DNA of 64,000 bases from Rossellomorea aquimaris (GTDB taxonomy: Bacteria > Bacillota > Bacilli > Bacillales > Bacillaceae_B), in NCBI RefSeq assembly GCF_008180865.1, contig NZ_VTEX01000002.1, positions 310,001-374,000 on the forward strand, read 5' to 3'. The translations under genes and the position numbers were made by a program. The notes under the pieces were generated by a model. It had not been told where the DNA came from. It was given only the letters and a program-made list of their open reading frames with translations, and did not search any database. Within the stretch, counting starts at the first letter, position 1. Each line of letters starts with the position of its first letter. Shown one piece after another: positions 1-64,000 of the stretch.

Positions 1-1
1 G

Positions 2-244
2 GAGCTCATCTTCTTTTTTGCCCAGGTGTATGCATCCATCATCCCGACCATGCTAGTGGTCATCTTTTATAATAGAATGATCCCGATGCTCCTTCCTTAT
101 TGCTCATTGATAGGTTTAGGGACCGGGTTGCTGTCTCTACTAAGCTATAATTCAATTCAATCGACCTGGATCAGCTTTTTCGTGTCGAGTGGGTTAGTGG
201 TGATATCCCTGGTGGTTAATGAGATTCGGATTCATAGAAAATGA
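2..244 (+). CDS. C-terminal part of an integral membrane protein (truncated by window edge)
   Basis: The reading frame is open from the first bases of the window, so the true start lies upstream. A GTG at 26 is only an internal valine codon. The visible 80 residues are almost entirely hydrophobic and fit two to three membrane helices, ending in a short basic tail (IRIHRK). The family cannot be recognised from this fragment. A hairpin terminator follows about 25 bases after the stop, so this is the last gene of its transcript. Confidence 0.6.
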   Translation, partial: ELIFFFAQVYASIIPTMLVVIFYNRMIPMLLPYCSLIGLGTGLLSLLSYNSIQSTWISFFVSSGLVVISLVVNEIRIHRK

Positions 245-268
245 GACCACACTCGTAATGGTCCGAGT

Positions 269-298
269 AAGAGAGTCATCAAATAGGCGACTCTTTTG
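269..298 (+). terminator. Rho-independent terminator of the edge gene
   Basis: AGAGTC (272-277) pairs with GACTCT (289-294), extended by A-T pairs on both sides, and is followed by TTTT. It lies directly after the truncated membrane gene. Confidence 0.6.
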
Positions 299-430
299 TC
301 TTAATGGACTAAGACATCTACTAATCACAGGTTTGTATGATGTTATCTATAAAGCCTCATCGTGATAGAATGAGAGAAACGATGAAACAAGTTAGAAAAT
401 ATGAAAAACCATTAAGGAGGAAAGATAAGA

Positions 431-1144
431 ATGACAGAATCAAAGGAATGGAAACATGGTGCTCGCGGGCATTCATTCATTACTTCGTTTAGCGGAGGAA
501 AAGATAGTGTTTTAGCTCTATACAAAGCATCGAAGGATGGAGATGCGCTCGGGCTGATTGTAATGCTGGAGGAAGAAGGAAAGCGGTCCAGATCCCACGG
601 AATGCCTCCGGAGCTTATCCGTGCACAAGCAGAAGCGATCGGCTTGCCCGTATTCACTGCAGCCGCCAGTTGGACAGATTATGAAGAAGTCTTCATGACC
701 CTTTTAGAAAAAGCAAAAGATCAAGGGGCCGAAGTGTTAGTGACGGGAGACCTGGATATGCCTGAACACGGCTGTTGGCATGAAAAAGTAGCGAAGAACG
801 CAAGGCTGAAGCTTGGGATGCCTTTATGGGGAATGAACCACCGCGAAGCTGTCGAAGAGTTCATCAATCTGGGATTTGTATCCATCGTTGTAACGGTTAA
901 TTTATCCCTGGGCATGCGCACTGAAGATTTAGGTCGCACGTTAACCCATGAATACATAAAGGAACTAGAAGCCCGAGGGATCGATCCTTGCGGAGAAGGT
1001 GGAGAATTCCATACTACAGTAGTGGATGGACCGATTTTCAAACATCCTGTTCCCGTTTTAAAACGTGAGATTTTGAATGACGGAGATTATGCTTTTTTGC
1101 CTTTGGAGCTGGATCGAGTTAGAACAAACCTGCATGATGATTGA
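431..1144 (+). CDS. Dph6-like PP-loop ATP pyrophosphatase (diphthine-ammonia ligase family)
   Basis: A 237-residue PP-loop protein. The nucleotide-binding motif SGGKDS sits near residue 22, followed by the family's conserved GLIVMLEEE-type strand and a C-terminal CGEGGEFHTTVVDGP motif, which is the signature of the diphthine-ammonia ligase (Dph6, ATP_bind_4) superfamily. Archaeal and eukaryotic members amidate diphthine on elongation factor 2. Bacteria lack diphthamide, so the bacterial substrate is unknown and the role here is an ATP-dependent amidation by inference only. The ATG is fixed by an AAGGAGG site nine bases upstream. It stands alone, ending at a strong hairpin shared with the convergent RsbR gene. 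Confidence 0.85.
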   Translation: MTESKEWKHGARGHSFITSFSGGKDSVLALYKASKDGDALGLIVMLEEEGKRSRSHGMPPELIRAQAEAIGLPVFTAAASWTDYEEVFMTLLEKAKDQGAEVLVTGDLDMPEHGCWHEKVAKNARLKLGMPLWGMNHREAVEEFINLGFVSIVVTVNLSLGMRTEDLGRTLTHEYIKELEARGIDPCGEGGEFHTTVVDGPIFKHPVPVLKREILNDGDYAFLPLELDRVRTNLHDD

Positions 1145-1153
1145 ATCAAGACA

Positions 1154-1190
1154 AAGCTGAAGATCAGATGATTGATCTTCAGCTTTTTGC
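1154..1190. terminator. Bidirectional terminator between convergent genes
   Basis: A 13-bp perfect stem, AAGCTGAAGATCA (1154-1166) with TGATCTTCAGCTT (1173-1185), has a 6-base loop and runs of T on both strands. It separates the Dph6-like gene from the convergent RsbR-type gene. Confidence 0.85.
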
Positions 1191-1199
1191 CTCTATAAA

Positions 1200-2048
1200 T
1201 TAAATTTGCACTCCCGATTCCAACACCAGATGTTCTTTGAGTGTTTGCTGTAATGTCCCCTTTGTCTCTATTTGACCGTCAAATGCGACTCCTGTATCAA
1301 CTATTTTTCTGACAAGCTCTACCCGCAGTCCTGTAAGGATGGCTTTGCATCCCATCATATTAACTCCGTTTAAGATCTTCCCAAATTGAAAAATGACATC
1401 CAATTCCATTTCCGCAATACCCGATAAATCTATAATAAGGGTTTGAATTTTCATAGAACTGATTCCCATCAACACTTTTTCTTCCAGTGTATGAACCCGA
1501 TAGGTATCTATCCTTCCAATTAAAGGCAATACCGCAATCGAGCTATTGATTGGAATGATAGGTACCGATAGATTTTCCACCAGCTTTTTCTGTGACAACA
1601 GCTGTTCATCTTTGTAATCAGAATAACTGATAAAGAAATTATTCAGGAACTGATCAACACTGTCATTGATTCTTTTTTCCAAATCAAAGAATTTCTTTCG
1701 CGGAGATTCATTATCCTCATTTTGATTATCATATTGATAAAGGAAATACCATAGAGTTCTTCTAATTGCATGTACCCATTCCAGTTTGAATGCAAGTGTG
1801 AGAGAATGCTGCGCCCATGCTATGCCTTCTACTTTTGCAAATTTAACCAGCTCTTCTTCTTTGTTTTCAACGATATAATGAGCTAAGACTTCTGCATTCT
1901 TTACCAGATCGATGTTTCCCTTTTCTAGAATATCATTGATTTTGCTACTAACATTTACAGCTTCAGATAAGAGTTTTTGCTTAAAATCCTCTCTGTTAGC
2001 CGTAAGAAAATCCGCTATATCTTCTTTATTATGGAATGTATTATTCAT
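1200..2048 (-). CDS. RsbR-type stressosome co-antagonist with C-terminal STAS domain
   Basis: A 282-residue protein with the RsbR paralogue layout: an N-terminal helical, globin-like sensor (about residues 1-150) and a C-terminal STAS domain (about 165-275). RsbR paralogues form stressosomes with RsbS and release RsbT to start the sigma-B cascade. The STAS part contains VLPLIGRIDTYR and LIIDLSGIAEMELDV. In B. subtilis RsbRA two threonines are phosphorylated by RsbT: the IDT threonine is kept here, but the second, in the usual VDTMVA motif, is leucine. No rsbS or rsbT gene is nearby, as expected for an orphan paralogue. The start has a good AAGGAG site. It is divergent from the oligopeptide-binding lipoprotein gene. 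Confidence 0.85.
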   Translation of the reverse strand: MNNTFHNKEDIADFLTANREDFKQKLLSEAVNVSSKINDILEKGNIDLVKNAEVLAHYIVENKEEELVKFAKVEGIAWAQHSLTLAFKLEWVHAIRRTLWYFLYQYDNQNEDNESPRKKFFDLEKRINDSVDQFLNNFFISYSDYKDEQLLSQKKLVENLSVPIIPINSSIAVLPLIGRIDTYRVHTLEEKVLMGISSMKIQTLIIDLSGIAEMELDVIFQFGKILNGVNMMGCKAILTGLRVELVRKIVDTGVAFDGQIETKGTLQQTLKEHLVLESGVQI

Positions 2049-2334
2049 AGTAACACGCTCCTTTTTTATTCCGGATATATTCCTTATTCGTTTCTATGAA
2101 TGAAAATCCTTCAAAAACAAAGGTTTCAATTATTAATTGAACATTTTATACCTATATTATTCAAGAGCCCCCCGATGCTTGGGAACACACTCCATTTGCC
2201 ATGATGAACCTCAGAATAAACTCATCCTCCCGATACAAAAAGGTCAACAAAACAAAAAAAGCAGTAAAGATATCTTAATTTTACATGTCTGAAAATTCTT
2301 ATAATTAAATAAATACGGAGGGGAGGATGATTAG

Positions 2335-3912
2335 ATGAAGACGAAGGTAAATTGTTTCAGGAGCAGGTTTTTCATGATTGCAATAATGGTACTGATGGTA
2401 GCGATTAGCGGTTGCTCCACCAATATGGGGGCAAGTTCAGGTGATCAGGCTGATGGACAGGCTTCCAAGAAGGAGAATAGCCTGGTCATTGCCCGTCTAT
2501 CCGATGTGGAGAATCTCGATCATCATTTTATGTCAACCATCAATGCGGCAAGTGTAACACACGGTAAAATATATGAGGGGCTTGTCGGCAGAGATAAAAA
2601 CGCCAAAATTAAGCCATTACTTGCAAAGGAATGGGAGCAGCTGGATGAAACAACGTGGGAATTCAAGCTAAGAGATGATGTCTCGTTTCATGATGGGTCA
2701 GCATTTAACGCCGAGGCTGTCAAGAAAACGTTCGATCGATTAACAGACCCAAAGGTGGCTTCTCCTCGAGCTGTTGTTTTCAAAATGGTCAAGGAAGTAA
2801 AAGTAGTCGATGATCATACCGTTCAATTTCTTTTATCTGAGCCTTTTTCACCCTTATTATCCATCCTGGCGAGCCATGAAGGCGGAATCATCAGTCCAAA
2901 GACCATTGAAAAATACGGGAAAGACATTATCCAAGAGCCGGTCGGCACAGGTCCATTTGTGTTCAAGTCCTGGGAAACGGGAAAAGAGATTGTGTTTAAT
3001 AGAAACGACAAGTATTGGGGAGATCAACCAACTATAAACCAAGTGGTTTTCAAAGTCGTACCTGAAGAGACAACGAGAATTTCCATGCTTGAAACGGGCG
3101 AAGCCCATATTGCAGAACCCCTTTCTATCACGATGATGGATTCAGTGAAGGCATCCAATAATGTTGAAGTCTACCGAAGTGAAGGCTTTGGTACGGAGTA
3201 TGTAGGTTTCAATGTGCAAAAAGAACCTTTCAACGATGTCCGTGTCCGGAAAGCTATATCCCATGCGATTGAAATGGACTCCATCATGAAAGGTGTATTC
3301 AATAATATAGGAAAAAAAGCGAACTCCTTATTGGGATCTAAAGTGTTTGGCTATCATCCGGATATGAAATCATATGAATATAATGTAAACGAAGCCAAGA
3401 GGTTACTGGCCGAAGCAGGGTATCCTGATGGATTCAAAACCACATTGCTTACAATGGACAGTAAGGAAAGGATCAGCCTGGCTGAAGTCATGCAATCCCA
3501 GCTCAAAGGAATTGGAATCGACTTAGAAATACAGATTCAGGAGTATGGAAGCTTTGTAGAGCAAGCCACAAGTGGAAATTCGGAAATGTTCATCATCAGT
3601 TGGAGAAATGCCACAGGCGATGCGGATTATAATCAATACAATCTATTCCACAGCAATTCCCATGGACCTGCCGGAAATACATTTTTCTATAGTAATGATG
3701 AGGTAGATCAATTGATCGAACAGGCACGTTCTGAAATGGATCAAGAGAAACGATTGGAGCTTTATGCAAAATCTCAGGAGCTGGAAATGAAAGACGCGGT
3801 CTACATCCCGGTTCGGGTGATTGAAAACATGGCGGCGATTCGAAACAACGTAAAAGATTTTTCAATCAGTCCTGCCGGTTATTTGGAAATCAATGATATT
3901 AGCATTCAATAA
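2335..3912 (+). CDS. Oligopeptide/dipeptide-type ABC transporter substrate-binding lipoprotein (SBP_bac_5)
   Basis: A 525-residue extracellular solute-binding protein. The signal peptide ends in the lipobox AISGC, so C27 would be lipidated. The mature part follows the SBP_bac_5 pattern: LAKEWEQLDETTWEFKLRDD, the GTGPFVFKSW motif, and a C-terminal YIPVRVIEN region. The closest families are DppE/OppA and the GsiB-like glutathione-binding proteins. No permease or ATPase gene lies nearby, so it must use components encoded elsewhere or act as a receptor. The start follows GGGAGG by eight bases, and the gene ends at a strong bidirectional hairpin. Substrate cannot be told from sequence. Confidence 0.85.
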   Translation: MKTKVNCFRSRFFMIAIMVLMVAISGCSTNMGASSGDQADGQASKKENSLVIARLSDVENLDHHFMSTINAASVTHGKIYEGLVGRDKNAKIKPLLAKEWEQLDETTWEFKLRDDVSFHDGSAFNAEAVKKTFDRLTDPKVASPRAVVFKMVKEVKVVDDHTVQFLLSEPFSPLLSILASHEGGIISPKTIEKYGKDIIQEPVGTGPFVFKSWETGKEIVFNRNDKYWGDQPTINQVVFKVVPEETTRISMLETGEAHIAEPLSITMMDSVKASNNVEVYRSEGFGTEYVGFNVQKEPFNDVRVRKAISHAIEMDSIMKGVFNNIGKKANSLLGSKVFGYHPDMKSYEYNVNEAKRLLAEAGYPDGFKTTLLTMDSKERISLAEVMQSQLKGIGIDLEIQIQEYGSFVEQATSGNSEMFIISWRNATGDADYNQYNLFHSNSHGPAGNTFFYSNDEVDQLIEQARSEMDQEKRLELYAKSQELEMKDAVYIPVRVIENMAAIRNNVKDFSISPAGYLEINDISIQ

Positions 3913-3935
3913 TATTTCACTAAACGATTTAGTAA

Positions 3936-3975
3936 GATCAAAAATGAGAAGTTGCCTAACTTCTCATTTTTGATT
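3936..3975. terminator. Bidirectional terminator
   Basis: AAAATGAGAAGTT (3941-3953) pairs with AACTTCTCATTTT (3958-3970) around a four-base loop. T-rich tails on both strands let it serve the binding-protein gene and the convergent small gene. Confidence 0.85.
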
Positions 3976-3980
3976 TCTAT

Positions 3981-4103
3981 TTACTTATTCTTTCTTTCCT
4001 GCGCTTTAATGGCCACCTTCTCAAGTCCATTTTGTGCAAATTCCACATCTGACTTCGGCATCGCTTTATTATTTTTAAGGTCCTTATTCTTCTGTTTAGA
4101 CAT
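3981..4103 (-). CDS. Small basic protein of 40 residues, unrecognised
   Basis: The open frame runs further upstream, but the ATG at 4103 has a clear GGGTGGTG ribosome binding site, giving a 40-residue highly charged product starting MSKQKNKDLKNNK. It is rich in Lys, Asn and Gln, with no hydrophobic segment and no cysteine. Such small charged proteins are common among Bacillaceae spore-core and stress proteins, but I do not recognise the family. It ends just before the shared bidirectional terminator. Confidence 0.5.
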   Translation of the reverse strand: MSKQKNKDLKNNKAMPKSDVEFAQNGLEKVAIKAQERKNK

Positions 4104-4190
4104 TCTTTCACCACCCTTTTGGTTGTATTTATATAGTGCACAAGGGTGGCAGCAAATATGAAGCATCTCGACGTTTTTCCTCTCCTACCT

Positions 4191-4221
4191 TTAAAAAAGT
4201 CGACTCCATAGGAATCGACTT
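4191..4221 (-). terminator. Terminator of the SnoaL-like gene
   Basis: AAGTCGACTCC (4197-4207) pairs with GGAATCGACTT (4211-4221). The minus strand continues into a T run, directly downstream of the SnoaL-like gene. Confidence 0.75.
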
Positions 4222-4228
4222 AAAGAAA

Positions 4229-4609
4229 TTAAAAAACCCCATTCTCATTGGGTGAATCCTCCGGAATGGCTTGCCCAACATCCCACAATTCAACGATCCG
4301 CTCATCCTCGAAACGGAAGATATGAACGACAGCCCCTCCCAGGTCCTCTGGATTCTGTCTCACATGTGAATGGACCGCAACCGTGTCACCGTCCTGGATG
4401 GCACGTTTGACATCGAGTATCTTGTCCGGGTTCCCGGCTGCATTCTCCTCCATGGCAGACATAAGCGAATCTGCATCTCCTGGAAAATACGGATTGTGGT
4501 GGCGAAAGTCAGGACCTGCGTGACTCTCGTATGCTTCCCGGACGTTTCCTGATGCGACAAGTTCCAGGAATGAGACTGCTCTTTCTTTAATGGTGAGTCT
4601 ACCATTCAT
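4229..4609 (-). CDS. SnoaL-like / NTF2-fold protein
   Basis: A 126-residue protein of the SnoaL-like polyketide cyclase group within the NTF2 fold. It has an N-terminal helix (ERAVSFLELVASGNV), the typical HNPYFPGD segment, and the closing IFRFEDERIVELWDVGQ strand. In such proteins the cone-shaped barrel holds a small ligand or substrate, and many are uncharacterised ester or epoxide hydrolases or isomerases. The start chosen is the second ATG, because AAAGGA lies at the right distance from it while the first ATG overlaps that site. Substrate unknown. Confidence 0.75.
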   Translation of the reverse strand: MNGRLTIKERAVSFLELVASGNVREAYESHAGPDFRHHNPYFPGDADSLMSAMEENAAGNPDKILDVKRAIQDGDTVAVHSHVRQNPEDLGGAVVHIFRFEDERIVELWDVGQAIPEDSPNENGVF

Positions 4610-4690
4610 TTCAATCATCCTTTCATTTCAACCGTGATACATTTCATTTTAAAGGAAAAGGATGGAATTGGCGAATGAGTGTCCTTGATT

Positions 4691-4723
4691 AAAAAAGCAT
4701 TGACCCACGCAGGTCAATGCTTT
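4691..4723 (-). terminator. Terminator of dps
   Basis: A 12-bp stem, AAAGCATTGACC (4694-4705) with GGTCAATGCTTT (4712-4723). On the minus strand it ends in TTTTTT, a few bases after the dps stop codon. Confidence 0.85.
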
Positions 4724-4727
4724 AAGA

Positions 4728-5168
4728 TTATCGCTTATTAAACGCATTTAACATCCAAATATGCTGCTCCAGGGATGTTTTAATTCCGATAAATAAATCA
4801 GCTGTAGGCTGGTCTTGAGAATCCTCTGCTGTCTCAATGATTTTCTTGGAATCCTTTACGATTTGTTCAAAATCGTTCACTAAGGCATCCACCATTTCAG
4901 TAGACGATTCTTTTCCGTTGGATTCTTCAATGGTAGCCGTTTCGAGGTATTCTCTTAGTGTGGCGATCGGCTTCCCTTTAATCGTCAGAATTCTTTCTGC
5001 CACTTCATCAATATAATTACCCGCTTCATTGTAGTATTCTTCAAATTTCTCATGCAGGGTGAAGAATTCCGGACCCGTTACATACCAATGATAATTGTGT
5101 AATTTTGTATAAAGGACGTTCCAATTTGCAAGTTGTTTGTTAAGTGCCACGACTAATTGTTGATTCAT
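4728..5168 (-). CDS. dps: Dps-family ferritin (DNA protection / iron storage)
   Basis: A 146-residue mini-ferritin that forms dodecamers, oxidises Fe(II) with peroxide and shields DNA. The inter-subunit ferroxidase ligands are present: H27 (NYHWYV), H39 ([10 protein letters not shown]), D54 and E58 (YIDEVAERI). Their spacing of 12, 15 and 4 residues matches E. coli Dps H51, H63, D78 and E82. The length equals the Bacillus Dps/MrgA family. Upstream is a sigma-A promoter overlapped by a near-perfect PerR box, so peroxide-inducible control is expected, as for B. subtilis mrgA. A strong terminator follows. Confidence 0.93.
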
Positions 5169-5202
5169 GTATGTTCTCTCCTTTGTCTTTGTTATAAATG
5201 TA

Positions 5203-5231
5203 TTATATCCTTATTTATAATTATTATCAAT
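5203..5231 (-). promoter_or_regulatory. dps promoter with PerR box
   Basis: On the minus strand TTGATA (5226-5231) and TATAAT (5203-5208) are 17 bases apart. The 15-mer at 5216-5230 reads TGATAATAATTATAA on that strand, 14 of 15 matches to the PerR consensus TTATAATNATTATAA, and it overlaps the -35 and spacer. A weaker second match (TTATGATAATTCTTA) lies just upstream. Confidence 0.8.
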
Positions 5232-5308
5232 TAATAAGAATTATCATAAATGGATTACATCATTATTTTTTCCACCGATTTTGATAAAATACGTTTTTCT
5301 CAAAAATA

Positions 5309-5358
5309 AAACCAACAGGAGCGCGACTCTTTCATGAGTCCATCACTCCTGTTGGTTT
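5309..5358 (-). terminator. Terminator that includes the 3' end of the coding sequence
   Basis: AAACCAACAGGAG pairs with CTCCTGTTGGTTT (5309-5321 with 5346-5358), with an inner GACTC/GAGTC hairpin. The last four sense codons and stop of the small membrane gene form one arm. Confidence 0.75.
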
Positions 5359-5600
5359 AAGTAAAACAACGCGTAAAAATAACCGGTAGAGGAAATGACC
5401 GTCATATATCTCATCCACGCATTCTCATACCAAGGATAAATCAATAAACAGCCAGAGATGATCACGATCATTACCCCATGCACCGCAAATCGTGAATTCA
5501 CCGGATTATCCACCAGTAGACCCGCTATCATCAGGACGATGATGAATGAAACAATCATATAATAGTATTTTTTATGTAATCGACCATGAAATTCCTTCAT
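5343..5600 (-). CDS. Small membrane protein, three helices, unrecognised
   Basis: An 85-residue protein with a short basic N-terminus (MKEFHGRLHKKYYY) and three hydrophobic segments (about residues 15-31, 40-56 and 60-80). The ATG at 5600 is preferred because GTGGGAGC lies nine bases upstream; the alternative upstream GTG sits inside that site. No family is recognised. The end of the coding sequence doubles as one arm of its own terminator hairpin. Confidence 0.6.
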   Translation of the reverse strand: MKEFHGRLHKKYYYMIVSFIIVLMIAGLLVDNPVNSRFAVHGVMIVIISGCLLIYPWYENAWMRYMTVISSTGYFYALFYLNQQE

Positions 5601-5705
5601 TAAAAATGCTCCCACTAGAAAACTCTATTTCTGTCATTCTATGACAGGACATAGTAACTATCTTACAAAAACCGGGAATAGTCAATAATGGAAATCAATT
5701 AAAAT

Positions 5706-5740
5706 GGGAGGGACGGACCTTCACAAGGTCCGTCCCTTCT
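5706..5740. repeat. GGGACGGACC hairpin, copy 1, acting as terminator
   Basis: AGGGACGGACCTT pairs with AAGGTCCGTCCCT around a tiny loop. It lies 20 bases downstream of the HAD phosphatase stop. The same arms recur elsewhere in the window (11731, 16640, 19538, 20867). Confidence 0.75.
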
Positions 5741-5759
5741 CAATACCTCTTCAATATGA

Positions 5760-6377
5760 TTAGAAAATATTCAACAGCTCATCAAATGAATCAACGGCTT
5801 GCGTATATTCTTCCGCTTCTCCAAAACCATAGCGGGCATAGATAAATGGAATCCCCGCTTCCTTTGCCGCCTTTTGGTCCCCTACTGTATCTCCAACGTA
5901 TACAGGGTCATTTAAATGGTTGCGCTCGATGATGAGCTTAATATTTTCCCCTTTTGAAAGTCCTGTCCTGCCAGGGTTCTCGTAATCGATGAAATGCTTA
6001 TCCAGTCCGTGATATTCATAAAAGGCCTCAATGTATCCGTCCTGACAGTTGCTCACGATAAACAGCTTGTACTTCTTTGACAGCTCTACAATCACCTCTT
6101 CCACATGATGATAGAGACTCCCTCCATGCTTACTTAAGTGTGGGATTTCATGGCGGGACAGATTTTTCAGAAGCTTTTCCCGCTCCTCTTCGTTCAATTC
6201 AGGGAACAATCTCTTCCCGATTTCCTTCATTTGAAGCCCCATGGTTTCTTCAAGATGCTTCCTTGTTATGCCTTCTTTTAACTGGTTATGCTCGTTGATG
6301 ACGCTGTTCCATGCTTCCAGAACGGATTCAATGGGATCCCATAGTGTGCCGTCCAAGTCGAAAATGATGCTGTCCAT
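5760..6377 (-). CDS. HAD-superfamily hydrolase, phosphoglycolate phosphatase-like
   Basis: A 205-residue HAD phosphatase with all motifs: the nucleophile motif FDLDGTLWD (D7 nucleophile, D9 acid/base), motif II as IVSN, the lysine of motif III in SKGENIKL, and motif IV as VYVGDTVGDQKAA. A helical cap (about residues 15-85) places it in subfamily I with phosphoglycolate phosphatase and beta-phosphoglucomutase. The substrate is likely a small phosphorylated metabolite, not decidable here. It is monocistronic, followed by a GGGACGGACC hairpin. Confidence 0.88.
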   Translation of the reverse strand: MDSIIFDLDGTLWDPIESVLEAWNSVINEHNQLKEGITRKHLEETMGLQMKEIGKRLFPELNEEEREKLLKNLSRHEIPHLSKHGGSLYHHVEEVIVELSKKYKLFIVSNCQDGYIEAFYEYHGLDKHFIDYENPGRTGLSKGENIKLIIERNHLNDPVYVGDTVGDQKAAKEAGIPFIYARYGFGEAEEYTQAVDSFDELLNIF

Positions 6378-6569
6378 GCCTTATTCCTCCAGTTCGTTTA
6401 GTGTTTTGATACAGGTAAAAATTGTAATTATATGTAGTATAGCAGAAATTTTCAGTAGGAAGGAGGGGTTTCCTAAGTGATCTATGCTGGTCCCATAGAT
6501 CACACACCGAACAGGAAATTTATGTTAATATAATTAGTAAAGTCATAGACTATAACGGAGGAAAATTCA

Positions 6570-7592
6570 ATGAGCAAACATACAGAGCTGCATAATCTAA
6601 TACATGAAAGCTGCAAAGAACTCGACTTCTCAGGTGTCGTCCTCGTCAAACAAGGGACAGAAGTATTATCAGAAAGCGCACATGACTTTGCGAATCGATC
6701 GGACCAGATTCCTAACACCCCGGGTACACGATTCGGGATTGCCTCTGGGAGTAAGTTATTCACGAGCATAGGGATAGGTCAATTGGTTGAAAAAGGGTTA
6801 CTCTCTTTTGACACTCGTCTGAAGGATTGTTTGGATATCGACTTTCCTCATTATGATGAACGTGTGAGCATCCATCATCTTTTGACACATACATCAGGCA
6901 TTCCGGATTATTTCGATGAGGAAGTGATGTCTGATTTTGAAGATCTGTGGAAAGAAACACCTGTATATCATATGAGATCACTACAGGACTTTTTGCCATT
7001 CTTTCAATCAAGTCAGATGAAATTCACTCCCGGCGATCGATTTCATTATAATAATGCAGGGTTCATCCTATTGGGATTGATCATTGAACAGCAAACAGGG
7101 CAGTCTTTTACAGAATACATAGAATCTGAGATTTTCCATAAAGCAGGCATGGTCCATTCAGGCTATTTTTCATTGGACTGCCTTCCTCCAAATACGGCAG
7201 TGGGATATATAGAGGAAGAGAATACATGGAGAACCAACCTCTATTCAATTCCTGTAAAAGGCGGGGCTGACGGCGGGGCGTTTATTACAGCATCAGATAT
7301 GATGAACCTTTGGGAAGCTTTATTTTCTTATAAACTAGTAAATGAAGAAACGACCGGGAAACTGCTGACCCCTCATGTCCATGTGAACGGAGAAGTGCAC
7401 TATGGTTATGGAATCTGGATGAACCAAAGGAATGATGAAATCTACAAGTTTCATGTGATGGGATATGATCCCGGAGTCAGCTTTCGTGCCTCTTATTATC
7501 CTAAACTTGACTTGAAGCTGGCGATTCCGTCCAATAGAGAATCGGGACCGTTTGAAGTGACAAAAGCCCTTGAAGGACATTTCGGGATCTGA
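6570..7592 (+). CDS. Serine hydrolase of the class C beta-lactamase / low-molecular-weight PBP family
   Basis: A 340-residue protein with the SxxK nucleophile motif at S59-K62 (ASGSKLF), a YxN motif (HYNNAGF, near residue 161) and the HLLTHTSGIPDY stretch typical of the beta-lactamase/esterase EstB/PbpE group. There is no signal peptide, so a cytoplasmic esterase or peptidase role is more likely than cell-wall work. The usual third KTG motif is not seen in its usual form; HVMGYDPG near the C-terminus may take its place. The start follows GGAGGAAAATTCA. A hairpin terminator follows. Confidence 0.85.
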   Translation: MSKHTELHNLIHESCKELDFSGVVLVKQGTEVLSESAHDFANRSDQIPNTPGTRFGIASGSKLFTSIGIGQLVEKGLLSFDTRLKDCLDIDFPHYDERVSIHHLLTHTSGIPDYFDEEVMSDFEDLWKETPVYHMRSLQDFLPFFQSSQMKFTPGDRFHYNNAGFILLGLIIEQQTGQSFTEYIESEIFHKAGMVHSGYFSLDCLPPNTAVGYIEEENTWRTNLYSIPVKGGADGGAFITASDMMNLWEALFSYKLVNEETTGKLLTPHVHVNGEVHYGYGIWMNQRNDEIYKFHVMGYDPGVSFRASYYPKLDLKLAIPSNRESGPFEVTKALEGHFGI

Positions 7593-7604
7593 GCGTATTA
7601 ACTA

Positions 7605-7657
7605 GGGTTCCATCGTCTGGACATTCAGTCATCGAAGAACGATGGAACCCCATTCTT
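7605..7657 (+). terminator. Terminator of the serine hydrolase gene
   Basis: A 12-bp stem, GGGTTCCATCGT (7605-7616) with ACGATGGAACCC (7639-7650), has a long 22-base loop and a short T tail. Confidence 0.7.
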
Positions 7658-7715
7658 TAAAATGTCATTTTCCATATACCTCAAGTTAAGATATTCATCC
7701 TTTTTTCCAACACCT

Positions 7716-7991
7716 TCAATTGAAATATCTCTTAATTCCCCATATTAAAACACTAAGCGCAACAAAGGTTAAAAGCAAGTCTAGTAAAGGCGTCCTTTTC
7801 CTTCCATTCTTCAGATTCATCACTGCGTCATATAAGCCCTTAAACACCCAAAAAGCGATTAGAGACATCCAGCCGATGGAGTCATTTTGAGGCTGGTCAT
7901 CAAACATCATGATCCATGCCGCTATAATAAAGGAAAGCAGGAAAACATTGATTGCGATTTTCAGAGGTTTATTCAACTCATAAGGCTCCAC
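7716..7991 (-). CDS. Small membrane protein, unrecognised
   Basis: A 91-residue product with three predicted membrane segments (FLLSFIIAAWIMMF, IGWMSLIAFWVFKGLY, LLLTFVALSVLIWGI) and a basic loop NLKNGRKR. The open frame extends upstream, but the GTG at 7991 has an excellent AAAGGAGGGTG site and is taken as the start. I do not recognise the family. Confidence 0.6.
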   Translation of the reverse strand: MEPYELNKPLKIAINVFLLSFIIAAWIMMFDDQPQNDSIGWMSLIAFWVFKGLYDAVMNLKNGRKRTPLLDLLLTFVALSVLIWGIKRYFN

Positions 7992-8318
7992 TCTTCCACC
8001 CTCCTTTTCACATGCCTGCGTTAGATTCCCATCTTTCTTACCGCTTTTAATAAGCTTTTCACCCTGTTCCACTGCTCCCCCAGGCAAATCCCAGATTGGA
8101 TAATCCTTGCGCTAAAACAGCCTGACGTGCTTGTCATATTCGTTATCCCCATTTCACCGAATCTACTCACACCGGAGTCAAGAATTCTTAATTTACACCA
8201 TCTACAATAACATAAATTACCAAAAGTTTTACAGAATGAAGTTCTTTTCATTTTTCATATAAAAAAGAGCCTATCCTTTTAGAATAAGCTCTTGGTCAAT
8301 GGTTTCATAAACTATCCT
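7992..8318. other. Intergenic region with no convincing gene
   Basis: About 330 bases between two minus-strand genes. The only open frame (8021-8251, minus) has no ribosome site, mixed composition and no recognisable motif. The region ends in the terminator of the YdhK-like gene. Confidence 0.5.
8262..8293 (-). terminator. Terminator of the YdhK-like gene
   Basis: On the minus strand AAGAGCTTAT pairs with ATAGGCTCTT and is followed by TTTTTAT. Confidence 0.75.
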
Positions 8319-8909
8319 TTATTCAGCTGGTGACAACTCGCTCTCTGTCACCCATTTATGATTCTTTACTTCTTCTCCACCTGTCACGGGTGTGAAATCC
8401 ACCATATACACCGTAGTTTCTTCAGCAGATTCCACTGTGGCAGTCGCATCTTTCATCCCTTCCATATGATCTGCGTCCAATACGACCTCATCACCGGAGG
8501 TATAAGGTTCCTCCCCATGACCGGCAATTTCTTCATGGATGACCCATTTATGGTCTTTCACTTTTTCTCCACCAGTGGTCGGTGTATAGGTAACGGTATA
8601 GACGACGGTCTCATAAGCACCTGAGATCGAGGCTTCTGCTCCCTTCATTCCTTTCATATGGTCATCTTGGATGATGGCTTTGCTTCCTACTGGATATGTC
8701 GGATTGGCAGCTTCCTTCAAGCCTTCCGGTACTTCTCCTGAACTGGAGTGGTTCATGTCATCATGATCCATTCCGTCCATTTCTTCCTTCATCTCCTGAT
8801 CATTTCCGCCTTCATGTCCCGTATCCTCTCCATTGTTGGAGCAGGCTCCCAATAGGAGAAACAGTGCTGTAACGAGTAACAGGATCGTATTTTTACTATT
8901 TGTAGTCAT
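8319..8909 (-). CDS. YdhK-family lipoprotein with two DUF1541 repeats
   Basis: A 196-residue lipoprotein. The lipobox is LLGAC (C23), followed by a linker rich in Met, His and Asp (MKEEMDGMDHDDMNH) that could bind metal. Two DUF1541 repeats follow, each with an MxGMKxA...VYxVxxTPxTGGExVKxHKWV pattern (about residues 75-130 and 135-190). This is the YdhK family, whose function is unknown. The second ATG is chosen because AAGGAGG sits six bases before it. Its neighbours, a two-component system and a YhjQ-like copper-binding protein, suggest a link to copper or envelope metal stress (inference). Confidence 0.85.
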   Translation of the reverse strand: MTTNSKNTILLLVTALFLLLGACSNNGEDTGHEGGNDQEMKEEMDGMDHDDMNHSSSGEVPEGLKEAANPTYPVGSKAIIQDDHMKGMKGAEASISGAYETVVYTVTYTPTTGGEKVKDHKWVIHEEIAGHGEEPYTSGDEVVLDADHMEGMKDATATVESAEETTVYMVDFTPVTGGEEVKNHKWVTESELSPAE

Positions 8910-9088
8910 GGTCATCCTCCTTTTTATCTTCTCAACCAAGTTTACCCAGTAAAATTGCAATTTATATGGAGAACGGAAATAGAATCATGAAGAATTTATG
9001 ACAAGTGCTATCCGGATGTCAGGCATTGTGCATAGTTTTTTCATATTTTTTCGTTAAAATAAAGGAAATGACAAAATGAGGTTATACC

Positions 9089-10450
9089 ATGAATAAAATT
9101 TCAACCAAGTTAGCCCTCTACTTTACGATCGCGGTTCTCGTGATGGAAGGATTGTTGATGCTCTATCTACATGACAATATCATTGATACACGGGTCGATG
9201 AGGAGTTTGAATCGATTCTATCCCGGGGAAACAGTCACCGTGATGTGCTAGAGGATCACTATTCAGAAACGACACTCCACCACATTGCCCTCATGGAATC
9301 GAAAACAGAAACGGAAGTCGTGATCACAGATCGAAGCCATAACGTCATCATTGGTTCAAGTGAATTAACAGATGGGATGCGTGAACTAATCCAAGTCACC
9401 CCTGAAACACTGACTCGTGAAGGAATGGTCATCGAATCAAATTGGAAGGATATGAATTATTTAGCTACCGTCACATCCTTCGAAAGTGAACAGAACGAAG
9501 GATATGTCTATATGTTCAAAAGCGCCGCACCGTTACGGAACCTGATCAGCCAATTGAACAGTCATTTCCTTCTCGCAGGAATACTGAGTCTCATCATCTT
9601 AACCGGAATCCATTTTCTCCTATCGAAAATCCTCACGCGCCCCTTATTAAAAATGAAGCAGGCGACGGAAAAATTGAGCAAAGGGAATTTCGAGGTGAAA
9701 CTTCCGGAACTCGGTCAGGATGAACTTGGGGATCTCTCGGATTCCATTCAGAGGCTGGCGTCAGATTTAGAAACCATTCAACGGGAGCGCACTGAATTCT
9801 TAGCTAATATTTCCCATGAGCTCAGGACCCCCCTGACCTATGTACAAGGGTATGCCAATGTGACTCTTCGAGAGGACATCCCGGAATCTGAACGAAAAGA
9901 ATATCTGAACATTATCCAGGAAGAATCCAAAACCATCCTGACGTTAATAGAAAATTTATTTGAGCTGGCAAAAATTGATGAAAACAATTTCTCCATTCAA
10001 ACTGAAGCCATCAATTCGGACCCTTTTTTTCATAAAGTCATCAACAAGATAACTCCTGTTTTTAAAAGAAAGGGAATCGATCTCATTTTGACTGTGAAGG
10101 AGGATTTCCCTTTCCATGCCGATCCAATACGTCTCGAGCAAATCGTTCTGAACCTGTTGGATAACGCCCTAAACCATTCGCCTCCTCATTCAACAACGGA
10201 GGTGACGGTTGAGCCAACCGAATCAGGAAATATGAGCCTCGTGATTAACGATCAGGGAATGGGCATCCCACCGGAGGAACTTCCACAAGTATTCAACAGG
10301 ATGTACCGGGTGGAGAAATCACGTTCCAGGGAATTTGGCGGATCCGGTCTCGGGCTATCCATTGTGAAAGAACTGGTGGAAGCACATGGCGGTCAAATTT
10401 CCATCCAAAGTGAACGAAATAAGGGAACATCGATCAACATTATACTGTGA
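9089..10450 (+). CDS. Membrane sensor histidine kinase
   Basis: A 453-residue kinase: TM1 at about residues 9-27, an extracellular sensor of about 130 residues, TM2 at about 161-179, HAMP (180-232), HisKA with H243 in the H-box NISHELRTPLTYVQG, and a HATPase_c domain with the N-box LLDNALNHSP and G-boxes DQGMGIP and GGSGLGLSIV. All catalytic elements look intact. The response regulator gene starts 18 bases after its stop; the kinase-first order is less common in Bacillaceae. The signal is unknown; the flanking YdhK and YhjQ genes hint at copper (inference). Confidence 0.92.
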   Translation: MNKISTKLALYFTIAVLVMEGLLMLYLHDNIIDTRVDEEFESILSRGNSHRDVLEDHYSETTLHHIALMESKTETEVVITDRSHNVIIGSSELTDGMRELIQVTPETLTREGMVIESNWKDMNYLATVTSFESEQNEGYVYMFKSAAPLRNLISQLNSHFLLAGILSLIILTGIHFLLSKILTRPLLKMKQATEKLSKGNFEVKLPELGQDELGDLSDSIQRLASDLETIQRERTEFLANISHELRTPLTYVQGYANVTLREDIPESERKEYLNIIQEESKTILTLIENLFELAKIDENNFSIQTEAINSDPFFHKVINKITPVFKRKGIDLILTVKEDFPFHADPIRLEQIVLNLLDNALNHSPPHSTTEVTVEPTESGNMSLVINDQGMGIPPEELPQVFNRMYRVEKSRSREFGGSGLGLSIVKELVEAHGGQISIQSERNKGTSINIIL

Positions 10451-10468
10451 AGCTTGGAGGTCAGTCTG

Positions 10469-11152
10469 ATGAATACCATTTTATTAATCGATGATGAAAG
10501 AAGGATGCTGAACCTGCTGGAACTTTATCTGAAGCCTCACGGGTATATATGCAAAAAGAAAAATAACGGCTATGACGCGATTCAGGCGGTTAAGAAACAT
10601 TCTGTAGACCTGGTCATATTAGATATCATGATGCCTGAGCTTAGTGGCTTTCAGACCTGTGAAAAAATCAGAGAGTTTTCAAATGTCCCCATCATCATGT
10701 TAACGGCCAGGGGGGATAAGGATGACGTCATAAAAGGCTTAAACGCCGGGGCTGATGACTATATCACGAAGCCCTTTGATGAAGGGGAACTGGTCGCACG
10801 CGTGAATGCTCAGTTCAGAAGGATCAAACAGTATGACCAAGTAGATGATCAACGCTTGACCAGAGGGGCTTTTACGTTGGATGGAGACTCCTACACGTTA
10901 AAATATGAGAATGAAATCAGTTCTCTGACGTTAAAAGAATATAAAATCCTGCACTCCTTGATGAAGAACACAGAACGGGTATACACCCGTGAACAGCTCC
11001 TTCTCATGGTATGGGATATCCATTCCACGACCGATATCCGAACTGTGGATTCCCATATCAGGAATTTAAGGGAAAAGCTGAAGAAAGCAGGTTTCCCCAT
11101 TGAACCTCATTTGAAAACAATATGGGGCATTGGCTACCAGTGGAAAATATAA
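10469..11152 (+). CDS. OmpR/PhoB-family response regulator
   Basis: A 227-residue regulator. The receiver domain has the acidic pair IDDE, phospho-acceptor D52 (LVILDIMMPE), the conserved TAR threonine and the KPFDEGEL lysine. The C-terminal winged helix ends in TVDSHIRNLREKL and TIWGIGYQW, typical of OmpR/PhoB. A TTG at 10454 is possible, but GGAGG eight bases before the ATG at 10469 decides the start. It is cotranscribed with the kinase, and a strong bidirectional terminator follows. Confidence 0.92.
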   Translation: MNTILLIDDERRMLNLLELYLKPHGYICKKKNNGYDAIQAVKKHSVDLVILDIMMPELSGFQTCEKIREFSNVPIIMLTARGDKDDVIKGLNAGADDYITKPFDEGELVARVNAQFRRIKQYDQVDDQRLTRGAFTLDGDSYTLKYENEISSLTLKEYKILHSLMKNTERVYTREQLLLMVWDIHSTTDIRTVDSHIRNLREKLKKAGFPIEPHLKTIWGIGYQWKI

Positions 11153-11192
11153 CAAAAGATCAAAGGAACCCTATCCTTTGATCTTTTGTTTG
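11151..11192. terminator. Bidirectional terminator between convergent genes
   Basis: A 16-bp perfect stem, AACAAAAGATCAAAGG with CCTTTGATCTTTTGTT (11151-11166 and 11175-11190). It lies between the response regulator and the convergent copper-binding gene. Confidence 0.85.
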
Positions 11193-11201
11193 TTCACTCC
11201 A

Positions 11202-11528
11202 TTAGGCGATTTTCTTACATTCTTCTGCACATTTGAAGCAAGCATCGGCACATGCCTGACAATGATCATGATCATGCTTCTTGCATTCTTCCCCACATGC
11301 TTCACAAATCGCAGCACATACTCCAGCGAGATCAGATGCAAATGGTGTCCCTCTTACTAAGGATTGTTCTAAGTATGCACACATATCCGCACATTCCCGA
11401 TCGTACCGGATACATTCTTTCATCATATTGAGATCTTCTTCCTTTAAACAAGAATCGTAACAATGGTTACAAGCTACCATACATTCATGTAATGCGTTGA
11501 TGACCGATTGATATTTTTCGTGTGACAA
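11202..11528 (-). CDS. yhjQ: Four-helix-bundle copper-binding protein, YhjQ type
   Basis: A 108-residue protein with 16 cysteines, most in CxxxC spacing along predicted helices (HECMVACNHCYDSC, CADMC, CAAICEACGEEC, CQACADACFKCAEEC) and a histidine patch (KKHDHDHC). This is the pattern of the cytosolic copper storage (Csp) proteins and B. subtilis YhjQ, which is also 108 residues. Such tetrameric bundles hold many Cu(I) ions in thiolate clusters. The start is a TTG at 11528, because AAAGGAGG is eight bases upstream; upstream in-frame codons have no such site. Confidence 0.88.
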   Translation of the reverse strand: MSHEKYQSVINALHECMVACNHCYDSCLKEEDLNMMKECIRYDRECADMCAYLEQSLVRGTPFASDLAGVCAAICEACGEECKKHDHDHCQACADACFKCAEECKKIA

Positions 11529-11925
11529 TGTGAACTCCTCCTTTAAGATTGTGTATTTCATATACTTAATACACGTTTACTATATCCCGTTCATTCTGTA
11601 ATAAACGGATAAGTTGGATATATTTAATTAGAAAGAAGTTTCGTTTCATTTGCATATTTATTGCACAATTAGAGGGTAAACAAGGTCATCTTGGAAACAT
11701 GCCCATAATATAAGCCTAGGCAGGTATAAAAAGGGACGGACCTCATGCTTTCTTATTGATGCACAAGGTCCGTCCCTTCTTTTGATTAACCTCACCTTTT
11801 ATGGAATAATGAATAAATGCTCGTTCCATTAGTGCAAGTAACCAATGGAATACCGGATGGATGAGCTTTTTTAGTTCACCGCATATATATATTAGTATTG
11901 ATTTAAATCTTGGAGGTATGATTGG
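11529..11925. other. Divergent intergenic region with a GGGACGGACC hairpin
   Basis: About 400 bases between the start of the copper-binding gene and the start of the first YibE/F gene. It should hold two divergent promoters, which I cannot place confidently. It contains hairpin copy 2 at 11731-11784. The minus open frame over 11743-12171 is the antisense shadow of the YibE gene. Confidence 0.5.
11731..11784. repeat. GGGACGGACC hairpin, copy 2, in a divergent intergenic region
   Basis: AAGGGACGGACCT (11731-11743) pairs with AGGTCCGTCCCTT (11766-11778), followed by CTTTTG. No gene ends here: both flanking genes start away from it. It is therefore not obviously a terminator and behaves like a dispersed repeat. 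Confidence 0.75.
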
Positions 11926-13065
11926 ATGTTTGCACAAATAACTGAACGCAAGTACATGAGTTCCAAACATCTTTTTATCTACTTTATCCTCGCACTTTGC
12001 GTGGCCGCTTCCCTCTATTTCGTCTACCACAATCATGAATGGTATGATCGGCCGATTGCCGAAGTGATCAGTACGAAGATTGTGGAAACGACGGAGATGG
12101 AGGATATGAACGGAAATAAGGATAAGCTCTACTCCCAGCAGATCGTAGCTGAGCTGAAGAACGGGGATCAAAGGGGTGAGACGATCACTCTAACCAATGA
12201 GTATTCTTCCTCCGGGGCAACCGATCAGGAATATCGTCCCGGGAATGAATTATTCGTAAGTATCGATTCATCTCCATCAGGAAAAATAGAGCTGACAGGG
12301 AACATAGAAGACGTCAAACGGGATACATACATGATGATCATTGGCTGGGTTTTTATCCTTCTCTTATTGGTGGTCGGTAAGAAGCAGGGGCTGTTCTCCC
12401 TGATCACCCTTGGAGTCAATGCCGTCATCCTGTCCTATGCCCTGGATATTTACCTGAATTCAGAGGATATAAGCCTGTTGGTGGTATGCAGCATCGGGGT
12501 GATTTTGTTTACCGGCATATCCCTTTTATTCGTCAATGGCTTTAATGAAAAAACGTACGCAGCGGTTGTTGCGACCTTGATTGGAACGTTCATGACGCTC
12601 CTGATCGCCTATGTTGTGGTCGGATTCACCGCTGGAAACGGTCTTCGTTATGAGGAGATGCAGTTCCTGACCCGCCCATATGAAATGGTGTTCATGGCAG
12701 GGATACTTGTGGGGTGCTTAGGAGCGGTGATGGATGTCGCCATCACTCTATCGTCGTCCATCTTCGGACTTTATGAGAAGAATCCGGACATCTCCATCAA
12801 AGCGTTAAGGAAGTCGGGATTTGATATCGGCCAGGACATCATGGGAACGATGACGAATATTTTGTTCTTCGTCTATATAAGCGGAGCTATTCCCATGCTC
12901 ATTTTGTTTTTCAAAAATGCTTCCCCACTTGGATTCACCCTTTCCATGAATCTTTCACTGGAAATGGCGAGGGCACTGACCGGGGGAATCGGCATTGTAC
13001 TGGCGATCCCGATCGCCATCTTTATATCCATCTTTTTTGTCAGCAGAAAGAAGGCTAGAGCATGA
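11926..13065 (+). CDS. YibE/F-family membrane protein (first of a tandem pair)
   Basis: A 379-residue multi-pass membrane protein. One N-terminal helix (about residues 16-35) is followed by an extracytoplasmic domain of about 95 residues with an OB-like composition, then seven or so helices. The family hallmarks are GILVGCLGAVMDVAITLSSS and the conserved GFDIGQDIMGTMTNILFF motif. YibE/F proteins are of unknown function; the Pfam family is widespread in Firmicutes and some members are linked to transport by context only. It overlaps the next gene by four bases (ATGA), so the two are translationally coupled. Confidence 0.88.
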   Translation: MFAQITERKYMSSKHLFIYFILALCVAASLYFVYHNHEWYDRPIAEVISTKIVETTEMEDMNGNKDKLYSQQIVAELKNGDQRGETITLTNEYSSSGATDQEYRPGNELFVSIDSSPSGKIELTGNIEDVKRDTYMMIIGWVFILLLLVVGKKQGLFSLITLGVNAVILSYALDIYLNSEDISLLVVCSIGVILFTGISLLFVNGFNEKTYAAVVATLIGTFMTLLIAYVVVGFTAGNGLRYEEMQFLTRPYEMVFMAGILVGCLGAVMDVAITLSSSIFGLYEKNPDISIKALRKSGFDIGQDIMGTMTNILFFVYISGAIPMLILFFKNASPLGFTLSMNLSLEMARALTGGIGIVLAIPIAIFISIFFVSRKKARA

Positions 13066-13844
13066 CTGTACAATTGTATCTCGCAGCCATCCTTTTCATC
13101 TTAATGATCACGATTGGTGGAAAAAAAGGTGCCCGGTCCTTTGTCGCTCTATTTCTTAACTTCGGCGTGCTTCTTTTCACCATTATCTTAATGAATGATC
13201 CGAATCTGAATCCGATCATCCTGACGCTGATTGCCTGCACCCTGATCAGCTGCATATCCCTGTTTTTCATCAGTGAGATCAACATCAAGACGGTAACAGC
13301 CTTTCTTTCGACGATCATCACCACCGGCTTACTGCTCTTCTTCATCCTGATGTTGACCGATCACGCGATGATCCAGGGATTCAGTGAAGAGGAAACCGAG
13401 GAAATCGGGGCGTTTTCCTTATTTGTCGGAGTGGACTTTGTTAAAATCGGGGCTTCCATGATCATCATGAGTACGATCGGTGCCATCATTGACCTATCCA
13501 TCTCGATTTCCTCGCCTATGCGTGAAATCGCCTATCACAATCCTGCTATCAGCAGAAAAGATCTATTCTCCTCGGGGCTGAGCATTGGCAGGGATATCCT
13601 TGGAACCAGCACGAATACGCTATTCTTTGCTTTCTTCGGAGGCTATATGGGACTGCTCATCTGGTTCAAGGACCTATCCTACTCGATCGGGGAAATCGTG
13701 AATTCCAAAGTATTCAGTTCCGAAATGATCTTCATCGGTTCAGCAGGGATCGGTGTCGCCCTCGCGATTCCGGTCACTTCCTGGATCACGGCTTACTATT
13801 TAGTGAGTCGGAGAAGCGAGGCGAGTGACAGGATTGAACGTTAA
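13062..13844 (+). CDS. YibE/F-family membrane protein (second of a tandem pair)
   Basis: A 260-residue protein homologous to the C-terminal membrane half of the preceding gene, without its extracytoplasmic domain. The family motifs reappear as GASMIIMSTIGAIIDLSISISSP and GLSIGRDILGTSTNTLFFAF. The pair probably assembles as a heteromer: the GxxD, RD and TNT residues conserved in both subunits would lie across from one another (inference). Its start overlaps the stop of the first gene. Confidence 0.88.
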   Translation: MTVQLYLAAILFILMITIGGKKGARSFVALFLNFGVLLFTIILMNDPNLNPIILTLIACTLISCISLFFISEINIKTVTAFLSTIITTGLLLFFILMLTDHAMIQGFSEEETEEIGAFSLFVGVDFVKIGASMIIMSTIGAIIDLSISISSPMREIAYHNPAISRKDLFSSGLSIGRDILGTSTNTLFFAFFGGYMGLLIWFKDLSYSIGEIVNSKVFSSEMIFIGSAGIGVALAIPVTSWITAYYLVSRRSEASDRIER

Positions 13845-13961
13845 AAAATTTTACTGGATCGAAACTTCTACAAAAAAGCAGAGGCAAACCGATTCTTTCA
13901 CGTCATCAAAATGATATGGTAAGATAGCACCTACACTGATTCAGACTTTAGGAGAATGACC

Positions 13962-14387
13962 ATGAAAAAAACAATCGACCATATTGGAGTAGCTGTCAGA
14001 AACATAGAAGATACCATCCGCTTTTACGAGAATGTTCTCGGGGCAAAGCTGATCGACCGCTATCGAAGCGATGCCAAGGGTGTCGAAAGCGAAATTGCGA
14101 TCATGGAGGTGGACGGTGCCAGAACAGAATTACTTGCGCCGACGAATAATGATACATCACCCATCGCACGGTTCATCAAGCAAAAAGGCAAGGGCGTCCA
14201 TCACATCGCCTATCGTGTGGATGACCTCGATGCCGCTCTGGAAGAACTGAAGCATCAGGGGATCCGCACATTGGAGGATAGCCTTCGCATCAACAAGCAT
14301 GGCAGAAGATTGATCTATTTGAACCCTGCTGATACGGAAGGCACGATCATTGAGTACTGTGATTATCCCGATGGAGAAAAAATCTAG
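13962..14387 (+). CDS. VOC-fold protein, methylmalonyl-CoA epimerase-like
   Basis: A 141-residue two-module VOC (glyoxalase-fold) protein. Likely metal ligands are H7 (IDHIGVAV), the glutamate of RTELLAP, the HH of GVHHIAYRVDDL and the glutamate of TIIEYC. The overall pattern is that of methylmalonyl-CoA epimerase, which interconverts the R and S forms of methylmalonyl-CoA. No mutase genes lie nearby, so the substrate is not confirmed. The second ATG is the start, since AGGAG is seven bases before it. A strong terminator follows. Confidence 0.78.
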   Translation: MKKTIDHIGVAVRNIEDTIRFYENVLGAKLIDRYRSDAKGVESEIAIMEVDGARTELLAPTNNDTSPIARFIKQKGKGVHHIAYRVDDLDAALEELKHQGIRTLEDSLRINKHGRRLIYLNPADTEGTIIEYCDYPDGEKI

Positions 14388-14391
14388 CCAA

Positions 14392-14435
14392 ACAAAAACG
14401 CATTGGACTCAACTTGAATTCAATGCGTTTTTTGT
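14392..14435 (+). terminator. Terminator of the VOC gene
   Basis: AAAAACGCATTG (14394-14405) pairs with CAATGCGTTTTT (14421-14432), ending in a T run. Confidence 0.85.
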
Positions 14436-14525
14436 GCCCTCAACGACCACTCTTTCGTAATATTCCCGTCTTACGAACTGTTGGTTGCCAAATCATGCAC
14501 GGCCATTTTTGCTCAACATGAATCC

Positions 14526-15449
14526 CTATTCCCTAAAATAATACCCACGACCTGTTTCTGCAGCTTCAGCAGCCTCTGCATCCGCCTTCGTCACATGAAC
14601 CGTCCCACGTGGATGCTGAGGCGGGGCATAAATAGAATAGAGTTTAATCGGCGTATCACCCGTATTAATCAAATTATGCCACGTCCCAGCCGGAATCACG
14701 ATCGCATAATCTTCCTTCACTTCTCTCTCAAAAGTTAAGTTATCCTGCTGGTCCCCCATCCGGACGATTCCCTGCCCTTGTTCAAGACGAAGGAATTGAT
14801 CAAGGTCCGGGTGGATTTCCAACCCGATATCCTCTCCCGGATTAATACTCATCAAGGTCACCTGAAGATGGCCCCCCGTCCAAATGGCGGTGCGGAACGT
14901 GTCATTTTGAACCGTTGCCTCGTCGATATTCACGACAAAAGGGGCAGGACCATAATCCATCGATGCCATCCGACTGTCCTCATCCCCTCCCAGCACACTT
15001 AGCCGCCTCGCATGCTCCCATTCATCCTTACACGCATTCGCGAACACCTCATACACCGGCTGATGCTGCGCGTTCAGGCATCCTATCCGGAACTGTTCGT
15101 AATCCGCCAACTCCGCTTCATATCCTCTCTGCAGTCCATCCCGGTAAGAATGGAATGGAACACTCTCTACCTGATAAACCGGCTGACTTCCCGTAAGCGA
15201 AGTATATAGATTGGTCAGTTGCCACCAGTGACGCTGTTCGTCTTCCATCAGTTGAAGAAGTTCGTGCTGGTGGTATTGATTCGGGGCTGCATGGGCTAAT
15301 CGGCTGTACAGATCGGCTGTTGCCGCTTTTCTACTGATCCCGTCGAAAAGGAATTCAGCAATCGCCTGATTCGCTTCCTCCCCGGTTCTTGCCATAGGGT
15401 TTGGATTCGCATAAGGCTGATACGGATACGTCATCGGAACATTGTACAT
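14526..15449 (-). CDS. Ferritin-like domain fused to a cupin domain
   Basis: A 307-residue two-domain protein. Residues about 20-150 form a four-helix ferritin-like region with two ExxH motifs (EDEQRHWW and KDEWEHARR), the pattern of a carboxylate-bridged di-metal site. Residues about 175-285 are a cupin barrel with LEIHPDLDQFLRLEQGQG and IPAGTWHNLINTG, supplying metal-binding histidines. Proteins of this architecture occur in bacilli but have no known function to my knowledge; iron-dependent oxygen chemistry is an inference. The ATG at 15449 is preferred (AAGGGA nine bases before). The longer TTG frame lacks a site. Confidence 0.75.
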   Translation of the reverse strand: MYNVPMTYPYQPYANPNPMARTGEEANQAIAEFLFDGISRKAATADLYSRLAHAAPNQYHQHELLQLMEDEQRHWWQLTNLYTSLTGSQPVYQVESVPFHSYRDGLQRGYEAELADYEQFRIGCLNAQHQPVYEVFANACKDEWEHARRLSVLGGDEDSRMASMDYGPAPFVVNIDEATVQNDTFRTAIWTGGHLQVTLMSINPGEDIGLEIHPDLDQFLRLEQGQGIVRMGDQQDNLTFEREVKEDYAIVIPAGTWHNLINTGDTPIKLYSIYAPPQHPRGTVHVTKADAEAAEAAETGRGYYFRE

Positions 15450-15614
15450 GCTGCTCATTCCCTTCAGATTTTTACCAAGATATCTTATGTCAGTACCAGA
15501 AAAATGTGCTTTTACCCATTCGAACGGATTTACGTTCAAGAGATTACCATTCTATCGTCCGGGTATAGTAAACAAATGGATGCATTTGGAAAAAGAGTGA
15601 ATGAGGTGATCTTT

Positions 15615-15773
15615 ATGCAACGCTGGTATTTTCCGTTCCTGGTCGGAATCTTCGTCTTTATCGGACTGATCCTGATCGGAAAGCAGGATTTATCGTTTAT
15701 CCTTACCTATAGTGCAGGGATATTTCTTGGCTTTTTGGTGATTTATTTGTTTAGGAGAAAGCGGAAGGACTAG
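15615..15773 (+). CDS. Small two-helix membrane protein of 52 residues
   Basis: Start at the ATG behind GAGGTGATCTTT. The product has two hydrophobic segments (FPFLVGIFVFIGLILIG and FILTYSAGIFLGFLVIYLF) and a basic C-terminus RRKRKD. No family is recognised. It is divergent from the ferritin-cupin gene. Confidence 0.6.
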   Translation: MQRWYFPFLVGIFVFIGLILIGKQDLSFILTYSAGIFLGFLVIYLFRRKRKD

Positions 15774-15860
15774 CCCATTACAGTAAACGGATTCATTATC
15801 GATGGACTTCCTGTGTTAAAATAGAGAAAATTCAATCAACCGAATGAAAGGACTGAACCC

Positions 15861-16637
15861 ATGTTACCGTCAGAATTAAGAAACCGCATCCGAAACGGGG
15901 AACACCGATCCCATACATCCGGTGTGTGCCAGGATTATGTACAGACCAATTTAGTCGTCCTGCCTAAGGAGTACGCCTTTGACTTTTTATTATTTACCAC
16001 CCGGAATCCCAAATCCTGCCCGATCGTCGAAGTGCTGGAAGCAGGTGAATTCGAATCAACATATGGGAAAGGCTCCGACATCAGAACCGATATCCCCCTC
16101 TATCACGTGTATGAACATGGTCAATTGGCGGAAAAGAAAACGCGGATTGATGATGTTTGGCTAGATGATTTCGTCACTTTTCTCATCGGGTGCAGCTTTA
16201 CATTTGAAAGTCAGCTTATCAAGGGAGAGATCCCTTTGCGGCATATCGAGGAGAATAAGAATGTTGCCATGTATAAGACGAATATACAGACGGAAAAAGC
16301 CGGTGTGTTCCAAGGGCCAATGGTCGTCTCCATGAGACCGGTCCCGAATCACCTGGTACAAAAAGCAGCCGACATCACCTCATTATTCCCTAAAATGCAC
16401 GGGGCTCCTGTCCATATCGGTGACCCTACTGAAATCGGCATCGGGGACATCACCCGCCCCGATTTTGGTGACTTTGTCGGCATCAAGGAAGGAGAAACCC
16501 CAATGTTTTGGGCTTGCGGCGTGACGCCTCAAGCAGTTGCCCTGCATGCAAAGATCCCCTTCATGATGACCCATGCCCCTGGTCATATGTTCGTGATGGA
16601 TTGGAAGAATGAAGAATATTTAAACGAAGAGAAATGA
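15861..16637 (+). CDS. ycsI: YcsI/DUF1445-family putative hydro-lyase
   Basis: A 258-residue protein of the DUF1445 (YcsI) family, annotated as putative hydro-lyase and related to eukaryotic D-glutamate cyclase. Recognisable stretches are an N-terminal SGVCQDYVQTNLVVLP, FLIGCSFTFESQL, the GAPVHIGDPTEIGI motif, and FWACGVTPQAV...THAPGHMFVMD near the end. The reaction in bacilli is not established. The ATG follows GAAAGGACTGAACCC. Copy 3 of the GGGACGGACC hairpin follows directly. Confidence 0.87.
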   Translation: MLPSELRNRIRNGEHRSHTSGVCQDYVQTNLVVLPKEYAFDFLLFTTRNPKSCPIVEVLEAGEFESTYGKGSDIRTDIPLYHVYEHGQLAEKKTRIDDVWLDDFVTFLIGCSFTFESQLIKGEIPLRHIEENKNVAMYKTNIQTEKAGVFQGPMVVSMRPVPNHLVQKAADITSLFPKMHGAPVHIGDPTEIGIGDITRPDFGDFVGIKEGETPMFWACGVTPQAVALHAKIPFMMTHAPGHMFVMDWKNEEYLNEEK

Positions 16638-16639
16638 TG

Positions 16640-16682
16640 GAGGGACGGACCTCTAAATGTTAAGAAGGAAGTCCGTCCCCGT
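16640..16682. repeat. GGGACGGACC hairpin, copy 3
   Basis: GGGACGGAC (16642-16650) pairs with GTCCGTCCC (16671-16679). It follows the ycsI stop and could terminate it, although there is no T run. Confidence 0.65.
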
Positions 16683-16989
16683 CTATTTATAATGGAACCA
16701 AGGATTTTCTTGGGGTTAGCTTCTCTTTCGAATTATTGAGTCCGTAAACGGACATTTCCATTCGTTAAGAAAACTTTTTTTCAATGTTACTACCATCATT
16801 ATACTTCCGATGGGTGAATAAGGTACCTCCATATATCAAGCAAGATTGTAAGAGACCCCGTAAAAAATTCTGCTTATCTACTAATTTCATAGACACTTTA
16901 ATCATTTTCACTTAATTTGGAGATTTATAGAGAACTGTCAATTTTCAGTGACATAAAATAGAGGGATAATATAATTTTTTGAAAGGTTT
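16683..16989. other. Intergenic region upstream of the Ig-repeat gene
   Basis: About 300 AT-rich bases with no supported gene. The only feature I can place is the sigma-K-like promoter at 16933-16960. Confidence 0.5.
16933..16960 (+). promoter_or_regulatory. Probable sigma-K (mother-cell) promoter
   Basis: AAC (16933-16935) is followed after 16 bases by CATAAAATA (16952-16960), fitting the sigma-K pattern AC-N15-17-CATANNNTA. A transcript would start about 20 bases before the start codon of the Ig-repeat gene. Confidence 0.5.
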
Positions 16990-19404
16990 GTGATAGATTT
17001 GCGGAAAAAAAAGTCTTACACTCCTAATTCTTCCACAAAGAATATTTTCCCGCCTGGTTGTCCAGGTCTTTTCCCTCGCGGTGTTTGTACAAATCCATCA
17101 ATAACATTGAATAGGGTGGGGACCATCAGTTGCAGCGGAACGATCCGTGGGAAGGTGAGGTGCGATCTCAGACCACTCAAGGGAGTGACGGTGAACTTGA
17201 CCTCTTCCTTTGACGGCATCACCTTTGAAAATCCTAATCCTGTAACTGATAGCAGGGGCGAGTTCGTAACAACTGCAATCGTTGACCGGAACACCCCCAT
17301 TACGCCAAATGTCATCATCACAGCTGCGGCTGTCATTATAGAAGAAACAATCAGATCCTCTATTACTGCAAGAGTGGAATGCATTAATTGTCCAGATCCT
17401 ATCATCACCCCTACCCAAGCAGTACAAGCTGCTCCTCGTCAGTTAAGAACTGTAACTTGTCCCGGGACCCCGATATCTGGCAGATTAACTTGTGAAGGTC
17501 TGCCGATTCCGAACGTGGAGGTCAGTTTTGAAGTGACCTCAGCTTCAGGAAAAGTTATTGTGACACCAAACCCCACTCTTTCTAACAATGAAGGAGTCTA
17601 TTCAGCTACGATACTGGCTTTTCCAGGAGCTCGTGAAATAGTTACGATTGTCACGACAGCAACAATTGGAGGAACCACTGTTCGCTCAGAACCGGAATCT
17701 TATGAAGTCATATGCCCAGGGTGCGAAAATCTGGAAATCACTTTCGATGGTCCAAATCAGATCAGCTGTAATGGAACCATTTCAGGTCGACTGACATGTG
17801 ACAATGAACCAGTGGCCAATATTCCGATTACCTTATCAGGTTCACCAATATTGAATATTATCACTCCTAATCCGGTCACGAACGAGAATGGAGAATTTTC
17901 TTCAGTAGTAACGATTAATTTCAACACTCCAAGCCAAGAGGCTGACTATACAGCCCAAGCCACTTTTAACGGAGTGGAAACTACTGCTACGGGGAATGTG
18001 TTTGTAGATTGTGTACGTTGCACAACACCACAATTGACATTGAATGTACCTGAATTACAGATTGGATTCGATGGAGGAACCATTACAGGCAGGTTCACCT
18101 GTAATGGAGAACCGATATCAAACGCCCCTGTAAACTTGACTCTTATATCTTCAGGAGAAGTAATCGTGGATCCAAATCCCGCCATCACCAATGCTGATGG
18201 CATCTATTCAGCTACATTGAAGCCTGGTCTTAACGTGATAGAAACGATTACAATCATTGCCTCAGCCATGATAGGTGGAGAGGAAGTAAGGTCACCGGCT
18301 CGTAATGTTGCAGTGAACTGTCGATGCGAGAATCCAGTAGTCGAGTTGGACAACCCGGGACCAATCAGCTGCCGTACAGTCATTACGGGCAGAGTCCTTT
18401 GCCAAGGCATTCCGGTACCGGGTATTACAGTCAATCTAAGCAGTCCAATATTAAATTTTGAAACCCCGAATCCAATCACAGAACCAGATGGATCATTTTC
18501 TAGTGTTGCCACCGTTCAACCTATCACCCCGGTAGAGGAAGGTGTCCCTTATACTGCGGAGGCAGTCGTCTTTGGAATTCCCGTCTTCAACACGAACTTT
18601 GTAAGGGTGGAATGCCTTGTATGTGATGGGGAATCACTTACCCTGATCCCGCCTGAAGGAACAGTCGGCTGTGATGGTGCACCTATATCAGGCAGGGTCT
18701 TATGTGGAAATACACCTGCCCAAAAAATTGCTGTTTTCTTCAATGTTGATCCAAATATAGCCTTCATCTCACCAAACCCTGCCATTACAGATTCAAATGG
18801 AAACTACTCAGCGGTACTAAGTCCTAACCAGGGAGCCATAGGGACAGTAGAAATCTCAGCAGCCACTTCCCTTGGTGGAAATGGCATCTCCGCCGGCCCT
18901 TTTCCTGTCAATCTTAACTGCCCTGTCCCACCTCCTGAATGCCCATGCCGTTTTAGGCTTAACACCCAAGGAAGGGCACAGCCCGGTGCAAATATACGTG
19001 TCGTTAGATTCGGTCATGTTCAAGATTATTTAGGGACATTAAACATTACGGTCGTGCAATGCGGGTCAGGTATTCAAGGAATATGTAATCCTGCCGTTGA
19101 TAATTTCAACTTTGTCTTTAACGCCTCGAATGGGGATAACTTTCAATTTACTCAAGGACGTCGTACGGAGATATTCTGTGAGGACAACCTAACGACTGCC
19201 ATAGTTGAAGGGACCATCCATGGACGAATCAATAACGGTCCAGCCAGAACTTTTGATGCTAAGATCACAGCCATCCTTAATAGAATGAATAATACCATCA
19301 CCTGGACTATTTTCGCTACTGATAATACTACCACTACGTTCGAAACCATCAGTCCATTTACCGCTGCTACAGATCCAACATCATTCATTATCGGGTGTCC
19401 TTAG
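16990..19404 (+). CDS. Large cysteine-paired Ig-like repeat protein, probable spore-surface protein
   Basis: An 804-residue protein with no signal peptide. After a basic, Cys-containing N-terminus (about 1-34) come six tandem beta-sandwich repeats of about 100 residues, then a distinct C-terminal domain (about 650-804) opening with ECPCRFRLNTQG. Each repeat has a CxGxIxG[RK]xxC start (first Cys lost in repeat 4), a central PNP motif and a closing Cys pair. Repeats 1, 3, 5 and repeats 2, 4, 6 form two subtypes. The frame is closed upstream by a TAA, so GTG 16990 behind GAAAGG is the likely start. The sigma-K-like promoter and lack of export signal suggest a mother-cell protein deposited on the spore coat or exosporium (inference). 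I do not recognise a named homologue. Confidence 0.8.
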   Translation: MIDLRKKKSYTPNSSTKNIFPPGCPGLFPRGVCTNPSITLNRVGTISCSGTIRGKVRCDLRPLKGVTVNLTSSFDGITFENPNPVTDSRGEFVTTAIVDRNTPITPNVIITAAAVIIEETIRSSITARVECINCPDPIITPTQAVQAAPRQLRTVTCPGTPISGRLTCEGLPIPNVEVSFEVTSASGKVIVTPNPTLSNNEGVYSATILAFPGAREIVTIVTTATIGGTTVRSEPESYEVICPGCENLEITFDGPNQISCNGTISGRLTCDNEPVANIPITLSGSPILNIITPNPVTNENGEFSSVVTINFNTPSQEADYTAQATFNGVETTATGNVFVDCVRCTTPQLTLNVPELQIGFDGGTITGRFTCNGEPISNAPVNLTLISSGEVIVDPNPAITNADGIYSATLKPGLNVIETITIIASAMIGGEEVRSPARNVAVNCRCENPVVELDNPGPISCRTVITGRVLCQGIPVPGITVNLSSPILNFETPNPITEPDGSFSSVATVQPITPVEEGVPYTAEAVVFGIPVFNTNFVRVECLVCDGESLTLIPPEGTVGCDGAPISGRVLCGNTPAQKIAVFFNVDPNIAFISPNPAITDSNGNYSAVLSPNQGAIGTVEISAATSLGGNGISAGPFPVNLNCPVPPPECPCRFRLNTQGRAQPGANIRVVRFGHVQDYLGTLNITVVQCGSGIQGICNPAVDNFNFVFNASNGDNFQFTQGRRTEIFCEDNLTTAIVEGTIHGRINNGPARTFDAKITAILNRMNNTITWTIFATDNTTTTFETISPFTAATDPTSFIIGCP

Positions 19405-19412
19405 AACTGAAC

Positions 19413-19442
19413 ATAGCAGCCTGATGAGGGCTGCTATTTCCT
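19413..19442 (+). terminator. Terminator of the Ig-repeat gene
   Basis: ATAGCAGCC (19413-19421) pairs with GGCTGCTAT (19429-19437), followed by TTCCTTTT. Confidence 0.75.
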
Positions 19443-19520
19443 TTTCACACACTCTATGGACCTTTACCATAAGACCTTAAAAAGAATTATCTACAATGAG
19501 AAAAATATTTGAGTAACGAT

Positions 19521-19550
19521 GAGAGGAAACCTCTAAGAGGTCCGCCCCTC
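19521..19550. repeat. Degenerate GGGACGGACC hairpin, copy 4
   Basis: The right arm AGGTCCGCCCCTC (19538-19550) and a weak left arm GAGAGGAAACCTC remain. It touches the stop codon of the kinase pseudogene. Confidence 0.5.
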
Positions 19551-20825
19551 ATCCTGTTACTGAAGGGAATGATAAAGTGATGGTCGTGCCATGACATTTC
19601 TTACTTTGGACGTTAACCTTACCACTCATCGCATCTACCATTTGATAGACTGTCATCATACCAAGACCTGTCCCTTTGGTTCCTTTCAGGGAAAAGTACG
19701 GTTCACCAAGTCGCGTTACTTGTTTGTAGGTCATGCCTATTCCCGTATCTTGGAAAGCAATGAACAATTTTTCCTTTTCATCATAGCTGATGACACTTAA
19801 TGAACCTCCTGATTCTATTGCTTCTATGCCATTTTTCATCACATTAATCAGAACTTGTTGAAGCTTATTAGAGTCTCCCTTGATGGAGTGAATATGAATT
19901 AATTCAACATCCATCGTCACCCCTTTTTGGAGGGCAAGAGGCATAATGATATCCTTAGTGCGCAAGATTTCCATTCTCACATCCAGTTCTACTTCTTCCG
20001 CCGGATGAGGCTTGGCAAAGGACAAGTAATGTTTAATCACTCTCTGGCCCGGTCGATTTCACTTACAGCAACCTTCGATAATTCAGTATTGAACGAGGGA
20101 TTTGACTGATCTTCATTAATTAATTAATTAATTAATTGAAGAAAGCCTTTGACTGTTGTCAGCGGAATTCAATTTCATGACTGATGCTTGCTGCCAGGTG
20201 GCTGACGACCTGCATCTTTTCATATTTCATAGATTCCAGTTGAAGAATTACAGTGAGCCTGATCATCTCACAAAGGTAAAAAACAAGGAATGTGGATACC
20301 GTCAGAACAAATTAATCAATCGCAAATGCCAGGTAATCCTTGACATCAAAGAAAATCGAAGGAATTAAAAGACCCAGAATTGAATTGCAGAAAGAAAAGA
20401 GGGTAAGACAGTATACTCTAAACCTCCAGGTCATTTCAGATAGCTTTGGAGACAGATAGTATATGGCAACACTAGATAAGATGGTTAAGATAATCGTGAC
20501 AACCAATCCGTTTCCCATAAACCGGATTATGACGGCAATCATCGTAATAGACAAACCCAGCAGGACCTTTCTTCCCCCGTGTATACCACCTATTAAAAAA
20601 AGGAATGAAACGCAAATCATAAAGGAACCCCATATGCAATTGGATTGAAAGCAACACACTTAGTATAATCAGCAACATATTGGTCATAAGAATTTGAAAA
20701 GGCCCCGTATGCGTTTTTTTCATACTTCGTTTTGATAAATGGTAAAAATCAACTAGCGAGACAGTGATCAGTATGACAAGGAGGTTGATCAGTAATCCGT
20801 TTAATAAAGCTGAATGGTTCATCAT
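19549..20825 (-). pseudogene. Decayed KinB-like sporulation sensor histidine kinase
   Basis: Read on the minus strand, three frames together give a complete sensor kinase. Membrane helices begin MMNHSALLNGLLINLLVILITVSL (broken by a frameshift at an A7 run near 20595), continue through LIGGIHGGRKVLLGLS and helices to KDYLAFAID, and meet an in-frame TAA (20312-20314). They resume as FVLTVSTFLVFYLCEM and the H-box SHLAASISHEI, which is frameshifted before PLTTVKGFLQLI. A TTAA microsatellite and another frameshift near 20045 precede the intact HATPase part (NVMKNGIEAIES, DTGIGM, GTGLGM). The layout matches the 5TMR-LYT kinases related to KinB. At least four lesions make a functional product very unlikely. 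The window therefore lacks one ancestral phosphorelay input. Confidence 0.85.
20115..20137. repeat. TTAA tetranucleotide microsatellite
   Basis: Nearly six tandem copies of ATTA, flanked by CTTC and GAAG, so the whole is palindromic. It lies just downstream of the H-box within the kinase pseudogene. Confidence 0.85.
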
Positions 20826-20866
20826 GTATGCCTTCATAATTTTAGGTCTTTAATCGGATGCAGATG

Positions 20867-20880
20867 AGGTCCGTCCCTCT
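20867..20880. repeat. GGGACGGACC arm, copy 5
   Basis: A single arm AGGTCCGTCCCTCT overlapping the stop codon of the GNAT gene; no clear partner arm is left. It lies on the other side of the kinase pseudogene from copy 4, in the same orientation. Confidence 0.5.
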
Positions 20881-21296
20881 TATGGATTCACTTTAAACAT
20901 CCCTGTCATATTCGGTGAGTAATCCTTGAAATCATATTGTTCATAGAAAGCTTCCTTTCCTTGTGAAGCGAACAGCCCCACGAAAGCCTTACTGGGGGCC
21001 TTTTCTTTGATGTAGCGCATTAATTCATCCATGATTTCCTTTCCGATTCCCTTACATTGATAGTCGGGATGGACCACCACGTCCTGAATGTAGAAATATA
21101 TCGCACCGTCCCCTACGATCCTTCCCATCCCGATTACTTCATTCCTATCCTTTACCATGACAGAGTACACCGAATGAGCCAATGAGGTCTCGGCAACGTC
21201 AAAATTCATATATTCTTCCCATCCGACACTTGAACATAAGGTTACGTATTCTTCCAGGGTCGGGGTTGTATTGGGCATGAGTTCATACTGTTTCAT
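20880..21296 (-). CDS. GNAT-family N-acetyltransferase
   Basis: A 138-residue GNAT protein. The acetyl-CoA binding signature is VVVHPDYQCKGIGKEIMDELMRYI (Q/RxxGxG/A form QCKGIG), preceded by beta-strands IGMGRIVGDG and IYFYIQDVVV and followed by the C-terminal FVGLFASQGKEAFYEQYDF segment. It resembles the small single-domain GNATs of bacilli whose acceptor is unknown. The start has TTGGAGG nine bases upstream. The gene stands alone. Confidence 0.85.
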   Translation of the reverse strand: MKQYELMPNTTPTLEEYVTLCSSVGWEEYMNFDVAETSLAHSVYSVMVKDRNEVIGMGRIVGDGAIYFYIQDVVVHPDYQCKGIGKEIMDELMRYIKEKAPSKAFVGLFASQGKEAFYEQYDFKDYSPNMTGMFKVNP

Positions 21297-21493
21297 GGGG
21301 ATCCTCCAATAATAGATATTTCTTACTATTCGATGTTTAATAGTTCGACAAAACGTCTCAAAAATCCTCCCAGGGGTGATCCAGTTGGCCCTTCTTTCGA
21401 GCTTTCAAAGTAAAAAACCGACTTCTGCTTCAACCAGAAATCGGGTACACCCTAAACCTTGGTTTAGGTCAAGGGTATTTTTTTTATAATAAA

Positions 21494-21527
21494 AAGGGAC
21501 GGTTCCAAACAATAGAACCACCCCTTC
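21494..21527 (-). terminator. Terminator of the ABC exporter operon
   Basis: On the minus strand AAGGGGTGGTTC pairs with GAACCGTCCCTT (one mismatch), followed by TTTTATT. It is a variant of the GGGACGG hairpins seen elsewhere. Confidence 0.65.
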
Positions 21528-21533
21528 ACTTCC

Positions 21534-23312
21534 TCACGACACATAATCAATCGTCTTCCCGCCCATTTCAGCTTCCCTGCCAAACAGTCTCGAATACACT
21601 CCCGTTTGATTCAGAAGCAGATCCGCATGTTTTCCTTGTTCCACAATCCTTCCATCCTCCAGCACCACAATAGTATCAGCAGATAAAACCGTTGATAATC
21701 GATGGGAAACGATGATGATTGTTTGATTCTTCCCGGCTCTCATCACTGCTTCATTGATCTTGATTTCTGTGATCGGGTCCAGTGCCGAACTCGCTTCGTC
21801 AAGAATCAGGATCGGAGCGTCTTTTAAGAGTGCTCTAGCCAGAGATAACCGCTGTTTCTGCCCTCCTGAAAGCAGGCTTCCCCTCTCACCGACTGAGGTA
21901 TTGAGTCCTTCAGGCAGGGTTTCGATGAGCTCGCCCAAGCCGCTATCCTCCAATGCTTTCAAGAGCTCTTCATCCGTTGCGTCACGCTTTCCTATGCGCA
22001 AGTTTTCTGCAAGTGTCCCGCTTCTGAGCATCACATCCTGGGTCACGATGGCCATTTGCGAACGGAGCCATGCTGTATCCCATTCCCGGATATCCCGGCC
22101 GTCGACTTCAATCCGTCCGACTCCCGTATCGTAGAGCTTAAATAGCAGATCGACTATCGTGGATTTCCCCGATCCACTCGGACCGACCAACGCCCATTTC
22201 TCCCCGGCACTGATGGAAAATGACACACCTTTTAACACATTTTCTTCTTTATCCGGGTAAGCAAAAGCCACGTCCTGGAGGCGGATGTTCCCGACTGCCC
22301 GTTCGCCACGCAAGCCTTCTGACACTTCAGCTTCAGAAGCTTCCTCAGAAAGCAGGATGTCAGAACGATCCAGTGCCGGCCCCGTCCGTCTGACTGAAAG
22401 CCAGTTCCGGAGCAGTTTCTGCATTTCATTCGCCGCGATGGTCACGAGTCCCCCGGCTGTCAGCATCTGTCCACTCGTCAGCCCCTGATTCCATATTAGT
22501 AACGTACTGATCAAATACACAAGACCTAAAGCAAATCCGTTATAGCTCGCAATCACCACCACCGACTGCATCCTTGCTTTCAGTTCCTTTACAGAGTGTT
22601 GCACGAAGGTGTCCCGGATGGAAATGACACTGTCCACTTCACTTTCAGAGACACCCATCACACGTGACAGGTGAATCCCCGTCACCGATTCTCTTAATCT
22701 CTCCAGGTATCTCGACGCTTCTTTTCTTGCATCAGCAGAAGCAGACCGGGTCCTTGCCCCAACATAATTAGAAGTCCAATAGAAAATCACGCCGAGGACA
22801 ACACTAGTAATCATCAAGTATGGATGAATCCAGAACAGCACCAGGCTGTAAATGAAGACCCCCTGCACGCTCGCCATGAACGTCGAGCCTTCCCAAGCCA
22901 GGAAATTATGGAGCGTATCCGGATCATCCGACACCCTCGCAAGCATTTCCCCCGTGGGATTATGATGATAGAACGAATACGGGACGATCTGCAGATGACG
23001 GAACAATCTGAGCTTCTGCCAATTCGTCACAGTCTTCGCGGTCTGATGACAGAAATATTCGTCGATCACCATCATGACTAGGTCCAGTACGGCTGATAAA
23101 ATCAAGAGCCACATGAGCCCCCATAGCCAGTTATAGTTTTCATTGGGGATGATCGTATCCACCAGCCAGCTGAGGGCAAGGGTCGGGATCAGGGCCGAAA
23201 ACACCTGGCTGATCGCAATGACGATGGAGTCTGCGATGACCCACTTTTTATAGGGACGAAGGAAGCTGAGCACCCTTCTTCCGTCACGATTCTTCACTTG
23301 GGTGGCCGTCAT
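21534..23312 (-). CDS. ABC exporter half-transporter, second subunit
   Basis: A 592-residue type IV ABC exporter subunit: six membrane helices (about residues 20-300) fused to an ATPase domain. It has Walker A GPSGSGKST, the Q-loop IVTQDVMLRSG, signature LSGGQKQR, Walker B LILDEASS with its catalytic glutamate, D-loop SALD and H-loop SHR. It overlaps the preceding exporter gene by four bases, so the two are coupled and probably form a heterodimer, like the multidrug pairs YfiBC or BmrCD of B. subtilis. Both ATP sites look catalytically competent. Substrate unknown. Confidence 0.92.
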   Translation of the reverse strand: MTATQVKNRDGRRVLSFLRPYKKWVIADSIVIAISQVFSALIPTLALSWLVDTIIPNENYNWLWGLMWLLILSAVLDLVMMVIDEYFCHQTAKTVTNWQKLRLFRHLQIVPYSFYHHNPTGEMLARVSDDPDTLHNFLAWEGSTFMASVQGVFIYSLVLFWIHPYLMITSVVLGVIFYWTSNYVGARTRSASADARKEASRYLERLRESVTGIHLSRVMGVSESEVDSVISIRDTFVQHSVKELKARMQSVVVIASYNGFALGLVYLISTLLIWNQGLTSGQMLTAGGLVTIAANEMQKLLRNWLSVRRTGPALDRSDILLSEEASEAEVSEGLRGERAVGNIRLQDVAFAYPDKEENVLKGVSFSISAGEKWALVGPSGSGKSTIVDLLFKLYDTGVGRIEVDGRDIREWDTAWLRSQMAIVTQDVMLRSGTLAENLRIGKRDATDEELLKALEDSGLGELIETLPEGLNTSVGERGSLLSGGQKQRLSLARALLKDAPILILDEASSALDPITEIKINEAVMRAGKNQTIIIVSHRLSTVLSADTIVVLEDGRIVEQGKHADLLLNQTGVYSRLFGREAEMGGKTIDYVS

Positions 23313-25048
23313 CCGATCATCTCCTTTTCCAGCTCGCTGTATTGGGCTTTGTATAATTCATAATACTTTCCTCGCATGAGGAGCAGCTCTTCATGGGTTC
23401 CTTTTTCCGCCACCACTCCCTGATCGAGGAGGATGATCACATCGGCATTTCTTACGGTCACGAGGCGGTGGGCGATCGTAATCGTCGTCCGGCCCGGGAT
23501 CAGCTTCTCTAAGGATGCCTGCACCCGTTCTTCCGTTTCCCCGTCCAGGGAGGAAGTCGCTTCATCGAAGATCAGCACAGGCGGCTGTCTCAAGATCGCC
23601 CGGGCAAGGGCAACGCGCTGCCGTTGACCACCTGAGAGCTTCAAGCCCCGCTCCCCGACGACCGTTTCATACCGCTCCTCGAGGGAATCAATCAATTCTT
23701 TCAAGCCCGCCGCTTCCACAGCCTGTTCCAATTCCTCCATGGTTGCATCGGGTTTTCCGTACAATAGATTTTGCCGGAGTGTGCTATTTAGAAGAAACGT
23801 TTCTTGAGACACTACCCCGACCTGCTGTCTGAAACTGTTCCGGTTGTATTCAAATAAGTTCTTATCATCAATTAGTATGGAACCCTGCTGAGGTTCATAC
23901 AGTCCAAGTAAGAGTTGGACCAGAGTACTTTTTCCTCCTCCACTCGTTCCGACGATTCCAATGTGGTTCCCCTGACTCAGAGACAATGAAACTCCTTTCA
24001 AAACCTGCTTATCACTACCAGGATACGAGAACCATAGATTCTCCAAGTCAATCTTTCCTTTTACCTGGCCAAAAGAAGGAAGCTTCTCCCCATGTTCTTC
24101 TGGCAGATCAAAGTATTCGTAGATTCGTTGCAGGGCAGGAATCGCCTGCTGAATCGTCAAGGCATGCTCCGCCATGGACCTGACCGGCAGAAACATGATG
24201 GGGATGAAGCTCAGGCACGCAACGAGGGTTCCGACCGTGATCGTCCCATCCCAGATCGCCCACCCACCGATCAGCATCACGACACCGGGAGCCGCGATAT
24301 TGAACAGGTTCCCCAGTCGCCAATTCACCTTCCCTATGAGGGCAGCCCGAATCGAGAACTGCTTCCAATCAGAGAGCTTCTTCTCCTGGGTACCGACTTC
24401 TACATCCTGCGTCTGGTAAGTCCGCACCAACCTCACACTCTCAATGCTTTCCTGCAGATGCTGATACATATCCGCACTCATCTCCCGCTGGACCGCGCTC
24501 ATCTTTCGCATCTTCTTCCCCAATGTAAAAGAGGGAACGATATATATCGCAAATACGGCAAACATCACGATGGCAGCTGGCCAAAATAAAACAAACACCG
24601 CGGAAAAAGCCGCAATTGCACCTACAACCTGCTGTAGGATACGTGGAACAACCGTATTGTTCAGATTCTGAATCGACTCCACATCATGAGTCAGCCGGAA
24701 AAGCATATCTCCCCTCGGCGTCTTTGAAAAGAACGACATCGGAGTCCGGTGCAACTTTCTGAAGGCCCGGATCTGCATGTCTGTAATCACATCGAGACCG
24801 ATCTTCACCTGAACATATTCCTGCATCGTCTCAAACAGGGACTTTCCTAAGTACGCACCGAGGATCCCGGCTACGACCCAGACTAAGAAATCCAAGTCCC
24901 CTCCCACGATCACATCATCCACCAACCGCTTCACAAGAATCGATGGCACGATCGTAAAGAGACCGCCTATGATGGCAAACACAAGAGCCACTAATAGCTT
25001 CCGCCAATAAGGCTTAAAATGATTTAATGTTGTTTTTAATAAGTTCAT
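23309..25048 (-). CDS. ABC exporter half-transporter, first subunit
   Basis: A 579-residue half-transporter with an N-terminal six-helix membrane domain and a C-terminal ATPase domain. It has Walker A GTSGGGKST, Q-loop VVSQETFLLNS, signature LSGGQRQR, Walker B LIFDEATSSLD and H-loop AHR. GAGGGGG before the ATG at 25048 gives the start. It is first in the operon, followed with ATGA overlap by the second subunit. Drug, lipid or peptide export are all possible. Confidence 0.92.
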   Translation of the reverse strand: MNLLKTTLNHFKPYWRKLLVALVFAIIGGLFTIVPSILVKRLVDDVIVGGDLDFLVWVVAGILGAYLGKSLFETMQEYVQVKIGLDVITDMQIRAFRKLHRTPMSFFSKTPRGDMLFRLTHDVESIQNLNNTVVPRILQQVVGAIAAFSAVFVLFWPAAIVMFAVFAIYIVPSFTLGKKMRKMSAVQREMSADMYQHLQESIESVRLVRTYQTQDVEVGTQEKKLSDWKQFSIRAALIGKVNWRLGNLFNIAAPGVVMLIGGWAIWDGTITVGTLVACLSFIPIMFLPVRSMAEHALTIQQAIPALQRIYEYFDLPEEHGEKLPSFGQVKGKIDLENLWFSYPGSDKQVLKGVSLSLSQGNHIGIVGTSGGGKSTLVQLLLGLYEPQQGSILIDDKNLFEYNRNSFRQQVGVVSQETFLLNSTLRQNLLYGKPDATMEELEQAVEAAGLKELIDSLEERYETVVGERGLKLSGGQRQRVALARAILRQPPVLIFDEATSSLDGETEERVQASLEKLIPGRTTITIAHRLVTVRNADVIILLDQGVVAEKGTHEELLLMRGKYYELYKAQYSELEKEMIG

Positions 25049-25135
25049 GATTGACCCCCTCACAAAATTTTATTTTATACCAATTTTTTATAATATTCAC
25101 TATAATTCGAATAGAGTGAGGGGACCCTTCCATTA

Positions 25136-25948
25136 TTATGTAGAGAACAGTTTCCCTTCCAAAGCATTCATATATCGTTCTGCAGATCGTTGGACCGCTT
25201 GATTGGCATCTTTTGCTATCACGCGATGAAAGGCATTATAAAGCTTATGGAAAGATAAAGGCTTTACTTTCTCTGCCATTTCCTTCACTTTACCTGCCGG
25301 CAGGGGAATGAGATTCGGATAGCTGTACATGAAGCTGACCCAATCCGTATCCGCCACGACCTGAATGATATCACCCGTCAACAGAATCCCTCCCTGCCCC
25401 CAGTGAAGGACCGCTCCCCCTTTGAAATGCCCTCCAAGACGGTGCAGTGAAATCCCTTCGTTCAAGGTCAACTCTTCCCCGTCCCAAAACCGGATCCGCT
25501 CCCCGGGTTCCATGACCCAGGTCTGGTCATCCACATGAAGATAAACCTCCGCATCAAACCGTTCAGCCCACTCCAGCTGGGCAGAGTAATAATGCGGATG
25601 GGAAACCGCGATCGCATCGATGCCGCCTAACTCCTCAATGGTTTGGATCGTCTCCTCATCCAGATACGTCACACAGTCCCATAAAACATTATAGCCGCCA
25701 GTTGTAATCAAATAGGCCGTCTGCCCGATGCCGAACTTTGGTGTGGTGGTGATGCTGTAAAGTCCCGGTTCTTCTTGCAGAATGGTATTTTGATAGACTC
25801 CGCTCTCTGTCATTTCATCGAGAGTCGTAAAGCTTTGACCATCCGGATTGACATACTGCCGTTCTTCCTCACAAATGGGGCATCTTTCAGGTTCTTCATG
25901 ACTCTTAGGGTATTGGGTTCCACATGTTGTACACACATATTTGTTCAT
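25136..25948 (-). CDS. Metallo-beta-lactamase-fold protein with N-terminal rubredoxin-like zinc ribbon
   Basis: A 270-residue protein. Residues 1-30 carry CTTCGTQYP and CPICEEE, a two-CxxC metal ribbon like rubredoxin. The rest follows the MBL fold: SHPHYYS in place of the classical HxHxDH, GGHFKGGAVLHW for the next histidine, and ILLTGDIIQ for the bridging aspartate. The altered first motif (tyrosines where Asp-His are usual) suggests a changed or single-metal site. The start has a clear AGGAGGAG. Possible roles include a redox-linked hydrolase; substrate unknown. Confidence 0.82.
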   Translation of the reverse strand: MNKYVCTTCGTQYPKSHEEPERCPICEEERQYVNPDGQSFTTLDEMTESGVYQNTILQEEPGLYSITTTPKFGIGQTAYLITTGGYNVLWDCVTYLDEETIQTIEELGGIDAIAVSHPHYYSAQLEWAERFDAEVYLHVDDQTWVMEPGERIRFWDGEELTLNEGISLHRLGGHFKGGAVLHWGQGGILLTGDIIQVVADTDWVSFMYSYPNLIPLPAGKVKEMAEKVKPLSFHKLYNAFHRVIAKDANQAVQRSAERYMNALEGKLFST

Positions 25949-26088
25949 CGTAAATCTCCTCCTCTTGTCGTCTCTTTATCTGATTTCATTATATTCCATT
26001 TTCTAGTAGTTCTCTTCCACCAAATGGTCAAATGTATTCTACGACTTTAGGAGGAGAGGGTTAATCCCCTGAATGGTCAATCAACAAT

Positions 26089-26120
26089 AAAAAAAAGCTG
26101 AAGAATCACGCTCTTCAGCT
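26089..26120 (-). terminator. Terminator of the IDEAL-domain gene
   Basis: AGCTGAAGA (26097-26105) pairs with TCTTCAGCT (26112-26120). The minus strand continues into eight T residues. Confidence 0.85.
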
Positions 26121-26133
26121 CCTTTCATGATGT

Positions 26134-26469
26134 TCACTTTATCCCCTCTGCAAGCTCCCGCATGGAATTCAACTTCGCAGTCAGTTCCAAGAACCACTCT
26201 TCATCACCCGTTGCAAGCGCCAGGTCAATCAGGTACTGGATTTGTTCCTTATTTTTCACATTCGCAGCAGGTATCTTTTTCACCTGTTTGCTCAATAGGG
26301 GGATACTCTTGCCTTCAATGGTTTTATTATCACTTGTCACGACTTTAGCTTTTACGGTTTCTCCTTGGATATCAAGGTTTTCAATGTAACCGATGACTAA
26401 TTCACCTGAATAGGATTTACCCTTGATCCAATCTCCCGTTTTTAAGATCGATTGATCGTTTGACATCAT
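26134..26469 (-). CDS. IDEAL-domain protein
   Basis: A 111-residue protein. Residues about 10-70 are a small beta-rich domain (GDWIKGKSYSGELVIGYIENL). Residues about 75-105 (EQIQYLIDLALATGDEEWFLELTAKLN) form the helical IDEAL motif, a short domain found in Bacillales proteins and named for its consensus; function unknown. It follows the Rrf2 gene on the same strand. Its upstream region holds a near-copy of the operator found at the rrf2 and spx promoters, so it may belong to the same stress regulon (inference). Confidence 0.8.
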   Translation of the reverse strand: MMSNDQSILKTGDWIKGKSYSGELVIGYIENLDIQGETVKAKVVTSDNKTIEGKSIPLLSKQVKKIPAANVKNKEQIQYLIDLALATGDEEWFLELTAKLNSMRELAEGIK

Positions 26470-26503
26470 GCATATTCACCTTCTTATAAAAAATTCCAGC
26501 TTA

Positions 26504-26526
26504 ACTGTAAAGTTATTTATTACATT
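26504..26526 (-). promoter_or_regulatory. Candidate Rrf2 operator upstream of the IDEAL gene
   Basis: ACTGTAA, nine bases, then TTACATT: 13 of 14 positions of the operator ACTGTAA-N9-TTACAGT seen at the two neighbouring promoters. A TTGATT at 26529-26534 on the minus strand could be a -35, but no good -10 follows. Confidence 0.6.
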
Positions 26527-26559
26527 TAAATCAAAAGAAAGCTATTTTCCAGCCTTCCT

Positions 26560-26973
26560 CTATTTTTCTTTATTGATCATATCGACAATATCTTTGATGG
26601 TGTATTGCTTTAAATAGTCCCCCAGTTGTTCTTCCGCACCCAGGAAAATGTGAAAGAGAACGCTCTTCATATTCGCCCCTACTACACACTCCTCGTTAGA
26701 GTCCGTGCATTTCGGCTGAAGTGAACCTTCAGAGGTGATTTTATAGATATCCCAAAGGTTGATTTCGCTTAACTCCCGGACAAAGATAAATCCGCCGCCC
26801 GTTCCTTCTTTTGAAGTAATAAACCCTTGTTTTTTTAACAAACTCAGGACTTTACGAATGCGGACTGGATGGACCCCTGCACTCTCTGAAATGGCATCGC
26901 TTGTCGACATGCGATCTGCCTTCAGTGCGAGGTACGTTAAACTGTGAATGGCTAAAGTAAAGTCACTATTCAT
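26560..26973 (-). CDS. Rrf2-family transcriptional repressor, SaiR-like
   Basis: A 137-residue winged-helix regulator of the Rrf2 family: SLTYLALKAD helix, the recognition helix HPVRIRKVLSLLKKQGF, wing EGTGGGFIF and dimer helix. It lacks the three-cysteine cluster of iron-sulfur members such as IscR; only C89 and C96 are present, suggesting thiol redox sensing. Its own promoter (TTGACT-N17-TAAAAT) is overlapped by ACTGTAA-N9-TTACAGT, and the same operator covers the spx promoter next door. In B. anthracis the Rrf2 protein SaiR represses spxA2; this looks like the equivalent pair. Confidence 0.85.
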   Translation of the reverse strand: MNSDFTLAIHSLTYLALKADRMSTSDAISESAGVHPVRIRKVLSLLKKQGFITSKEGTGGGFIFVRELSEINLWDIYKITSEGSLQPKCTDSNEECVVGANMKSVLFHIFLGAEEQLGDYLKQYTIKDIVDMINKEK

Positions 26974-27011
26974 GGCCTGCCTCCTAAATCAAAAGCTGCG
27001 TTGTGATCCTT

Positions 27012-27046
27012 ACTGTAATTTTACACATTACAGTTTAGGCAGTCAA
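27012..27046 (-). promoter_or_regulatory. rrf2 promoter with overlapping operator
   Basis: Minus-strand TTGACT (27041-27046) and TAAAAT (27018-27023) are 17 bases apart. The perfect inverted repeat ACTGTAA-N9-TTACAGT (27012-27034) covers the spacer and -10, as for a repressor. Confidence 0.85.
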
Positions 27047-27070
27047 GAACACAGCTTAGGTTACTTCCTT

Positions 27071-27466
27071 CTAGTTGGCCATTTTTTGCAATTCTTTGTA
27101 TGAAAAAGTACGAACCTTTCTCGGAAGGAAGCTGCGGATTTCTTCATCGTTATAACCAACCTGCAATCTCTTTTCATCCAGGATGATGGGTCTCTTCAGC
27201 ATTTGCGGATTCTCTCTGATTAATGTATATAAATCCTGGAGCGGCAAGGAATCAATGTCTACGCTTAGTTCCTGGTAAGCCTTTGATTGAGTGGAAATAA
27301 TATCTTCTGTTCCATTTTCCGTCAGGCGAAGAATCGATTTGATCTCGTCAGGTGTCAACGGTTCTGTCAGCATATTGCGTTCCACATATTCGATTGAATG
27401 TTCATCAAGCCATGCTCTTGCTTTACGACAGGATGTGCAGCTTGGTGTCAGGTATAGATTGACCAT
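27071..27466 (-). CDS. Spx-family redox regulator (SpxA2-like paralogue)
   Basis: A 131-residue ArsC-fold protein, the same length as B. subtilis Spx. It has the redox CxxC (C10, C13), G52 in the RNA polymerase alpha-CTD contact loop, and the diagnostic [20 protein letters not shown] segment followed by FLPR. Spx proteins bind RNA polymerase and redirect transcription under disulfide stress. The promoter carries two candidate operators for the neighbouring Rrf2 repressor, so synthesis should respond to that repressor's signal. It lies 97 bases upstream of the rrf2 gene on the same strand. Confidence 0.92.
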
Positions 27467-27487
27467 TTAGTTACTCACTCCTTCTTA

Positions 27488-27510
27488 ATTGTAATAAAAA
27501 AAGTAACAGT
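27488..27510 (-). promoter_or_regulatory. Second, degenerate operator in the spx leader
   Basis: ATTGTAA, nine bases, TAACAGT: 12 of 14 matches to the operator, with the same spacing. It lies between the spx -10 region and its ribosome binding site. Confidence 0.5.
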
Positions 27511-27541
27511 TACCTTAAAAAAATTCTTTTTATCTGGATAC

Positions 27542-27576
27542 ACTGTAATATTAATATTTACAGTTTGAATTGTCAA
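27542..27576 (-). promoter_or_regulatory. spx promoter with overlapping operator
   Basis: Minus-strand TTGACA (27571-27576) and TAATAT (27548-27553) are exactly 17 bases apart. The perfect inverted repeat ACTGTAA-N9-TTACAGT (27542-27564) covers the spacer and -10, in the same register relative to the -35 as at the rrf2 promoter. Confidence 0.87.
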
Positions 27577-27634
27577 CTATCATTTTTATCAAAACAAAGA
27601 AACTTCCCCACTTCTAGAGAAATTCCCTTTAAGG

Positions 27635-27889
27635 TTAAGGCATTGAACTCACAGCAAAATAAATTCCCACGGTCATGACCATTAAAAACACCATCCACCA
27701 ATTGGATATAACCAATACCCTTCTTATTATCGTGGCTTTATCCAGCTGTCTTTGAATGATAAAACCTAAAGCTACCGACGCAATCCAGAGTATCATTCCA
27801 ACCATTGAAAACAAGTACCCTGAGTTCATGATCCACTGAAAAAAGATGATGATATGGAGCAGGATGATAACGAATGACGATTTTTTCAA
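27635..27889 (-). CDS. Small membrane protein downstream of yoaT
   Basis: An 84-residue product with three membrane helices (FVIILLHIIIFFQWI, YLFSMVGMILWIASVALGF, ISNWWMVFLMVMTVGIYFAV). It begins at a TTG at 27889 behind TTAGGAGAGATAGG; this Shine-Dalgarno overlaps the yoaT stop codon, so the two genes are coupled. The open frame continues upstream over yoaT, but that part is antisense-quality shadow. No family is recognised. Confidence 0.6.
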   Translation of the reverse strand: MKKSSFVIILLHIIIFFQWIMNSGYLFSMVGMILWIASVALGFIIQRQLDKATIIRRVLVISNWWMVFLMVMTVGIYFAVSSMP

Positions 27890-27900
27890 ACCTATCTCTC

Positions 27901-28713
27901 CTAACTTCGTTCGTAATGTCCGGTGGTAAGTTGATCCGATCCAACTTGAACCGAACCGTTCCCCTTTACCCGCTTCAACATCGCCACGATCAGAAAGCTG
28001 ACAATCACCAATAAGAGCCAGGAGCTCACCTTGCCCAGATGAACGAGGCTCCAGGCATCTGTTTGATTTGGATATTCCCAGGCGCCAAAGAACGTGGCGA
28101 TATTTTCGGCAATCCATATGAAAAATCCGATGAGAACAAATGAAAGGGCAAGTGGCATGCGGTAACGGATTCCTCCCACTTCGTACAGGACCCTGGTTTG
28201 CCAAAAGACGATCAGAACGAGTCCCGATAACCACCAGCGAACATCGATCCAGTAATGGTGGGTGAAAAAATTCAAATATATCGCAGCAGCAAGTGGAAAA
28301 ACGACCAAAAACGGTGGCCACTTCACCAGTTCCACTTTAAGCCTCCTCCACGCCTGACAAAGATAACTCGCCACACTTGCGTACATGAATCCGCTGTACA
28401 AAGGCACCCCGAACACTTTGGAATACCCTTCCCCGGGATAAGACCACGAGCCCATATGGACCTTGAAAAGTTCCAGGGCAAGCCCGATCAGGTGAAACAA
28501 GGTGATTACCTTGAGTTCATCCCGTGTTTCAAGCCCGGCACGCAGCATTCCCCACTGCATCAGGAGGCAGATGATGAGCAGCCAGTCATACCGCGGTAGT
28601 AGTGGAAGCGGGATGATTTGTGTCAAAGCCAAAGAGGCAAAAATGACGACAGGGAACAAACAGGACAGGGCCTGCTCCCAACCAAAACGAACGAGTTGTT
28701 TTAATGTTCTCAT
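27901..28713 (-). CDS. yoaT: DUF817 integral membrane protein, YoaT
   Basis: A 270-residue protein with about eight membrane helices and the DUF817 hallmarks: ELFKVHMGSWSYPG, GVPLYSGFMYASVASYLCQAWRR, NFFTHHYWIDVRWWL, and a second copy-like WIAENIATFFGAWEYPNQ. The paired SW(S)YP/AWEYP motifs suggest conserved aromatic and charged residues facing a polar site. In B. subtilis the same order yoaS, yozG, yoaT is found. Function unknown. Confidence 0.9.
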   Translation of the reverse strand: MRTLKQLVRFGWEQALSCLFPVVIFASLALTQIIPLPLLPRYDWLLIICLLMQWGMLRAGLETRDELKVITLFHLIGLALELFKVHMGSWSYPGEGYSKVFGVPLYSGFMYASVASYLCQAWRRLKVELVKWPPFLVVFPLAAAIYLNFFTHHYWIDVRWWLSGLVLIVFWQTRVLYEVGGIRYRMPLALSFVLIGFFIWIAENIATFFGAWEYPNQTDAWSLVHLGKVSSWLLLVIVSFLIVAMLKRVKGNGSVQVGSDQLTTGHYERS

Positions 28714-28736
28714 GATTTTGCCTCCAAACCCTGTGT

Positions 28737-28955
28737 TTATTGAATGTCTTCCTCACTTTTGTATTCTAAAAGATCTCCAGGCTGACACTGCAATGCCTTA
28801 CAGATCGCCTCTAAAGTGGATAATCGAACCGCTTTTGCCTTTCCATTTTTCAATATAGAAAGGTTCGCCATCGTGATTCCAACCCTCTCCGATAGCTCTG
28901 TCACACTCATTTTCCTTTTTGCCAACATCACATCAATATTAATAATAATCGCCAT
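28737..28955 (-). CDS. yozG: Small Xre/Cro-type DNA-binding protein, YozG
   Basis: A 72-residue protein that is one helix-turn-helix domain of the HTH_26 type: LAKRKMSVTELSERVGITMANLSILKNGKAKAVRLSTLEAICKALQCQPGDLLEY. It sits nine bases behind the DUF2975 gene and before yoaT. Such Cro-like proteins next to DUF2975 membrane proteins are a standard pair, likely a regulator and its membrane anchor or sensor (inference). Confidence 0.9.
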   Translation of the reverse strand: MAIIINIDVMLAKRKMSVTELSERVGITMANLSILKNGKAKAVRLSTLEAICKALQCQPGDLLEYKSEEDIQ

Positions 28956-28964
28956 ATTTTCACC

Positions 28965-29438
28965 TCAGACCGTTAAGTCATTTTCTGATTTTATATCAAT
29001 GGCATTTTTTAATAGCTTTTGAAGAACTGCCGCAAACACCGCAATCACAAGTGGGGCGAAAATAAACATCATTCCAATCACGATGACCCCGGGGGCGTCG
29101 TCTATCTCTCCCATGAGAAAGAAGAGAGGCATCCCGGCCACATACAAGGTTGTGATGGTGGTTGCACAATATTTTATATTCTTTAAAGCCTTGACCGATA
29201 ATTCCGAGAACGCGTTGTTCTTGTCAATATAGCTTAATAGCCTGATCGCCTGATACAAGGCAGCGAAAAACGGGATCGCAGATACATACATCACAACTAA
29301 GATACCATTTATCAAATATGCCAGCTCCGAACCAGCCGCATCCTTCGCTAACCAGGGCAACCCGAATACACATAAAGCAAGAACCGGGGTTCCTATAAGA
29401 AAAACAGCTATTTTCAAAAAGAGTGTTTCTCGTTTCAT
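28965..29438 (-). CDS. yoaS: DUF2975 membrane protein, YoaS
   Basis: A 157-residue DUF2975 protein with four membrane helices and the family's central IRLLSYIDKNNAFSELSVKALKNIKYCA segment, a cytoplasmic loop between helices 2 and 3. GAGGTG six bases before the ATG at 29438 fixes the start over the earlier GTG. It leads the operon yoaS-yozG-yoaT plus a small membrane gene. Confidence 0.88.
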   Translation of the reverse strand: MKRETLFLKIAVFLIGTPVLALCVFGLPWLAKDAAGSELAYLINGILVVMYVSAIPFFAALYQAIRLLSYIDKNNAFSELSVKALKNIKYCATTITTLYVAGMPLFFLMGEIDDAPGVIVIGMMFIFAPLVIAVFAAVLQKLLKNAIDIKSENDLTV

Positions 29439-29585
29439 CAAAAGCACCTCGCTTATTAAAATCCAATTTTATCTTAATACATAATTTATCGTTTCGCAAT
29501 AAAAACTTATCGATATTAAGTTACTATTAGTGTATTAGACAATATAAAAAGCATTCCTTATGAGAAAAAAATGCTTTAATGCAAG

Positions 29586-30131
29586 CTACTTCAAACGGTT
29601 AGATAAGATTTCCTTATGGCTATGTGACCATTTTATCAAGTCAAAGTTGCCCTTTCTTATGAGACCTTTTATGGTTTTCACTTCATTCCATACCAAATCG
29701 TAAAGAGGCTTATCAATGTTTCCTTTCAATAATGCATCTTCAAGCTCATCCGCATCCTTTTCAATGATTTCTCCCGTTGGTAATAAGACAATATCTAGGA
29801 ATAAATCGTCCATCCAGGGAATATCATTATCTATTCCATTGCAAAGGCAAATATCGATATACGATTGAACGATATTACCACCTGCATCAAACATCGTCGT
29901 TACTGAATGATTTTTATTGTTTGGAAATTGCTGCAACCACATATAACCATCATCCACAATACACACACTCTTTTCCCCATAACGAACAGATAATGGTTCC
30001 GTTACTTTTATTGTATTCAATAAAGTGATATAGCCCTTATATTCCCCGTTATCGAGATACGTCTGTACATATTTTCGTTTGATCACTCGTTTCCAATCCG
30101 CACGGTTTCCATATTTTCTTTTAAGCATCAT
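29586..30131 (-). CDS. DUF402-family protein (FomD-like phosphohydrolase fold)
   Basis: A 181-residue protein with the DUF402 beta-barrel: WLQQFPNNKNHSVTTMFD, the signature YIDICLCNGIDNDIPWMDDLFLDIVLLPTGEI with its acidic metal-binding residues, and the closing D-E-L segment. Related enzymes are nucleoside tri/diphosphate phosphatases (YgaC/YjjG type) and the phosphonate-nucleotide hydrolase FomD, which use divalent metals bound by the acidic cluster. The substrate here is unknown. It is monocistronic and lies just downstream of the M3-type peptidase gene. Confidence 0.8.
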   Translation of the reverse strand: MMLKRKYGNRADWKRVIKRKYVQTYLDNGEYKGYITLLNTIKVTEPLSVRYGEKSVCIVDDGYMWLQQFPNNKNHSVTTMFDAGGNIVQSYIDICLCNGIDNDIPWMDDLFLDIVLLPTGEIIEKDADELEDALLKGNIDKPLYDLVWNEVKTIKGLIRKGNFDLIKWSHSHKEILSNRLK

Positions 30132-30182
30132 GATCCCTCAAACCTTTTTCTATTTATGTCCTCGTGCAATCAGTCCCATGAC

Positions 30183-31712
30183 CTATTCTTCCGATAACCT
30201 TTCCGCCAAATATGCAAAGGTATGAGATTCCCCGCAAAGCGCTTCTACACGTTGCTTCCAGGAATAAAGCTGGTTCGGCTCAATGAATTTCGTCAGAAGC
30301 TCATGAAAAACGTCCTTATTTCCGTAAGGGCTCTTGATCTTGAACTTGTGGCGAATCATGTCCCTCATGGCTAAGGCAATGTTATAATCCTGAAAAAAAG
30401 CAGGATTCTCCACATAGAACATCATGTTCGCCGGATGACCCGCTTCTCCCTCATAGCCAAAGACAAACGTATAGCAGTCATTTGCTATTTCTTGAAAGCT
30501 TCGATCAGGACGTTGATATAATTCATATTCCACTAAACTAAAATAGTGATTGATCCTCACCATCTTCAAGTCCATGAGTTGTTGGATTTCATTCATTTGT
30601 ACATAGTCAACTTCATAAAGATCAAATTTTTTCATAAGAAAGGCCTGATCTGTGATGATCGTTTGAAAAAGCTCTGCCACCCCTTCGGCTGCGATACTTG
30701 AATAGAATCGATACAGCTCCGGATATTTGTAGGAGGCATAATGGCCGTCGATGGCATGTCCCAGCTCATGGATGCCCGACAGGAAAGCAGAATAGGAATT
30801 ACGTTTACTGACGACCAGTTTCAGTTCATTAGGATTGATATTGAGGCAAAAGCCACCATATGGAATATCCAGGCTCTCGATGGAAATAGGCATTTCATCG
30901 ATCGATTTTCCCAGACTGTCTACAACATCACCCAATACCTCCTTCATACGGTTTGAATGGAAAGAATCATTTTGGATCTGATGGAAATGGAATGTTGAAA
31001 AATATTGGTCGTAATAATGGAGGGTATCCCATCCGAATTTTTCTTTTATCCTCTTTTCCCATTGGGTTGATACTGTTTTCGTTCTTTCAAGCAGTGCATT
31101 CATTTCTCCCAAATAAGAATCCATGTCCACTTCTTTCAGGCTGCATTTAAAGTGATAATAGTCGGAGTAACCGAGACTTACCGCAAGCTCGTTCCGTTTG
31201 ATGACTAACGATCGAAACAGATCCTCATTCTCTTCCCCACTCTTCTGAGCTTCAAGAAAAAGCTTCCTGCGAAACACACGGTCAGGATTTTCCAGAATAT
31301 TGGAATGGACCGAGCCGAGATTATATTCTTTTCCATCAACCATAAACGTACTATCCATAAGGCTTGCTTGCAGCCTTTGTTGAATCTTTGTAAGCTCCGG
31401 ATGGCTTTCAAGTGCCTCCTGCCTCATCCTCAATAAGAAAACATGGAGTCTTCTGTGCCATATAGGGTCCTCACGGAGCGAATCTTTCCAGGATGACAAC
31501 GTCTGTATGATTGCCAGGTCCGTCATCAACTCATGCTTGATTCTTTGGATTTCAGCGATTCGACCACTCTCTATCCCTTCCGCATACATCTTATAATATA
31601 AGCGTTCTCCCTCTTGATAAAGTTCGTCGAGTTTATGGATTTCTTCGTCATAGGCTTGTTTCCATTCATCTGCGTTTGTTATGTGATTAAGACGGTTGAA
31701 GTTTAGCATCAT
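30183..31712 (-). CDS. M3-type zinc oligopeptidase
   Basis: A 509-residue mostly helical metallopeptidase. The catalytic motif HELGHAIDGHY supplies two zinc histidines and the glutamate general base. The third ligand is in IAAEGVAELFQ about 30 residues later. A C-terminal GYEGEAGHPANMMFYVENPAFFQDYNIALAMRDMIRHKF stretch matches the substrate-binding part of M3 oligoendopeptidases. HELGH replaces the more frequent HEFGH. There is no signal peptide, so it probably trims cytoplasmic peptides. Two adjacent ATGs follow a weak GAAAGAG site; the exact start is uncertain by a few residues. Confidence 0.87.
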   Translation of the reverse strand: MMLNFNRLNHITNADEWKQAYDEEIHKLDELYQEGERLYYKMYAEGIESGRIAEIQRIKHELMTDLAIIQTLSSWKDSLREDPIWHRRLHVFLLRMRQEALESHPELTKIQQRLQASLMDSTFMVDGKEYNLGSVHSNILENPDRVFRRKLFLEAQKSGEENEDLFRSLVIKRNELAVSLGYSDYYHFKCSLKEVDMDSYLGEMNALLERTKTVSTQWEKRIKEKFGWDTLHYYDQYFSTFHFHQIQNDSFHSNRMKEVLGDVVDSLGKSIDEMPISIESLDIPYGGFCLNINPNELKLVVSKRNSYSAFLSGIHELGHAIDGHYASYKYPELYRFYSSIAAEGVAELFQTIITDQAFLMKKFDLYEVDYVQMNEIQQLMDLKMVRINHYFSLVEYELYQRPDRSFQEIANDCYTFVFGYEGEAGHPANMMFYVENPAFFQDYNIALAMRDMIRHKFKIKSPYGNKDVFHELLTKFIEPNQLYSWKQRVEALCGESHTFAYLAERLSEE

Positions 31713-32334
31713 GATCATCTCTTTCGAAAATTATTTCAGTCTCTTTATTAACTGGTATATCCAGCAAACTCCTTTGTTTATGCTTCTACATTTATGTGAA
31801 ACATCCTGCTATTTTTTATCTCTATTAACTGGAAGAAGAGTAGATATAAAAACCTCTTACATGTGCTCAAGAGGTACTGTTAACAGAAAGATGATCAAAA
31901 AATTCAGAAGTTTCCTTCAAGCACGATAAAGACGGAATTAAAATTTATATTAATATTTATAATACGAACAATCTTGCAAATGAAGGCGGCAATGCCGGAG
32001 TAGAACAAACCGCATCGGAAGGGTCGCAGAACCTGACTGGAAAAGATGGGGAGAATGCAAGCCAAGGCGGACAGATCGCAGATAAAGGTGGTCAAAATGC
32101 CAACCAGTTTGGACAGGTTGTTAGAGATGGCGGAGAGAATGCAATAGAAGATGCAGATAATGAGCCTGGCTAGTTAGAAAGAACGTATCCAGCTTTCGAT
32201 GTTTTATTGTGCCGCTTTTCTAATAATTAAGCATCCGTGTCGAATTCCCGTTAGACCTTTACATGCTTTGCCCATCCAGGTGCCCCATGCAAGTGGCTGA
32301 ATCGCTTCCCGTGAATAAAAAGAGACGGGGAATT
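31713..32334. other. Intergenic region holding a frameshifted small ORF
   Basis: About 600 bases between the M3 peptidase start and the next minus gene. It contains a small hairpin (ACCTCTT/AAGAGGT, 31852-31875) and the Asn/Gly-rich frame at 31891-32173. The rest shows no coding signal. Confidence 0.5.
31891..32173 (+). pseudogene. Asn/Gly/Gln-rich small ORF with a frameshift at a poly-A run
   Basis: From 31895 a frame stays open to the TAG at 32171 and encodes a regular low-complexity sequence (ANEGGNAG, GENASQGG, DKGGQNANQ, RDGGENAIED), but it has no start codon. The ATG at 31891 lies one base out of frame, separated by an A6 run at 31895-31900; removing one A would join them into a 92-residue ORF beginning MIKNSEVSFKHDKDGIKIYI. 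Either a recent frameshift or a slippage site explains this. The ribosome site (AGAAAG) is weak. Family unknown. Confidence 0.4.
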
Positions 32335-32346
32335 TCACGCCCCGTC
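32313..32346 (-). terminator. Terminator that includes the stop codon of its gene
   Basis: On the minus strand GACGGGG pairs with CCCCGTC, followed by TCTTTTTATT. The stop codon of the small membrane gene is in the loop and its last sense codons form the 5' arm. Confidence 0.75.
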
Positions 32347-32586
32347 ATCCCCACCATCTCCATCCCCATCGCTATCTCCATCATCAAAATAATCATTCAC
32401 CTTTTCTATTAAGCTATTATCTTTCCCCTCGTCTTCACCCAGTTTAGACGAATGAAGGAAACTCTCTAATGTAAGGACTTGAACAGCCTGTTGCTTGTAC
32501 CTGGTCATAAAGTAGAAACAGATAATAAAAATAAGGATAATAAGCACGATGAAAGCAGATATCATTACATTATTCAAAATGGTCAC
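32335..32586 (-). CDS. Small single-pass membrane protein with Asp/Gly-rich tail
   Basis: An 83-residue product: one hydrophobic helix (about residues 8-27, ISAFIVLIILIFIICFYFM), a short linker with KVNDYF, and an acidic C-terminal tail of Asp and Gly (DDGDSDGDGDGGDDG) that could bind calcium non-specifically. The ATG follows AAGGGGGTGTGACC. I do not recognise it. Confidence 0.6.
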   Translation of the reverse strand: MTILNNVMISAFIVLIILIFIICFYFMTRYKQQAVQVLTLESFLHSSKLGEDEGKDNSLIEKVNDYFDDGDSDGDGDGGDDGA

Positions 32587-32679
32587 ACCCCCTTATGCTC
32601 CTTTCTTATGAGTATGAGAGGATTGGAGTTTACATGACAAGCCCAGCTGCTTGACTCATTATTTAATTTTCCCCCTTGC

Positions 32680-32697
32680 TATGAAACGCGTTTCATA
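32680..32697. promoter_or_regulatory. Isolated perfect 18-bp palindrome
   Basis: TATGAAACGCGTTTCATA lies alone between two divergent genes. It has the size and symmetry of an operator for a dimeric repressor with a central CG step, as in LacI-family sites, but it does not match the CcpA cre consensus. Confidence 0.45.
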
Positions 32698-32810
32698 CAT
32701 TAGGCTAAAAAGGAGGATCTGATTGGCGTAACGCAATTCCTGCGGCGTGACAATCATAGATGCTTATCGGAAGTGTTCATATATCTTGAACACTTCCCCT
32801 TCCTCTCAAC

Positions 32811-32839
32811 CTGACAATCTATGCTACGATAGGGATAAT
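32811..32839 (+). promoter_or_regulatory. Probable sigma-A promoter of spo0M
   Basis: CTGACA (32811-32816), 17 bases, GATAAT (32834-32839), about 20 bases before the spo0M start. Confidence 0.55.
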
Positions 32840-32859
32840 AAGAAGGGGGATGAATGCAC

Positions 32860-33654
32860 ATGTCCATGTTCAATAAAGTGATTGCGAGTATTGGGATTGG
32901 TTCCGCCACAGTTGATACAAAGGTGAAGCGGGCCTATATTCAGCAGGGTGAGCTGCTCGAGGGAGTCGTCGAGGTGAAGGGCGGGAATACGGATCAGCGA
33001 ATCGAATCGATCGATTTGAAGCTGATGACGATGTTCGGTCATGAAGGCGGAGATCGACTGTCACCTGTCGTCGTGGAAGTCCACCAGCTCAATGAGCCCT
33101 TCACTATTTCCAAGGGGGAAAAGAAGCACATTCCATTCTCATTCAAGGTCCCTCTGGATACGCCGATCACGATGATAAACCCTGAAACGCAGAAAAATGT
33201 TCCACCGGTCTGGATTGATACGGGTATCGATATCAAGAATGCTGTTGACCCAAAGGACAGGGATTATGTATCCGTCGACCCGACAACCGTACATGAAAAT
33301 ATTATAGATGCCATCAAGGTCATCGGGTTTAAATTCAAGCAGATGGAAAGTCAGAACACCCCGGCATGGGTGAAAACGAATCGTCCTTTCGTGCAGCAAT
33401 ATGAATTCACTCCATCCTTCGGCAAGTATAGCCGGAAGCTCGACGAACTAGAAGTCTATATTCTTCAGGGCGATCATGAAACCACCATCTATTTCGAAAT
33501 CGACAAACGCAGCAAAGGATCGATGGCTGTGTTGAAAGAAAAGTTCAACCTGGATGAACATAGAGGAAGCGTGACACTCGATAACCAGGAGATCCTGCTT
33601 AAGAGAAGCCGTGTGAGTGATGTGTTTGAAGAGATTATTGATGAGGTTCTTTAA
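32860..33654 (+). CDS. spo0M: Sporulation-control protein Spo0M (arrestin-like)
   Basis: A 264-residue SpoOM-family protein with the characteristic opening FNKVIASIGIGSATVDTKVKRAYIQQGELLEGVVEVKGG and an arrestin-like double beta-sandwich, followed by a C-terminal DEHRGSVTLDN segment. In B. subtilis Spo0M influences entry into sporulation and cytoskeletal behaviour. Of three near ATGs, 32860 fits the family N-terminus, ten bases after AAGGGGG. A sigma-A-type promoter precedes it and a bidirectional hairpin follows. Confidence 0.93.
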   Translation: MSMFNKVIASIGIGSATVDTKVKRAYIQQGELLEGVVEVKGGNTDQRIESIDLKLMTMFGHEGGDRLSPVVVEVHQLNEPFTISKGEKKHIPFSFKVPLDTPITMINPETQKNVPPVWIDTGIDIKNAVDPKDRDYVSVDPTTVHENIIDAIKVIGFKFKQMESQNTPAWVKTNRPFVQQYEFTPSFGKYSRKLDELEVYILQGDHETTIYFEIDKRSKGSMAVLKEKFNLDEHRGSVTLDNQEILLKRSRVSDVFEEIIDEVL

Positions 33655-33663
33655 ATAAAAATT

Positions 33664-33712
33664 GGAGCATGCCCCTCACCTCGTTTCACCGGGAGGGGTA
33701 TGCTCCTGACTA
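33664..33712. terminator. Bidirectional terminator
   Basis: GGAGCATGCCCCTC (33664-33677) pairs with GAGGGGTATGCTCC (33693-33706) with one G-T pair, between convergent spo0M and the RibD-like gene. Confidence 0.75.
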
Positions 33713-33718
33713 TTTCCT

Positions 33719-34393
33719 CTATTTCTTCACTTTATAATGCAACCACACAGAACCCTCACCGACAGGATTCATCGTTATCAATTCCAACTGGGTTGCGCCT
33801 CCCAAGTCTGTTAAATCCAGTGATTCGAAAAGGGATGGTGTAGCCGTTCCACCTATAGCTAAAGGGGCAATGACGAGGCTCACTTCATCAATCAGTCCCT
33901 GTCTTAAAAACGCCCCATTGATCCCCCCGCCTCCACTAAGCCCCAATCGCCTGAAGTCTGATTCATAGAGTTTATGTAATGCGAGGGGTAGATCGATATA
34001 ATCACCTTTGCCCGCTTGCAGGTAGGTAATTCCCTTACGTTCTAATTGTTCAATATAGTCACCCGAAACATCCTCCCTGGTGACGACCCATAGTCCTTCC
34101 GTCTGGAACCAGTCAATGCGTCCCTTCCCGTCAAACACAATATATGCCTTTGATTTCCGGGGCTCATAAATCGGTTTCTCCAGTTCCACCCAATCTTTTC
34201 CCCACACAATCAGACTTTCACTTCCTGATACCAACCCATCACAATCCAATTCATCATACAGCTGATGCGTGACGTCATTCGCCTCTCCGTCCACTCCTGC
34301 AGCTGTCCATTCCATCACATTTCGGTTTGGAGCCGTTGTGATTTTCCCATCAATCGATGAAAAGATATTCAATATGACCTCTGGCTTCTTCAA
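33719..34393 (-). CDS. RibD C-terminal / dihydrofolate reductase-like NADPH reductase
   Basis: A 224-residue protein of the RibD_C family: N-terminal ILNIFSSIDGKIT, the DGLVSGSESLIV nucleotide-binding strand, LGLSGGGGINGAFLRQGLIDEVSLVIAPLAIGG near the C-terminus. RibD_C enzymes reduce the ribose of pyrimidine riboflavin precursors with NADPH; stand-alone members often have other or unknown substrates. The first codon is a TTG behind GGGGGATTTTTAA. It is monocistronic and convergent to spo0M. Confidence 0.85.
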   Translation of the reverse strand: MKKPEVILNIFSSIDGKITTAPNRNVMEWTAAGVDGEANDVTHQLYDELDCDGLVSGSESLIVWGKDWVELEKPIYEPRKSKAYIVFDGKGRIDWFQTEGLWVVTREDVSGDYIEQLERKGITYLQAGKGDYIDLPLALHKLYESDFRRLGLSGGGGINGAFLRQGLIDEVSLVIAPLAIGGTATPSLFESLDLTDLGGATQLELITMNPVGEGSVWLHYKVKK

Positions 34394-34557
34394 TTAAAAA
34401 TCCCCCTTCCACGTTCTATCTATTATGTTAAAAGAAATGGAAAAAGAATGTCAGTGTTTTTTCATTTCTTAAACAAATTTAACTTTTTCGTTTAAAATGT
34501 TTGAATATTGAGATAATGGTTAGTATAATAGAAAAAAGGTCAAGGAGTTGATTTTTC

Positions 34558-34782
34558 ATGAAGAAGTATTTGCTAAATTCACCACAGTCCGAGGTACCAG
34601 GCATAGACTCTCTTTTTGCAGAAATGATTTTGGACAAGGCCCTTCTAACTTTCCGGAAAGAGCAACTCGAACAGAAAATCGACCAATCATTACGTGATCG
34701 AAACAAAGAAGAATTCCTGCGGTTGACTGAGGAATTGAATCAGATCCGTAAAGATCACGAGGAAAAGGATGTAACATTATAA
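34558..34782 (+). CDS. Small IDEAL-domain protein
   Basis: A 74-residue protein whose core (MILDKALLTFRKEQLEQKIDQSLRDRNKEEFLRLTEELNQ) is the helical IDEAL domain found in Bacillales. A good AAGGAG site precedes the ATG. It is the second IDEAL protein in the window, but this one lacks the extra beta domain and the operator seen near 26.5 kb. Function unknown. Confidence 0.82.
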   Translation: MKKYLLNSPQSEVPGIDSLFAEMILDKALLTFRKEQLEQKIDQSLRDRNKEEFLRLTEELNQIRKDHEEKDVTL

Positions 34783-34916
34783 ACGATTGAATGGATATAA
34801 ATGAGCCATTGGTTTCAATTGATAAGGAGACAATGCTCGTGCTGAGGATGGCAGGGGCATTGTTTTTTTCCTGATTAATTCTGCAGAGAAATTGGCATAG
34901 CCACTTTGCCGAGAGA

Positions 34917-35936
34917 CTACCCTTCTTGAATAAAACCACTTATACTCCCCTCAAGAATGTCTTCTCCATTCACCCAATCCAGGAAGTTTATGTCCAGAAC
35001 TTGTTCGCTTCGGGCAATGGTTGTGAGGATCCTTGAATGTTGATAGGAATATGAAAAAGTGTGAAGGGTTCCAAATAAATTCTCGTAATCTGTGAAAAAA
35101 ATGGGTGATTCTACGCTTTTAAAATGGTGGAACATGTAATGATGGGAAAGTCTCTTATCCATTAACCATAGCAGATGCTTATTACGTTGGATCGATCCTT
35201 CGATGGAGTCCCGATTTTTACTAGTAAGCTGTTCATCCTGAAAATGGTTCACGCATGCTAAAGCGGATTCCCCGTACCTGACAATTACTTTCTCTGAGCT
35301 TGCTTCGACTTCTGCCATATTTCCTTTTTGATCACCAAGGGAAAAATTATAACAGGCAGAGTGAGGGATTTCCTTCAGCATGGCAACTGCGTCGTCAATA
35401 GATGAGCAGCCATCCAAAACCATCCTTATGGAAGCCCAGGGAGACACTCCTTTCGCATAGCCATCATGACTGACGAAGTGCAATCCTGCAACAAGCCCTT
35501 TTTCGTTCACACCATCGTGCCTTCCCAGAATTTGAAGATTGTACCCAGCTGCAGCAAAAGCTTTATCCGCTTGAACCAAACTGAATATCCCATCATAAAG
35601 AGCAGGGGAAAAATCGTAATTCCTCACATAATATTCGTTTGTAAGCAGTGTCGAACATCCCATTGCCTCTGTCTGCGGAACATCATAACCGCTAAATAAA
35701 GCAGCTGCCCTGTTCGGCGAAATTCCCAACCCTTGTGCCAGACCCCCTAACTCTTCCAATAAATGTGGAGCATAGGTAGAATAGATAGACTTCATGTTAT
35801 GAAGATCAATCTCCTGCTTAGTGATGGTTTCAAAGATTTTTAGTATTGAAGTATTCCGGAGCTCTTCACCTGTTTTCAAGCCAATTTGAAAAGAGCTGCC
35901 TCTGATTTGAAAGATACTTACATTGAAGTTAGACAC
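34917..35936 (-). CDS. C45-type Ntn hydrolase (acyl-transferase/peptidase family)
   Basis: A 339-residue protein of the acyl-coenzyme A:6-aminopenicillanate acyl-transferase-like family (peptidase C45). The stretch GCSTLLTNEYYVRNYDF contains the cysteine that becomes the N-terminal nucleophile after self-cleavage in this family, followed by GRHDGVNEKGLVAGLHF and NFSLGD. Substrates in bacilli are not known; penicillin-type chemistry should not be assumed. A GTG at 35936 seven bases after AGGAGG is preferred to the ATG two codons earlier, which overlaps that site. Confidence 0.82.
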   Translation of the reverse strand: MSNFNVSIFQIRGSSFQIGLKTGEELRNTSILKIFETITKQEIDLHNMKSIYSTYAPHLLEELGGLAQGLGISPNRAAALFSGYDVPQTEAMGCSTLLTNEYYVRNYDFSPALYDGIFSLVQADKAFAAAGYNLQILGRHDGVNEKGLVAGLHFVSHDGYAKGVSPWASIRMVLDGCSSIDDAVAMLKEIPHSACYNFSLGDQKGNMAEVEASSEKVIVRYGESALACVNHFQDEQLTSKNRDSIEGSIQRNKHLLWLMDKRLSHHYMFHHFKSVESPIFFTDYENLFGTLHTFSYSYQHSRILTTIARSEQVLDINFLDWVNGEDILEGSISGFIQEG

Positions 35937-36337
35937 ACCCATTCCTCCTTAATAACGTATGCCTTTCTCACAGAACTACGCTTTCATCATAATCGTTCTG
36001 AAAAATTCCCACCTGTCATTTTGTGCTCTGTTTTGTCAGATCCCTGTCTTCTAAATGCCCCGCTCTTTACAAAAACATAAAAAGGTATACTTTATCTCCA
36101 AAAGAATAACAAGTGAATTGGAGGTACCAACCAAAAGGACGGTTTACATGCCTCATCAGCAAGCAAACCGTCCTATTTCCTTGATATCACGAGTCCAAGG
36201 GAAGAATGCGATGATCGCCCCCGGGTCGTCGAAATGTTGGTTATTCATGATATTCACGTGTAAATTAATTCAAATAAAGAGATTGATAAATATATCCTTT
36301 TTGTGTAAAATTACACTATAAGGATGGTGACTTCTCA
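35937..36337. other. Intergenic region with one hairpin
   Basis: About 400 bases between divergent genes. No coding frame is supported. The only clear structure is the hairpin at 36137-36174. Confidence 0.5.
36137..36174. repeat. GGACGGTTT hairpin, variant of the GGGACGG family
   Basis: AGGACGGTTT (36137-36146) pairs with AAACCGTCCT (36165-36174) around an 18-base loop. It lies in a divergent intergenic region, 160 bases from the nearest gene. Confidence 0.6.
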
Positions 36338-36580
36338 TTGAATATTGTGTTCATGGTTTTAGTAGGATTTCCGCTTCTTTCGATGATCGTCGGTATCGCT
36401 GGTTATTACCTCTTTAAAAACATCATCATCTCCCCATTGGTCGTTTTCCTAGTGACGCTTGTTGCTACGTTTACTGTATTCAATGATTCCTTTATGGTAT
36501 GGGTTTTTGTGTATACCTGTTTAGCCTTTCTTTCCGGTTTCGTAGTGAACATATTTAAAGAAAACAGGGGAGCAATATGA
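36338..36580 (+). CDS. DUF2651-type small membrane protein, YbeF-like
   Basis: An 80-residue, three-helix membrane protein resembling the YbeF/DUF2651 family (FPLLSMIVGIAGYYLFKN, TPL/SPLVVFLVTLVATFTVFNDSF, WVFVYTCLAFLSGFVVN). It starts at a TTG behind AAGGATGGTGA and overlaps the following membrane gene by four bases. Function unknown. Confidence 0.7.
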   Translation: MNIVFMVLVGFPLLSMIVGIAGYYLFKNIIISPLVVFLVTLVATFTVFNDSFMVWVFVYTCLAFLSGFVVNIFKENRGAI

Positions 36581-36933
36581 AAAACTTTCTTTCAGGAATG
36601 TTACTTAGTTTACTATTGTTGATCACGTTCATTCTAATTCGGACGGTAGCTGGGTTATGGGCCTCTTTCGCATGGTCACTCTTTATCACGACCGCTGTTT
36701 TTCTTTTCTATAGAAGAAAGAAGAAATGGAGTAGGAGAGATATCATTTTGATTTCGCTCAGTACCGCTCTTTTCTATCTCCTATTCGCTTCCTTTGGAAT
36801 TAGTTTAGTTCCACCCGAACCCATTAGGGACCTGGGGGATATCGTCATGCCTTATCTGTATGCCGGGGTGTTTGGGGGATGTACAATGATCGTGCTGTTT
36901 TTATCAGGAATGGTCTTTAACAAACAGAGATAG
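36577..36933 (+). CDS. Four-helix membrane protein coupled to the YbeF-like gene
   Basis: A 118-residue product with four hydrophobic segments and a basic cytoplasmic loop (YRRKKKWSRRD). ATGA overlap with the preceding gene and a GGGGAGC site indicate translational coupling. I do not recognise a family. Confidence 0.65.
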   Translation: MKNFLSGMLLSLLLLITFILIRTVAGLWASFAWSLFITTAVFLFYRRKKKWSRRDIILISLSTALFYLLFASFGISLVPPEPIRDLGDIVMPYLYAGVFGGCTMIVLFLSGMVFNKQR

Positions 36934-36948
36934 CCAACACAGGTTTGG

Positions 36949-37467
36949 TTATTTCTCTTTGACAGGCAACACAACTGAAGAATATACGGAACCGTTTATT
37001 TCAATATCCATTCTCCATTGCCCACTATCAGGAAACCACAGCGTCACTGGCTGTTTCTTCTCCCGGGAATGGGGTAACGCTATCGGTTCTTTTTTTCCGT
37101 CTCCATCGTGAGTGAATAGAAGGCGCACTTCATCTGCACCTATGGCCTTATCAGGTAGAATCAGATTCGTCTCATAGTTTTTTTCCTTCACGACAAATGA
37201 ATTGTACTCGATGCTCCCCTTCTCATCACCCAAATACAAATTCCCTTCTGAAACATAGTCAGGGCTAGTATGCCATTTAACCCTCTCTTCCCCTGAATAA
37301 TGCAGAAATACGAAGAGCAAGACACAAGCCAAACAAGCCCCTTGAGCTTTCCAAAATCCATTCACTGTCTTAAAAGAGTTCATCATTTCCGAGTAAGGAG
37401 CCACCAGCTTTAATATAAAAAAGGCCACATTTAGAGAAAGCAGCGCCAATGCGATAAATAAAAACAC
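36949..37467 (-). CDS. Membrane-anchored protein with extracellular beta-domain
   Basis: A 172-residue protein: two N-terminal membrane helices (about residues 3-24 and 40-57) and an extracytoplasmic part of about 110 residues rich in beta-strands (VTLWFPDSGQWRMDIEINGSVYSSVVLPV), reminiscent of immunoglobulin-like lipoprotein domains. The GTG at 37467 is chosen because AAGGGGG lies six bases before it; the upstream ATG has no site. Family not recognised. Confidence 0.62.
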   Translation of the reverse strand: MFLFIALALLSLNVAFFILKLVAPYSEMMNSFKTVNGFWKAQGACLACVLLFVFLHYSGEERVKWHTSPDYVSEGNLYLGDEKGSIEYNSFVVKEKNYETNLILPDKAIGADEVRLLFTHDGDGKKEPIALPHSREKKQPVTLWFPDSGQWRMDIEINGSVYSSVVLPVKEK

Positions 37468-37543
37468 GAAATTCCCCCTTTCTAAATAGGTCATCAGCCT
37501 ATTCTAAAAAAGTCCACTGAGAACATCCCCTTGGTTTTCTCCT

Positions 37544-38389
37544 TCAAAAAGAGTCAAGTTCACTGTCCCCGTGGCCTCCTATAAACAATCGTATCAATCT
37601 CAGAATCTGTCCAGGCTGTTCCAAGATCGTCCAATGCCCGCTTTCCTTCACTTCCACGAGTTCTGCGTTTCTTAAGTATGGGAGTACATTTTCCCTAATA
37701 TAAGCCGGGGGTAGAATATCATGCGATCCCTGAGCGATCAAAATAGGCAGAGCATCGATTTTAGACAGAGACGGGAATAGGTTGTAGTTCTGTTCAATAT
37801 CTCTGCCTATGTTCTCAAGGGCTTCTTTGTTGTAGCGAATCTCTTTTTTCTTTTTCAAAGTATCGACCGAATATACATAAGAAGGGTCGATCAGATTATT
37901 AAGTTTGCGGGATGCATCCACGCGGAAAATAGAAGATAGCGAGTAGTAACCGAGCAGCATTTTTTTATAGGGTCCCAATTTTTGAAGGAATATTTTTTTA
38001 AAGGTCCCATAGCCTTTGGAGGATAAACCGATTGCGGCTGTTAGAATGATTTTGTGGATATGGGATGGATACCTTGCTGCATAAGACAAAGCCAGGATAC
38101 TCCCCCACGATTCGCCGAACAGGGTCACTTTCTCCAGCTTCAGCGACTTTCTTATGCCTTCAAGAGTGCTGATTTCCTCTTCTATGGAATAGGTATCGCC
38201 TCCCGATTTTCCACAACCCGTTTGATCATAGAGAATGATCTGAAAGCCTTCAGCCAGAGGCTCCATTTGGGGAAGAAAATATTCATGACTCCCGCCCGGA
38301 CCGCCGTGGAGAAAGATGATCGGCTCCCCTTTCCCTTTTACACAAACATAGATCGATTTCCCATTGATTGTTATATGCTTTCCTTCCAT
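37544..38389 (-). CDS. Alpha/beta hydrolase, prolyl aminopeptidase-like
   Basis: A 281-residue alpha/beta hydrolase. The oxyanion motif HGGPGGSHEYF and DQTGCGKSGG are typical of the proline iminopeptidase (S33) group. The nucleophile elbow is GESWGS, the acid is in AQGSHDILPP and the base in ESGHWTILEQP. The substrate could be an N-terminal proline peptide or a small ester. AAAGGTG precedes the ATG. It probably forms an operon with the upstream DUF3784-like gene, only 13 bases away. Confidence 0.87.
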   Translation of the reverse strand: MEGKHITINGKSIYVCVKGKGEPIIFLHGGPGGSHEYFLPQMEPLAEGFQIILYDQTGCGKSGGDTYSIEEEISTLEGIRKSLKLEKVTLFGESWGSILALSYAARYPSHIHKIILTAAIGLSSKGYGTFKKIFLQKLGPYKKMLLGYYSLSSIFRVDASRKLNNLIDPSYVYSVDTLKKKKEIRYNKEALENIGRDIEQNYNLFPSLSKIDALPILIAQGSHDILPPAYIRENVLPYLRNAELVEVKESGHWTILEQPGQILRLIRLFIGGHGDSELDSF

Positions 38390-38402
38390 ACAAGCGCACC
38401 TT

Positions 38403-38690
38403 TCAGTTCAGGAGTTTTCGATTAATAATTAGATACACCACGGTAAGTAAGACCAACATGACTGCCACAAAAGCGGTTCCCTCATGGGCATAATCGAACA
38501 GACTGTTAACGATCACAAGCAACCCTAACGGAAGAAAGAAAAGAAAGCCGGTTATTGTACCTAACTTCGACTTATCTCTAATCATTTTTTCATTGAATCC
38601 GGCCAGCAGCCACGTTTGTTTTTTCACACCGACGAGATACGAAATCAGTAATAGAGCGAATCCTATGGCAAATAATCCGTAATCCATCAT
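38403..38690 (-). CDS. DUF3784-like small membrane protein
   Basis: A 95-residue three-helix membrane protein. The loop WLLAGFNEKMIRDKSKLGTITG after the first helix resembles the LxAGYN region of DUF3784 proteins. AAGGAGGCGTC before the ATG at 38690 sets the start. It is followed after 13 bases by the alpha/beta hydrolase gene. Function unknown. Confidence 0.65.
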   Translation of the reverse strand: MMDYGLFAIGFALLLISYLVGVKKQTWLLAGFNEKMIRDKSKLGTITGFLFFLPLGLLVIVNSLFDYAHEGTAFVAVMLVLLTVVYLIINRKLLN

Positions 38691-38827
38691 GACGCCTCCT
38701 TCATGGGAATAAAAGACCTTTCCTACATATACGGATTCATGCAAAAAAGGTTCCAGAATATTCCTGGATATTCATTGAGATGTCATTAATGAGAGGCGCT
38801 TGTTCAAAAAGGCTGTCCAGCATGTTA

Positions 38828-39160
38828 TTAATGATGAACCACCAATTTCCTTGATGTATAGAAACGATTCCCGACCTGATAAGCCAGCAAGTCTGCGGTA
38901 CTTTCTTTTTGATCGTCAATATTATAAAGTGGCGTGTCTTCCGGAAGACCCATAGCTTCCCCATTCTCGTCGATTGGACCATCCACCTCAGCCTTTATCA
39001 CACCCACCCGTTCTGCTAACCGCTCTTCCTCAACTGGTTCATAGGTAGTGATATACTTGTTACCGCTCCACATAAAGTGAGGATCGGTTATTTCTTCTTG
39101 ATTGCTGCAAGCTGCAAGGAGCATCGATAAAACACCCATAATGAAAAGATTACGCTTCAC
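38828..39160 (-). CDS. Small lipoprotein, unrecognised
   Basis: A 110-residue protein with a short signal peptide and lipobox LLAAC (C18), then a hydrophilic domain (HFMWSGNKYITTYEPVEEERLAERVGVIKAEV). It starts at a GTG behind GGAGTAGGAATCA, 17 bases after the VOC gene, so it may be the last gene of the AAC(3)-VOC operon. No family is recognised. Confidence 0.65.
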   Translation of the reverse strand: MKRNLFIMGVLSMLLAACSNQEEITDPHFMWSGNKYITTYEPVEEERLAERVGVIKAEVDGPIDENGEAMGLPEDTPLYNIDDQKESTADLLAYQVGNRFYTSRKLVVHH

Positions 39161-39177
39161 TGATTCCTACTCCACGA

Positions 39178-39831
39178 TTATGTTCTGCCGATTAATTTCG
39201 TTTGAACAGGGTCGACGTTACTGAAAGGATGATCGGCAAGGTACATTACTGAATACAGAATCGTTTCCTTTCCCTCACTGTTGCAAAAAATAAGGGTGCA
39301 CTCACCGTTCTCTATTGTCACTTTTCTACTAGTTTGTTCGGTCAGTTCAAAGTCTAATAGGCTGCTTACTAATGCAGGGTCTTCACGGAAGGGCATGTGA
39401 ATCTCCATCGCTTGGATAGATAGACGTTTTTCTTCAGTGACCACTTCCCCGCTTTTTTGAAGTTCGATCCGAAACTTCCAGGGAGTGGATATGAACGTTC
39501 TTCTTTCGCCTTCATTCACATTCCACTGAAGTTCTCCCGCCCTCTCTAGGACCTCTGAATACTCAGTCTCCGTCACCAAGAATCCGATATGGTCGAACAT
39601 ATCCTTTTTTCCGTGTCCAAATGTTAGATTGGTTTGACCATTGACCATCTCGATGATTCTAAATCGTATGTCTTTTCCTCTAAAATCTTCCCAATTCAAA
39701 GGAGGATTGAATGTGTGCATTTCCCCATTGTGGCGACCGACTCTTACCGTGGTTTCGAATCCTGACTGCTGATAAAACGTTTCCATTTTTTCCGGATTGT
39801 CCGTCCACCAGTGATAATGAAATAATTGCAT
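39178..39831 (-). CDS. VOC-fold protein of two modules
   Basis: A 217-residue glyoxalase/bleomycin-resistance fold protein: HYHWWTDNPEKMETFYQQSGF opens the first module, and LSIQAMEIHMPF opens the second. The ATG at 39831 has a GGAGGAGAC site that lies inside the end of the AAC(3)-like gene; start and stop overlap, so they are coupled. Function unknown; a detoxification role would fit the neighbour. Confidence 0.75.
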   Translation of the reverse strand: MQLFHYHWWTDNPEKMETFYQQSGFETTVRVGRHNGEMHTFNPPLNWEDFRGKDIRFRIIEMVNGQTNLTFGHGKKDMFDHIGFLVTETEYSEVLERAGELQWNVNEGERRTFISTPWKFRIELQKSGEVVTEEKRLSIQAMEIHMPFREDPALVSSLLDFELTEQTSRKVTIENGECTLIFCNSEGKETILYSVMYLADHPFSNVDPVQTKLIGRT

Positions 39832-39832
39832 T

Positions 39833-40630
39833 TTATGTCTCCTCCCTGTTTTCATTCATCCAACCGACAGCATACTCAACCATCTCTCTCATGGGGATTA
39901 AATAACTTCTTGCTTCACCGACCATGCCTTCTTTTACATAGTCTGTTTCTTTATGAAAATCAGCAAATATCTTATCAAAATCATCCGAGTCATTATTAAT
40001 ATCTTGATACGTCGTCCATACTTCTTCATGATTCTCTTCCACTTTCACGTCCCAGATTTTCTCTTTTACAAAAGTGTTTTTTTGTCTGTATTCAGCCAGA
40101 TGCAAAGAGGTATTGGAATCTGTCGGTGCTCCAAGTAATAGAATGTAGCCATTTAATTCGTATATTTTTCCCAATGGTGAGTTTTCATTTAATGCAAAGT
40201 CAAAACCATGATCTTCCGTTATGTATTTAGCATGCTTACCCCAGGCGGCAAAGGATGTGTGGGGATGGGCGCTTCGAACCACTCCTTTTTGCTTCCTGAA
40301 CGTTTCAGGTATAAAGCCCATATAGCATGTAGGAGTTAGATCGGGGTGATACGTCGGCAAGTTCTCTCTGATGATTTTCATCTCTTCGTCTGTAGGCCCG
40401 CTTCCATATTCAGTCGGGTCACATAACTGCTCGGTCTGTGTCGGCATCACGATGTTTCCTTCTTCCCCGACCGTTTCTTCCAGTGCCAGGATAACAGAAA
40501 CTGGGCCACCAATGACTCTTCCCAGTGATTTTAAGGAAGAATGGACGATGACGGTCATTCCTTGGTGTACTCCTAATTCCCCTAAGTCATGAACCATCTG
40601 ATTTTTAGTTATGAGTTTTTCTTCTCCCAT
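39833..40630 (-). CDS. AAC(3)-family N-acetyltransferase, YokD-like
   Basis: A 265-residue member of the aminoglycoside 3-N-acetyltransferase (antibiotic_NAT) superfamily: VHSSLKSLGRVIGGPVSVILALEETVGEEGNIVMPTQTEQ, then RSAHPHTSFAAWG with the catalytic-type histidine region, and ENSPLGKIYELNGYILLLGAP. Members such as YokD and FrbF act on varied amines, and chromosomal copies often do not confer aminoglycoside resistance, so none should be assumed. A GGGAGGTG site precedes the ATG. It is translationally coupled to the VOC gene. Confidence 0.88.
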   Translation of the reverse strand: MGEEKLITKNQMVHDLGELGVHQGMTVIVHSSLKSLGRVIGGPVSVILALEETVGEEGNIVMPTQTEQLCDPTEYGSGPTDEEMKIIRENLPTYHPDLTPTCYMGFIPETFRKQKGVVRSAHPHTSFAAWGKHAKYITEDHGFDFALNENSPLGKIYELNGYILLLGAPTDSNTSLHLAEYRQKNTFVKEKIWDVKVEENHEEVWTTYQDINNDSDDFDKIFADFHKETDYVKEGMVGEARSYLIPMREMVEYAVGWMNENREET

Positions 40631-40674
40631 GAATATTCACCTCCCTATACTAATTTGTATTGTGGAAAAAGTCC

Positions 40675-41229
40675 TTACCCTGCATTCAAATAATAAATCA
40701 TATTATCCGTCCATTCACCGAACTCATGAATAAATCCTTTCCTGATGCATTCATATTCCATCCCGACGCTTTCAGCAAGCTTTATGGAAGGGGTATTATC
40801 GAGGTTGATATGAGCTTCGATCCGGTGAAAATTCAATTCATGAAAAGCTATATTCAATGCCGCTTTCACTGCCTCTTTGCCGTACCCGTTCTTCCAATGC
40901 TGGTTATGTATGGTGTAACCGATCCGTCCCCATTGAAAATCATTCCTAGATAACGTAGAGAAATCCAGCATCCCTACGTGCTTATGATCCGCTTTTCTAA
41001 ACACGCCAAATACGTGGGCTACATCATTACTAGCCAGTTCCTGATGCTTCCTCACCAACTGAACGAACCATTCTTCCGTGCATTCACTCATATCCATCTT
41101 CCCCAGATCATGCCTGCTGGAGGAAGCAGATCTACTTTCGAATTCCTTAAGCCAGTTAGGATAATCAGCAACCTTCAATGGTCGTATGATCAATCTTTCA
41201 GTTTCTGTACTAATCTTAAAATCTTTCAA
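40675..41229 (-). CDS. GNAT acetyltransferase, RimJ/RimL type
   Basis: A 184-residue acetyltransferase_3 protein: TERLIIRPLKVADYPNW opening, GRIGYTIHNQHWKNGYGKEAVKAALNIAFHELNFHRIEAHINLDNTPSIKLAESVGMEYECIRKGF, with the acetyl-CoA pyrophosphate loop as KNGYGKEA. These usually acetylate the N-terminus of ribosomal or other proteins or small amines. It begins at a TTG behind GAGGTGTTAAG. Repeat array A lies about 90 bases upstream. Confidence 0.87.
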   Translation of the reverse strand: MKDFKISTETERLIIRPLKVADYPNWLKEFESRSASSSRHDLGKMDMSECTEEWFVQLVRKHQELASNDVAHVFGVFRKADHKHVGMLDFSTLSRNDFQWGRIGYTIHNQHWKNGYGKEAVKAALNIAFHELNFHRIEAHINLDNTPSIKLAESVGMEYECIRKGFIHEFGEWTDNMIYYLNAG

Positions 41230-41318
41230 CTTAACACCTCTTCAATTGTTTTGATCAAAATCTATGAAAATACTCCGTTCTATGACCAACTATATGTTTT
41301 TAGAGATTGAAACCCTTC

Positions 41319-41462
41319 ATGAGAATCCTCCCATTCTATATATGAACCGGTTTTCACGACTTATGATCCACTTTTCAGATATATGATCCGGTTTCAGCCA
41401 TTTATGAACCGGAATTTTGATATATGATCCACTTTTTTCATTTTATAATCCGTTTGTCGAAA
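41319..41462. repeat. Degenerate direct-repeat array A, 20/21-bp step
   Basis: Seven units with core GA(T/A)CC whose CC-preceding bases fall at 41326, 41346, 41367, 41387, 41408, 41428 and 41449: spacing 20, 21, 20, 21, 20, 21. Most units start TATGATCC or TATGAACC. It ends in TGTCGAA (41455-41461), 20 bases from the stop codon of the GyrI-like gene. Arrays B and C share the design. Confidence 0.85.
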
Positions 41463-41482
41463 GTTGTATCATGGGAAGGGTC

Positions 41483-41929
41483 CTATACATAAATAGGTAA
41501 GTAAATCTCTACTTCTTCCTCACCAGTTTCCAATGGATGATAGGTCTCCACAATATAAGAATCCGGTTTCCTTTTATATCCCTGGTCATCCATCCACTTT
41601 AAAAGATCGTTATGAAGCTTGCCAATATGTCGAACGTTCCCTTTCGTCGTAACATACTCTTCGTCCAGTTCGATATATTCCATACCGACCGGAACGTTTG
41701 TAAGGGTTTCGTCCACCATAATCCCTACATAATAGATCCCGTCCAAATGATCCGTATCCCTCTTAGGTTCGTAGAGGGCGATTTCAGGACCATGATCGGA
41801 TTCGATTTCATGTAATCTCTCTAGAAAATGCTTGGCCCGTTTTGGTACCTCTGTGTTAAATTCAGTGAAGGCTCCTTCTCCTTTTAACCCAACTATTCGG
41901 AATGTCTTTTTCATTTTTTCAGCATTCAT
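41483..41929 (-). CDS. GyrI-like / AraC effector-binding domain protein
   Basis: A 148-residue single-domain protein of the GyrI-like small-molecule-binding family (also the effector domain of BmrR-type regulators): FRIVGLKGEGAFTEFN, YYVGIMVDE, PVGMEYIELDEEYVTTKGNVRHIGKLHNDLLKWM, VETYHPLETGEEEVEIYLPI. Stand-alone members bind or sequester hydrophobic compounds; some hydrolyse cyclopropanoids. AAAGGAGAG precedes the ATG. Array A follows its stop. Confidence 0.8.
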   Translation of the reverse strand: MNAEKMKKTFRIVGLKGEGAFTEFNTEVPKRAKHFLERLHEIESDHGPEIALYEPKRDTDHLDGIYYVGIMVDETLTNVPVGMEYIELDEEYVTTKGNVRHIGKLHNDLLKWMDDQGYKRKPDSYIVETYHPLETGEEEVEIYLPIYV

Positions 41930-41947
41930 AACAATCTCTCCTTTTGA

Positions 41948-42295
41948 TTAAGATAGTTTCCATGCCGGAATTAACGAATGGAAATCAAAGAAATAACTCA
42001 TCGGTATATGGATGACGGTGTATATGCCAAGAGTGAGCAAATACGTCAAAAACCATTGAGGAACCGATACTTGTAGGAATGAGTAAAGCAAGAACATCCC
42101 CACTGGAAATGGAACCAGTACGATCAACCACATCGGGCTTCCCAAAGCTACGGTCAATGCCCCAAGTGATACGACAGAAAAGCCGATGATCAATGCCTGC
42201 CAAAAGGGCAATCCATTTTTGAGAACGAAACTTGCGATGTAATAAGAAAGACCGTTCAAAGATACTGCCAGAAAAAAATCAAAAAGATATTTCAT
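41948..42295 (-). CDS. Four-helix membrane protein, unrecognised
   Basis: A 115-residue hydrophobic product with four helices, a GGGGGTC site and only 18 bases to the following GyrI-like gene, so they are probably cotranscribed. Family not recognised. Confidence 0.62.
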   Translation of the reverse strand: MKYLFDFFLAVSLNGLSYYIASFVLKNGLPFWQALIIGFSVVSLGALTVALGSPMWLIVLVPFPVGMFLLYSFLQVSVPQWFLTYLLTLGIYTVIHIPMSYFFDFHSLIPAWKLS

Positions 42296-42361
42296 TTTGA
42301 CCCCCTATTATAGTTTTACCTCTCAATATTTTAACATAATTTTCCTGATGCGATAATATAA

Positions 42362-42391
42362 AAAGCCCCCCACCTAAAAGTGAGAAGCTCA
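42362..42391 (-). terminator. Terminator of the MFS gene
   Basis: On the minus strand AGCTTCTCAC pairs with GTGGGGGGCT through several G-T pairs, followed by TTTTTATA. Confidence 0.6.
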
Positions 42392-42395
42392 TTCT

Positions 42396-43586
42396 TTACC
42401 TGATCCGTTGAATAAATCTCTGACCAACCAAATACACGCCTGCCAGCACGAAGAAAATCAGAAGCAGGCCAGCGAATCCGTCGGTAAACCCCGTTCGTTC
42501 AATGGCAAATCCGAATAACGGAAAGCTGATCATGATGACGAAGCTTTCCATTAATCCGATCAGCGAAAGGAAAGTAGACCTGATATTGCTCTGCAGAAAG
42601 TTTTGCACAAATGAGCTGAAGATTGGTTCGAACAGACTCAAGAGCTGTGCAAGGATCAGAAACGATATCAGGATCGCCCAGTCCGTGGCGAAGATGAACA
42701 GGATGAAAAAGAAGAGGAAAAGACCTAAGCCATAATATAAAATATTGAAGAACTTAAATCGCGCCTCCACCCTGTAAGCAATCTTCGCCATCACGACGCC
42801 AAGGAGCCCTTCAATTGTAAACACAGCTCCCACGACGACAGGCGAATAGCCTAATTGAATGAAGTATTCCTGTCCGTAGAACACTATGATCACCATGACT
42901 GCACTCGCTAAGATAAATAGCACAACAGGCTGGTGAATGACCGTGTTATTTCTCCAAACTGCCACCCCTAATTTAAATTGATGAACCCACTGGTTATACC
43001 ATCGTCCGCCGATATCCTCCGTCTTTTCACGTTCCGGTTCCTTCATGAAAAACAGTGGAATTACAGCAAGGACATAGGTGACGATGGTTGCACCATATAC
43101 CCATTCCCAGCTGATTTCTGCCATGAATCCCCCGAGGAATTTGGCAAGGCTCAAGGATAGGAGGGAAATGGCCGTCATGCTTCCGATTACCCTCGTATAA
43201 TCCTTCTCACTCTTTTCATTCTTCAACGTGTCATATGCAAACGCCTGCTCGGCACCGGAATGAAAGGTCACCATGAGACCCATGGATAGAAAGGCCAGGG
43301 TAAACATCGAAAACGTCCCGCTCATCAGCATGAAAAAGGCATAAAGGAGACTGAACACATTCCCGATCACCAGGCTGACCTTCCTCCCATACAAATCTGC
43401 GATCATCCCTGTCGGAACCTCAAACAGGACGATGGCCAAATGGAGAAACGCCTCCAATATGCCGATTTCACCGAAGGTCATCCCCTTATCTCCAAGGTAG
43501 ATGACCCACAAAGCCCGGTCAAAGAACAACTGGGCAAAAAAGAGATAAAAATAAAGCAGATATATATTGTTTCTTGTCTTAATCAT
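42396..43586 (-). CDS. MFS transporter
   Basis: A 396-residue major facilitator with about 12 helices. The cytoplasmic loop between helices 2 and 3 shows VPTGMIADLYGRKVSLVIGN, the family's GxLaDrxGrkxxl motif A. Similar proteins are annotated as multidrug or tetracycline-type exporters. It is monocistronic; the ATG follows GAGAGGACGAAATTAA. Substrate unknown. Confidence 0.88.
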   Translation of the reverse strand: MIKTRNNIYLLYFYLFFAQLFFDRALWVIYLGDKGMTFGEIGILEAFLHLAIVLFEVPTGMIADLYGRKVSLVIGNVFSLLYAFFMLMSGTFSMFTLAFLSMGLMVTFHSGAEQAFAYDTLKNEKSEKDYTRVIGSMTAISLLSLSLAKFLGGFMAEISWEWVYGATIVTYVLAVIPLFFMKEPEREKTEDIGGRWYNQWVHQFKLGVAVWRNNTVIHQPVVLFILASAVMVIIVFYGQEYFIQLGYSPVVVGAVFTIEGLLGVVMAKIAYRVEARFKFFNILYYGLGLFLFFFILFIFATDWAILISFLILAQLLSLFEPIFSSFVQNFLQSNIRSTFLSLIGLMESFVIMISFPLFGFAIERTGFTDGFAGLLLIFFVLAGVYLVGQRFIQRIR

Positions 43587-43625
43587 TTAATTTCGTCCTC
43601 TCATAAACATAAGGTTAATAGAAAA

Positions 43626-43733
43626 GCGGAGGCGGCTCGTTCAGAGGCGACAAGCATAAGATGAACATGCCGGAAAGGCGCTTTTTGCCTTTTTGGCATG
43701 TTTAACTTATGACCTCGAGCCTCTAGCCGCCGC
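43626..43733. repeat. 108-bp imperfect long hairpin element
   Basis: GGCGGCT, AGAGGC, CATAAG, AACATGCC and AAGGC on the left are matched in order by GCCTT, GGCATGTT, CTTATG, GCCTCT and AGCCGCC on the right, around a CTTTTT loop. It is GC-richer than its surroundings. Similar GCGGAGGCGGC-type intergenic hairpins recur in Bacillaceae genomes (recalled, not checked). Confidence 0.75.
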
Positions 43734-43741
43734 AGCTAGAT

Positions 43742-43773
43742 CAAAAAAAACCACAGGGAATCATTCCCCGTGG
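43742..43773 (-). terminator. Terminator of the 36-residue peptide gene
   Basis: On the minus strand CCACGGGGAAT pairs with ATTCCCTGTGG and is followed by eight T residues. Confidence 0.85.
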
Positions 43774-43820
43774 CTTTCGCTATTTTCAGGAAATCATACA
43801 TACGTTCACATTATTGAAAG

Positions 43821-43931
43821 TCAGCTAAAAAAGGACAGACTTCTCCCGAGGACAGCTGAAATTCCAAAAATAGACATCATGAAGACAAGATACTTTTTCT
43901 CAGCTTTGATGTCTACAGTGAACGTATGCAT
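43821..43931 (-). CDS. 36-residue single-helix membrane peptide, toxin-like
   Basis: The ATG at 43931 has a perfect AAGGAGGG site seven bases upstream, a promoter and a strong terminator, forming a complete unit of about 220 bases. The peptide has a charged N-terminus (MHTFTVDIKAEKKY) and one hydrophobic helix (LVFMMSIFGISAVLG). An 11-bp inverted repeat joins codons 2-5 with sequence just after the stop, so the start region could be sequestered in the mRNA. This resembles type I toxin mRNAs, but no antisense RNA promoter was identified. No family is recognised; it could also be a small membrane regulatory peptide. Confidence 0.6.
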   Translation of the reverse strand: MHTFTVDIKAEKKYLVFMMSIFGISAVLGRSLSFFS

Positions 43932-43966
43932 GAATTTTCCCTCCTTATTGTTTAAGATTCTTTTTT

Positions 43967-43995
43967 ATTATATAGTTCTTTCCGGTTCTGGACAA
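43967..43995 (-). promoter_or_regulatory. Promoter of the 36-residue peptide gene
   Basis: Minus-strand TTGTCC (43990-43995), 17 bases, TATAAT (43967-43972), 36 bases before the start codon. Confidence 0.65.
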
Positions 43996-44102
43996 GCAAT
44001 CCTTATACCGAGGTTGACCACGGATTCATTACTGAATAAAATAAATACATACTAATCTGGAGGTTTTTGTTTGCTAAACAATTGTTTATTACTGGGGTGA
44101 AA

Positions 44103-44134
44103 ACTTTCTTAATGACTCTTTTCATTAAGAAAGT
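44103..44134. promoter_or_regulatory. Perfect 12-bp inverted repeat upstream of the GNAT gene
   Basis: ACTTTCTTAATG and CATTAAGAAAGT flank an 8-base spacer ACTCTTTT. It lies 52 bases before the GNAT start, where an operator or leader hairpin would act. No T run on the plus strand follows, so termination is less likely. Confidence 0.5.
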
Positions 44135-44185
44135 ACCATTTATATTTGAACCCAACAACTTTTATTAAAGAATAGGAGTCTATAA

Positions 44186-44719
44186 ATGGATATCTTTATT
44201 AGACAAGAACGCCCTGAAGAATATAACACGACGGAAGAAATGATTAAAGAAGCATTTTCACATGAAGAGTACAGCGATAAGAAAGAGCATCTGCTAGTGA
44301 ATAACATCAGAAAATCAGATGCATTTATTCCTGAGCTTTCGTTGGTTGCCATCAATCAAAACCATGATGTGGCCGGTCACATCCTACTATCTAAAATCAC
44401 CATTGTCGAACATGATAAAGTGGCAGATTCTCTGGCACTCGCTCCCGTGTCTGTAGCACCCGCCTTTCAAAATAAGGGAATTGGAAGCCAATTGATCCGT
44501 GCAGCCCTGCAAAAGGCTGAAGAGATCGGTTATCATTCCGTGATTGTGTTAGGTCACAAAGACTATTATCCAAGGTTTGGCTTTAAGCAAGCGGCACTTT
44601 GGAATATCAAACCCCCGTTTGAAGTGCCTGATGAAGTTTTTATGGCTTTGGAATTGATGGAGCATTCCCTTAGGAATGTACAGGGTGTCGTGCGATATTC
44701 GAAAGCTTTTTCGAAATAA
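44186..44719 (+). CDS. GNAT-family N-acetyltransferase, YhbS-like
   Basis: A 177-residue GNAT: IRQERPEEYNTTEEMIKEAFSH opening, DVAGHILLSKITI, then LAPVSVAPAFQNKGIGSQLIRAALQKAEEIGYHSVIVLGHKDYYPRFGF with the QNKGIGS acetyl-CoA loop. The VLGHxxYYPRFGF ending is typical of YhbS-type proteins. Acceptor unknown. AGGAG precedes the ATG, and a strong terminator follows. Confidence 0.87.
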   Translation: MDIFIRQERPEEYNTTEEMIKEAFSHEEYSDKKEHLLVNNIRKSDAFIPELSLVAINQNHDVAGHILLSKITIVEHDKVADSLALAPVSVAPAFQNKGIGSQLIRAALQKAEEIGYHSVIVLGHKDYYPRFGFKQAALWNIKPPFEVPDEVFMALELMEHSLRNVQGVVRYSKAFSK

Positions 44720-44729
44720 GGTAGAAACA

Positions 44730-44766
44730 GGTTGTCCCGGGGGAATGCTGGGACGACCCTTTTTTA
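44730..44766 (+). terminator. Terminator of the GNAT gene
   Basis: GGTTGTCCC (44730-44738) pairs with GGGACGACC (44750-44758), followed by CTTTTTTAG. Confidence 0.8.
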
Positions 44767-45109
44767 GCTCTTCTCGTTTGAAAATAGGGCTTTCCCCGAT
44801 AACCTAGCCAAGTACGAAAAAAACCAACATATTCATCGCCAGTACGAGGAAAATCCTCATTTATTATCCCTTGACTTCTTTTGACTGATCAGGAAACTTC
44901 AGTAATTAGACCTCTTACAACCACTTTCAATCCGAAGTTGGAATAATTAATCCTGTTTCCGACTTATTAATCCTTATTTTTAATAAATCAATCCTGATTT
45001 AAAATAATTAATCCTTCATGTCGAATTTTCTTTTTCTGTAACCGAAATTCCCAGAGTAAAGTTTCAATGAAAATACCCGGATTACTTAATCCGGTATCAG
45101 ACATTCGCT
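44767..45109. other. Convergent intergenic region containing repeat array B
   Basis: About 340 bases between two convergent genes. Apart from array B at 44905-45030 nothing was recognised. Confidence 0.5.
44905..45030. repeat. Degenerate direct-repeat array B, 20/21-bp step
   Basis: Six units with core AATCC; the base before CC falls at 44910, 44931, 44951, 44971, 44992 and 45012 (steps 21, 20, 20, 21, 20). It ends in TGTCGAATTTTC (from 45019), the same end as array C, about 80 bases from the stop of the minus-strand methyltransferase-like gene. Confidence 0.85.
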
Positions 45110-45664
45110 TTATAGCTTTACAGCATCAATAATCAAAGAAGGAAAAGCCAGCCTCTCCCCCTGGTTTCTAGGATCAAATTTCTTAGAACGAAAAATCACT
45201 CCGTCAGATCCATCCCAATGATTTTGATGAAACGTTCCTTCTTCATCAAAATACTCATATAATGTCACTTCAAATCCCACCGTTTCAAACATTTTCGTCA
45301 ACGTATGATAATTGTGAACGATCTTATGACTGGCTGCCGGATGATCTTTTGGGCCTGGTCCTCCAACCTGCACAACCCGTTGATAAGACTCATCGGGGAA
45401 GTAGCCATCAGGGACGGCGCACCTAATATATCCGGCAGGCTTCAGGTATTTCATACATAATTTTGCAGCCTCTAGTCCTTCTTCGTATGTAAGGTGTTCC
45501 CAGATGTGTTCAGCCAAAAGAGCCTCTACAGAACTTTCATGGAACTTGTTTTCCCATGTACTTTCGTCTAATAAATTTAAATCCTCTTCCTGTGTATGGA
45601 TCCAGCCAGGATTATTCACATACTCTCCTGCACCGATTACGATTTTTATTTTATTAGAAGTCAT
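45110..45664 (-). CDS. SAM-dependent methyltransferase-like protein
   Basis: A 184-residue Rossmann-type protein of the predicted methyltransferase group COG4627: IVIGAGEYVNNPGWIHTQEEDLNLLD (glycine-rich SAM loop, short form), ALLAEHIWEHLTYEEGLEAAKLCMKYLKPAGYIRCAVPDG, and a C-terminal YEYFDEEGTFH segment. Substrate unknown; relatives often lie near sugar or glycosyl genes. GAGGTACTACTAA precedes the ATG. Confidence 0.78.
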   Translation of the reverse strand: MTSNKIKIVIGAGEYVNNPGWIHTQEEDLNLLDESTWENKFHESSVEALLAEHIWEHLTYEEGLEAAKLCMKYLKPAGYIRCAVPDGYFPDESYQRVVQVGGPGPKDHPAASHKIVHNYHTLTKMFETVGFEVTLYEYFDEEGTFHQNHWDGSDGVIFRSKKFDPRNQGERLAFPSLIIDAVKL

Positions 45665-45757
45665 TTAGTAGTACCTCACTTATTTTTATAGATAATGATG
45701 TCCTGTTAGATTAACTTACTGACATAAAAATTCATTTGGATAATTATACCACAAAAA

Positions 45758-45864
45758 AAGAGGACCTGATCCCTAACACGTTGATACTTGAACGTGTAAA
45801 AATCAGATCCCATTACTATACAATCAATTACTTTAACCAAGGGATGCACCGGGAAGGTCCTCTT
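45758..45864 (-). terminator. Long branched terminator of the deacetylase-DedA-glycosyltransferase operon
   Basis: On the minus strand AAGAGGACCT and AGGTCCTCTT close a region of about 107 bases and are followed by seven T residues. Inside, CTGAT/ATCAG and CACGTT/AACGTG form a second nested hairpin. Confidence 0.6.
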
Positions 45865-45908
45865 TCGTCGGAATTAACAGGACTTCCTTTGATCAATCTC
45901 TCTTCCCT

Positions 45909-47081
45909 TCAGCTCGAAAGAAAGACCCCGATATCCGCTTTTCCCTTGACTGATTTCACTTTGATCGTCTGGCGCGTCTCCTCCTGAATCTTTCGCAAAA
46001 TATCGGAGAAGCCGCCGGTAAGGGAGGATAAATAGTCTTCCATATTTTCTACTCTTTGTTGAATTTCCTTGTAATTATAAAGAATTTCCTTCAAAGAAGA
46101 GAAATCCTCTGTGTCTCTAATGTAGAAGACGAGATCATGTTCTACAAGATAATGTAAATTAAACTCTTCCTGCCCGGGAAGATAATCAAGGATGAACACA
46201 GGTATTTTTTTATGAAGGACCTCACTGATCGTGACTCCACCGGGTTTGGTAATGATACCATCCACTGCGTCATATAGAGCATTCAGTTCTTCCGGGTCCT
46301 GAATGTACATGTAGGGCGTAATATTCGGTTGATTGATAAGCGAACGATACAGCCTGTGATTATGACCGCATAATACGGAGAAATGGACATCCGGGTATCG
46401 GGAAAAGTCCTTAATGCCATTCTTCCACACACATAGTCCGCTATTCCCTCCCGCAACAAGGATATGTTTTCCCTTTTTGGAGCGGGGACTTTGAGACGAA
46501 TCCTTACTCTTAAATACGTCCGAAACGGGGATCCCGGTTTGATAGACACGATCCGCAGAAACGTTGTGATGCATGATCAATGTCTCCTTCACCTCTGCAG
46601 TCGGGACAAGGTGATAATCAATCTTGCCTGTTTCCCAAACACCGTTCACAAAGAAATCGGTATAAGCATTCATCGTTTTACAGGGAATGTCCCCCTCCCG
46701 TGACTTCAGCCTTCCGATCATTCTCGATGGAAAGGAATGGGTGCAAATCACCAGTGAAGGTTTTTCCTCTTCCACTACCTTCAGCACCTTCTTTTCAAAG
46801 TAGGTGGCAAACCGGGAAATGCTTCTTAAAAAAAAGCTCTGTTCTTTTTCTTTCATCATCACCTTTTGGTAAAAACCTTTATAGCTTTCCGGTGAAGTTC
46901 TGATCCATTTAAAATAAACGCCGGATATCATTTTTTCCAGAAGAGGATTCGAGAAAGACAGGAAATCAATGATCTTGATTTCAGCGTCCGGATAGTCATG
47001 TCTTATGCTGTCTTGTAGAACCTCGGCTACTTTCGTATGTCCGGTTGGGACACTGAACATCGATAGAATCACAATCTTCAT
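45909..47081 (-). CDS. GT28-family glycosyltransferase, MGDG-synthase/UgtP-like
   Basis: A 390-residue glycosyltransferase. The N-terminal MGDG_synth domain carries PTGHTKVAEVLQDSI (GxGH-type motif, here PTGH). The C-terminal GT28 domain has LVAGGNSGLCVW, the ITKPGGVTISEVLHKKIPVFILDYLPGQEEFN sugar-nucleotide motif. UgtP homologues move glucose or galactose from UDP-sugars onto diacylglycerol at the membrane face. It overlaps the DedA gene by four bases, so the operon ties glycolipid or wall-polymer synthesis to a DedA flippase-type protein and a deacetylase. Confidence 0.87.
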   Translation of the reverse strand: MKIVILSMFSVPTGHTKVAEVLQDSIRHDYPDAEIKIIDFLSFSNPLLEKMISGVYFKWIRTSPESYKGFYQKVMMKEKEQSFFLRSISRFATYFEKKVLKVVEEEKPSLVICTHSFPSRMIGRLKSREGDIPCKTMNAYTDFFVNGVWETGKIDYHLVPTAEVKETLIMHHNVSADRVYQTGIPVSDVFKSKDSSQSPRSKKGKHILVAGGNSGLCVWKNGIKDFSRYPDVHFSVLCGHNHRLYRSLINQPNITPYMYIQDPEELNALYDAVDGIITKPGGVTISEVLHKKIPVFILDYLPGQEEFNLHYLVEHDLVFYIRDTEDFSSLKEILYNYKEIQQRVENMEDYLSSLTGGFSDILRKIQEETRQTIKVKSVKGKADIGVFLSS

Positions 47082-47677
47082 TCCAAATACCTCTCTTTTT
47101 TCTTTTTAACGGATCCCCACACCGTTGTGAGGATAAAAATTAATAGTAATCCGACCCCTACGTATGGAACATAGGCTGGATTAATGGAAAGAGTGTTGCC
47201 AAGCCAGTATCCAAGGAAAATATACGAAATCGTCCAAATCGCCGATCCCGCCATGGTAAGGAAGAAAAAGGGCATGTAGCGTGTACCGAATATACCTGCT
47301 AGGTACGGGCTCAATTGTCGCAGTCCCGGCATAAACAGGCCAAACAGTAAAGTCTTGGTTGAGTGCATGGTAAAGAGCTGTTCATACTTAAGAACCTTTT
47401 CCTTAGATAACCCGATCCATCTTCCGTACCGATCAATAAGCGGCTGGCCAATGAATCTTCCACCATAGAACCCTGTAATCATTCCTGAATAGACACCTAG
47501 GAATGAACAGACCAATGCCAAAGAAAGCATTAACTGGCCTTTGGCTGCCAAGAGCCCCACTAAGAACAAAAGGGACTCTTCCGGGGCAGGTATGCCGACG
47601 ATCCCGAAGAATAGAAACAGGAAAATGATGAAATAACCGTAGCTTTGAATGTACTGGATAATCTCTTCACTGCCCAT
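47078..47677 (-). CDS. DedA-family membrane protein
   Basis: A 199-residue DedA protein with the family's re-entrant motif regions: GIPAPEESLLFLVGLLAAKG (the conserved Pro-Glu) and GRFIGQPLIDRYGRW, then FGLFMPGLRQLSPYLAGIFGTRYMPFFFLTMAGSAIWTISYIFLGYWLG with the conserved F-x-R-x2-P variant FMPGLRQLSP. DedA proteins such as UptA and PetA recycle undecaprenyl phosphate or phosphatidylethanolamine. It is coupled to both neighbours by overlaps, which suggests it flips the lipid carrier or product of the glycosyltransferase (inference). Confidence 0.9.
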   Translation of the reverse strand: MGSEEIIQYIQSYGYFIIFLFLFFGIVGIPAPEESLLFLVGLLAAKGQLMLSLALVCSFLGVYSGMITGFYGGRFIGQPLIDRYGRWIGLSKEKVLKYEQLFTMHSTKTLLFGLFMPGLRQLSPYLAGIFGTRYMPFFFLTMAGSAIWTISYIFLGYWLGNTLSINPAYVPYVGVGLLLIFILTTVWGSVKKKKERYLE

Positions 47678-48389
47678 GTACTGCCTGCTCCTTCGATACT
47701 GTGTTTGTTAGCAATGCGAATCGGATCTGTTTCTCTAACGCATCTTCAAGGAATGCATCTAATGACTCTATCATATAACCGGGAGCTTTCTCATCCGCCC
47801 CGAACGTCGTCCCACTGTCATGAAGAACGAAAATGGAACCGTCATGATCCGCCTCTTTCATTCGTTCAAGTAAGTCCCCACCGTTTTTCACCTTCCAATC
47901 CTGAAAAATGTGGGACCACAATACCACCTCATAGTCCCTGGATAAAAACAGGGTGGATAGATTAAAATGTCCCCACGGTGGACGATAGTAGATCGGTTTC
48001 TCATGGGTGACCTTCTCGATCACCATACGTGATTGCTCCAACTGCTTTTTCAAATGAAAAGGGGTTAAGAACCAGCTGGACACATGGGTATAATGATGAA
48101 TCCCGATCGTATGCCCCTCCCTTTTCATCCGTTTCAAAAGTTCAGGATATTTCTCCACCTTGCTTCCGACCACGAAAAAAGTAGCCTTAACCCCGTGTTT
48201 ATTGAGGACATCGAGTAGTTGACCGGTATACAGGGGATCCGGTCCATCGTCAAACGTCAATGCAATCGCACCCGGAACATTCACCCTTCTCGTAATACGG
48301 TCATTCTTTTTTCGTATATAAAACGTGCTGATGACGGAATAGACCGAGTACATCAGCACGACCATTAATGTGATATAGATCCACTTCAT
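47667..48389 (-). CDS. Membrane-anchored polysaccharide deacetylase (NodB domain)
   Basis: A 240-residue protein with an N-terminal signal anchor (about residues 3-22) and a carbohydrate esterase 4 domain: motif 1 LTFDDGPDP, motif 2 HHYTHVSS (HxxxH), motif 3 RPPWGHF, motif 4 WSHIFQDWK, motif 5 FVLHDS. It removes acetyl groups from N-acetylglucosamine polymers outside the membrane. The ATG at 48389 follows GGAG. It overlaps the DedA gene by 11 bases and heads the operon deacetylase-dedA-glycosyltransferase. Confidence 0.88.
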   Translation of the reverse strand: MKWIYITLMVVLMYSVYSVISTFYIRKKNDRITRRVNVPGAIALTFDDGPDPLYTGQLLDVLNKHGVKATFFVVGSKVEKYPELLKRMKREGHTIGIHHYTHVSSWFLTPFHLKKQLEQSRMVIEKVTHEKPIYYRPPWGHFNLSTLFLSRDYEVVLWSHIFQDWKVKNGGDLLERMKEADHDGSIFVLHDSGTTFGADEKAPGYMIESLDAFLEDALEKQIRFALLTNTVSKEQAVHGQ

Positions 48390-48605
48390 CGTGTACAACT
48401 CCAACATAATTTTCATTAAAAGTGCATGCTTATGATTGCGACTCTATTCCTAAAGTCTCCATTCATCATAAAGTGAACCGGTTTTTATATCAAGGCTTTC
48501 AAGTTAGATGACTTGATGAGGCAATATGGGACTAAGTACTTTATACTGTAATGGATGAATGAGTGAAAAAGGGGTATCATGTGGAGGGTAAGTCCGGAAA
48601 CTAAA

Positions 48606-48626
48606 AAAAGAGCAGCAGAAGCCACT
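48606..48626 (-). terminator. Terminator of the GlpQ-like gene
   Basis: On the minus strand GAGTGGC pairs with GCTGCTC (two G-T pairs), followed by seven T residues. Confidence 0.55.
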
Positions 48627-48643
48627 CCCTTTTCACAAGACTA

Positions 48644-49483
48644 TTAGTTTCCAGGATCTACATAATCCGGATAATCCGTAATGATCGCATCAACCTTCAT
48701 GTCGAAAAGAAAGTCTGCCGCTTCCCGACTGCGTACCGTCCATGAGCCGATCTGCATCCCCTGGGAGTGGACTTCATTCACGACATCTTCTGTCACGATT
48801 CCATAGCTTGGGTTGAACCACTCCGCATAGGTTGATATTTCTTTTAACGCTGCCTCTGTTGTAAGGGCACGGTTAGAAGTTAATACTCCGACCGGAACCT
48901 GAGGAAGCAGCTCGTCCATTTTTTTCATCGAGTCAAAGTTAAACGATTGAAGAATGATTTTTTCATTTTGGGGCTTGTCGAGATTTCGTTCACTTAACGC
49001 TTCAGCCACTTGTTCCTCAATACCAGGGTAAAGCTCTGGAGCCTTTAATTCGATTAAGATTCCCACTTTTCCATGGTAACGATCCAGAATCTCCTCAAAG
49101 GTCGGAATCGGTTCTCCTGCAAACTCTTCTCCCTTCCAACTACCGGCATCAAGAATGCGAAGCTGTTCAAGGGTTAAGTCCCCGACTTTCCCTGTTCCAT
49201 CTGTTGTACGATCCACCGTCGTATCATGGATGACGACCAATTCACCGTCTTTGCTTCTCTGTACATCGATTTCAATGTAATCCGCCTTCATATCAACCGC
49301 CAAATCAAAACCGGCGATCGTATTTTCAGGTGCATAACCTGCTGCCCCCCGGTGTGCTACATTATCCACTTGCTTTCTTTCCCCTGTTGTTGGTTCTTCT
49401 GCAAACGCCTGACTGAACGGGCTGAATAACAATGAAAATGCAACCCCTGTACCGATTAGTAATTTCTTATTCAACTTCTTCAT
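48644..49483 (-). CDS. glpQ: Secreted glycerophosphodiester phosphodiesterase
   Basis: A 279-residue GDPD protein. The signal peptide (about residues 1-28) ends in SQAFA. The mature enzyme has HRGAAGYAPENT with the first catalytic histidine, the metal glutamates in YIEIDVQRSKDGELVVIHDTTVDRTT with the second histidine, and ILIELKAP for the third metal ligand. It splits glycerophosphodiesters, or wall teichoic acid from the end, into glycerol-3-phosphate and an alcohol; similar B. subtilis enzymes are induced by phosphate limitation. It is monocistronic, with array C in the intergenic region upstream. Confidence 0.92.
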   Translation of the reverse strand: MKKLNKKLLIGTGVAFSLLFSPFSQAFAEEPTTGERKQVDNVAHRGAAGYAPENTIAGFDLAVDMKADYIEIDVQRSKDGELVVIHDTTVDRTTDGTGKVGDLTLEQLRILDAGSWKGEEFAGEPIPTFEEILDRYHGKVGILIELKAPELYPGIEEQVAEALSERNLDKPQNEKIILQSFNFDSMKKMDELLPQVPVGVLTSNRALTTEAALKEISTYAEWFNPSYGIVTEDVVNEVHSQGMQIGSWTVRSREAADFLFDMKVDAIITDYPDYVDPGN

Positions 49484-49908
49484 CTCCAATCCTGAATATG
49501 TATTTCTACTTTATTTTAGGAAAGGGATGTTGAGTTGATATGTAGATAACAATACAGCTTAATATAGATTGTGTTAACGAAATTCGACCTTTTTTCTTAC
49601 GATTTTTTACAAATCTACTGAACCGGGATGAGATATTGAGACATTTTACTTATAAAGTAGTGGATTGATCGAGGTTCAGGAATGAAATGATCAGAATAAT
49701 TTGAGCTTATTAAGAATTACTCCTGTTTGAACCACTTTAAATCCTGAATGGGAATAATCAATCCTGTTTGAGAAATATCGCTCCTAATTTCAAATAATTG
49801 ATCCTCCTTGTCGAATTTTCTTGATTTGAAATACCAAATTTTCAATCAACTACTAGGCCTTCCCCTTCCATGTACGAAGAACCAGACCCAATATAATAAA
49901 ATCTTTAT
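49484..49908. other. Intergenic region containing repeat array C
   Basis: About 425 bases between glpQ and the MFS gene. It should hold the glpQ promoter, which I could not place. Array C occupies 49716-49822, the rest is featureless AT-rich sequence. Confidence 0.5.
49716..49822. repeat. Degenerate direct-repeat array C, 20/21-bp step
   Basis: Five units whose TCC cores fall at 49721, 49742, 49762, 49782 and 49802 (steps 21, 20, 20, 20), ending in TGTCGAATTTTC (from 49809). It shares ACCACTTT before its second unit with array B. It lies about 90 bases from the stop codon of the minus-strand MFS gene. Confidence 0.85.
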
Positions 49909-51177
49909 TTATCCATCACAGACCTTATTTTTTATGACAGACTCTTCCTTCCCTCCATTTCTCAAAGCCACCTTTGAAAAGAAGATCCCCAGGACGACAA
50001 GCCCCAAAAACCCGATTCCCATCGCCAGTCCGCCAATGATGTTCCCAACAATCAAACCTGCTGCGCCGATCATTTTTCCGACTTGGAACACCAATCCATT
50101 CATGGCCATATAGGCTCCCCGTCTGCTGTCATCCACGATATCGGCGAGGAGCGACTGGCGTGTCGGGACATAAAGCAATTCGCCGATGGTCAAGACGACA
50201 ACAGAAAGGAAAAGGGTGAGAAAATCATTACTGAAGGCCATGAAGAAATAGCCCATTCCGAAGAGGATGAATCCCGTGTACATGATAGGTTCCTCTTTCT
50301 TTCCGGTGATCCATTTACCGGCAGCTGCCGTGAATAAAACGATCATCAGTGTGTTGACAACGGTCAGTAAGCTCAATAATCGTATTCCGTCCATATCGAA
50401 TGATAATAAGTTGAATAGTTGTATGGTTTGGGGGATGATTTCCTCCTCAAGTCTCACTGAAATGAAATTATTACGTTGAAACTCAATCGATAGAATCGCG
50501 ATTCCACCAAAGGTAAAAGCCATAAACGTCCAGTCTTTCATGACCAGTCCGTAGCTCTTTAAGAGAGGCTTGATTCCATAGGTCCCTTGTCCTTTTCCAC
50601 TCTTGATTTCATACGTATCAATGATTAATGCTGCCGTCATCCAGAGGGTCACAATACCCATCAGGAGAAGAACCGCAATCAGTTCGAAGAAATACTGTTC
50701 AAAGAACCAGCCTCCGATCATCAGCCCGATCATGATGGATAAGTTCACAGCCCAATAATTGACCGAGTACATAAATGCCCTTGTTTCCTTCGTGCTGACA
50801 TCGATCAGCATGGCTTCGGATGCAGGATTGACCATCCCGCCTGAGACGCCGATTACGAGCAACATGATAAAGGTGATCCAAGGCGATGTAAAGATAGGTG
50901 AGTTGACCGCAAGCAATCCGGCAAATGCCCCGACCTTCATGACTTCACCAGCAACCATCAACTGTTTCCTGCCAATGATATCAGCGAGATACCCTCCATA
51001 AAGTCCAGCGATAAACTGAACCGCTACTTGAATGAGCAGAAGAATCCCTGCAACGGATGCATTGATCTCCCTAGTAAAATAAATGGCCATGAATGGGAAA
51101 ACGGCTGAGCCCACTACCCGGCTTAAAAATGACGTATAAATTCGCACTTTGATATTTGGGTGTAAAGTTGAAAACAT
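49909..51177 (-). CDS. MFS transporter paired with an SgrR-type regulator
   Basis: A 422-residue MFS protein with about 12 helices and motif A-like GGYLADIIGRKQLMVAGE. It resembles the MdtH/YttB-type drug exporters. The divergent neighbour is an SgrR-type regulator fused to a peptide-binding domain, a common pairing that suggests the regulator controls this transporter in response to its ligand. The start follows AGAGGAGATGATAC. Confidence 0.87.
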   Translation of the reverse strand: MFSTLHPNIKVRIYTSFLSRVVGSAVFPFMAIYFTREINASVAGILLLIQVAVQFIAGLYGGYLADIIGRKQLMVAGEVMKVGAFAGLLAVNSPIFTSPWITFIMLLVIGVSGGMVNPASEAMLIDVSTKETRAFMYSVNYWAVNLSIMIGLMIGGWFFEQYFFELIAVLLLMGIVTLWMTAALIIDTYEIKSGKGQGTYGIKPLLKSYGLVMKDWTFMAFTFGGIAILSIEFQRNNFISVRLEEEIIPQTIQLFNLLSFDMDGIRLLSLLTVVNTLMIVLFTAAAGKWITGKKEEPIMYTGFILFGMGYFFMAFSNDFLTLFLSVVVLTIGELLYVPTRQSLLADIVDDSRRGAYMAMNGLVFQVGKMIGAAGLIVGNIIGGLAMGIGFLGLVVLGIFFSKVALRNGGKEESVIKNKVCDG

Positions 51178-51275
51178 CGTATCATCTCCTCTATGCTTCC
51201 ATTATGTGCTAGAAGAAAAGGGGTAAAAAGGGTACAATGAAAGAAATAATGTCCCCTTTTAGGAGGAGAATGGAA

Positions 51276-52997
51276 ATGAAAGACCGCTATTTTGCCATGA
51301 GGGCCCATTTTCTCGACCGGGAAGTGAATGGAGAATGCTTTTTTAAATTAAAGGAGCTTGAAGAACGATGGTTTTGTTCGCTAAAAAATGTGAAGAGGAT
51401 CCTTCACCAGTTCGAGGAGTCGGGCAGGCTCACCTACGTACCCGGTGCTGGGAGAGGGAATCCTTCGAAGTTGACCTTTAGAGACCCTTTTCAGAAAGAA
51501 GTAGAAGATTTCATGAAAGACTGTATGGAAAACCGCAAACTCGATCAAGCAGCCCAGCTTCTTAGACTCCCGATTCCGAAGTCATGGATTGCGAAGGCCA
51601 CCTCAGACATCCGGGACATGTTCGGGCTTAAGCGTGGAACGGAATCTAAGGATGTCCTTCACGCCTTTATAACAAGGGATTTTACGACACTTGATCCCTT
51701 GAAGGTATCCATCTCTTTTGAATCCCACTTAATTGAATACCTGGGAGATACGTTAGTCAAATATGATGAAAAAAAAGACACGATCCTTCCCCATATTGCC
51801 CACCACTTCGAGTCGGATGGAGACAAAAAATGGACATTCCACTTGCGGAAAGGGGTGTTCTTTCATCACCAGGAAACACTGACAAGCAAGGATGTCGCTT
51901 ATACCATTGAACGAATCAAAGATAGTGAAGAATCTTCTCACCAATGGCTTGCAGAAGATATCGAGACGGTGGAATGCCCTGGTCCTTATAAAGTGAGCAT
52001 CACATTGAAGAAGGAAAACCCCTTTTTCCTTCGCTATATCGCTTCATCTAACTTTTGTATCCTACCGGCCAATCAGGCTTTCAATGAAGAGGAATGGATC
52101 GGCACCGGTCCCTTTTTATTAAAAGAACGATCGGAAAACAAATTGGTGCTTGAGGCGTTTGACCACTATTTCCTAGAACGCCCCCTCCTGGATGAGCTCC
52201 ATTTTTACAAAGTGAGTCAGGATGCCGCAAACATTGTGGACTTCACCGTACAACATCCACCAACAGAAGAAGTCATGAGCAAGCATGAAATTGAAACGGG
52301 CTTCCGATTTCTCATGTGCAATTTGAGAAGGCAAACCGTGATCCAGCATGCGTCCATCCGAAAAGCTCTGTATCAGCTGATGGATATCAATCGCATGGCT
52401 GATGACTTAGGATGGGAGCATTGGGTTGAAGCAAGCAGCTTCGTGAATTCCAGGTCCTCGCCGCAAAAAAAGGATTCGGAAACCATCCTCTCCCTTCTAA
52501 AAGAAGCGGGATATACCGGAGAGCCGATTACGATTTATCACATGCACTATCAAAAAGCCTTTGAGGTTGCCGATTGGTATAAAAAGCAGGGCGAAGAATA
52601 CGGACTCAACTTCGTCCTGCATCCCTTTACCTTTCCTGACTTCTATCTACGGGACATCGACGAGAAAGCAGACTTAATCTTCATGGGCGAGGTATCTTCA
52701 TTGGATCCCCATCTGTCCTTTCTCGCAGCCTTCTACAACGATACGCTTCTATTCAGAAGGATGTTCCCTGTCGATTCCCTCCAATGGATCGATGGGAAAC
52801 TCGAGCTTTTTAAGCAGGAAGATGCTGAAAACAGGGAACGGATTATGATGGAAATCGAAGATCATATCAGGAAGAACAATCTATTACTCTTTCAACATCA
52901 CCCGATTAAGACGAGGACGTTTCACCCGATGATCAAGGATGTGATGTTCCATTCATTCGGTCATTTTGATTTTTCAAAGCTTTGGATTCCACGGTGA
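51276..52997 (+). CDS. SgrR-family transcriptional regulator with SBP_bac_5 domain
   Basis: A 573-residue cytoplasmic protein. Residues about 1-105 form the SgrR-type winged helix (FKLKELEERWFCSLKNVKRILHQFEESGRLTYVPGAGRGNPSKLTF), and the rest is an oligopeptide-binding-protein fold (WTFHLRKGVFFHHQETLTSKDVAYTIERI, GTGPFLL). There is no signal peptide: the binding domain has become an intracellular sensor. SgrR of E. coli uses this architecture to sense sugar-phosphate stress. AGGAGG nine bases before the ATG at 51276 sets the start. The 98-base gap to the divergent MFS gene should hold the shared control region. Confidence 0.9.
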   Translation: MKDRYFAMRAHFLDREVNGECFFKLKELEERWFCSLKNVKRILHQFEESGRLTYVPGAGRGNPSKLTFRDPFQKEVEDFMKDCMENRKLDQAAQLLRLPIPKSWIAKATSDIRDMFGLKRGTESKDVLHAFITRDFTTLDPLKVSISFESHLIEYLGDTLVKYDEKKDTILPHIAHHFESDGDKKWTFHLRKGVFFHHQETLTSKDVAYTIERIKDSEESSHQWLAEDIETVECPGPYKVSITLKKENPFFLRYIASSNFCILPANQAFNEEEWIGTGPFLLKERSENKLVLEAFDHYFLERPLLDELHFYKVSQDAANIVDFTVQHPPTEEVMSKHEIETGFRFLMCNLRRQTVIQHASIRKALYQLMDINRMADDLGWEHWVEASSFVNSRSSPQKKDSETILSLLKEAGYTGEPITIYHMHYQKAFEVADWYKKQGEEYGLNFVLHPFTFPDFYLRDIDEKADLIFMGEVSSLDPHLSFLAAFYNDTLLFRRMFPVDSLQWIDGKLELFKQEDAENRERIMMEIEDHIRKNNLLLFQHHPIKTRTFHPMIKDVMFHSFGHFDFSKLWIPR

Positions 52998-53021
52998 TTT
53001 CGGTTAGGCTACATAAACAAG

Positions 53022-53055
53022 AAGGGAACTCCAGACATTTGGAGTTCCTTTCATT
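53022..53055 (+). terminator. Terminator of the SgrR-type gene
   Basis: AAGGGAACTCCA (53022-53033) pairs with TGGAGTTCCTTT (53040-53051) with one mismatch, followed by CATTT. Confidence 0.75.
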
Positions 53056-53075
53056 TGAAGGCCATAATTTAAAAG

Positions 53076-53216
53076 CTATAAATGAAATTCATTTTTAATC
53101 ATCCTGGCTACCTCTTCTGCACTCATATCTGTATTATTGATTTTAATATAATTCTCTTCTTCTTTTTCTCCCCTTCTCCCCGAAATGATCAGATGATTTT
53201 CTGCATCGCCAACCAT
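53076..53216 (-). pseudogene. C-terminal remnant resembling a P-loop kinase
   Basis: A 46-residue frame with no ribosome site, read on the minus strand: MVGDAENHLIISGRRGEKE then NYIKINNTDMSAEEVARMIKNEF. The end NNTDMSAEEVARxI resembles the C-terminus of small AAA/shikimate-kinase-like nucleotide kinases. A TGA stops the frame just upstream, and its first bases overlap the 3' end of the next minus-strand gene in another frame. Most likely the tail of a deleted gene; the family assignment is weak. Confidence 0.35.
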
Positions 53217-53464
53217 TCTTCAAATCTCTTCACACCAGTTTCATAGGTTAGATCGTTTCCGATGATTGAAAAAATTCTAGTTCCTAATCCCTCTAGTGAT
53301 AACTCGTTTTCTTCGATTGTATTTTTAAGCCCATATTGTTCAAAGTCAAAGAAGATATCCCACACATCCTCCGATAACCTTTTATAAGCAATAGACTCAT
53401 AATCACAGTTATTTTCGTAATAACCTAAATGCAGATGATATTTATCGTCATATTTCATTTCCAT
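53189..53464 (-). CDS. Small acidic protein, unrecognised
   Basis: A 91-residue soluble protein rich in aromatic and acidic residues (KYDDKYHLHLGYYENNCDYESIAYKRLSEDVWDIFFDFEQYG). GGAGG eight bases before the ATG at 53464 is strong. The composition resembles small immunity-like or antirestriction-like proteins, but no family is recognised. Confidence 0.6.
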   Translation of the reverse strand: MEMKYDDKYHLHLGYYENNCDYESIAYKRLSEDVWDIFFDFEQYGLKNTIEENELSLEGLGTRIFSIIGNDLTYETGVKRFEEWLAMQKII

Positions 53465-53540
53465 CAACTCTTACCTCCGATCAATTAATTCTGTGAAATA
53501 CAAGATGATAGAACTTCATAAATCTGGAACGAAACCATTG

Positions 53541-53585
53541 AATTAATTCCATTTATTTGAAATAATTGGAATTAATTAATTTAAT
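53541..53585 (+). promoter_or_regulatory. pdaC promoter with overlapping inverted repeat
   Basis: AATTAATTCCA (53541-53551) and TGGAATTAATT (53567-53577) form an 11-bp inverted repeat. It overlaps a sigma-A-like promoter TTGAAA (53557-53562), 17 bases, TTTAAT (53580-53585). A repressor site is plausible. Confidence 0.5.
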
Positions 53586-53628
53586 AGCACTTGAGGTAGA
53601 TAGCCTTTTGCAGGAAAGAGGATAACGT

Positions 53629-55014
53629 ATGCTGAAAAAGATACCCTTTAGGCGGATACGCTGGCCGGGGTGGGTTGTGTTGTGTGTAATAGGATTTTCT
53701 TTGGTTTATGGGATGGCCCAGTTGGTAGTTGGAATCGGATTCGACCAGGATTCCGGGCAGGCATCCCTATCGAGTATAGACTTTGAGACGGTAACTGAGA
53801 AGACGGATACATATACCATGTCCATTAAGACTCCGGTTATCGGAGACTCAACCATTCATAAGCCCATACAAGGATGGATCAAGCAAGAGAAAGAAGCATT
53901 TTTAGCAGCAGTAAAGGAAAACAAGGATGAGCTTGGAGATGGTTACCGTGCTCACTTAATCATCCAAGCCGATGTAAAGAAAGCGACAGATGATACATAT
54001 AGTATAATCTTTAACTCGTATCAGTTGGTGAATGATATACGTGGTCAACAACAGGTGAAAATCTATACTATTGATGCCTCTGAAAAGAGAATTTTACACC
54101 TATCTGACATCATGCAAACCAGTGGCAAGCCAATCCATATAATCCGAAACCAAATCCTAAAAAATGAATCTATCAATCTGGTGGATGACAAGATGGATAA
54201 GGTATTAAGTGACCCTGCATCGTGGAATTGGTCCATATCCCCCAGAGCACTCACGTTGTACTTTGAGGAGTCGGAAATCGCTGCTAAAGGGGCTGGCCCA
54301 ATCCAAGTAGAGGTTCCCATTAAACTTATCCGCCCTTATCTCAATAAAAAAATGGCTGATGCACTAGGTACATCAGAAGGAGCACCAGTAAATGTATCCA
54401 TCGAACCTGAAGGGAAATATGTGGCTCTTACGTTTGATGATGGCCCAAACGTTGAGGTAACGCCACGAATTCTCAAGATACTCAAAGCCCATGACGTACA
54501 GGCAACTTTTTTCATGCTGGGAAGTCAGGCTGAAAAATACCCTTCCCTTGCGAAACGAGTTGCCGAAGCCGGCCATGAAATCGGCAATCATACAGATCAC
54601 CATCAAGATTTGACGAAAATCGGAAGAAATCAAGTGGCACAAGAGATCCAAATTTCCAGCCGAAAAATCGAGGATGCGACTGGTCAAATCCCCTCAAGTT
54701 TACGACCGCCTTATGGAGCGATCAATCATGAGGTGGTGGAGGTGGCTGGTAATTATGGCTCCCCAATCGTCCTATGGTCCGTCGATTCACTAGATTGGAA
54801 AAACAAGAATGCCGATAGCATCAACCGGGTTGTTCAAAATGCAATCACCCCGGGATCCATCATCCTGTTACACGATGTTCATCCAACTACAGCTGACGCT
54901 TTGCCGACATTACTAACAACACTTGAAAAGGAAGGGTATCAATTTGTAACCGTCTCTCAGTTACAATCGATTAATGCGGAGGAGAGTGCCGGTCCTTACT
55001 ACGGTAATATTTGA
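53629..55014 (+). CDS. pdaC: PdaC-like membrane-bound polysaccharide deacetylase
   Basis: A 461-residue protein close in size and layout to B. subtilis PdaC. It has an N-terminal signal anchor (about residues 16-36), a DUF4163/DUF3298 region (about 50-245) with YRAHLIIQADVKKATDDTYSIIFNSYQ, and a CE4 NodB domain (about 262-445) with TFDDGP, HTDHH (HxxxH), RPPYG, WSVDSLDW and LLHDVH. PdaC deacetylates N-acetylmuramic acid of peptidoglycan and confers lysozyme resistance. A promoter with an overlapping inverted repeat lies upstream. Confidence 0.9.
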   Translation: MLKKIPFRRIRWPGWVVLCVIGFSLVYGMAQLVVGIGFDQDSGQASLSSIDFETVTEKTDTYTMSIKTPVIGDSTIHKPIQGWIKQEKEAFLAAVKENKDELGDGYRAHLIIQADVKKATDDTYSIIFNSYQLVNDIRGQQQVKIYTIDASEKRILHLSDIMQTSGKPIHIIRNQILKNESINLVDDKMDKVLSDPASWNWSISPRALTLYFEESEIAAKGAGPIQVEVPIKLIRPYLNKKMADALGTSEGAPVNVSIEPEGKYVALTFDDGPNVEVTPRILKILKAHDVQATFFMLGSQAEKYPSLAKRVAEAGHEIGNHTDHHQDLTKIGRNQVAQEIQISSRKIEDATGQIPSSLRPPYGAINHEVVEVAGNYGSPIVLWSVDSLDWKNKNADSINRVVQNAITPGSIILLHDVHPTTADALPTLLTTLEKEGYQFVTVSQLQSINAEESAGPYYGNI

Positions 55015-55023
55015 ATGAGGCTG

Positions 55024-55054
55024 CGGTTCTATTGCTTTGAAAGCAGTAGAACCG
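55024..55054 (+). terminator. Hairpin after pdaC
   Basis: CGGTTCTA pairs with TAGAACCG (55024-55054) with an inner GCTTT/AAAGC stem. It lacks a T run, so its termination role is uncertain. Confidence 0.45.
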
Positions 55055-55107
55055 TCCGGCATGCAAAAAAAAGTGAATCAAAACCTCTTGATCACCTCTC
55101 ACCTCAT

Positions 55108-55446
55108 TCACCGGACCGTCGTCTCCAACGCCTCATTCCTCATTTCTCTGATATATTCCTTAGCGACATGTTCCCTCCCGCCATGCTGTTCGTACCAATC
55201 CCTGATCCGTTTCAGATGATCTTCATCATTCCTGATGCTGGTTTCAATCTTCATATAATCGTCCTGACTGTCGTATTCCCAAATAGCAAAGATCTCAACG
55301 GTCTCTTCATCATGATCCTTCATCCAGCGGCCAACCAGTCGCGAGCCGTGTTTAAGCTGGTTCGGCAAATTGGTGTGATTGAAGTGATCATTGAACGTTT
55401 CGACGAACTCTTTTTTGACTAGATAGAACTTTCTTCTATAGAACAT
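55108..55446 (-). CDS. NIPSNAP-family protein
   Basis: A 112-residue dimeric alpha-beta barrel-type protein of the NIPSNAP family: FYRRKFYLVKKEFVETFNDHFNHTNLPNQLKHGSRLVGRWM, then FAIWEYDSQDDYMKIETSI. Function in bacteria is unknown. GGAAAGGAG precedes the ATG. It overlaps the methyltransferase gene by 28 bases, so the two are cotranscribed. Confidence 0.82.
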   Translation of the reverse strand: MFYRRKFYLVKKEFVETFNDHFNHTNLPNQLKHGSRLVGRWMKDHDEETVEIFAIWEYDSQDDYMKIETSIRNDEDHLKRIRDWYEQHGGREHVAKEYIREMRNEALETTVR

Positions 55447-56204
55447 GATGGTTCTCCTTTCCTTGCCTTGATCACCATCGTAGTAGGAAATTTCCTCGCC
55501 TTATATAATGAGTAATAGCGATCAGATACTTCCTCTTCCACTGAGTCAAAAGCTGCTGATACGTCACTTTCAATAACCGATTCAATCGTAAATCCTGCTT
55601 TGATGACTTCATTTAAATAAGTACTAAATTTACGTTTCGGGATGACGACAGGTGCATCTTCGCCTTTGAAGTTGGGGTACGTAGTGACTCCCTCTTTCTG
55701 GTAAGAACCTTCCATATAAATTTGACCATCTTCACTTTTCATATGGGGGTATAAGGGATGATCCCAACTAAAGATCAGTGAACCGCCTGTTTTCAAATAA
55801 GAGTGAATCAACGTTAAAGTAGATGGCAGGTCTGTTGTCCAGCCAATGGCATAGATAGAGTATACGATGTCAAAATAATCCTTCTGTAATCCGATGTCTT
55901 CTTCCATAGGTGAACAGGATAAGTTGGCATCCAAGCCCTTTAACGTTTCTTTTGCCGTCTCGATTTGGGTCTCTGACAGGTCAACGCCCCATAATTCACT
56001 GGCACCCATTCCCTTCATATAAAGTAAGGAGTGCCCGCTGCCACACCCTATATCAAGCACCTTTTTGCTGGTAATGTCATCAAACAGCCTCAATTCGTCT
56101 TCCGTCTGTGTAAACGGCCCGTAACTCGGCAAGGCATCCTTCCCGTTAAAATGGCGGGCGACTTTATCCCAGCTTTTTTTATTTTGTCTCAGAATATCCA
56201 GCAT
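55419..56204 (-). CDS. Class I SAM-dependent methyltransferase
   Basis: A 261-residue methyltransferase: motif I VLDIGCGSGHSLLYM, the acidic residue of motif II in LWGVDLSETQIETA, motif post-I and IV as DIVYSIYAIGWTTD, and SWDHPLYPHM. The ubiquinone/menaquinone and small-molecule methyltransferase group is likely, substrate unknown. AAAAGGGG precedes the ATG. It overlaps the NIPSNAP gene. Confidence 0.87.
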   Translation of the reverse strand: MLDILRQNKKSWDKVARHFNGKDALPSYGPFTQTEDELRLFDDITSKKVLDIGCGSGHSLLYMKGMGASELWGVDLSETQIETAKETLKGLDANLSCSPMEEDIGLQKDYFDIVYSIYAIGWTTDLPSTLTLIHSYLKTGGSLIFSWDHPLYPHMKSEDGQIYMEGSYQKEGVTTYPNFKGEDAPVVIPKRKFSTYLNEVIKAGFTIESVIESDVSAAFDSVEEEVSDRYYSLYKARKFPTTMVIKARKGEPSCSIEESSI

Positions 56205-56219
56205 CTTAGCATCCCCTTT

Positions 56220-56864
56220 TCATTTAATTACTCTGTATATATAATCCGCACTCCCTATCGGATCTACCTCATCAACGTAATAATCTTCAGCCAACCAGTA
56301 TCTTCTTTTATACTTTTCAAGCCTTGCTTGATGGTCACCGAGATAGGTGTCACGGTCCAATACTCTTTCAGCTCTAAATTCATGTGAGCAATCAATATAG
56401 ATCATAAAATCAACATAACGTCGCCATTCTTTCCTTTGTAAGAAGACACCCTCAATAAGGATGATGGCAGACGGGGGCATGTGGATTGGTTTCGTAATGA
56501 CCGAATCCGTTGAAGAATGATAGAACGGGAGGGTAATAGAGCCGCTAGCATGCAGCTTTCTGAACAGCTCTGTTTCAATTAATCCAATATCCCATTGGAG
56601 AAAATAATATTCGAACCATTCATCATTCCCGGTCCCATATCGCTTATGTGCTTCAACAATATGATCATCAAGATGAACGATGAAAACCTCATGACTTGAA
56701 AGCTCCAATGCATGTCGAAGCTCTTTTGCGACTGTAGTCTTACCTGCTCCTCCTAAGCCATCGATACCTGAAATGAAGGGCCGATTTTCCGAGAACTTTT
56801 CCTGATAACGGGATAGCAATGGTTCTATCACTTCATCGATGGACACTTTGCTCACCCTCATCAT
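56220..56864 (-). CDS. Uridine kinase-like P-loop kinase
   Basis: A 214-residue NTP kinase: Walker A SGIDGLGGAGKTTVAKEL, the DD of HLDDHIVEAH, the strand AIILIEGVFLQ typical of uridine kinases and phosphoribulokinases, and RRYWLAEDYY. It overlaps the cytidine deaminase-like gene by four bases (ATGA). Phosphorylation of a nucleoside or sugar alcohol is likely; substrate unproven. Confidence 0.82.
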   Translation of the reverse strand: MMRVSKVSIDEVIEPLLSRYQEKFSENRPFISGIDGLGGAGKTTVAKELRHALELSSHEVFIVHLDDHIVEAHKRYGTGNDEWFEYYFLQWDIGLIETELFRKLHASGSITLPFYHSSTDSVITKPIHMPPSAIILIEGVFLQRKEWRRYVDFMIYIDCSHEFRAERVLDRDTYLGDHQARLEKYKRRYWLAEDYYVDEVDPIGSADYIYRVIK

Positions 56865-57298
56865 TTTCCTTCCATATTACTCGTATATTTCTCTGGCAAC
56901 AGCTCCAACACATGACACTTTACGAGTTCACCATTATAAGGAATGATGACATCGGTATTTTCCCCATAGTCACTGATTAATTCACGGCACATTCCACAGG
57001 GGGCAACGACCCAACATTTCTCTATATCTTCGTGTGGATGAGGATGAGCCACGGCTACAATCGTTTCAAATTCGTGATCCCCTTCAGAAATGGACTTCCC
57101 GATCGCCATCGCTTCCCCACATACTGTGATTCTTCCGACGTTTGCTTCTACGTGCACCGCTGAATATACTTGTCCGGATGCTGACCTGACTGCCGAACCA
57201 ATGTGGTGTCGTCCATATCGGTAATTTTTTTCGATGACCTTTTCTGCTTCCCTGATCAATTCATAGTCTCTATCTTCTAGCGGTCTAACTTTTAACAT
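56861..57298 (-). CDS. Cytidine deaminase-like zinc protein
   Basis: A 145-residue CDA-fold protein: the first motif is VHVEANVGRITVCGEAMAIG (H-x-E with conserved AVHVEAN) and the second is VAPCGMCRELISDYG (PCxxC). Together these give the zinc ligands of cytidine deaminase-type enzymes, with H in place of the usual C in the first motif. It is coupled to the kinase gene and close to the S51-family gene, suggesting nucleoside salvage or repair. The ATG at 57298 follows AAAGGGGACC. Confidence 0.85.
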   Translation of the reverse strand: MLKVRPLEDRDYELIREAEKVIEKNYRYGRHHIGSAVRSASGQVYSAVHVEANVGRITVCGEAMAIGKSISEGDHEFETIVAVAHPHPHEDIEKCWVVAPCGMCRELISDYGENTDVIIPYNGELVKCHVLELLPEKYTSNMEGK

Positions 57299-57346
57299 GA
57301 TGATTGGTCCCCTTTGGTCGATTATTTTTTTATCGATACAGAACAC

Positions 57347-58018
57347 TTATTGAATGTCCTCATTAGGTTTAACGCCATATTGATCTTCGTTTTTAAAGAT
57401 ATGAGCAGGAGACGAGCCTATTACTCTAAGTTTGCCCTCACTTATAACAATGCCCGTTTCCTCTGGTAACGCAAGAACAGAAAATCCATATTTGTTTGCG
57501 TATTCTTTGATTAAGCTATCATTACTAGTTTCATAGTGACACCAAACTGAATAGTTATCTATGTAGTTAAAACCTTCAAAGGTCTTCAAACTTGTATGGT
57601 TTGGATCCATATGTGAGGAGGTTAAAACATCTCTGCCAAAAATAATAGCTCCGGCACTCCCTCCATATACAATCCCCTTTTTGTCTATATACTCTTTTAA
57701 AATTTCATCAAAGCCTGTCGCACGGAAGGTGTTTAACAAATAAAAAGTGTTTCCTCCGCCGATGTAAATGGATGAGAATTCCTTTAGATCCTCTGGAGAC
57801 TTAGCTTCTAAATCAGTCCACATGTCTATTTCAGTAATGCCTAGAGGGTTAAACACACTATGTATCCATTTGTAACAGTCTTCATAAGGAATTTCGCCTT
57901 GCATCGCGATTGGAATATATAGCAACGGCTTATCAAGATCTAATGCCATAACAAATTCCTTATCAATTATGTCTGTCTGTTCCTTATCTCCACCGCCAGA
58001 TAGGAATAAGTTAATCAT
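57347..58018 (-). CDS. S51-family peptidase (aspartyl dipeptidase-like)
   Basis: A 223-residue protein of peptidase family S51: N-terminal LFLSGGGDKEQT, IYIGGGNTFYLLNTFR, and the catalytic serine in GIVYGGSAGAIIFG. Family members cut N-terminal aspartyl dipeptides or cyanophycin. AGGGGGAAGG precedes the ATG at 58018. A TTTGAAATAATTGG motif lies 40-60 bases upstream. It precedes the cytidine deaminase-like gene by 48 bases and may be cotranscribed. Confidence 0.85.
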   Translation of the reverse strand: MINLFLSGGGDKEQTDIIDKEFVMALDLDKPLLYIPIAMQGEIPYEDCYKWIHSVFNPLGITEIDMWTDLEAKSPEDLKEFSSIYIGGGNTFYLLNTFRATGFDEILKEYIDKKGIVYGGSAGAIIFGRDVLTSSHMDPNHTSLKTFEGFNYIDNYSVWCHYETSNDSLIKEYANKYGFSVLALPEETGIVISEGKLRVIGSSPAHIFKNEDQYGVKPNEDIQ

Positions 58019-58046
58019 GAATCCCTTCCCCCTAATCGCCATTTTT

Positions 58047-58076
58047 TAACTATCCCACACTACCAATTATTTCAAA
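58047..58076 (-). promoter_or_regulatory. TTTGAAATAATTGG motif upstream of the S51 gene
   Basis: Minus strand: TTTGAAATAATTGG (58076-58063), with TTGAAA, 17 bases, TAGTTA (58052-58047) as a possible weak promoter. The same 14-mer occurs before pdaC and the HIT gene. Confidence 0.45.
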
Positions 58077-58223
58077 TTACCCCTTTTAACTCAATGATTA
58101 TTTTCGAAAAAAAGAAGCTTACCCAATACACGATAAACCACCGTTCGTATGAAAGGTAAGCCGGATATTTCTTTCTTGTTACTGAATTAGCATAAATTGC
58201 TATTACTTTTTGACCACCTTTTA

Positions 58224-58249
58224 GTTTAATCTTACTCCCATCTGGATAA
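58224..58249 (+). promoter_or_regulatory. Possible sigma-B promoter of csbD
   Basis: GTTTAA (58224-58229), 14 bases, GGATAA (58244-58249), against the sigma-B pattern GTTTAA-N12-14-GGGTAT. The -10 matches at 4 of 6 positions. CsbD is sigma-B controlled in B. subtilis. Confidence 0.5.
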
Positions 58250-58290
58250 TGAATAATAAGACAATAAATCATAGAAATGAGGTAATGAAA

Positions 58291-58473
58291 ATGCGAGTAA
58301 ATGATGATCAAATAAAAGGAAAGCGAAAACAGACAAAGGGAGATTTAAAGAAAGGATTAGGCAAGCTTACAAACGACGATTCTAAAATTGCGGAAGGCGA
58401 ACGCGATAAGGATAAAGGAAAGATGCAAGAGAAAGTCGGCGATATGAAGGAATCGTTTAAAAAGAATTGGTAA
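58291..58473 (+). CDS. csbD: CsbD-family stress protein
   Basis: A 60-residue charged protein of the CsbD family: DDQIKGKRKQTKGDLKKGLGKLTNDDSKIAEGERDKDKGKMQEKVGDMKESF. CsbD proteins are abundant during general stress and have no known biochemical role. GAGGTAATGAAA precedes the ATG at 58291; the earlier ATG at 58249 lacks a site. A sigma-B-like promoter lies upstream. Confidence 0.88.
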   Translation: MRVNDDQIKGKRKQTKGDLKKGLGKLTNDDSKIAEGERDKDKGKMQEKVGDMKESFKKNW

Positions 58474-58529
58474 TTGCAATCAGGCTTTCCCTTCTGTGAA
58501 TGTAAGCCATACTGCACATAAATCATGAG

Positions 58530-58577
58530 AGGACGACCCTCCTGCTTACTAGGAAAAGCAGAAGGATCGTCCTTTTT
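58530..58577. terminator. Bidirectional terminator with extended stem
   Basis: AGGACGACCCTCCTGCTT (58530-58547) pairs with AAGCAGAAGGATCGTCCT (58555-58572) with two mismatches, followed by TTTTTC. It lies between convergent csbD and the beta-sandwich gene. Confidence 0.75.
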
Positions 58578-58584
58578 CTTCAGT

Positions 58585-59133
58585 TTATTTACAGCTATCC
58601 AAATCAGCTTTTTCAAACCAGCCAAATGCCACTTCCGCCTGAATGATCTCATGGTCTGGTGCTACTAAGAAAAGGATAAATGACCCGCCCGGAGGAAAAA
58701 TGAATTTCCCATCTTCATCACTGGCTAACGTACTTTGTGGGGAGACAATCCGCCTAAAGGCCATAACCCCCTTTCTTGGAAACCCTTCTACTTCATCAGC
58801 ATATGCGATTTTGACTTTGGGCTTTGGAAGTGGAGAAAGTGCCGTATTTGCGGGCGTCACATTACTCGAAATCATTGGCTTACCAGGAGGAATGGGATTA
58901 AACCAAATTTCAGCTTCAAACGGTTGGTCGGAATGATTCGTGATAGTAAAGGCATTGACAAATAAATTGACATCGGATTTACCCGGATTCATCAAGCCTC
59001 CCCACGCATTTTTTCCTTTACCGAAACAAATGTGTTCCGTTTGCCCAAGAAAATATCTTCCCTCTAAGGATTGATACAAAGGGTTAGGGATATTGACGGT
59101 TTTACTAAATCGGTCATTATTCAACCACTGCAT
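58585..59133 (-). CDS. Beta-rich protein, unrecognised (DUF6143-like)
   Basis: A 182-residue protein with no signal peptide and many beta-strands: NPLYQSLEGRYFLGQTEHICFGKGKNAWGGLMNPGKSDVNLFVNAFTITN, WFNPIPPGKP, FPPGGSFILFLVAP, VAFGWFE. The regular GxxxNxxxxN pattern looks like a self-assembling or coat-type protein, similar to DUF6143 proteins of bacilli as far as I can recall. The GTG at 59145 overlaps AAGGAG, so the ATG at 59133 is preferred. Function unknown. Confidence 0.62.
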   Translation of the reverse strand: MQWLNNDRFSKTVNIPNPLYQSLEGRYFLGQTEHICFGKGKNAWGGLMNPGKSDVNLFVNAFTITNHSDQPFEAEIWFNPIPPGKPMISSNVTPANTALSPLPKPKVKIAYADEVEGFPRKGVMAFRRIVSPQSTLASDEDGKFIFPPGGSFILFLVAPDHEIIQAEVAFGWFEKADLDSCK

Positions 59134-59274
59134 ATGAAAAATCACTCCTTTCTAAAGTTTATGGGAGAAGAAAGAAAGTGCTTTAAAAAATTCAAAAAGT
59201 ATTGTATGTAAGATATTACTTGAAGAGCGAAAGGTGGCGGTTGCATCCATATCCCCCATCAAAGAAGGACAGAA

Positions 59275-59691
59275 CTATTTACTTGATTTTAATCTCTTTC
59301 TTTTATTCTCAGGCTGCTTTAACCAATAACGGATTCCTTTTCCAGCCAAGGGTTCATCATTGTATCTCGGGATGACGTGTAAATGACAATGGAAGATAAA
59401 CTGATTGGACACCTCTCCGACATTCCACCCAAGTGTAAAGCCATCCGGGGAAAACGCTTCGTTTAAGTACTTCTTCGCTTTTTGTAATAGTTCGTATGTA
59501 TCTTTCCACTCTATTTCCGTTAATTCAAATGCGTCCGCATGATGGTTTTTTGGAACAATGACCCCGGATCCTTCTAATACATCCTGGTGCTTGTTATGCT
59601 GCAGGAAATAGCAGGATTCGTTTTCAAATACGATGTTTTGGTCTTTGTCCTTTTTTGGATTGCAGAATGGACAATTTTCTTCATAGCTCAT
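59275..59691 (-). CDS. HIT-family nucleotide hydrolase or transferase
   Basis: A 138-residue HIT protein. An N-terminal CPFC pair probably binds zinc together with a later histidine. The catalytic triad is in HCHLHVIPRY (HxHxH with the third H nucleophile). HIT proteins hydrolyse dinucleoside polyphosphates or aminoacyl-adenylates. The C-terminus is short and basic (KRKRLKSSK). The motif TTTGAAATAATTGG lies about 40 bases upstream. Confidence 0.88.
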   Translation of the reverse strand: MSYEENCPFCNPKKDKDQNIVFENESCYFLQHNKHQDVLEGSGVIVPKNHHADAFELTEIEWKDTYELLQKAKKYLNEAFSPDGFTLGWNVGEVSNQFIFHCHLHVIPRYNDEPLAGKGIRYWLKQPENKRKRLKSSK

Positions 59692-59711
59692 AAAACTTTC
59701 CCCTTTCTAAT

Positions 59712-59741
59712 TTAGCATCCTTCAATTCCAATTATTTCAAA
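59712..59741 (-). promoter_or_regulatory. TTTGAAATAATTGG motif upstream of the HIT gene
   Basis: Minus strand: TTTGAAATAATTGG (59741-59728), followed by AATT, 18 bases identical to the element upstream of pdaC. TTGAAA, 17 bases, TGCTAA is a weak promoter candidate. Confidence 0.45.
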
Positions 59742-59945
59742 CCCCCACCCCTTTGACAATCCCAGCTTCCCACTCTGATGCCCGTTTCGCCTATCTGTTC
59801 ATTTTTGCAAAATTAACCGGTACAAACTCTGCACACTGAAACCCCTTTCAAAACCTCTAAATAGCCCCTATACTAGATTCATAAGATGATCATCTAATTA
59901 ACTAACAATATAAATATGCAAAAACGATAACAGAGGGGGATCCTC

Positions 59946-62057
59946 ATGGTATTGGATAAAAGGCGTGCACACTTATTATCCATCATTCAACATTCTACTG
60001 ATCCGATTCCGACGAAAGATCTGGTGGCGAGGACGAATTTGTCTCAACGGACCATTTATTACGACCTCGATCAGATTAATAGTTGGTTACGGACTCAAGG
60101 GTTGGAACCCATTGAAAGCCAGCATGGCAAGGGGTTGTTTTTGCCTCCTGCATCGAAATCGAAGTTGATGGTTTCTAAGGATCAAAGTTTCGAAGATTGG
60201 CAGTATCAATTGTCGAGGCAGGAACGCGAAGTCCTGATTAAAGCCAAAATATTATTAGAAGAACAAGATGCCTCGATGCAGCGGTTTATGGACCTGACAA
60301 GCATGAGCCGGGGGACGATCGCCAAGGAAATTAAAGAGATCAAGCAAGAGTTCAGCAAAGCCGGTTTGCGGTTGTATTACAAGAAAGGTTCAGGATACCG
60401 ATTGAGTGGCCCTGAGGATGCTAAAAGAACGATGCTTTCGAATATACTGGCGACTATCTTCTCACACCCGGATTGGCAGAACGTCAGGAACGAGGTCCAT
60501 AAGATGATTCAGCCGGAAGCTGCCACGTGGTCCCATGAAACGGATCAAAGGCGCCTGGTGAGAGAGATACTTTATGAAGCTGAGAAAGAATTGGGATTGA
60601 CGCTGACAGATGAGATGGTGGAGATCCTTTCCCTGCAGATCTTGATGATCATGAAGAGAATCGAGCTGGAAGAGTATATTCTTGTTCCAGAAGCAGAAAA
60701 GCAGGTCCTGCAGCAAACAGAAGCTTACAAGGCAGCCCTCCATATTACGAATAAACTTGGAAACGTAAAGGAAGTCTCTTTTCCAGATGATGAGGTTTGT
60801 TTCATTACGATGAATCTGTTGGGATCCAAAGTCCAGCATGATAACTTCAACCGTTATACGGAACAGGAATTATCAGGCCTGAAGGAAGTCGTGCAACAGA
60901 TGATTGATGATTTTCAGCTTTACTCCTGTGTGGTGTTCGATGATAAAAATGGACTGGAAGAGAATCTGATTTCCCATATTAAGCCGACGTATTACCGGCT
61001 TAAGTACGGGCTCTCGATCGCGAATGATCTGGCTGACAGCATTCAAAAGACTTACCAGGACATCTTTCATTTGACTAAACGGGTAATGAGGCACCTGGAA
61101 CGGTATGTCGGGAAGATCGTCCCGGACGAGGAAGTGGCCTACATTACCCTGCACTTCGGAGGCTGGTTGACGAAAGAGAAAAAGAAGGTCGAGACGAAAT
61201 TTAAAGCACTCATCGTTTGTGAAAATGGGATTGGGACTTCCAATATGCTCCGCACCCAACTAGAGAACTTGATTGCCGGGCTGAATGTCATCACCACGAT
61301 CTCGATGAGGGAATATCGAACGAACGAGTACGAGGCGGACGTCATCTTTTCCACCAATTATATCAAGGAGAAGGACATCCCCGTCATCCATCTTCCGGCT
61401 ATCTTGACGAATCTCGAAAAAGAACGGGTCATACAACGGATGAATGAGCTTTTCGATTCGAAGCCACCGGAAAAGAATGTGACCGATCACCTGATGGATG
61501 TCATCAAACGTCATGCAACCATCCATCAAGAGGACGACCTGAAAAAGGAATTGGTCCACCTTTTAGAACAAAATACTCCCAGAATAAAGGAGATCAGAAA
61601 GCCTATGCTCAATGAATTATTGACAGAACAAACGATACAACTCAAAGACCGGGTAAGCAGTTGGGAGGAAGCCATCAGGGTGGCCAGTCAACCACTGATC
61701 GACCTGCAATCGATTCGCCCGGATTATGTAGACGCCATGATAATGAGCGTGAAAGAGTTGGGTCCTTATATTGTCATCGCACCTAATATCGCCATCCCCC
61801 ATGCACGTCCTGAGACGGGTGTCGAACAGCTCGGAATGAGTTTCCTGCGACTCAAGGAACCCGTCCATTTTTCCGAAAAAGAAAAACATCGCGCTCAGCT
61901 GGTCATCGTGCTGGCAGCAATCGATAATCAAACCCATTTAAAAGCATTGGCACAGCTTACAGAACTGCTATCCAATGAAGACAATGTGGAACAATTAATC
62001 TCAGCAAGTGATCGTCAAACCGTAATTGAATTAATCAAACAAACAATTGAAGTATAA
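59946..62057 (+). CDS. PRD-containing PTS-regulated activator (MtlR/LicR-type)
   Basis: A 703-residue regulator: two N-terminal helix-turn-helix domains (HTH_11-type SLSQRTIYYDLDQIN at about 30-50 and MSRGTIAKEIKEI near 120), two PTS regulation domains (about 190-290 and 300-400, with conserved histidines for phosphorylation), an EIIB-like domain with C425 (LIVCENGIGTSNM) and a C-terminal EIIA-type-2 domain with H619 (NIAIPHARPE). Phosphorylation by HPr/EI and the partner PTS sets its activity. It lies 18 bases upstream of the EIIB gene and should activate this operon. It has no separate EIIA partner nearby. Confidence 0.92.
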   Translation: MVLDKRRAHLLSIIQHSTDPIPTKDLVARTNLSQRTIYYDLDQINSWLRTQGLEPIESQHGKGLFLPPASKSKLMVSKDQSFEDWQYQLSRQEREVLIKAKILLEEQDASMQRFMDLTSMSRGTIAKEIKEIKQEFSKAGLRLYYKKGSGYRLSGPEDAKRTMLSNILATIFSHPDWQNVRNEVHKMIQPEAATWSHETDQRRLVREILYEAEKELGLTLTDEMVEILSLQILMIMKRIELEEYILVPEAEKQVLQQTEAYKAALHITNKLGNVKEVSFPDDEVCFITMNLLGSKVQHDNFNRYTEQELSGLKEVVQQMIDDFQLYSCVVFDDKNGLEENLISHIKPTYYRLKYGLSIANDLADSIQKTYQDIFHLTKRVMRHLERYVGKIVPDEEVAYITLHFGGWLTKEKKKVETKFKALIVCENGIGTSNMLRTQLENLIAGLNVITTISMREYRTNEYEADVIFSTNYIKEKDIPVIHLPAILTNLEKERVIQRMNELFDSKPPEKNVTDHLMDVIKRHATIHQEDDLKKELVHLLEQNTPRIKEIRKPMLNELLTEQTIQLKDRVSSWEEAIRVASQPLIDLQSIRPDYVDAMIMSVKELGPYIVIAPNIAIPHARPETGVEQLGMSFLRLKEPVHFSEKEKHRAQLVIVLAAIDNQTHLKALAQLTELLSNEDNVEQLISASDRQTVIELIKQTIEV

Positions 62058-62075
62058 ATCAGAGGAGGAAATAAA

Positions 62076-62342
62076 ATGAAAAAAGTATTAGTCGTATGTG
62101 GAAATGGATTAGGAAGCAGCATGATCGTAGAAATGAATGTGAAAGCGGCACTGAAAGATATGGGAAAAGAAGCTGAGGTGTCCCACACGGACCTGACAAC
62201 AGCCAAAACGGAACAGGCGGATCTTTTCCTAGGTTCTGAAGATATCGTCGAAAGCCTTGAAGACGGCCGCAAGAATGTCGTAAAGTTAAAGAATTTGATG
62301 GATAAAAACGAACTCCGCGCAGCATTAGAAGCAAATATTTAG
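62076..62342 (+). CDS. ulaB: PTS ascorbate-type EIIB component
   Basis: An 88-residue single-domain EIIB of the ascorbate/galactitol family: MKKVLVVCGNGLGSSMIVEMNVKAAL, with the phospho-accepting cysteine C8 in CGNGLGSS. It passes phosphate from an EIIA to the sugar carried by EIIC. The gene lies 18 bases after the activator and 29 before the EIIC gene. The nearest named match is UlaB/SgaB. Confidence 0.9.
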   Translation: MKKVLVVCGNGLGSSMIVEMNVKAALKDMGKEAEVSHTDLTTAKTEQADLFLGSEDIVESLEDGRKNVVKLKNLMDKNELRAALEANI

Positions 62343-62371
62343 TCCACTTTTAAAAGGAAGGAGCGATACAA

Positions 62372-63739
62372 ATGGTTGATATCATTATGAAGGATATACT
62401 AGGTACACCCGCGATCCTTGTCGGTCTATTCGCCTTAATCGGACTCCTGATCCAGCGCAAGAATTCAGGGGATGTCGTGTCCGGAACCCTTAAAACAGTC
62501 ATGGGCTTCGTCATTCTCGGGGCTGGTGCGAATGTACTCGTCCAGTCCCTGGGGCAATTTAGCAGCATGTTCAATCATGCCTTTGAAGTCGACGGGGTGA
62601 TCCCGAACAATGAAGCCGTCGTCGCCCTTGCACAGGAAAGCTTCGGTACGGAGACAGCGATGATCATGCTGTTCGGTATGGTTGTCAATATTGTTATTGC
62701 ACGTTTCAGTCCTTTTAAATACATCTTCTTAACCGGACATCATACCATGTTCATGGCCTGCTTGATCGCTGTCATCTTAACCACTGGTGGATTTACCGGA
62801 GTATCATTGATCATTCTAGGCTCGATCATCCTTGGTGCATTGATGGTCCTGTCACCTGCGATGCTTCAGCCATTCACACGCAAAGTTACCGGGTCTGATG
62901 ACTTTGCCGTCGGCCACTTCGGATCGATCGGGTATTTGGTGTCCGCCACAGTCGGTAAAGCAGTCGGTAAAGGTTCTAAATCGACAGAAGAAATCAAAGT
63001 TCCAAAGTCACTCGGCTTTCTCCGGGACACTTCCGTCTCAGTATCTCTGACGATGGTCATCCTGTTCTTTATCGTTGCAGGTGCAGCAGGTCCGGCTTTC
63101 GTTGAAGGAGAATTGAGCGGCGGACAGAACTTCCTTGTGTTTGCCTTTATGCAGGGGATCACCTTTGCCGTTGGTGTGTATATCATTTTAGCCGGGGTAC
63201 GTATGCTCCTTGGTGAAATCGTTCCAGCCTTCAAAGGGATCGCAGACAAAATCGTCCCGAATGCGAAACCCGCTCTTGATTGCCCGGCCATCTTCCCATT
63301 TGCAGGAAATGCCGTCATCATCGGTTTCTTGTTCAGCTTCATTGCCGGTCTCGTCAGCATGCTTTTCTTGCCTTTACTAGGATTGAAAGTAATCGTTCCA
63401 GGTCTTGTCCCCCACTTCTTCACAGGTGCAGCTGCCGGAGTCTTCGGTAATGCAACCGGCGGTCGAAGAGGTGCAGTCATCGGCTCCATGGCGAACGGCG
63501 TCATGATCAGCTTCCTGCCAGCCCTCTTATTGCCGGTTTTAGGCAATTTAGGATTCCAGGGGACAACATTTGGAGATGCGGACTTTGGATTGGTCGGCAT
63601 CGTGCTTGGAAATCTTGTCACCTTGATTGAATCGAATATGATTGTTTTCGCGTCAATCATCGTCCTTCTTGCCATCCTCTTCTTCATCAGCTTTAAGTCA
63701 AAGGGGACTGGGGAGAAGGAAGAGACAGAAGTTGCATAG
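62372..63739 (+). CDS. ulaA: PTS ascorbate-type EIIC permease
   Basis: A 455-residue membrane permease of the UlaA/SgaT family: ten or so helices, with FLTGHHTMFMACLIAVIL, DCPAIFPFAGNAVIIGF, VPHFFTGAAAGVFGNATGGRRGAVIGSMANGVMISFLPALLLPVLG. UlaA carries L-ascorbate across the membrane during phosphorylation; related permeases take other acid sugars. GGAAGGAG precedes the ATG. The operon ends at a strong terminator. No ascorbate-degradation genes are present in the window. Confidence 0.92.
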   Translation: MVDIIMKDILGTPAILVGLFALIGLLIQRKNSGDVVSGTLKTVMGFVILGAGANVLVQSLGQFSSMFNHAFEVDGVIPNNEAVVALAQESFGTETAMIMLFGMVVNIVIARFSPFKYIFLTGHHTMFMACLIAVILTTGGFTGVSLIILGSIILGALMVLSPAMLQPFTRKVTGSDDFAVGHFGSIGYLVSATVGKAVGKGSKSTEEIKVPKSLGFLRDTSVSVSLTMVILFFIVAGAAGPAFVEGELSGGQNFLVFAFMQGITFAVGVYIILAGVRMLLGEIVPAFKGIADKIVPNAKPALDCPAIFPFAGNAVIIGFLFSFIAGLVSMLFLPLLGLKVIVPGLVPHFFTGAAAGVFGNATGGRRGAVIGSMANGVMISFLPALLLPVLGNLGFQGTTFGDADFGLVGIVLGNLVTLIESNMIVFASIIVLLAILFFISFKSKGTGEKEETEVA

Positions 63740-63746
63740 ATAAATT

Positions 63747-63784
63747 AAAACACTCGCTTCCTTATTTCAGGAAGCGAGTGTTTT
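63747..63784 (+). terminator. Terminator of the PTS operon
   Basis: AAAACACTCGCTTCC (63747-63761) pairs with GGAAGCGAGTGTTTT (63770-63784): 15 bp. Confidence 0.9.
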
Positions 63785-63904
63785 ACCATATAAACAGGAA
63801 ATACCAGGACGGCTACCTTGCTTCCGAATGCACCCCATTTTTCATTCCTTTAACCTTTATAATAAAACTGTAGCCTTTAAACACATGAAAACTTCTCAAA
63901 AAAC

Positions 63905-64000
63905 CTACTCCGTGATAATCCCTTCTCCAACCCCAAACCGAATCAGACCTTCATAAGGATCTCCCGTAATATCAAAAAGCTTACAAAACGCGGGCTCTGT
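63905..64000 (-). CDS. C-terminal fragment of a gene cut by the window edge
   Basis: A frame on the minus strand is open to the window edge and ends at the TAG at 63905-63907. The 31 visible residues read FCKLFDITGDPYEGLIRFGV and GEGIITE. No family is recognised from this short tail. Confidence 0.5.
   Translation of the reverse strand, partial: TEPAFCKLFDITGDPYEGLIRFGVGEGIITE

Follow-up and report, generated by a model that had tools for sequence, protein, structure and literature searches.

Helically phased direct-repeat arrays with a fixed terminus in Rossellomorea: candidate binding platforms for a putative protein

Intergenic arrays of five to seven degenerate direct repeats, set 20 or 21 bp apart and closed by a fixed terminus, occur in Rossellomorea aquimaris and in most genomes of its genus. 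We lean toward the view that each array is a platform, phased to the helix, on which molecules of a putative protein bind cooperatively, more likely in an architectural or insulating role than to control single promoters. The window (the whole analysed stretch of 64,000 nucleotides, contig NZ_VTEX01000002.1, positions 310,001 to 374,000; genome G000 below) contains three such arrays and a fourth that is short and degenerate:

32162..32246, + strand: fourth array, about three units (TATCC, GTGCC, AAGCA) with steps of 23 and 20; profile match G000:C10:342162-342246, E 9e-7; end TGTCGAATTC
41319..41461, + strand: array A, TATGAnCC dialect, seven cores (AATCC first, then TATGAWCC, AATCC last) starting at 41324, 41344, 41365, 41385, 41406, 41426 and 41447 (steps 20,21,20,21,20,21); profile match G000:C10:351352-351461, which is window 41352-41461
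41455..41461, + strand: TGTCGAA, end motif of array A, with AGTTG next instead of TTTTCTT
44904..45018, + strand: array B, six cores (AGACC, then xATCC) starting at 44908, 44929, 44949, 44969, 44990 and 45010 (steps 21,20,20,21,20), between a convergent gene pair with 3' ends inward (44186-44719 on + and 45110-45664 on -)
45019..45032, + strand: TGTCGAATTTTCTT, end motif of array B, TGTCGAA starting at 45019
49714..49808, + strand: array C, five cores starting at 49719, 49740, 49760, 49780 and 49800 (steps 21,20,20,20; picked by eye from several listed candidate positions), with the start of a GDPD gene (48644-49489, -) on one side and the end of an MFS gene (49909-51177, -) on the other
49809..49822, + strand: TGTCGAATTTTCTT, end motif of array C, TGTCGAA starting at 49809

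The core coordinates confirm the step series and the TGTCGAA end that the first-pass annotation had reported for arrays A, B, and C. With the 5-mer core left free to choose, chains of at least the observed length appeared in 0/1000 dinucleotide shuffles for A, 8/1000 for B, and 1/1000 for C, so array B would be weak if it stood alone. It has orthologous arrays in genomes G016 and G032. The family with fixed steps and end motif that the annotation described recurs genome-wide and across the genus. With up to three mismatches allowed, the genome contains 21 matches to AATTNATCCTNNNTGTCGAATTTTCTT and none to its backwards control; as members of a dispersed family, the arrays are real beyond chance. 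When 537 kb were scanned without a template for chains of at least five units at steps of 10 to 45, 20 loci had a step of 20/21 and 11 had 19/20, with single loci at 24/25, 25/26, and 40/41 (0 chains in a single Markov control sequence); these counts inform the step and not the frequency because the scanned stretches were chosen for containing arrays.

The array unit is asymmetric, and the autocorrelation has maxima at 20/21, 40/41, and 60/61 but no peak at 10. The step had been described as almost exactly two helical turns, with all cores on the same side. The mean step of 20.29 bp is indeed near two turns, but it is not exact; at 10.5 bp/turn it rotates successive units by about -25 degrees, and the common face is therefore approximate. 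In the main array types the end motif extends to TGTCGAATTTTCTTTA, and this terminus is identical throughout 28 aligned arrays, an invariance that must be read in light of their selection by the terminus itself.

Comparison of orthologous arrays separates the cores from the surrounding DNA. Between G000 and G016 (ten pairs, with units set by fixed steps whatever the core quality), four core positions are identical in 185/200 cases (92.5%), compared to 317/450 (70%) for inter-core DNA and 2240/3039 (74%) for the flanks. Each unit thus looks constrained in the manner of a protein site. Cores occur in two dialects, TNATCC and TC[AG]TGC. Both have unit-specific spacers in common (of the 120 ways to permute five units, the unit order scored best) and both place the 21-bp step after unit 5 and before unit 6 (31/37 and 15/18), suggesting a concerted change of cores in an ancestral array. 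At five orthologous loci, the xTCC cores of G000 (27/30 units) stand in register with the TGC/AGC cores of G025 (34/36 units, six arrays), and G016 has xTCC in 18/18 units at three of those loci; a sixth orthologous locus was aligned and, its G025 array being unparsed, was excluded from the core counts. These loci are retained across species, with flank identities of 84-96% to G016 and 71-90% to G025.

Spacer identity was compared at the same locus and between loci. G000-G016 spacers are closest at the same locus (0.655 vs 0.561; three loci, rank 1 of 6). Locus-by-locus change between G000 and G025 would likewise be expected to leave the best likeness at the same locus, and this was contradicted (0.593 at the same locus vs 0.595 between loci). 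Because same-locus identity is not raised, conversion may have overwritten entire arrays with the sequence of other copies, in place of base-by-base change. Saturation of the G000-G025 spacers would give the same picture.

The first-pass annotation had proposed that one face of a protein contacts the array repeatedly, as in iterons, and both the core constraint and the core dialects support this proposal. Each unit would offer a single protein molecule an asymmetric site of about 11 bp, consisting of an AT-rich block and then ATCC or its dialect equivalent. Neighbouring molecules would be seated about every two helical turns, and five to seven of them would make a row that keeps to one side of the DNA and winds slowly. 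The fixed terminus, the core of which is identical to the Spo0A box, may serve as a second site, capping or positioning this row. Because arrays are intergenic in all orientations and profile matches fall mostly in the origin-proximal half of three complete genomes, an architectural or insulating role would be preferred over control of single promoters.

Theta plasmid iterons are several asymmetric direct repeats about two turns apart, with no dyad and presumed monomer binding on one face. The arrays too are several direct, asymmetric repeats at about this distance; however, they are chromosomal and reach dozens of copies per genome, and no rep gene adjoins the window arrays. A Pfam scan of ten window neighbours identified no replication initiator; nine matched Pfam families (acetyltransferase, MFS, GDPD, deacetylase, and others) and one matched none. 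DNA uptake sequences of Neisseriaceae (PMC3630211) have a short conserved core that varies in dialect between species, as the arrays do, but each is one short word present thousands of times, whereas the arrays are phased, have a separate terminus, and give 1-70 profile matches per genome. The bcr1-type stem-loop families (PMC2267715) are dispersed repeats, some 70-250 bp long and each restricted to a group. The arrays share this restriction and size, but they lack a stable fold and contain an internal phased array. CRISPR arrays, in which identical repeats alternate with unrelated spacers, were rejected as a candidate; here the units are degenerate, and the spacer at a given unit position recurs from array to array.

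An RNA role and regularly bent DNA had also been suggested, and neither gained much from the analysis. Single-sequence folding of 20 elements was near shuffle level (mean z 0.25 and 0.20 per strand; 1/20 below z -2 on the minus strand), and Rfam gave no match at the gathering threshold for the window and three loci. RNAalifold found zero pairs for the data and zero for all 60 shuffles and is therefore uninformative. A stem-loop repeat of REP/bcr1 type was rejected on the lack of a conserved stem-loop, the near-shuffle folding, and the Rfam result. Curvature of 66 arrays, computed from dinucleotide wedge values, exceeded that of shuffles slightly (mean z 0.53, sd 1.03; 7 above 2). Phased tracts are expected to bend strongly; intrinsic curvature here is at most slight, and the 10 bp autocorrelation peak is missing. 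Placement 3' of genes, also claimed, is a weak tendency and no more (26/42 de-duplicated arrays). The 42 are 66 non-redundant arrays minus 14 same-locus arrays and 10 lacking a flank or neighbour; 6 lie between divergent genes and 12 between convergent genes. A first count of 73 arrays, with the end motif toward gene 3' ends, was inflated by tandem and orthologous copies and was discarded.

Array profile matches are present in 26/36 Rossellomorea genomes (1 to 70 per genome), 25 of which have 9-70. Eleven genomes of the genus have zero matches or one marginal match, so the array system is dispensable within the genus. At one ortholog in G016 the array has been lost. The end motif is not in excess in these 11 genomes (100 matches vs 136 for the backwards control), and 30 inspected of the 100 matches had no clear array. 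Two one-mismatch matches (G009 and G010) could be array remnants. Seven genomes from other genera of the order have arrays with different cores and a 20- or 21-bp step; TGTCGAA is on neither strand in 20 array stretches from other genera. One search matched 12 non-genus genomes, and none of the 10 inspected had an array at the match. Among 37 loci inspected, two were off-centre at contig ends (L159 and L160) and three were without an array (L185, L188, and L192). When profile matches were merged within 5 kb, clusters were origin-proximal in the three complete genomes G016 (23/26), G032 (16/21), and G025 (16/19). G011 has no origin bias (8/17 clusters), and its four inspected arrays are in another dialect.

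Searches for a named element of this design found none, in agreement with the first-pass annotation, across literature, viral contigs, plasmids, and Rfam. Five patterns matched 0, 0, 3, 3, and 3 stretches of viral contigs; these nine were rejected, as three share one 18-bp tandem repeat and the others are isolated pairs. A blastn search of array B against 72,556 plasmid records gave just two weak, unrelated matches. The literature queries, which found no account of these arrays, were mostly narrow and so are weak evidence of absence.

A dispersed repeat, once mobile or self-copying and with no host role, could also produce arrays of this kind if slippage and conversion homogenised the arrays and the phasing was inherited but unused. 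Copies of both dialects have an upstream module and the terminus in common, whole elements are duplicated in tandem at a spacing of about 365-420 bp with copy numbers that vary between species (4 vs 2, 4 vs 1), and both unit duplication and array collapse were observed. The G000-G025 spacers, no more alike at the same locus, fit this explanation as well. However, cores are constrained relative to spacers, unit-specific spacers persist though homogenisation of whole units would erase them, orthologous loci are retained with the flank identities given above, and the single empty site compared is ragged at its ends, where no clean target duplication is seen. No inverted termini were noticed by eye in the consensus. 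On balance we consider this origin rather unlikely.

Proposals that assign the arrays to known regulators fare worse. Regulators of LytTR or AraC type suit asymmetric direct repeats that are spaced by two turns and share a face, and the arrays could be plain operators controlling neighbouring genes, but five to seven units exceed the usual pair, the window neighbours are functionally unrelated, and the counts between divergent and convergent genes (6/42 and 12/42) do not favor promoter control; we regard such operators as very improbable. LytTR direct repeats in PMC8515946 are three turns apart. The terminus could instead be a true Spo0A box, with arrays serving sporulation, for example in handling of the origin region upon Spo0A~P, and units binding a partner recruited by Spo0A. 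The 0A box core is TGTCGAA with A/T flanks in PMC3485338, a core consensus that the array terminus matches, with A/T after it, and the origin-proximal matches in three genomes agree with this. The array terminus is nevertheless longer and fixed, reaching far beyond the 0A core to TTTTCTTTA, and the arrays are unlinked to promoters. The array-less genomes without motif excess and the 0/20 array stretches with TGTCGAA in other genera also argue against a sporulation role, which we judge improbable.

If the arrays are protein-binding platforms, some genomes contain dozens of unannotated sites, and the dialects document co-evolution of a DNA-binding protein and its set of sites; the origin-proximal bias in three genomes would tie such platforms to chromosome organisation. 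A wider interpretation, possible but held only tentatively, is that several families of the order have a chromosome-architecture or identity system, unrecognised so far, in which rows of protein sites phased at two turns are read by a protein family, and the specificity of that family shifts by species to give a new core dialect while loci, register, and terminus are kept. If the arrays are neutral, they represent unusual repeat evolution locked to the helical pitch.

Re-examination of the window bore out the coordinates, steps and end motif (TGTCGAA) that the first-pass annotation had claimed for three repeat arrays, and a fourth was found:

41319-41462, array A
44905-45030, array B
49716-49822, array C
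32162-32246, a fourth, short array

A free-core chain at least as long as the observed one arose in 0 of 1000 shuffles for array A, 8 of 1000 for array B and 1 of 1000 for array C. The assembly holding the window is 4.74 Mb in 17 contigs. Further copies occur across this genome; a pattern joining the last unit to the end motif is found at 21 places, against none for the reversed control.

The arrays are widespread in the genus. A sequence-only profile built from 28 arrays (E up to 0.01) matched 26 of 36 Rossellomorea genomes, 25 of them with 9 to 70 matches (counts that take in split arrays and some weak matches) and one with a single marginal match. The 11 genomes with no or one match contain the end motif (up to two mismatches) 100 times, compared to 136 for its reversed control, and no clear array was seen at the 30 of these 100 sites inspected. 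A looser last-unit and end-motif pattern (up to two mismatches), scanned in 150 genomes, matched 20 of the 36 Rossellomorea genomes and 12 of the other 114; none of the 10 non-genus genomes inspected had an array at the match. The exact pattern had no matches in viral contigs.

Arrays differ in the core, the short conserved word of each 20/21-bp unit. Beside TNATCC arrays (class 1) there are TC[AG]TGC arrays (class 2), and TACnAGCC, ATTGCGCC, TTCAAGCC, TATGAnCC and ATCRACCGTT types were recognized by eye. Array A belongs to the TATGAnCC type, in which most inspected copies end in TGTCGAA with variable letters beyond. TGTCGAA was absent after the inspected ATCRACCGTT arrays; exact pairs of this unit were detected in 9 of the 36 Rossellomorea genomes and in 0 of the 114 others.

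Step length was measured in 66 non-redundant arrays (44 class 1, 22 class 2). The 337 steps averaged 20.29 bp, with 238 of 20, 94 of 21, three of 22 and two of 19 bp, under a parser that allowed only 19-22. With spacing unrestricted, successive exact cores lay 20 or 21 bp apart in 146 of 187 class 1 pairs and 65 of 84 class 2 pairs. Autocorrelation peaked at 20/21, 40/41 and 60/61, with no peak at 10 in the arrays. The end motif follows the C of the last core by 6 bp in 41 of 44 class 1 arrays and by 5 or 6 bp in 20 of 22 class 2 arrays.

An upstream module around ATTGTCTnTTTTAGCTGG is present in 22 copies of both dialects, and 20 non-redundant copies gave a 247-column consensus running from module through units to TGTCGAATTTTCTTTA. 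By eye the module is absent from other copies, including arrays B and C. At different loci the units are specific to their position in the array, which suggests that whole arrays were copied from one ancestor. Classes 1 and 2 share unit-specific spacers (among the 120 permutations of five units, the diagonal gave the best match) and a step of 21 bp from unit 5 to unit 6 (31 of 37 and 15 of 18, respectively).

Cores appear to change together. At five orthologous loci, xTCC cores make up 27 of 30 units in the window genome and 18 of 18 in G016 (three of the loci); Rossellomorea genome G025 has TGC/AGC in 34 of 36 units (six arrays) and no xTCC, with orientation unchanged and the terminus identical or nearly so. 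A simple change of cores in place has against it that spacer identity between the window genome and G025 is the same within loci (0.593) as between them (0.595), so arrays may have been rewritten from other copies, or spacers may be saturated. In the closer pair, the window genome and G016, identity is 0.655 within and 0.561 between three loci; by this sequence comparison, locus identity of spacers is retained.

Between these two genomes the core is constrained. In ten orthologous array pairs (50 units placed by fixed steps, ignoring the core), identical cells numbered 185 of 200 at the four core positions, 174 of 200 in the AT block and 317 of 450 between the cores; the Fisher p of 4e-11 for core versus inter-core is indicative, as cells are not independent. 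A core-guided parse of 58 units gave 91% for core, 87% for AT block, 68% for inter-core and 74% for flanks. Some orthologous arrays switch steps between 20 and 21.

Whole elements also occur in tandem at about 365-420 bp spacing, and their copy number differs at orthologous loci. One G016 ortholog lost its array through deletion, leaving GTCGAATTTTCTTTA; another site is empty, with ends that are not clean. A separate intergenic repeat, GAAAAGCGGAGGCGGCTCGTTCAGAGGCGACAAG (window 43620-43740), is single here and tandemly duplicated in the G032 ortholog. GGGACAGG(T/C)(A/C)CC-type repeats lie near arrays or motif matches in several genomes (L033, L061, L166, L170). In the window genome, near G000:C14 342800 (L032 around 804, minus strand), a gene identified by eye as encoding a LysM protein is preceded by a motif that ends in TAATGTCGAATTTTGTT, and similar matches recur away from arrays in several Rossellomorea genomes.

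In the four complete genomes tallied, profile matches merged within 5 kb fell within a quarter genome of dnaA for 23 of 26 clusters in G016 and 16 of 21 in G032 (counting every match whatever its dialect), and for 16 of 19 in G025 and 8 of 17 in G011 (genome lengths rounded); the four arrays inspected in G011 are of the TATGAnCC type. With open frames called by script, 42 de-duplicated loci comprised 12 convergent, 24 tandem and 6 divergent gaps (background 27, 87 and 34), so divergent promoters are weakly avoided. In three cases an array overlapped an open frame above 120 codons.

An order-wide search of 159 genomes with the profile (stricter filters, E up to 1e-4) matched 14: six Rossellomorea and one each from 8 of 86 other genera. 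As the signal is weak in G115, seven non-genus genomes are left. The strongest lag among 12-31 was 20 or 21 in all 20 stretches from the eight genomes, which had been picked out by a profile trained on 20/21-bp arrays and hence biased to that step. Their cores differ again (AATAATCGAGCA, AATAATTCAACCCG, AATAATTAAGCC, AATAATTGAGCG, TATGAGCG, ATTATCAATCT), the arrays of one genome are much longer, TGTCGAA occurs in none of the 20, and some lie inside open frames that reach 190 codons and so may not be intergenic. In G136, from another family, 20-bp AATAATCGAGCA units form a long array (C4:190500-193500) that exceeds those of Rossellomorea. These arrays may be homologous or convergent. At L303 and L311, in two non-Rossellomorea genomes, arrays of two different dialects are a few hundred bases or less apart.

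The annotation had allowed an RNA role, and RNA structure found no support. Its suggestion of bent DNA gained little support, with curvature raised no more than slightly. The terminus contains the exact core TGTCGAA of the 0A box, the Spo0A binding site, as given in PMC3485338, a suggestive match that makes it a putative 0A box. We infer a protein, its cooperativity and the purpose of the arrays: its monomers would form a row on each array, one per unit. Selection on one asymmetric site of ~11 bp per unit, near two-turn phase and cores that switch together would be expected from such a row.
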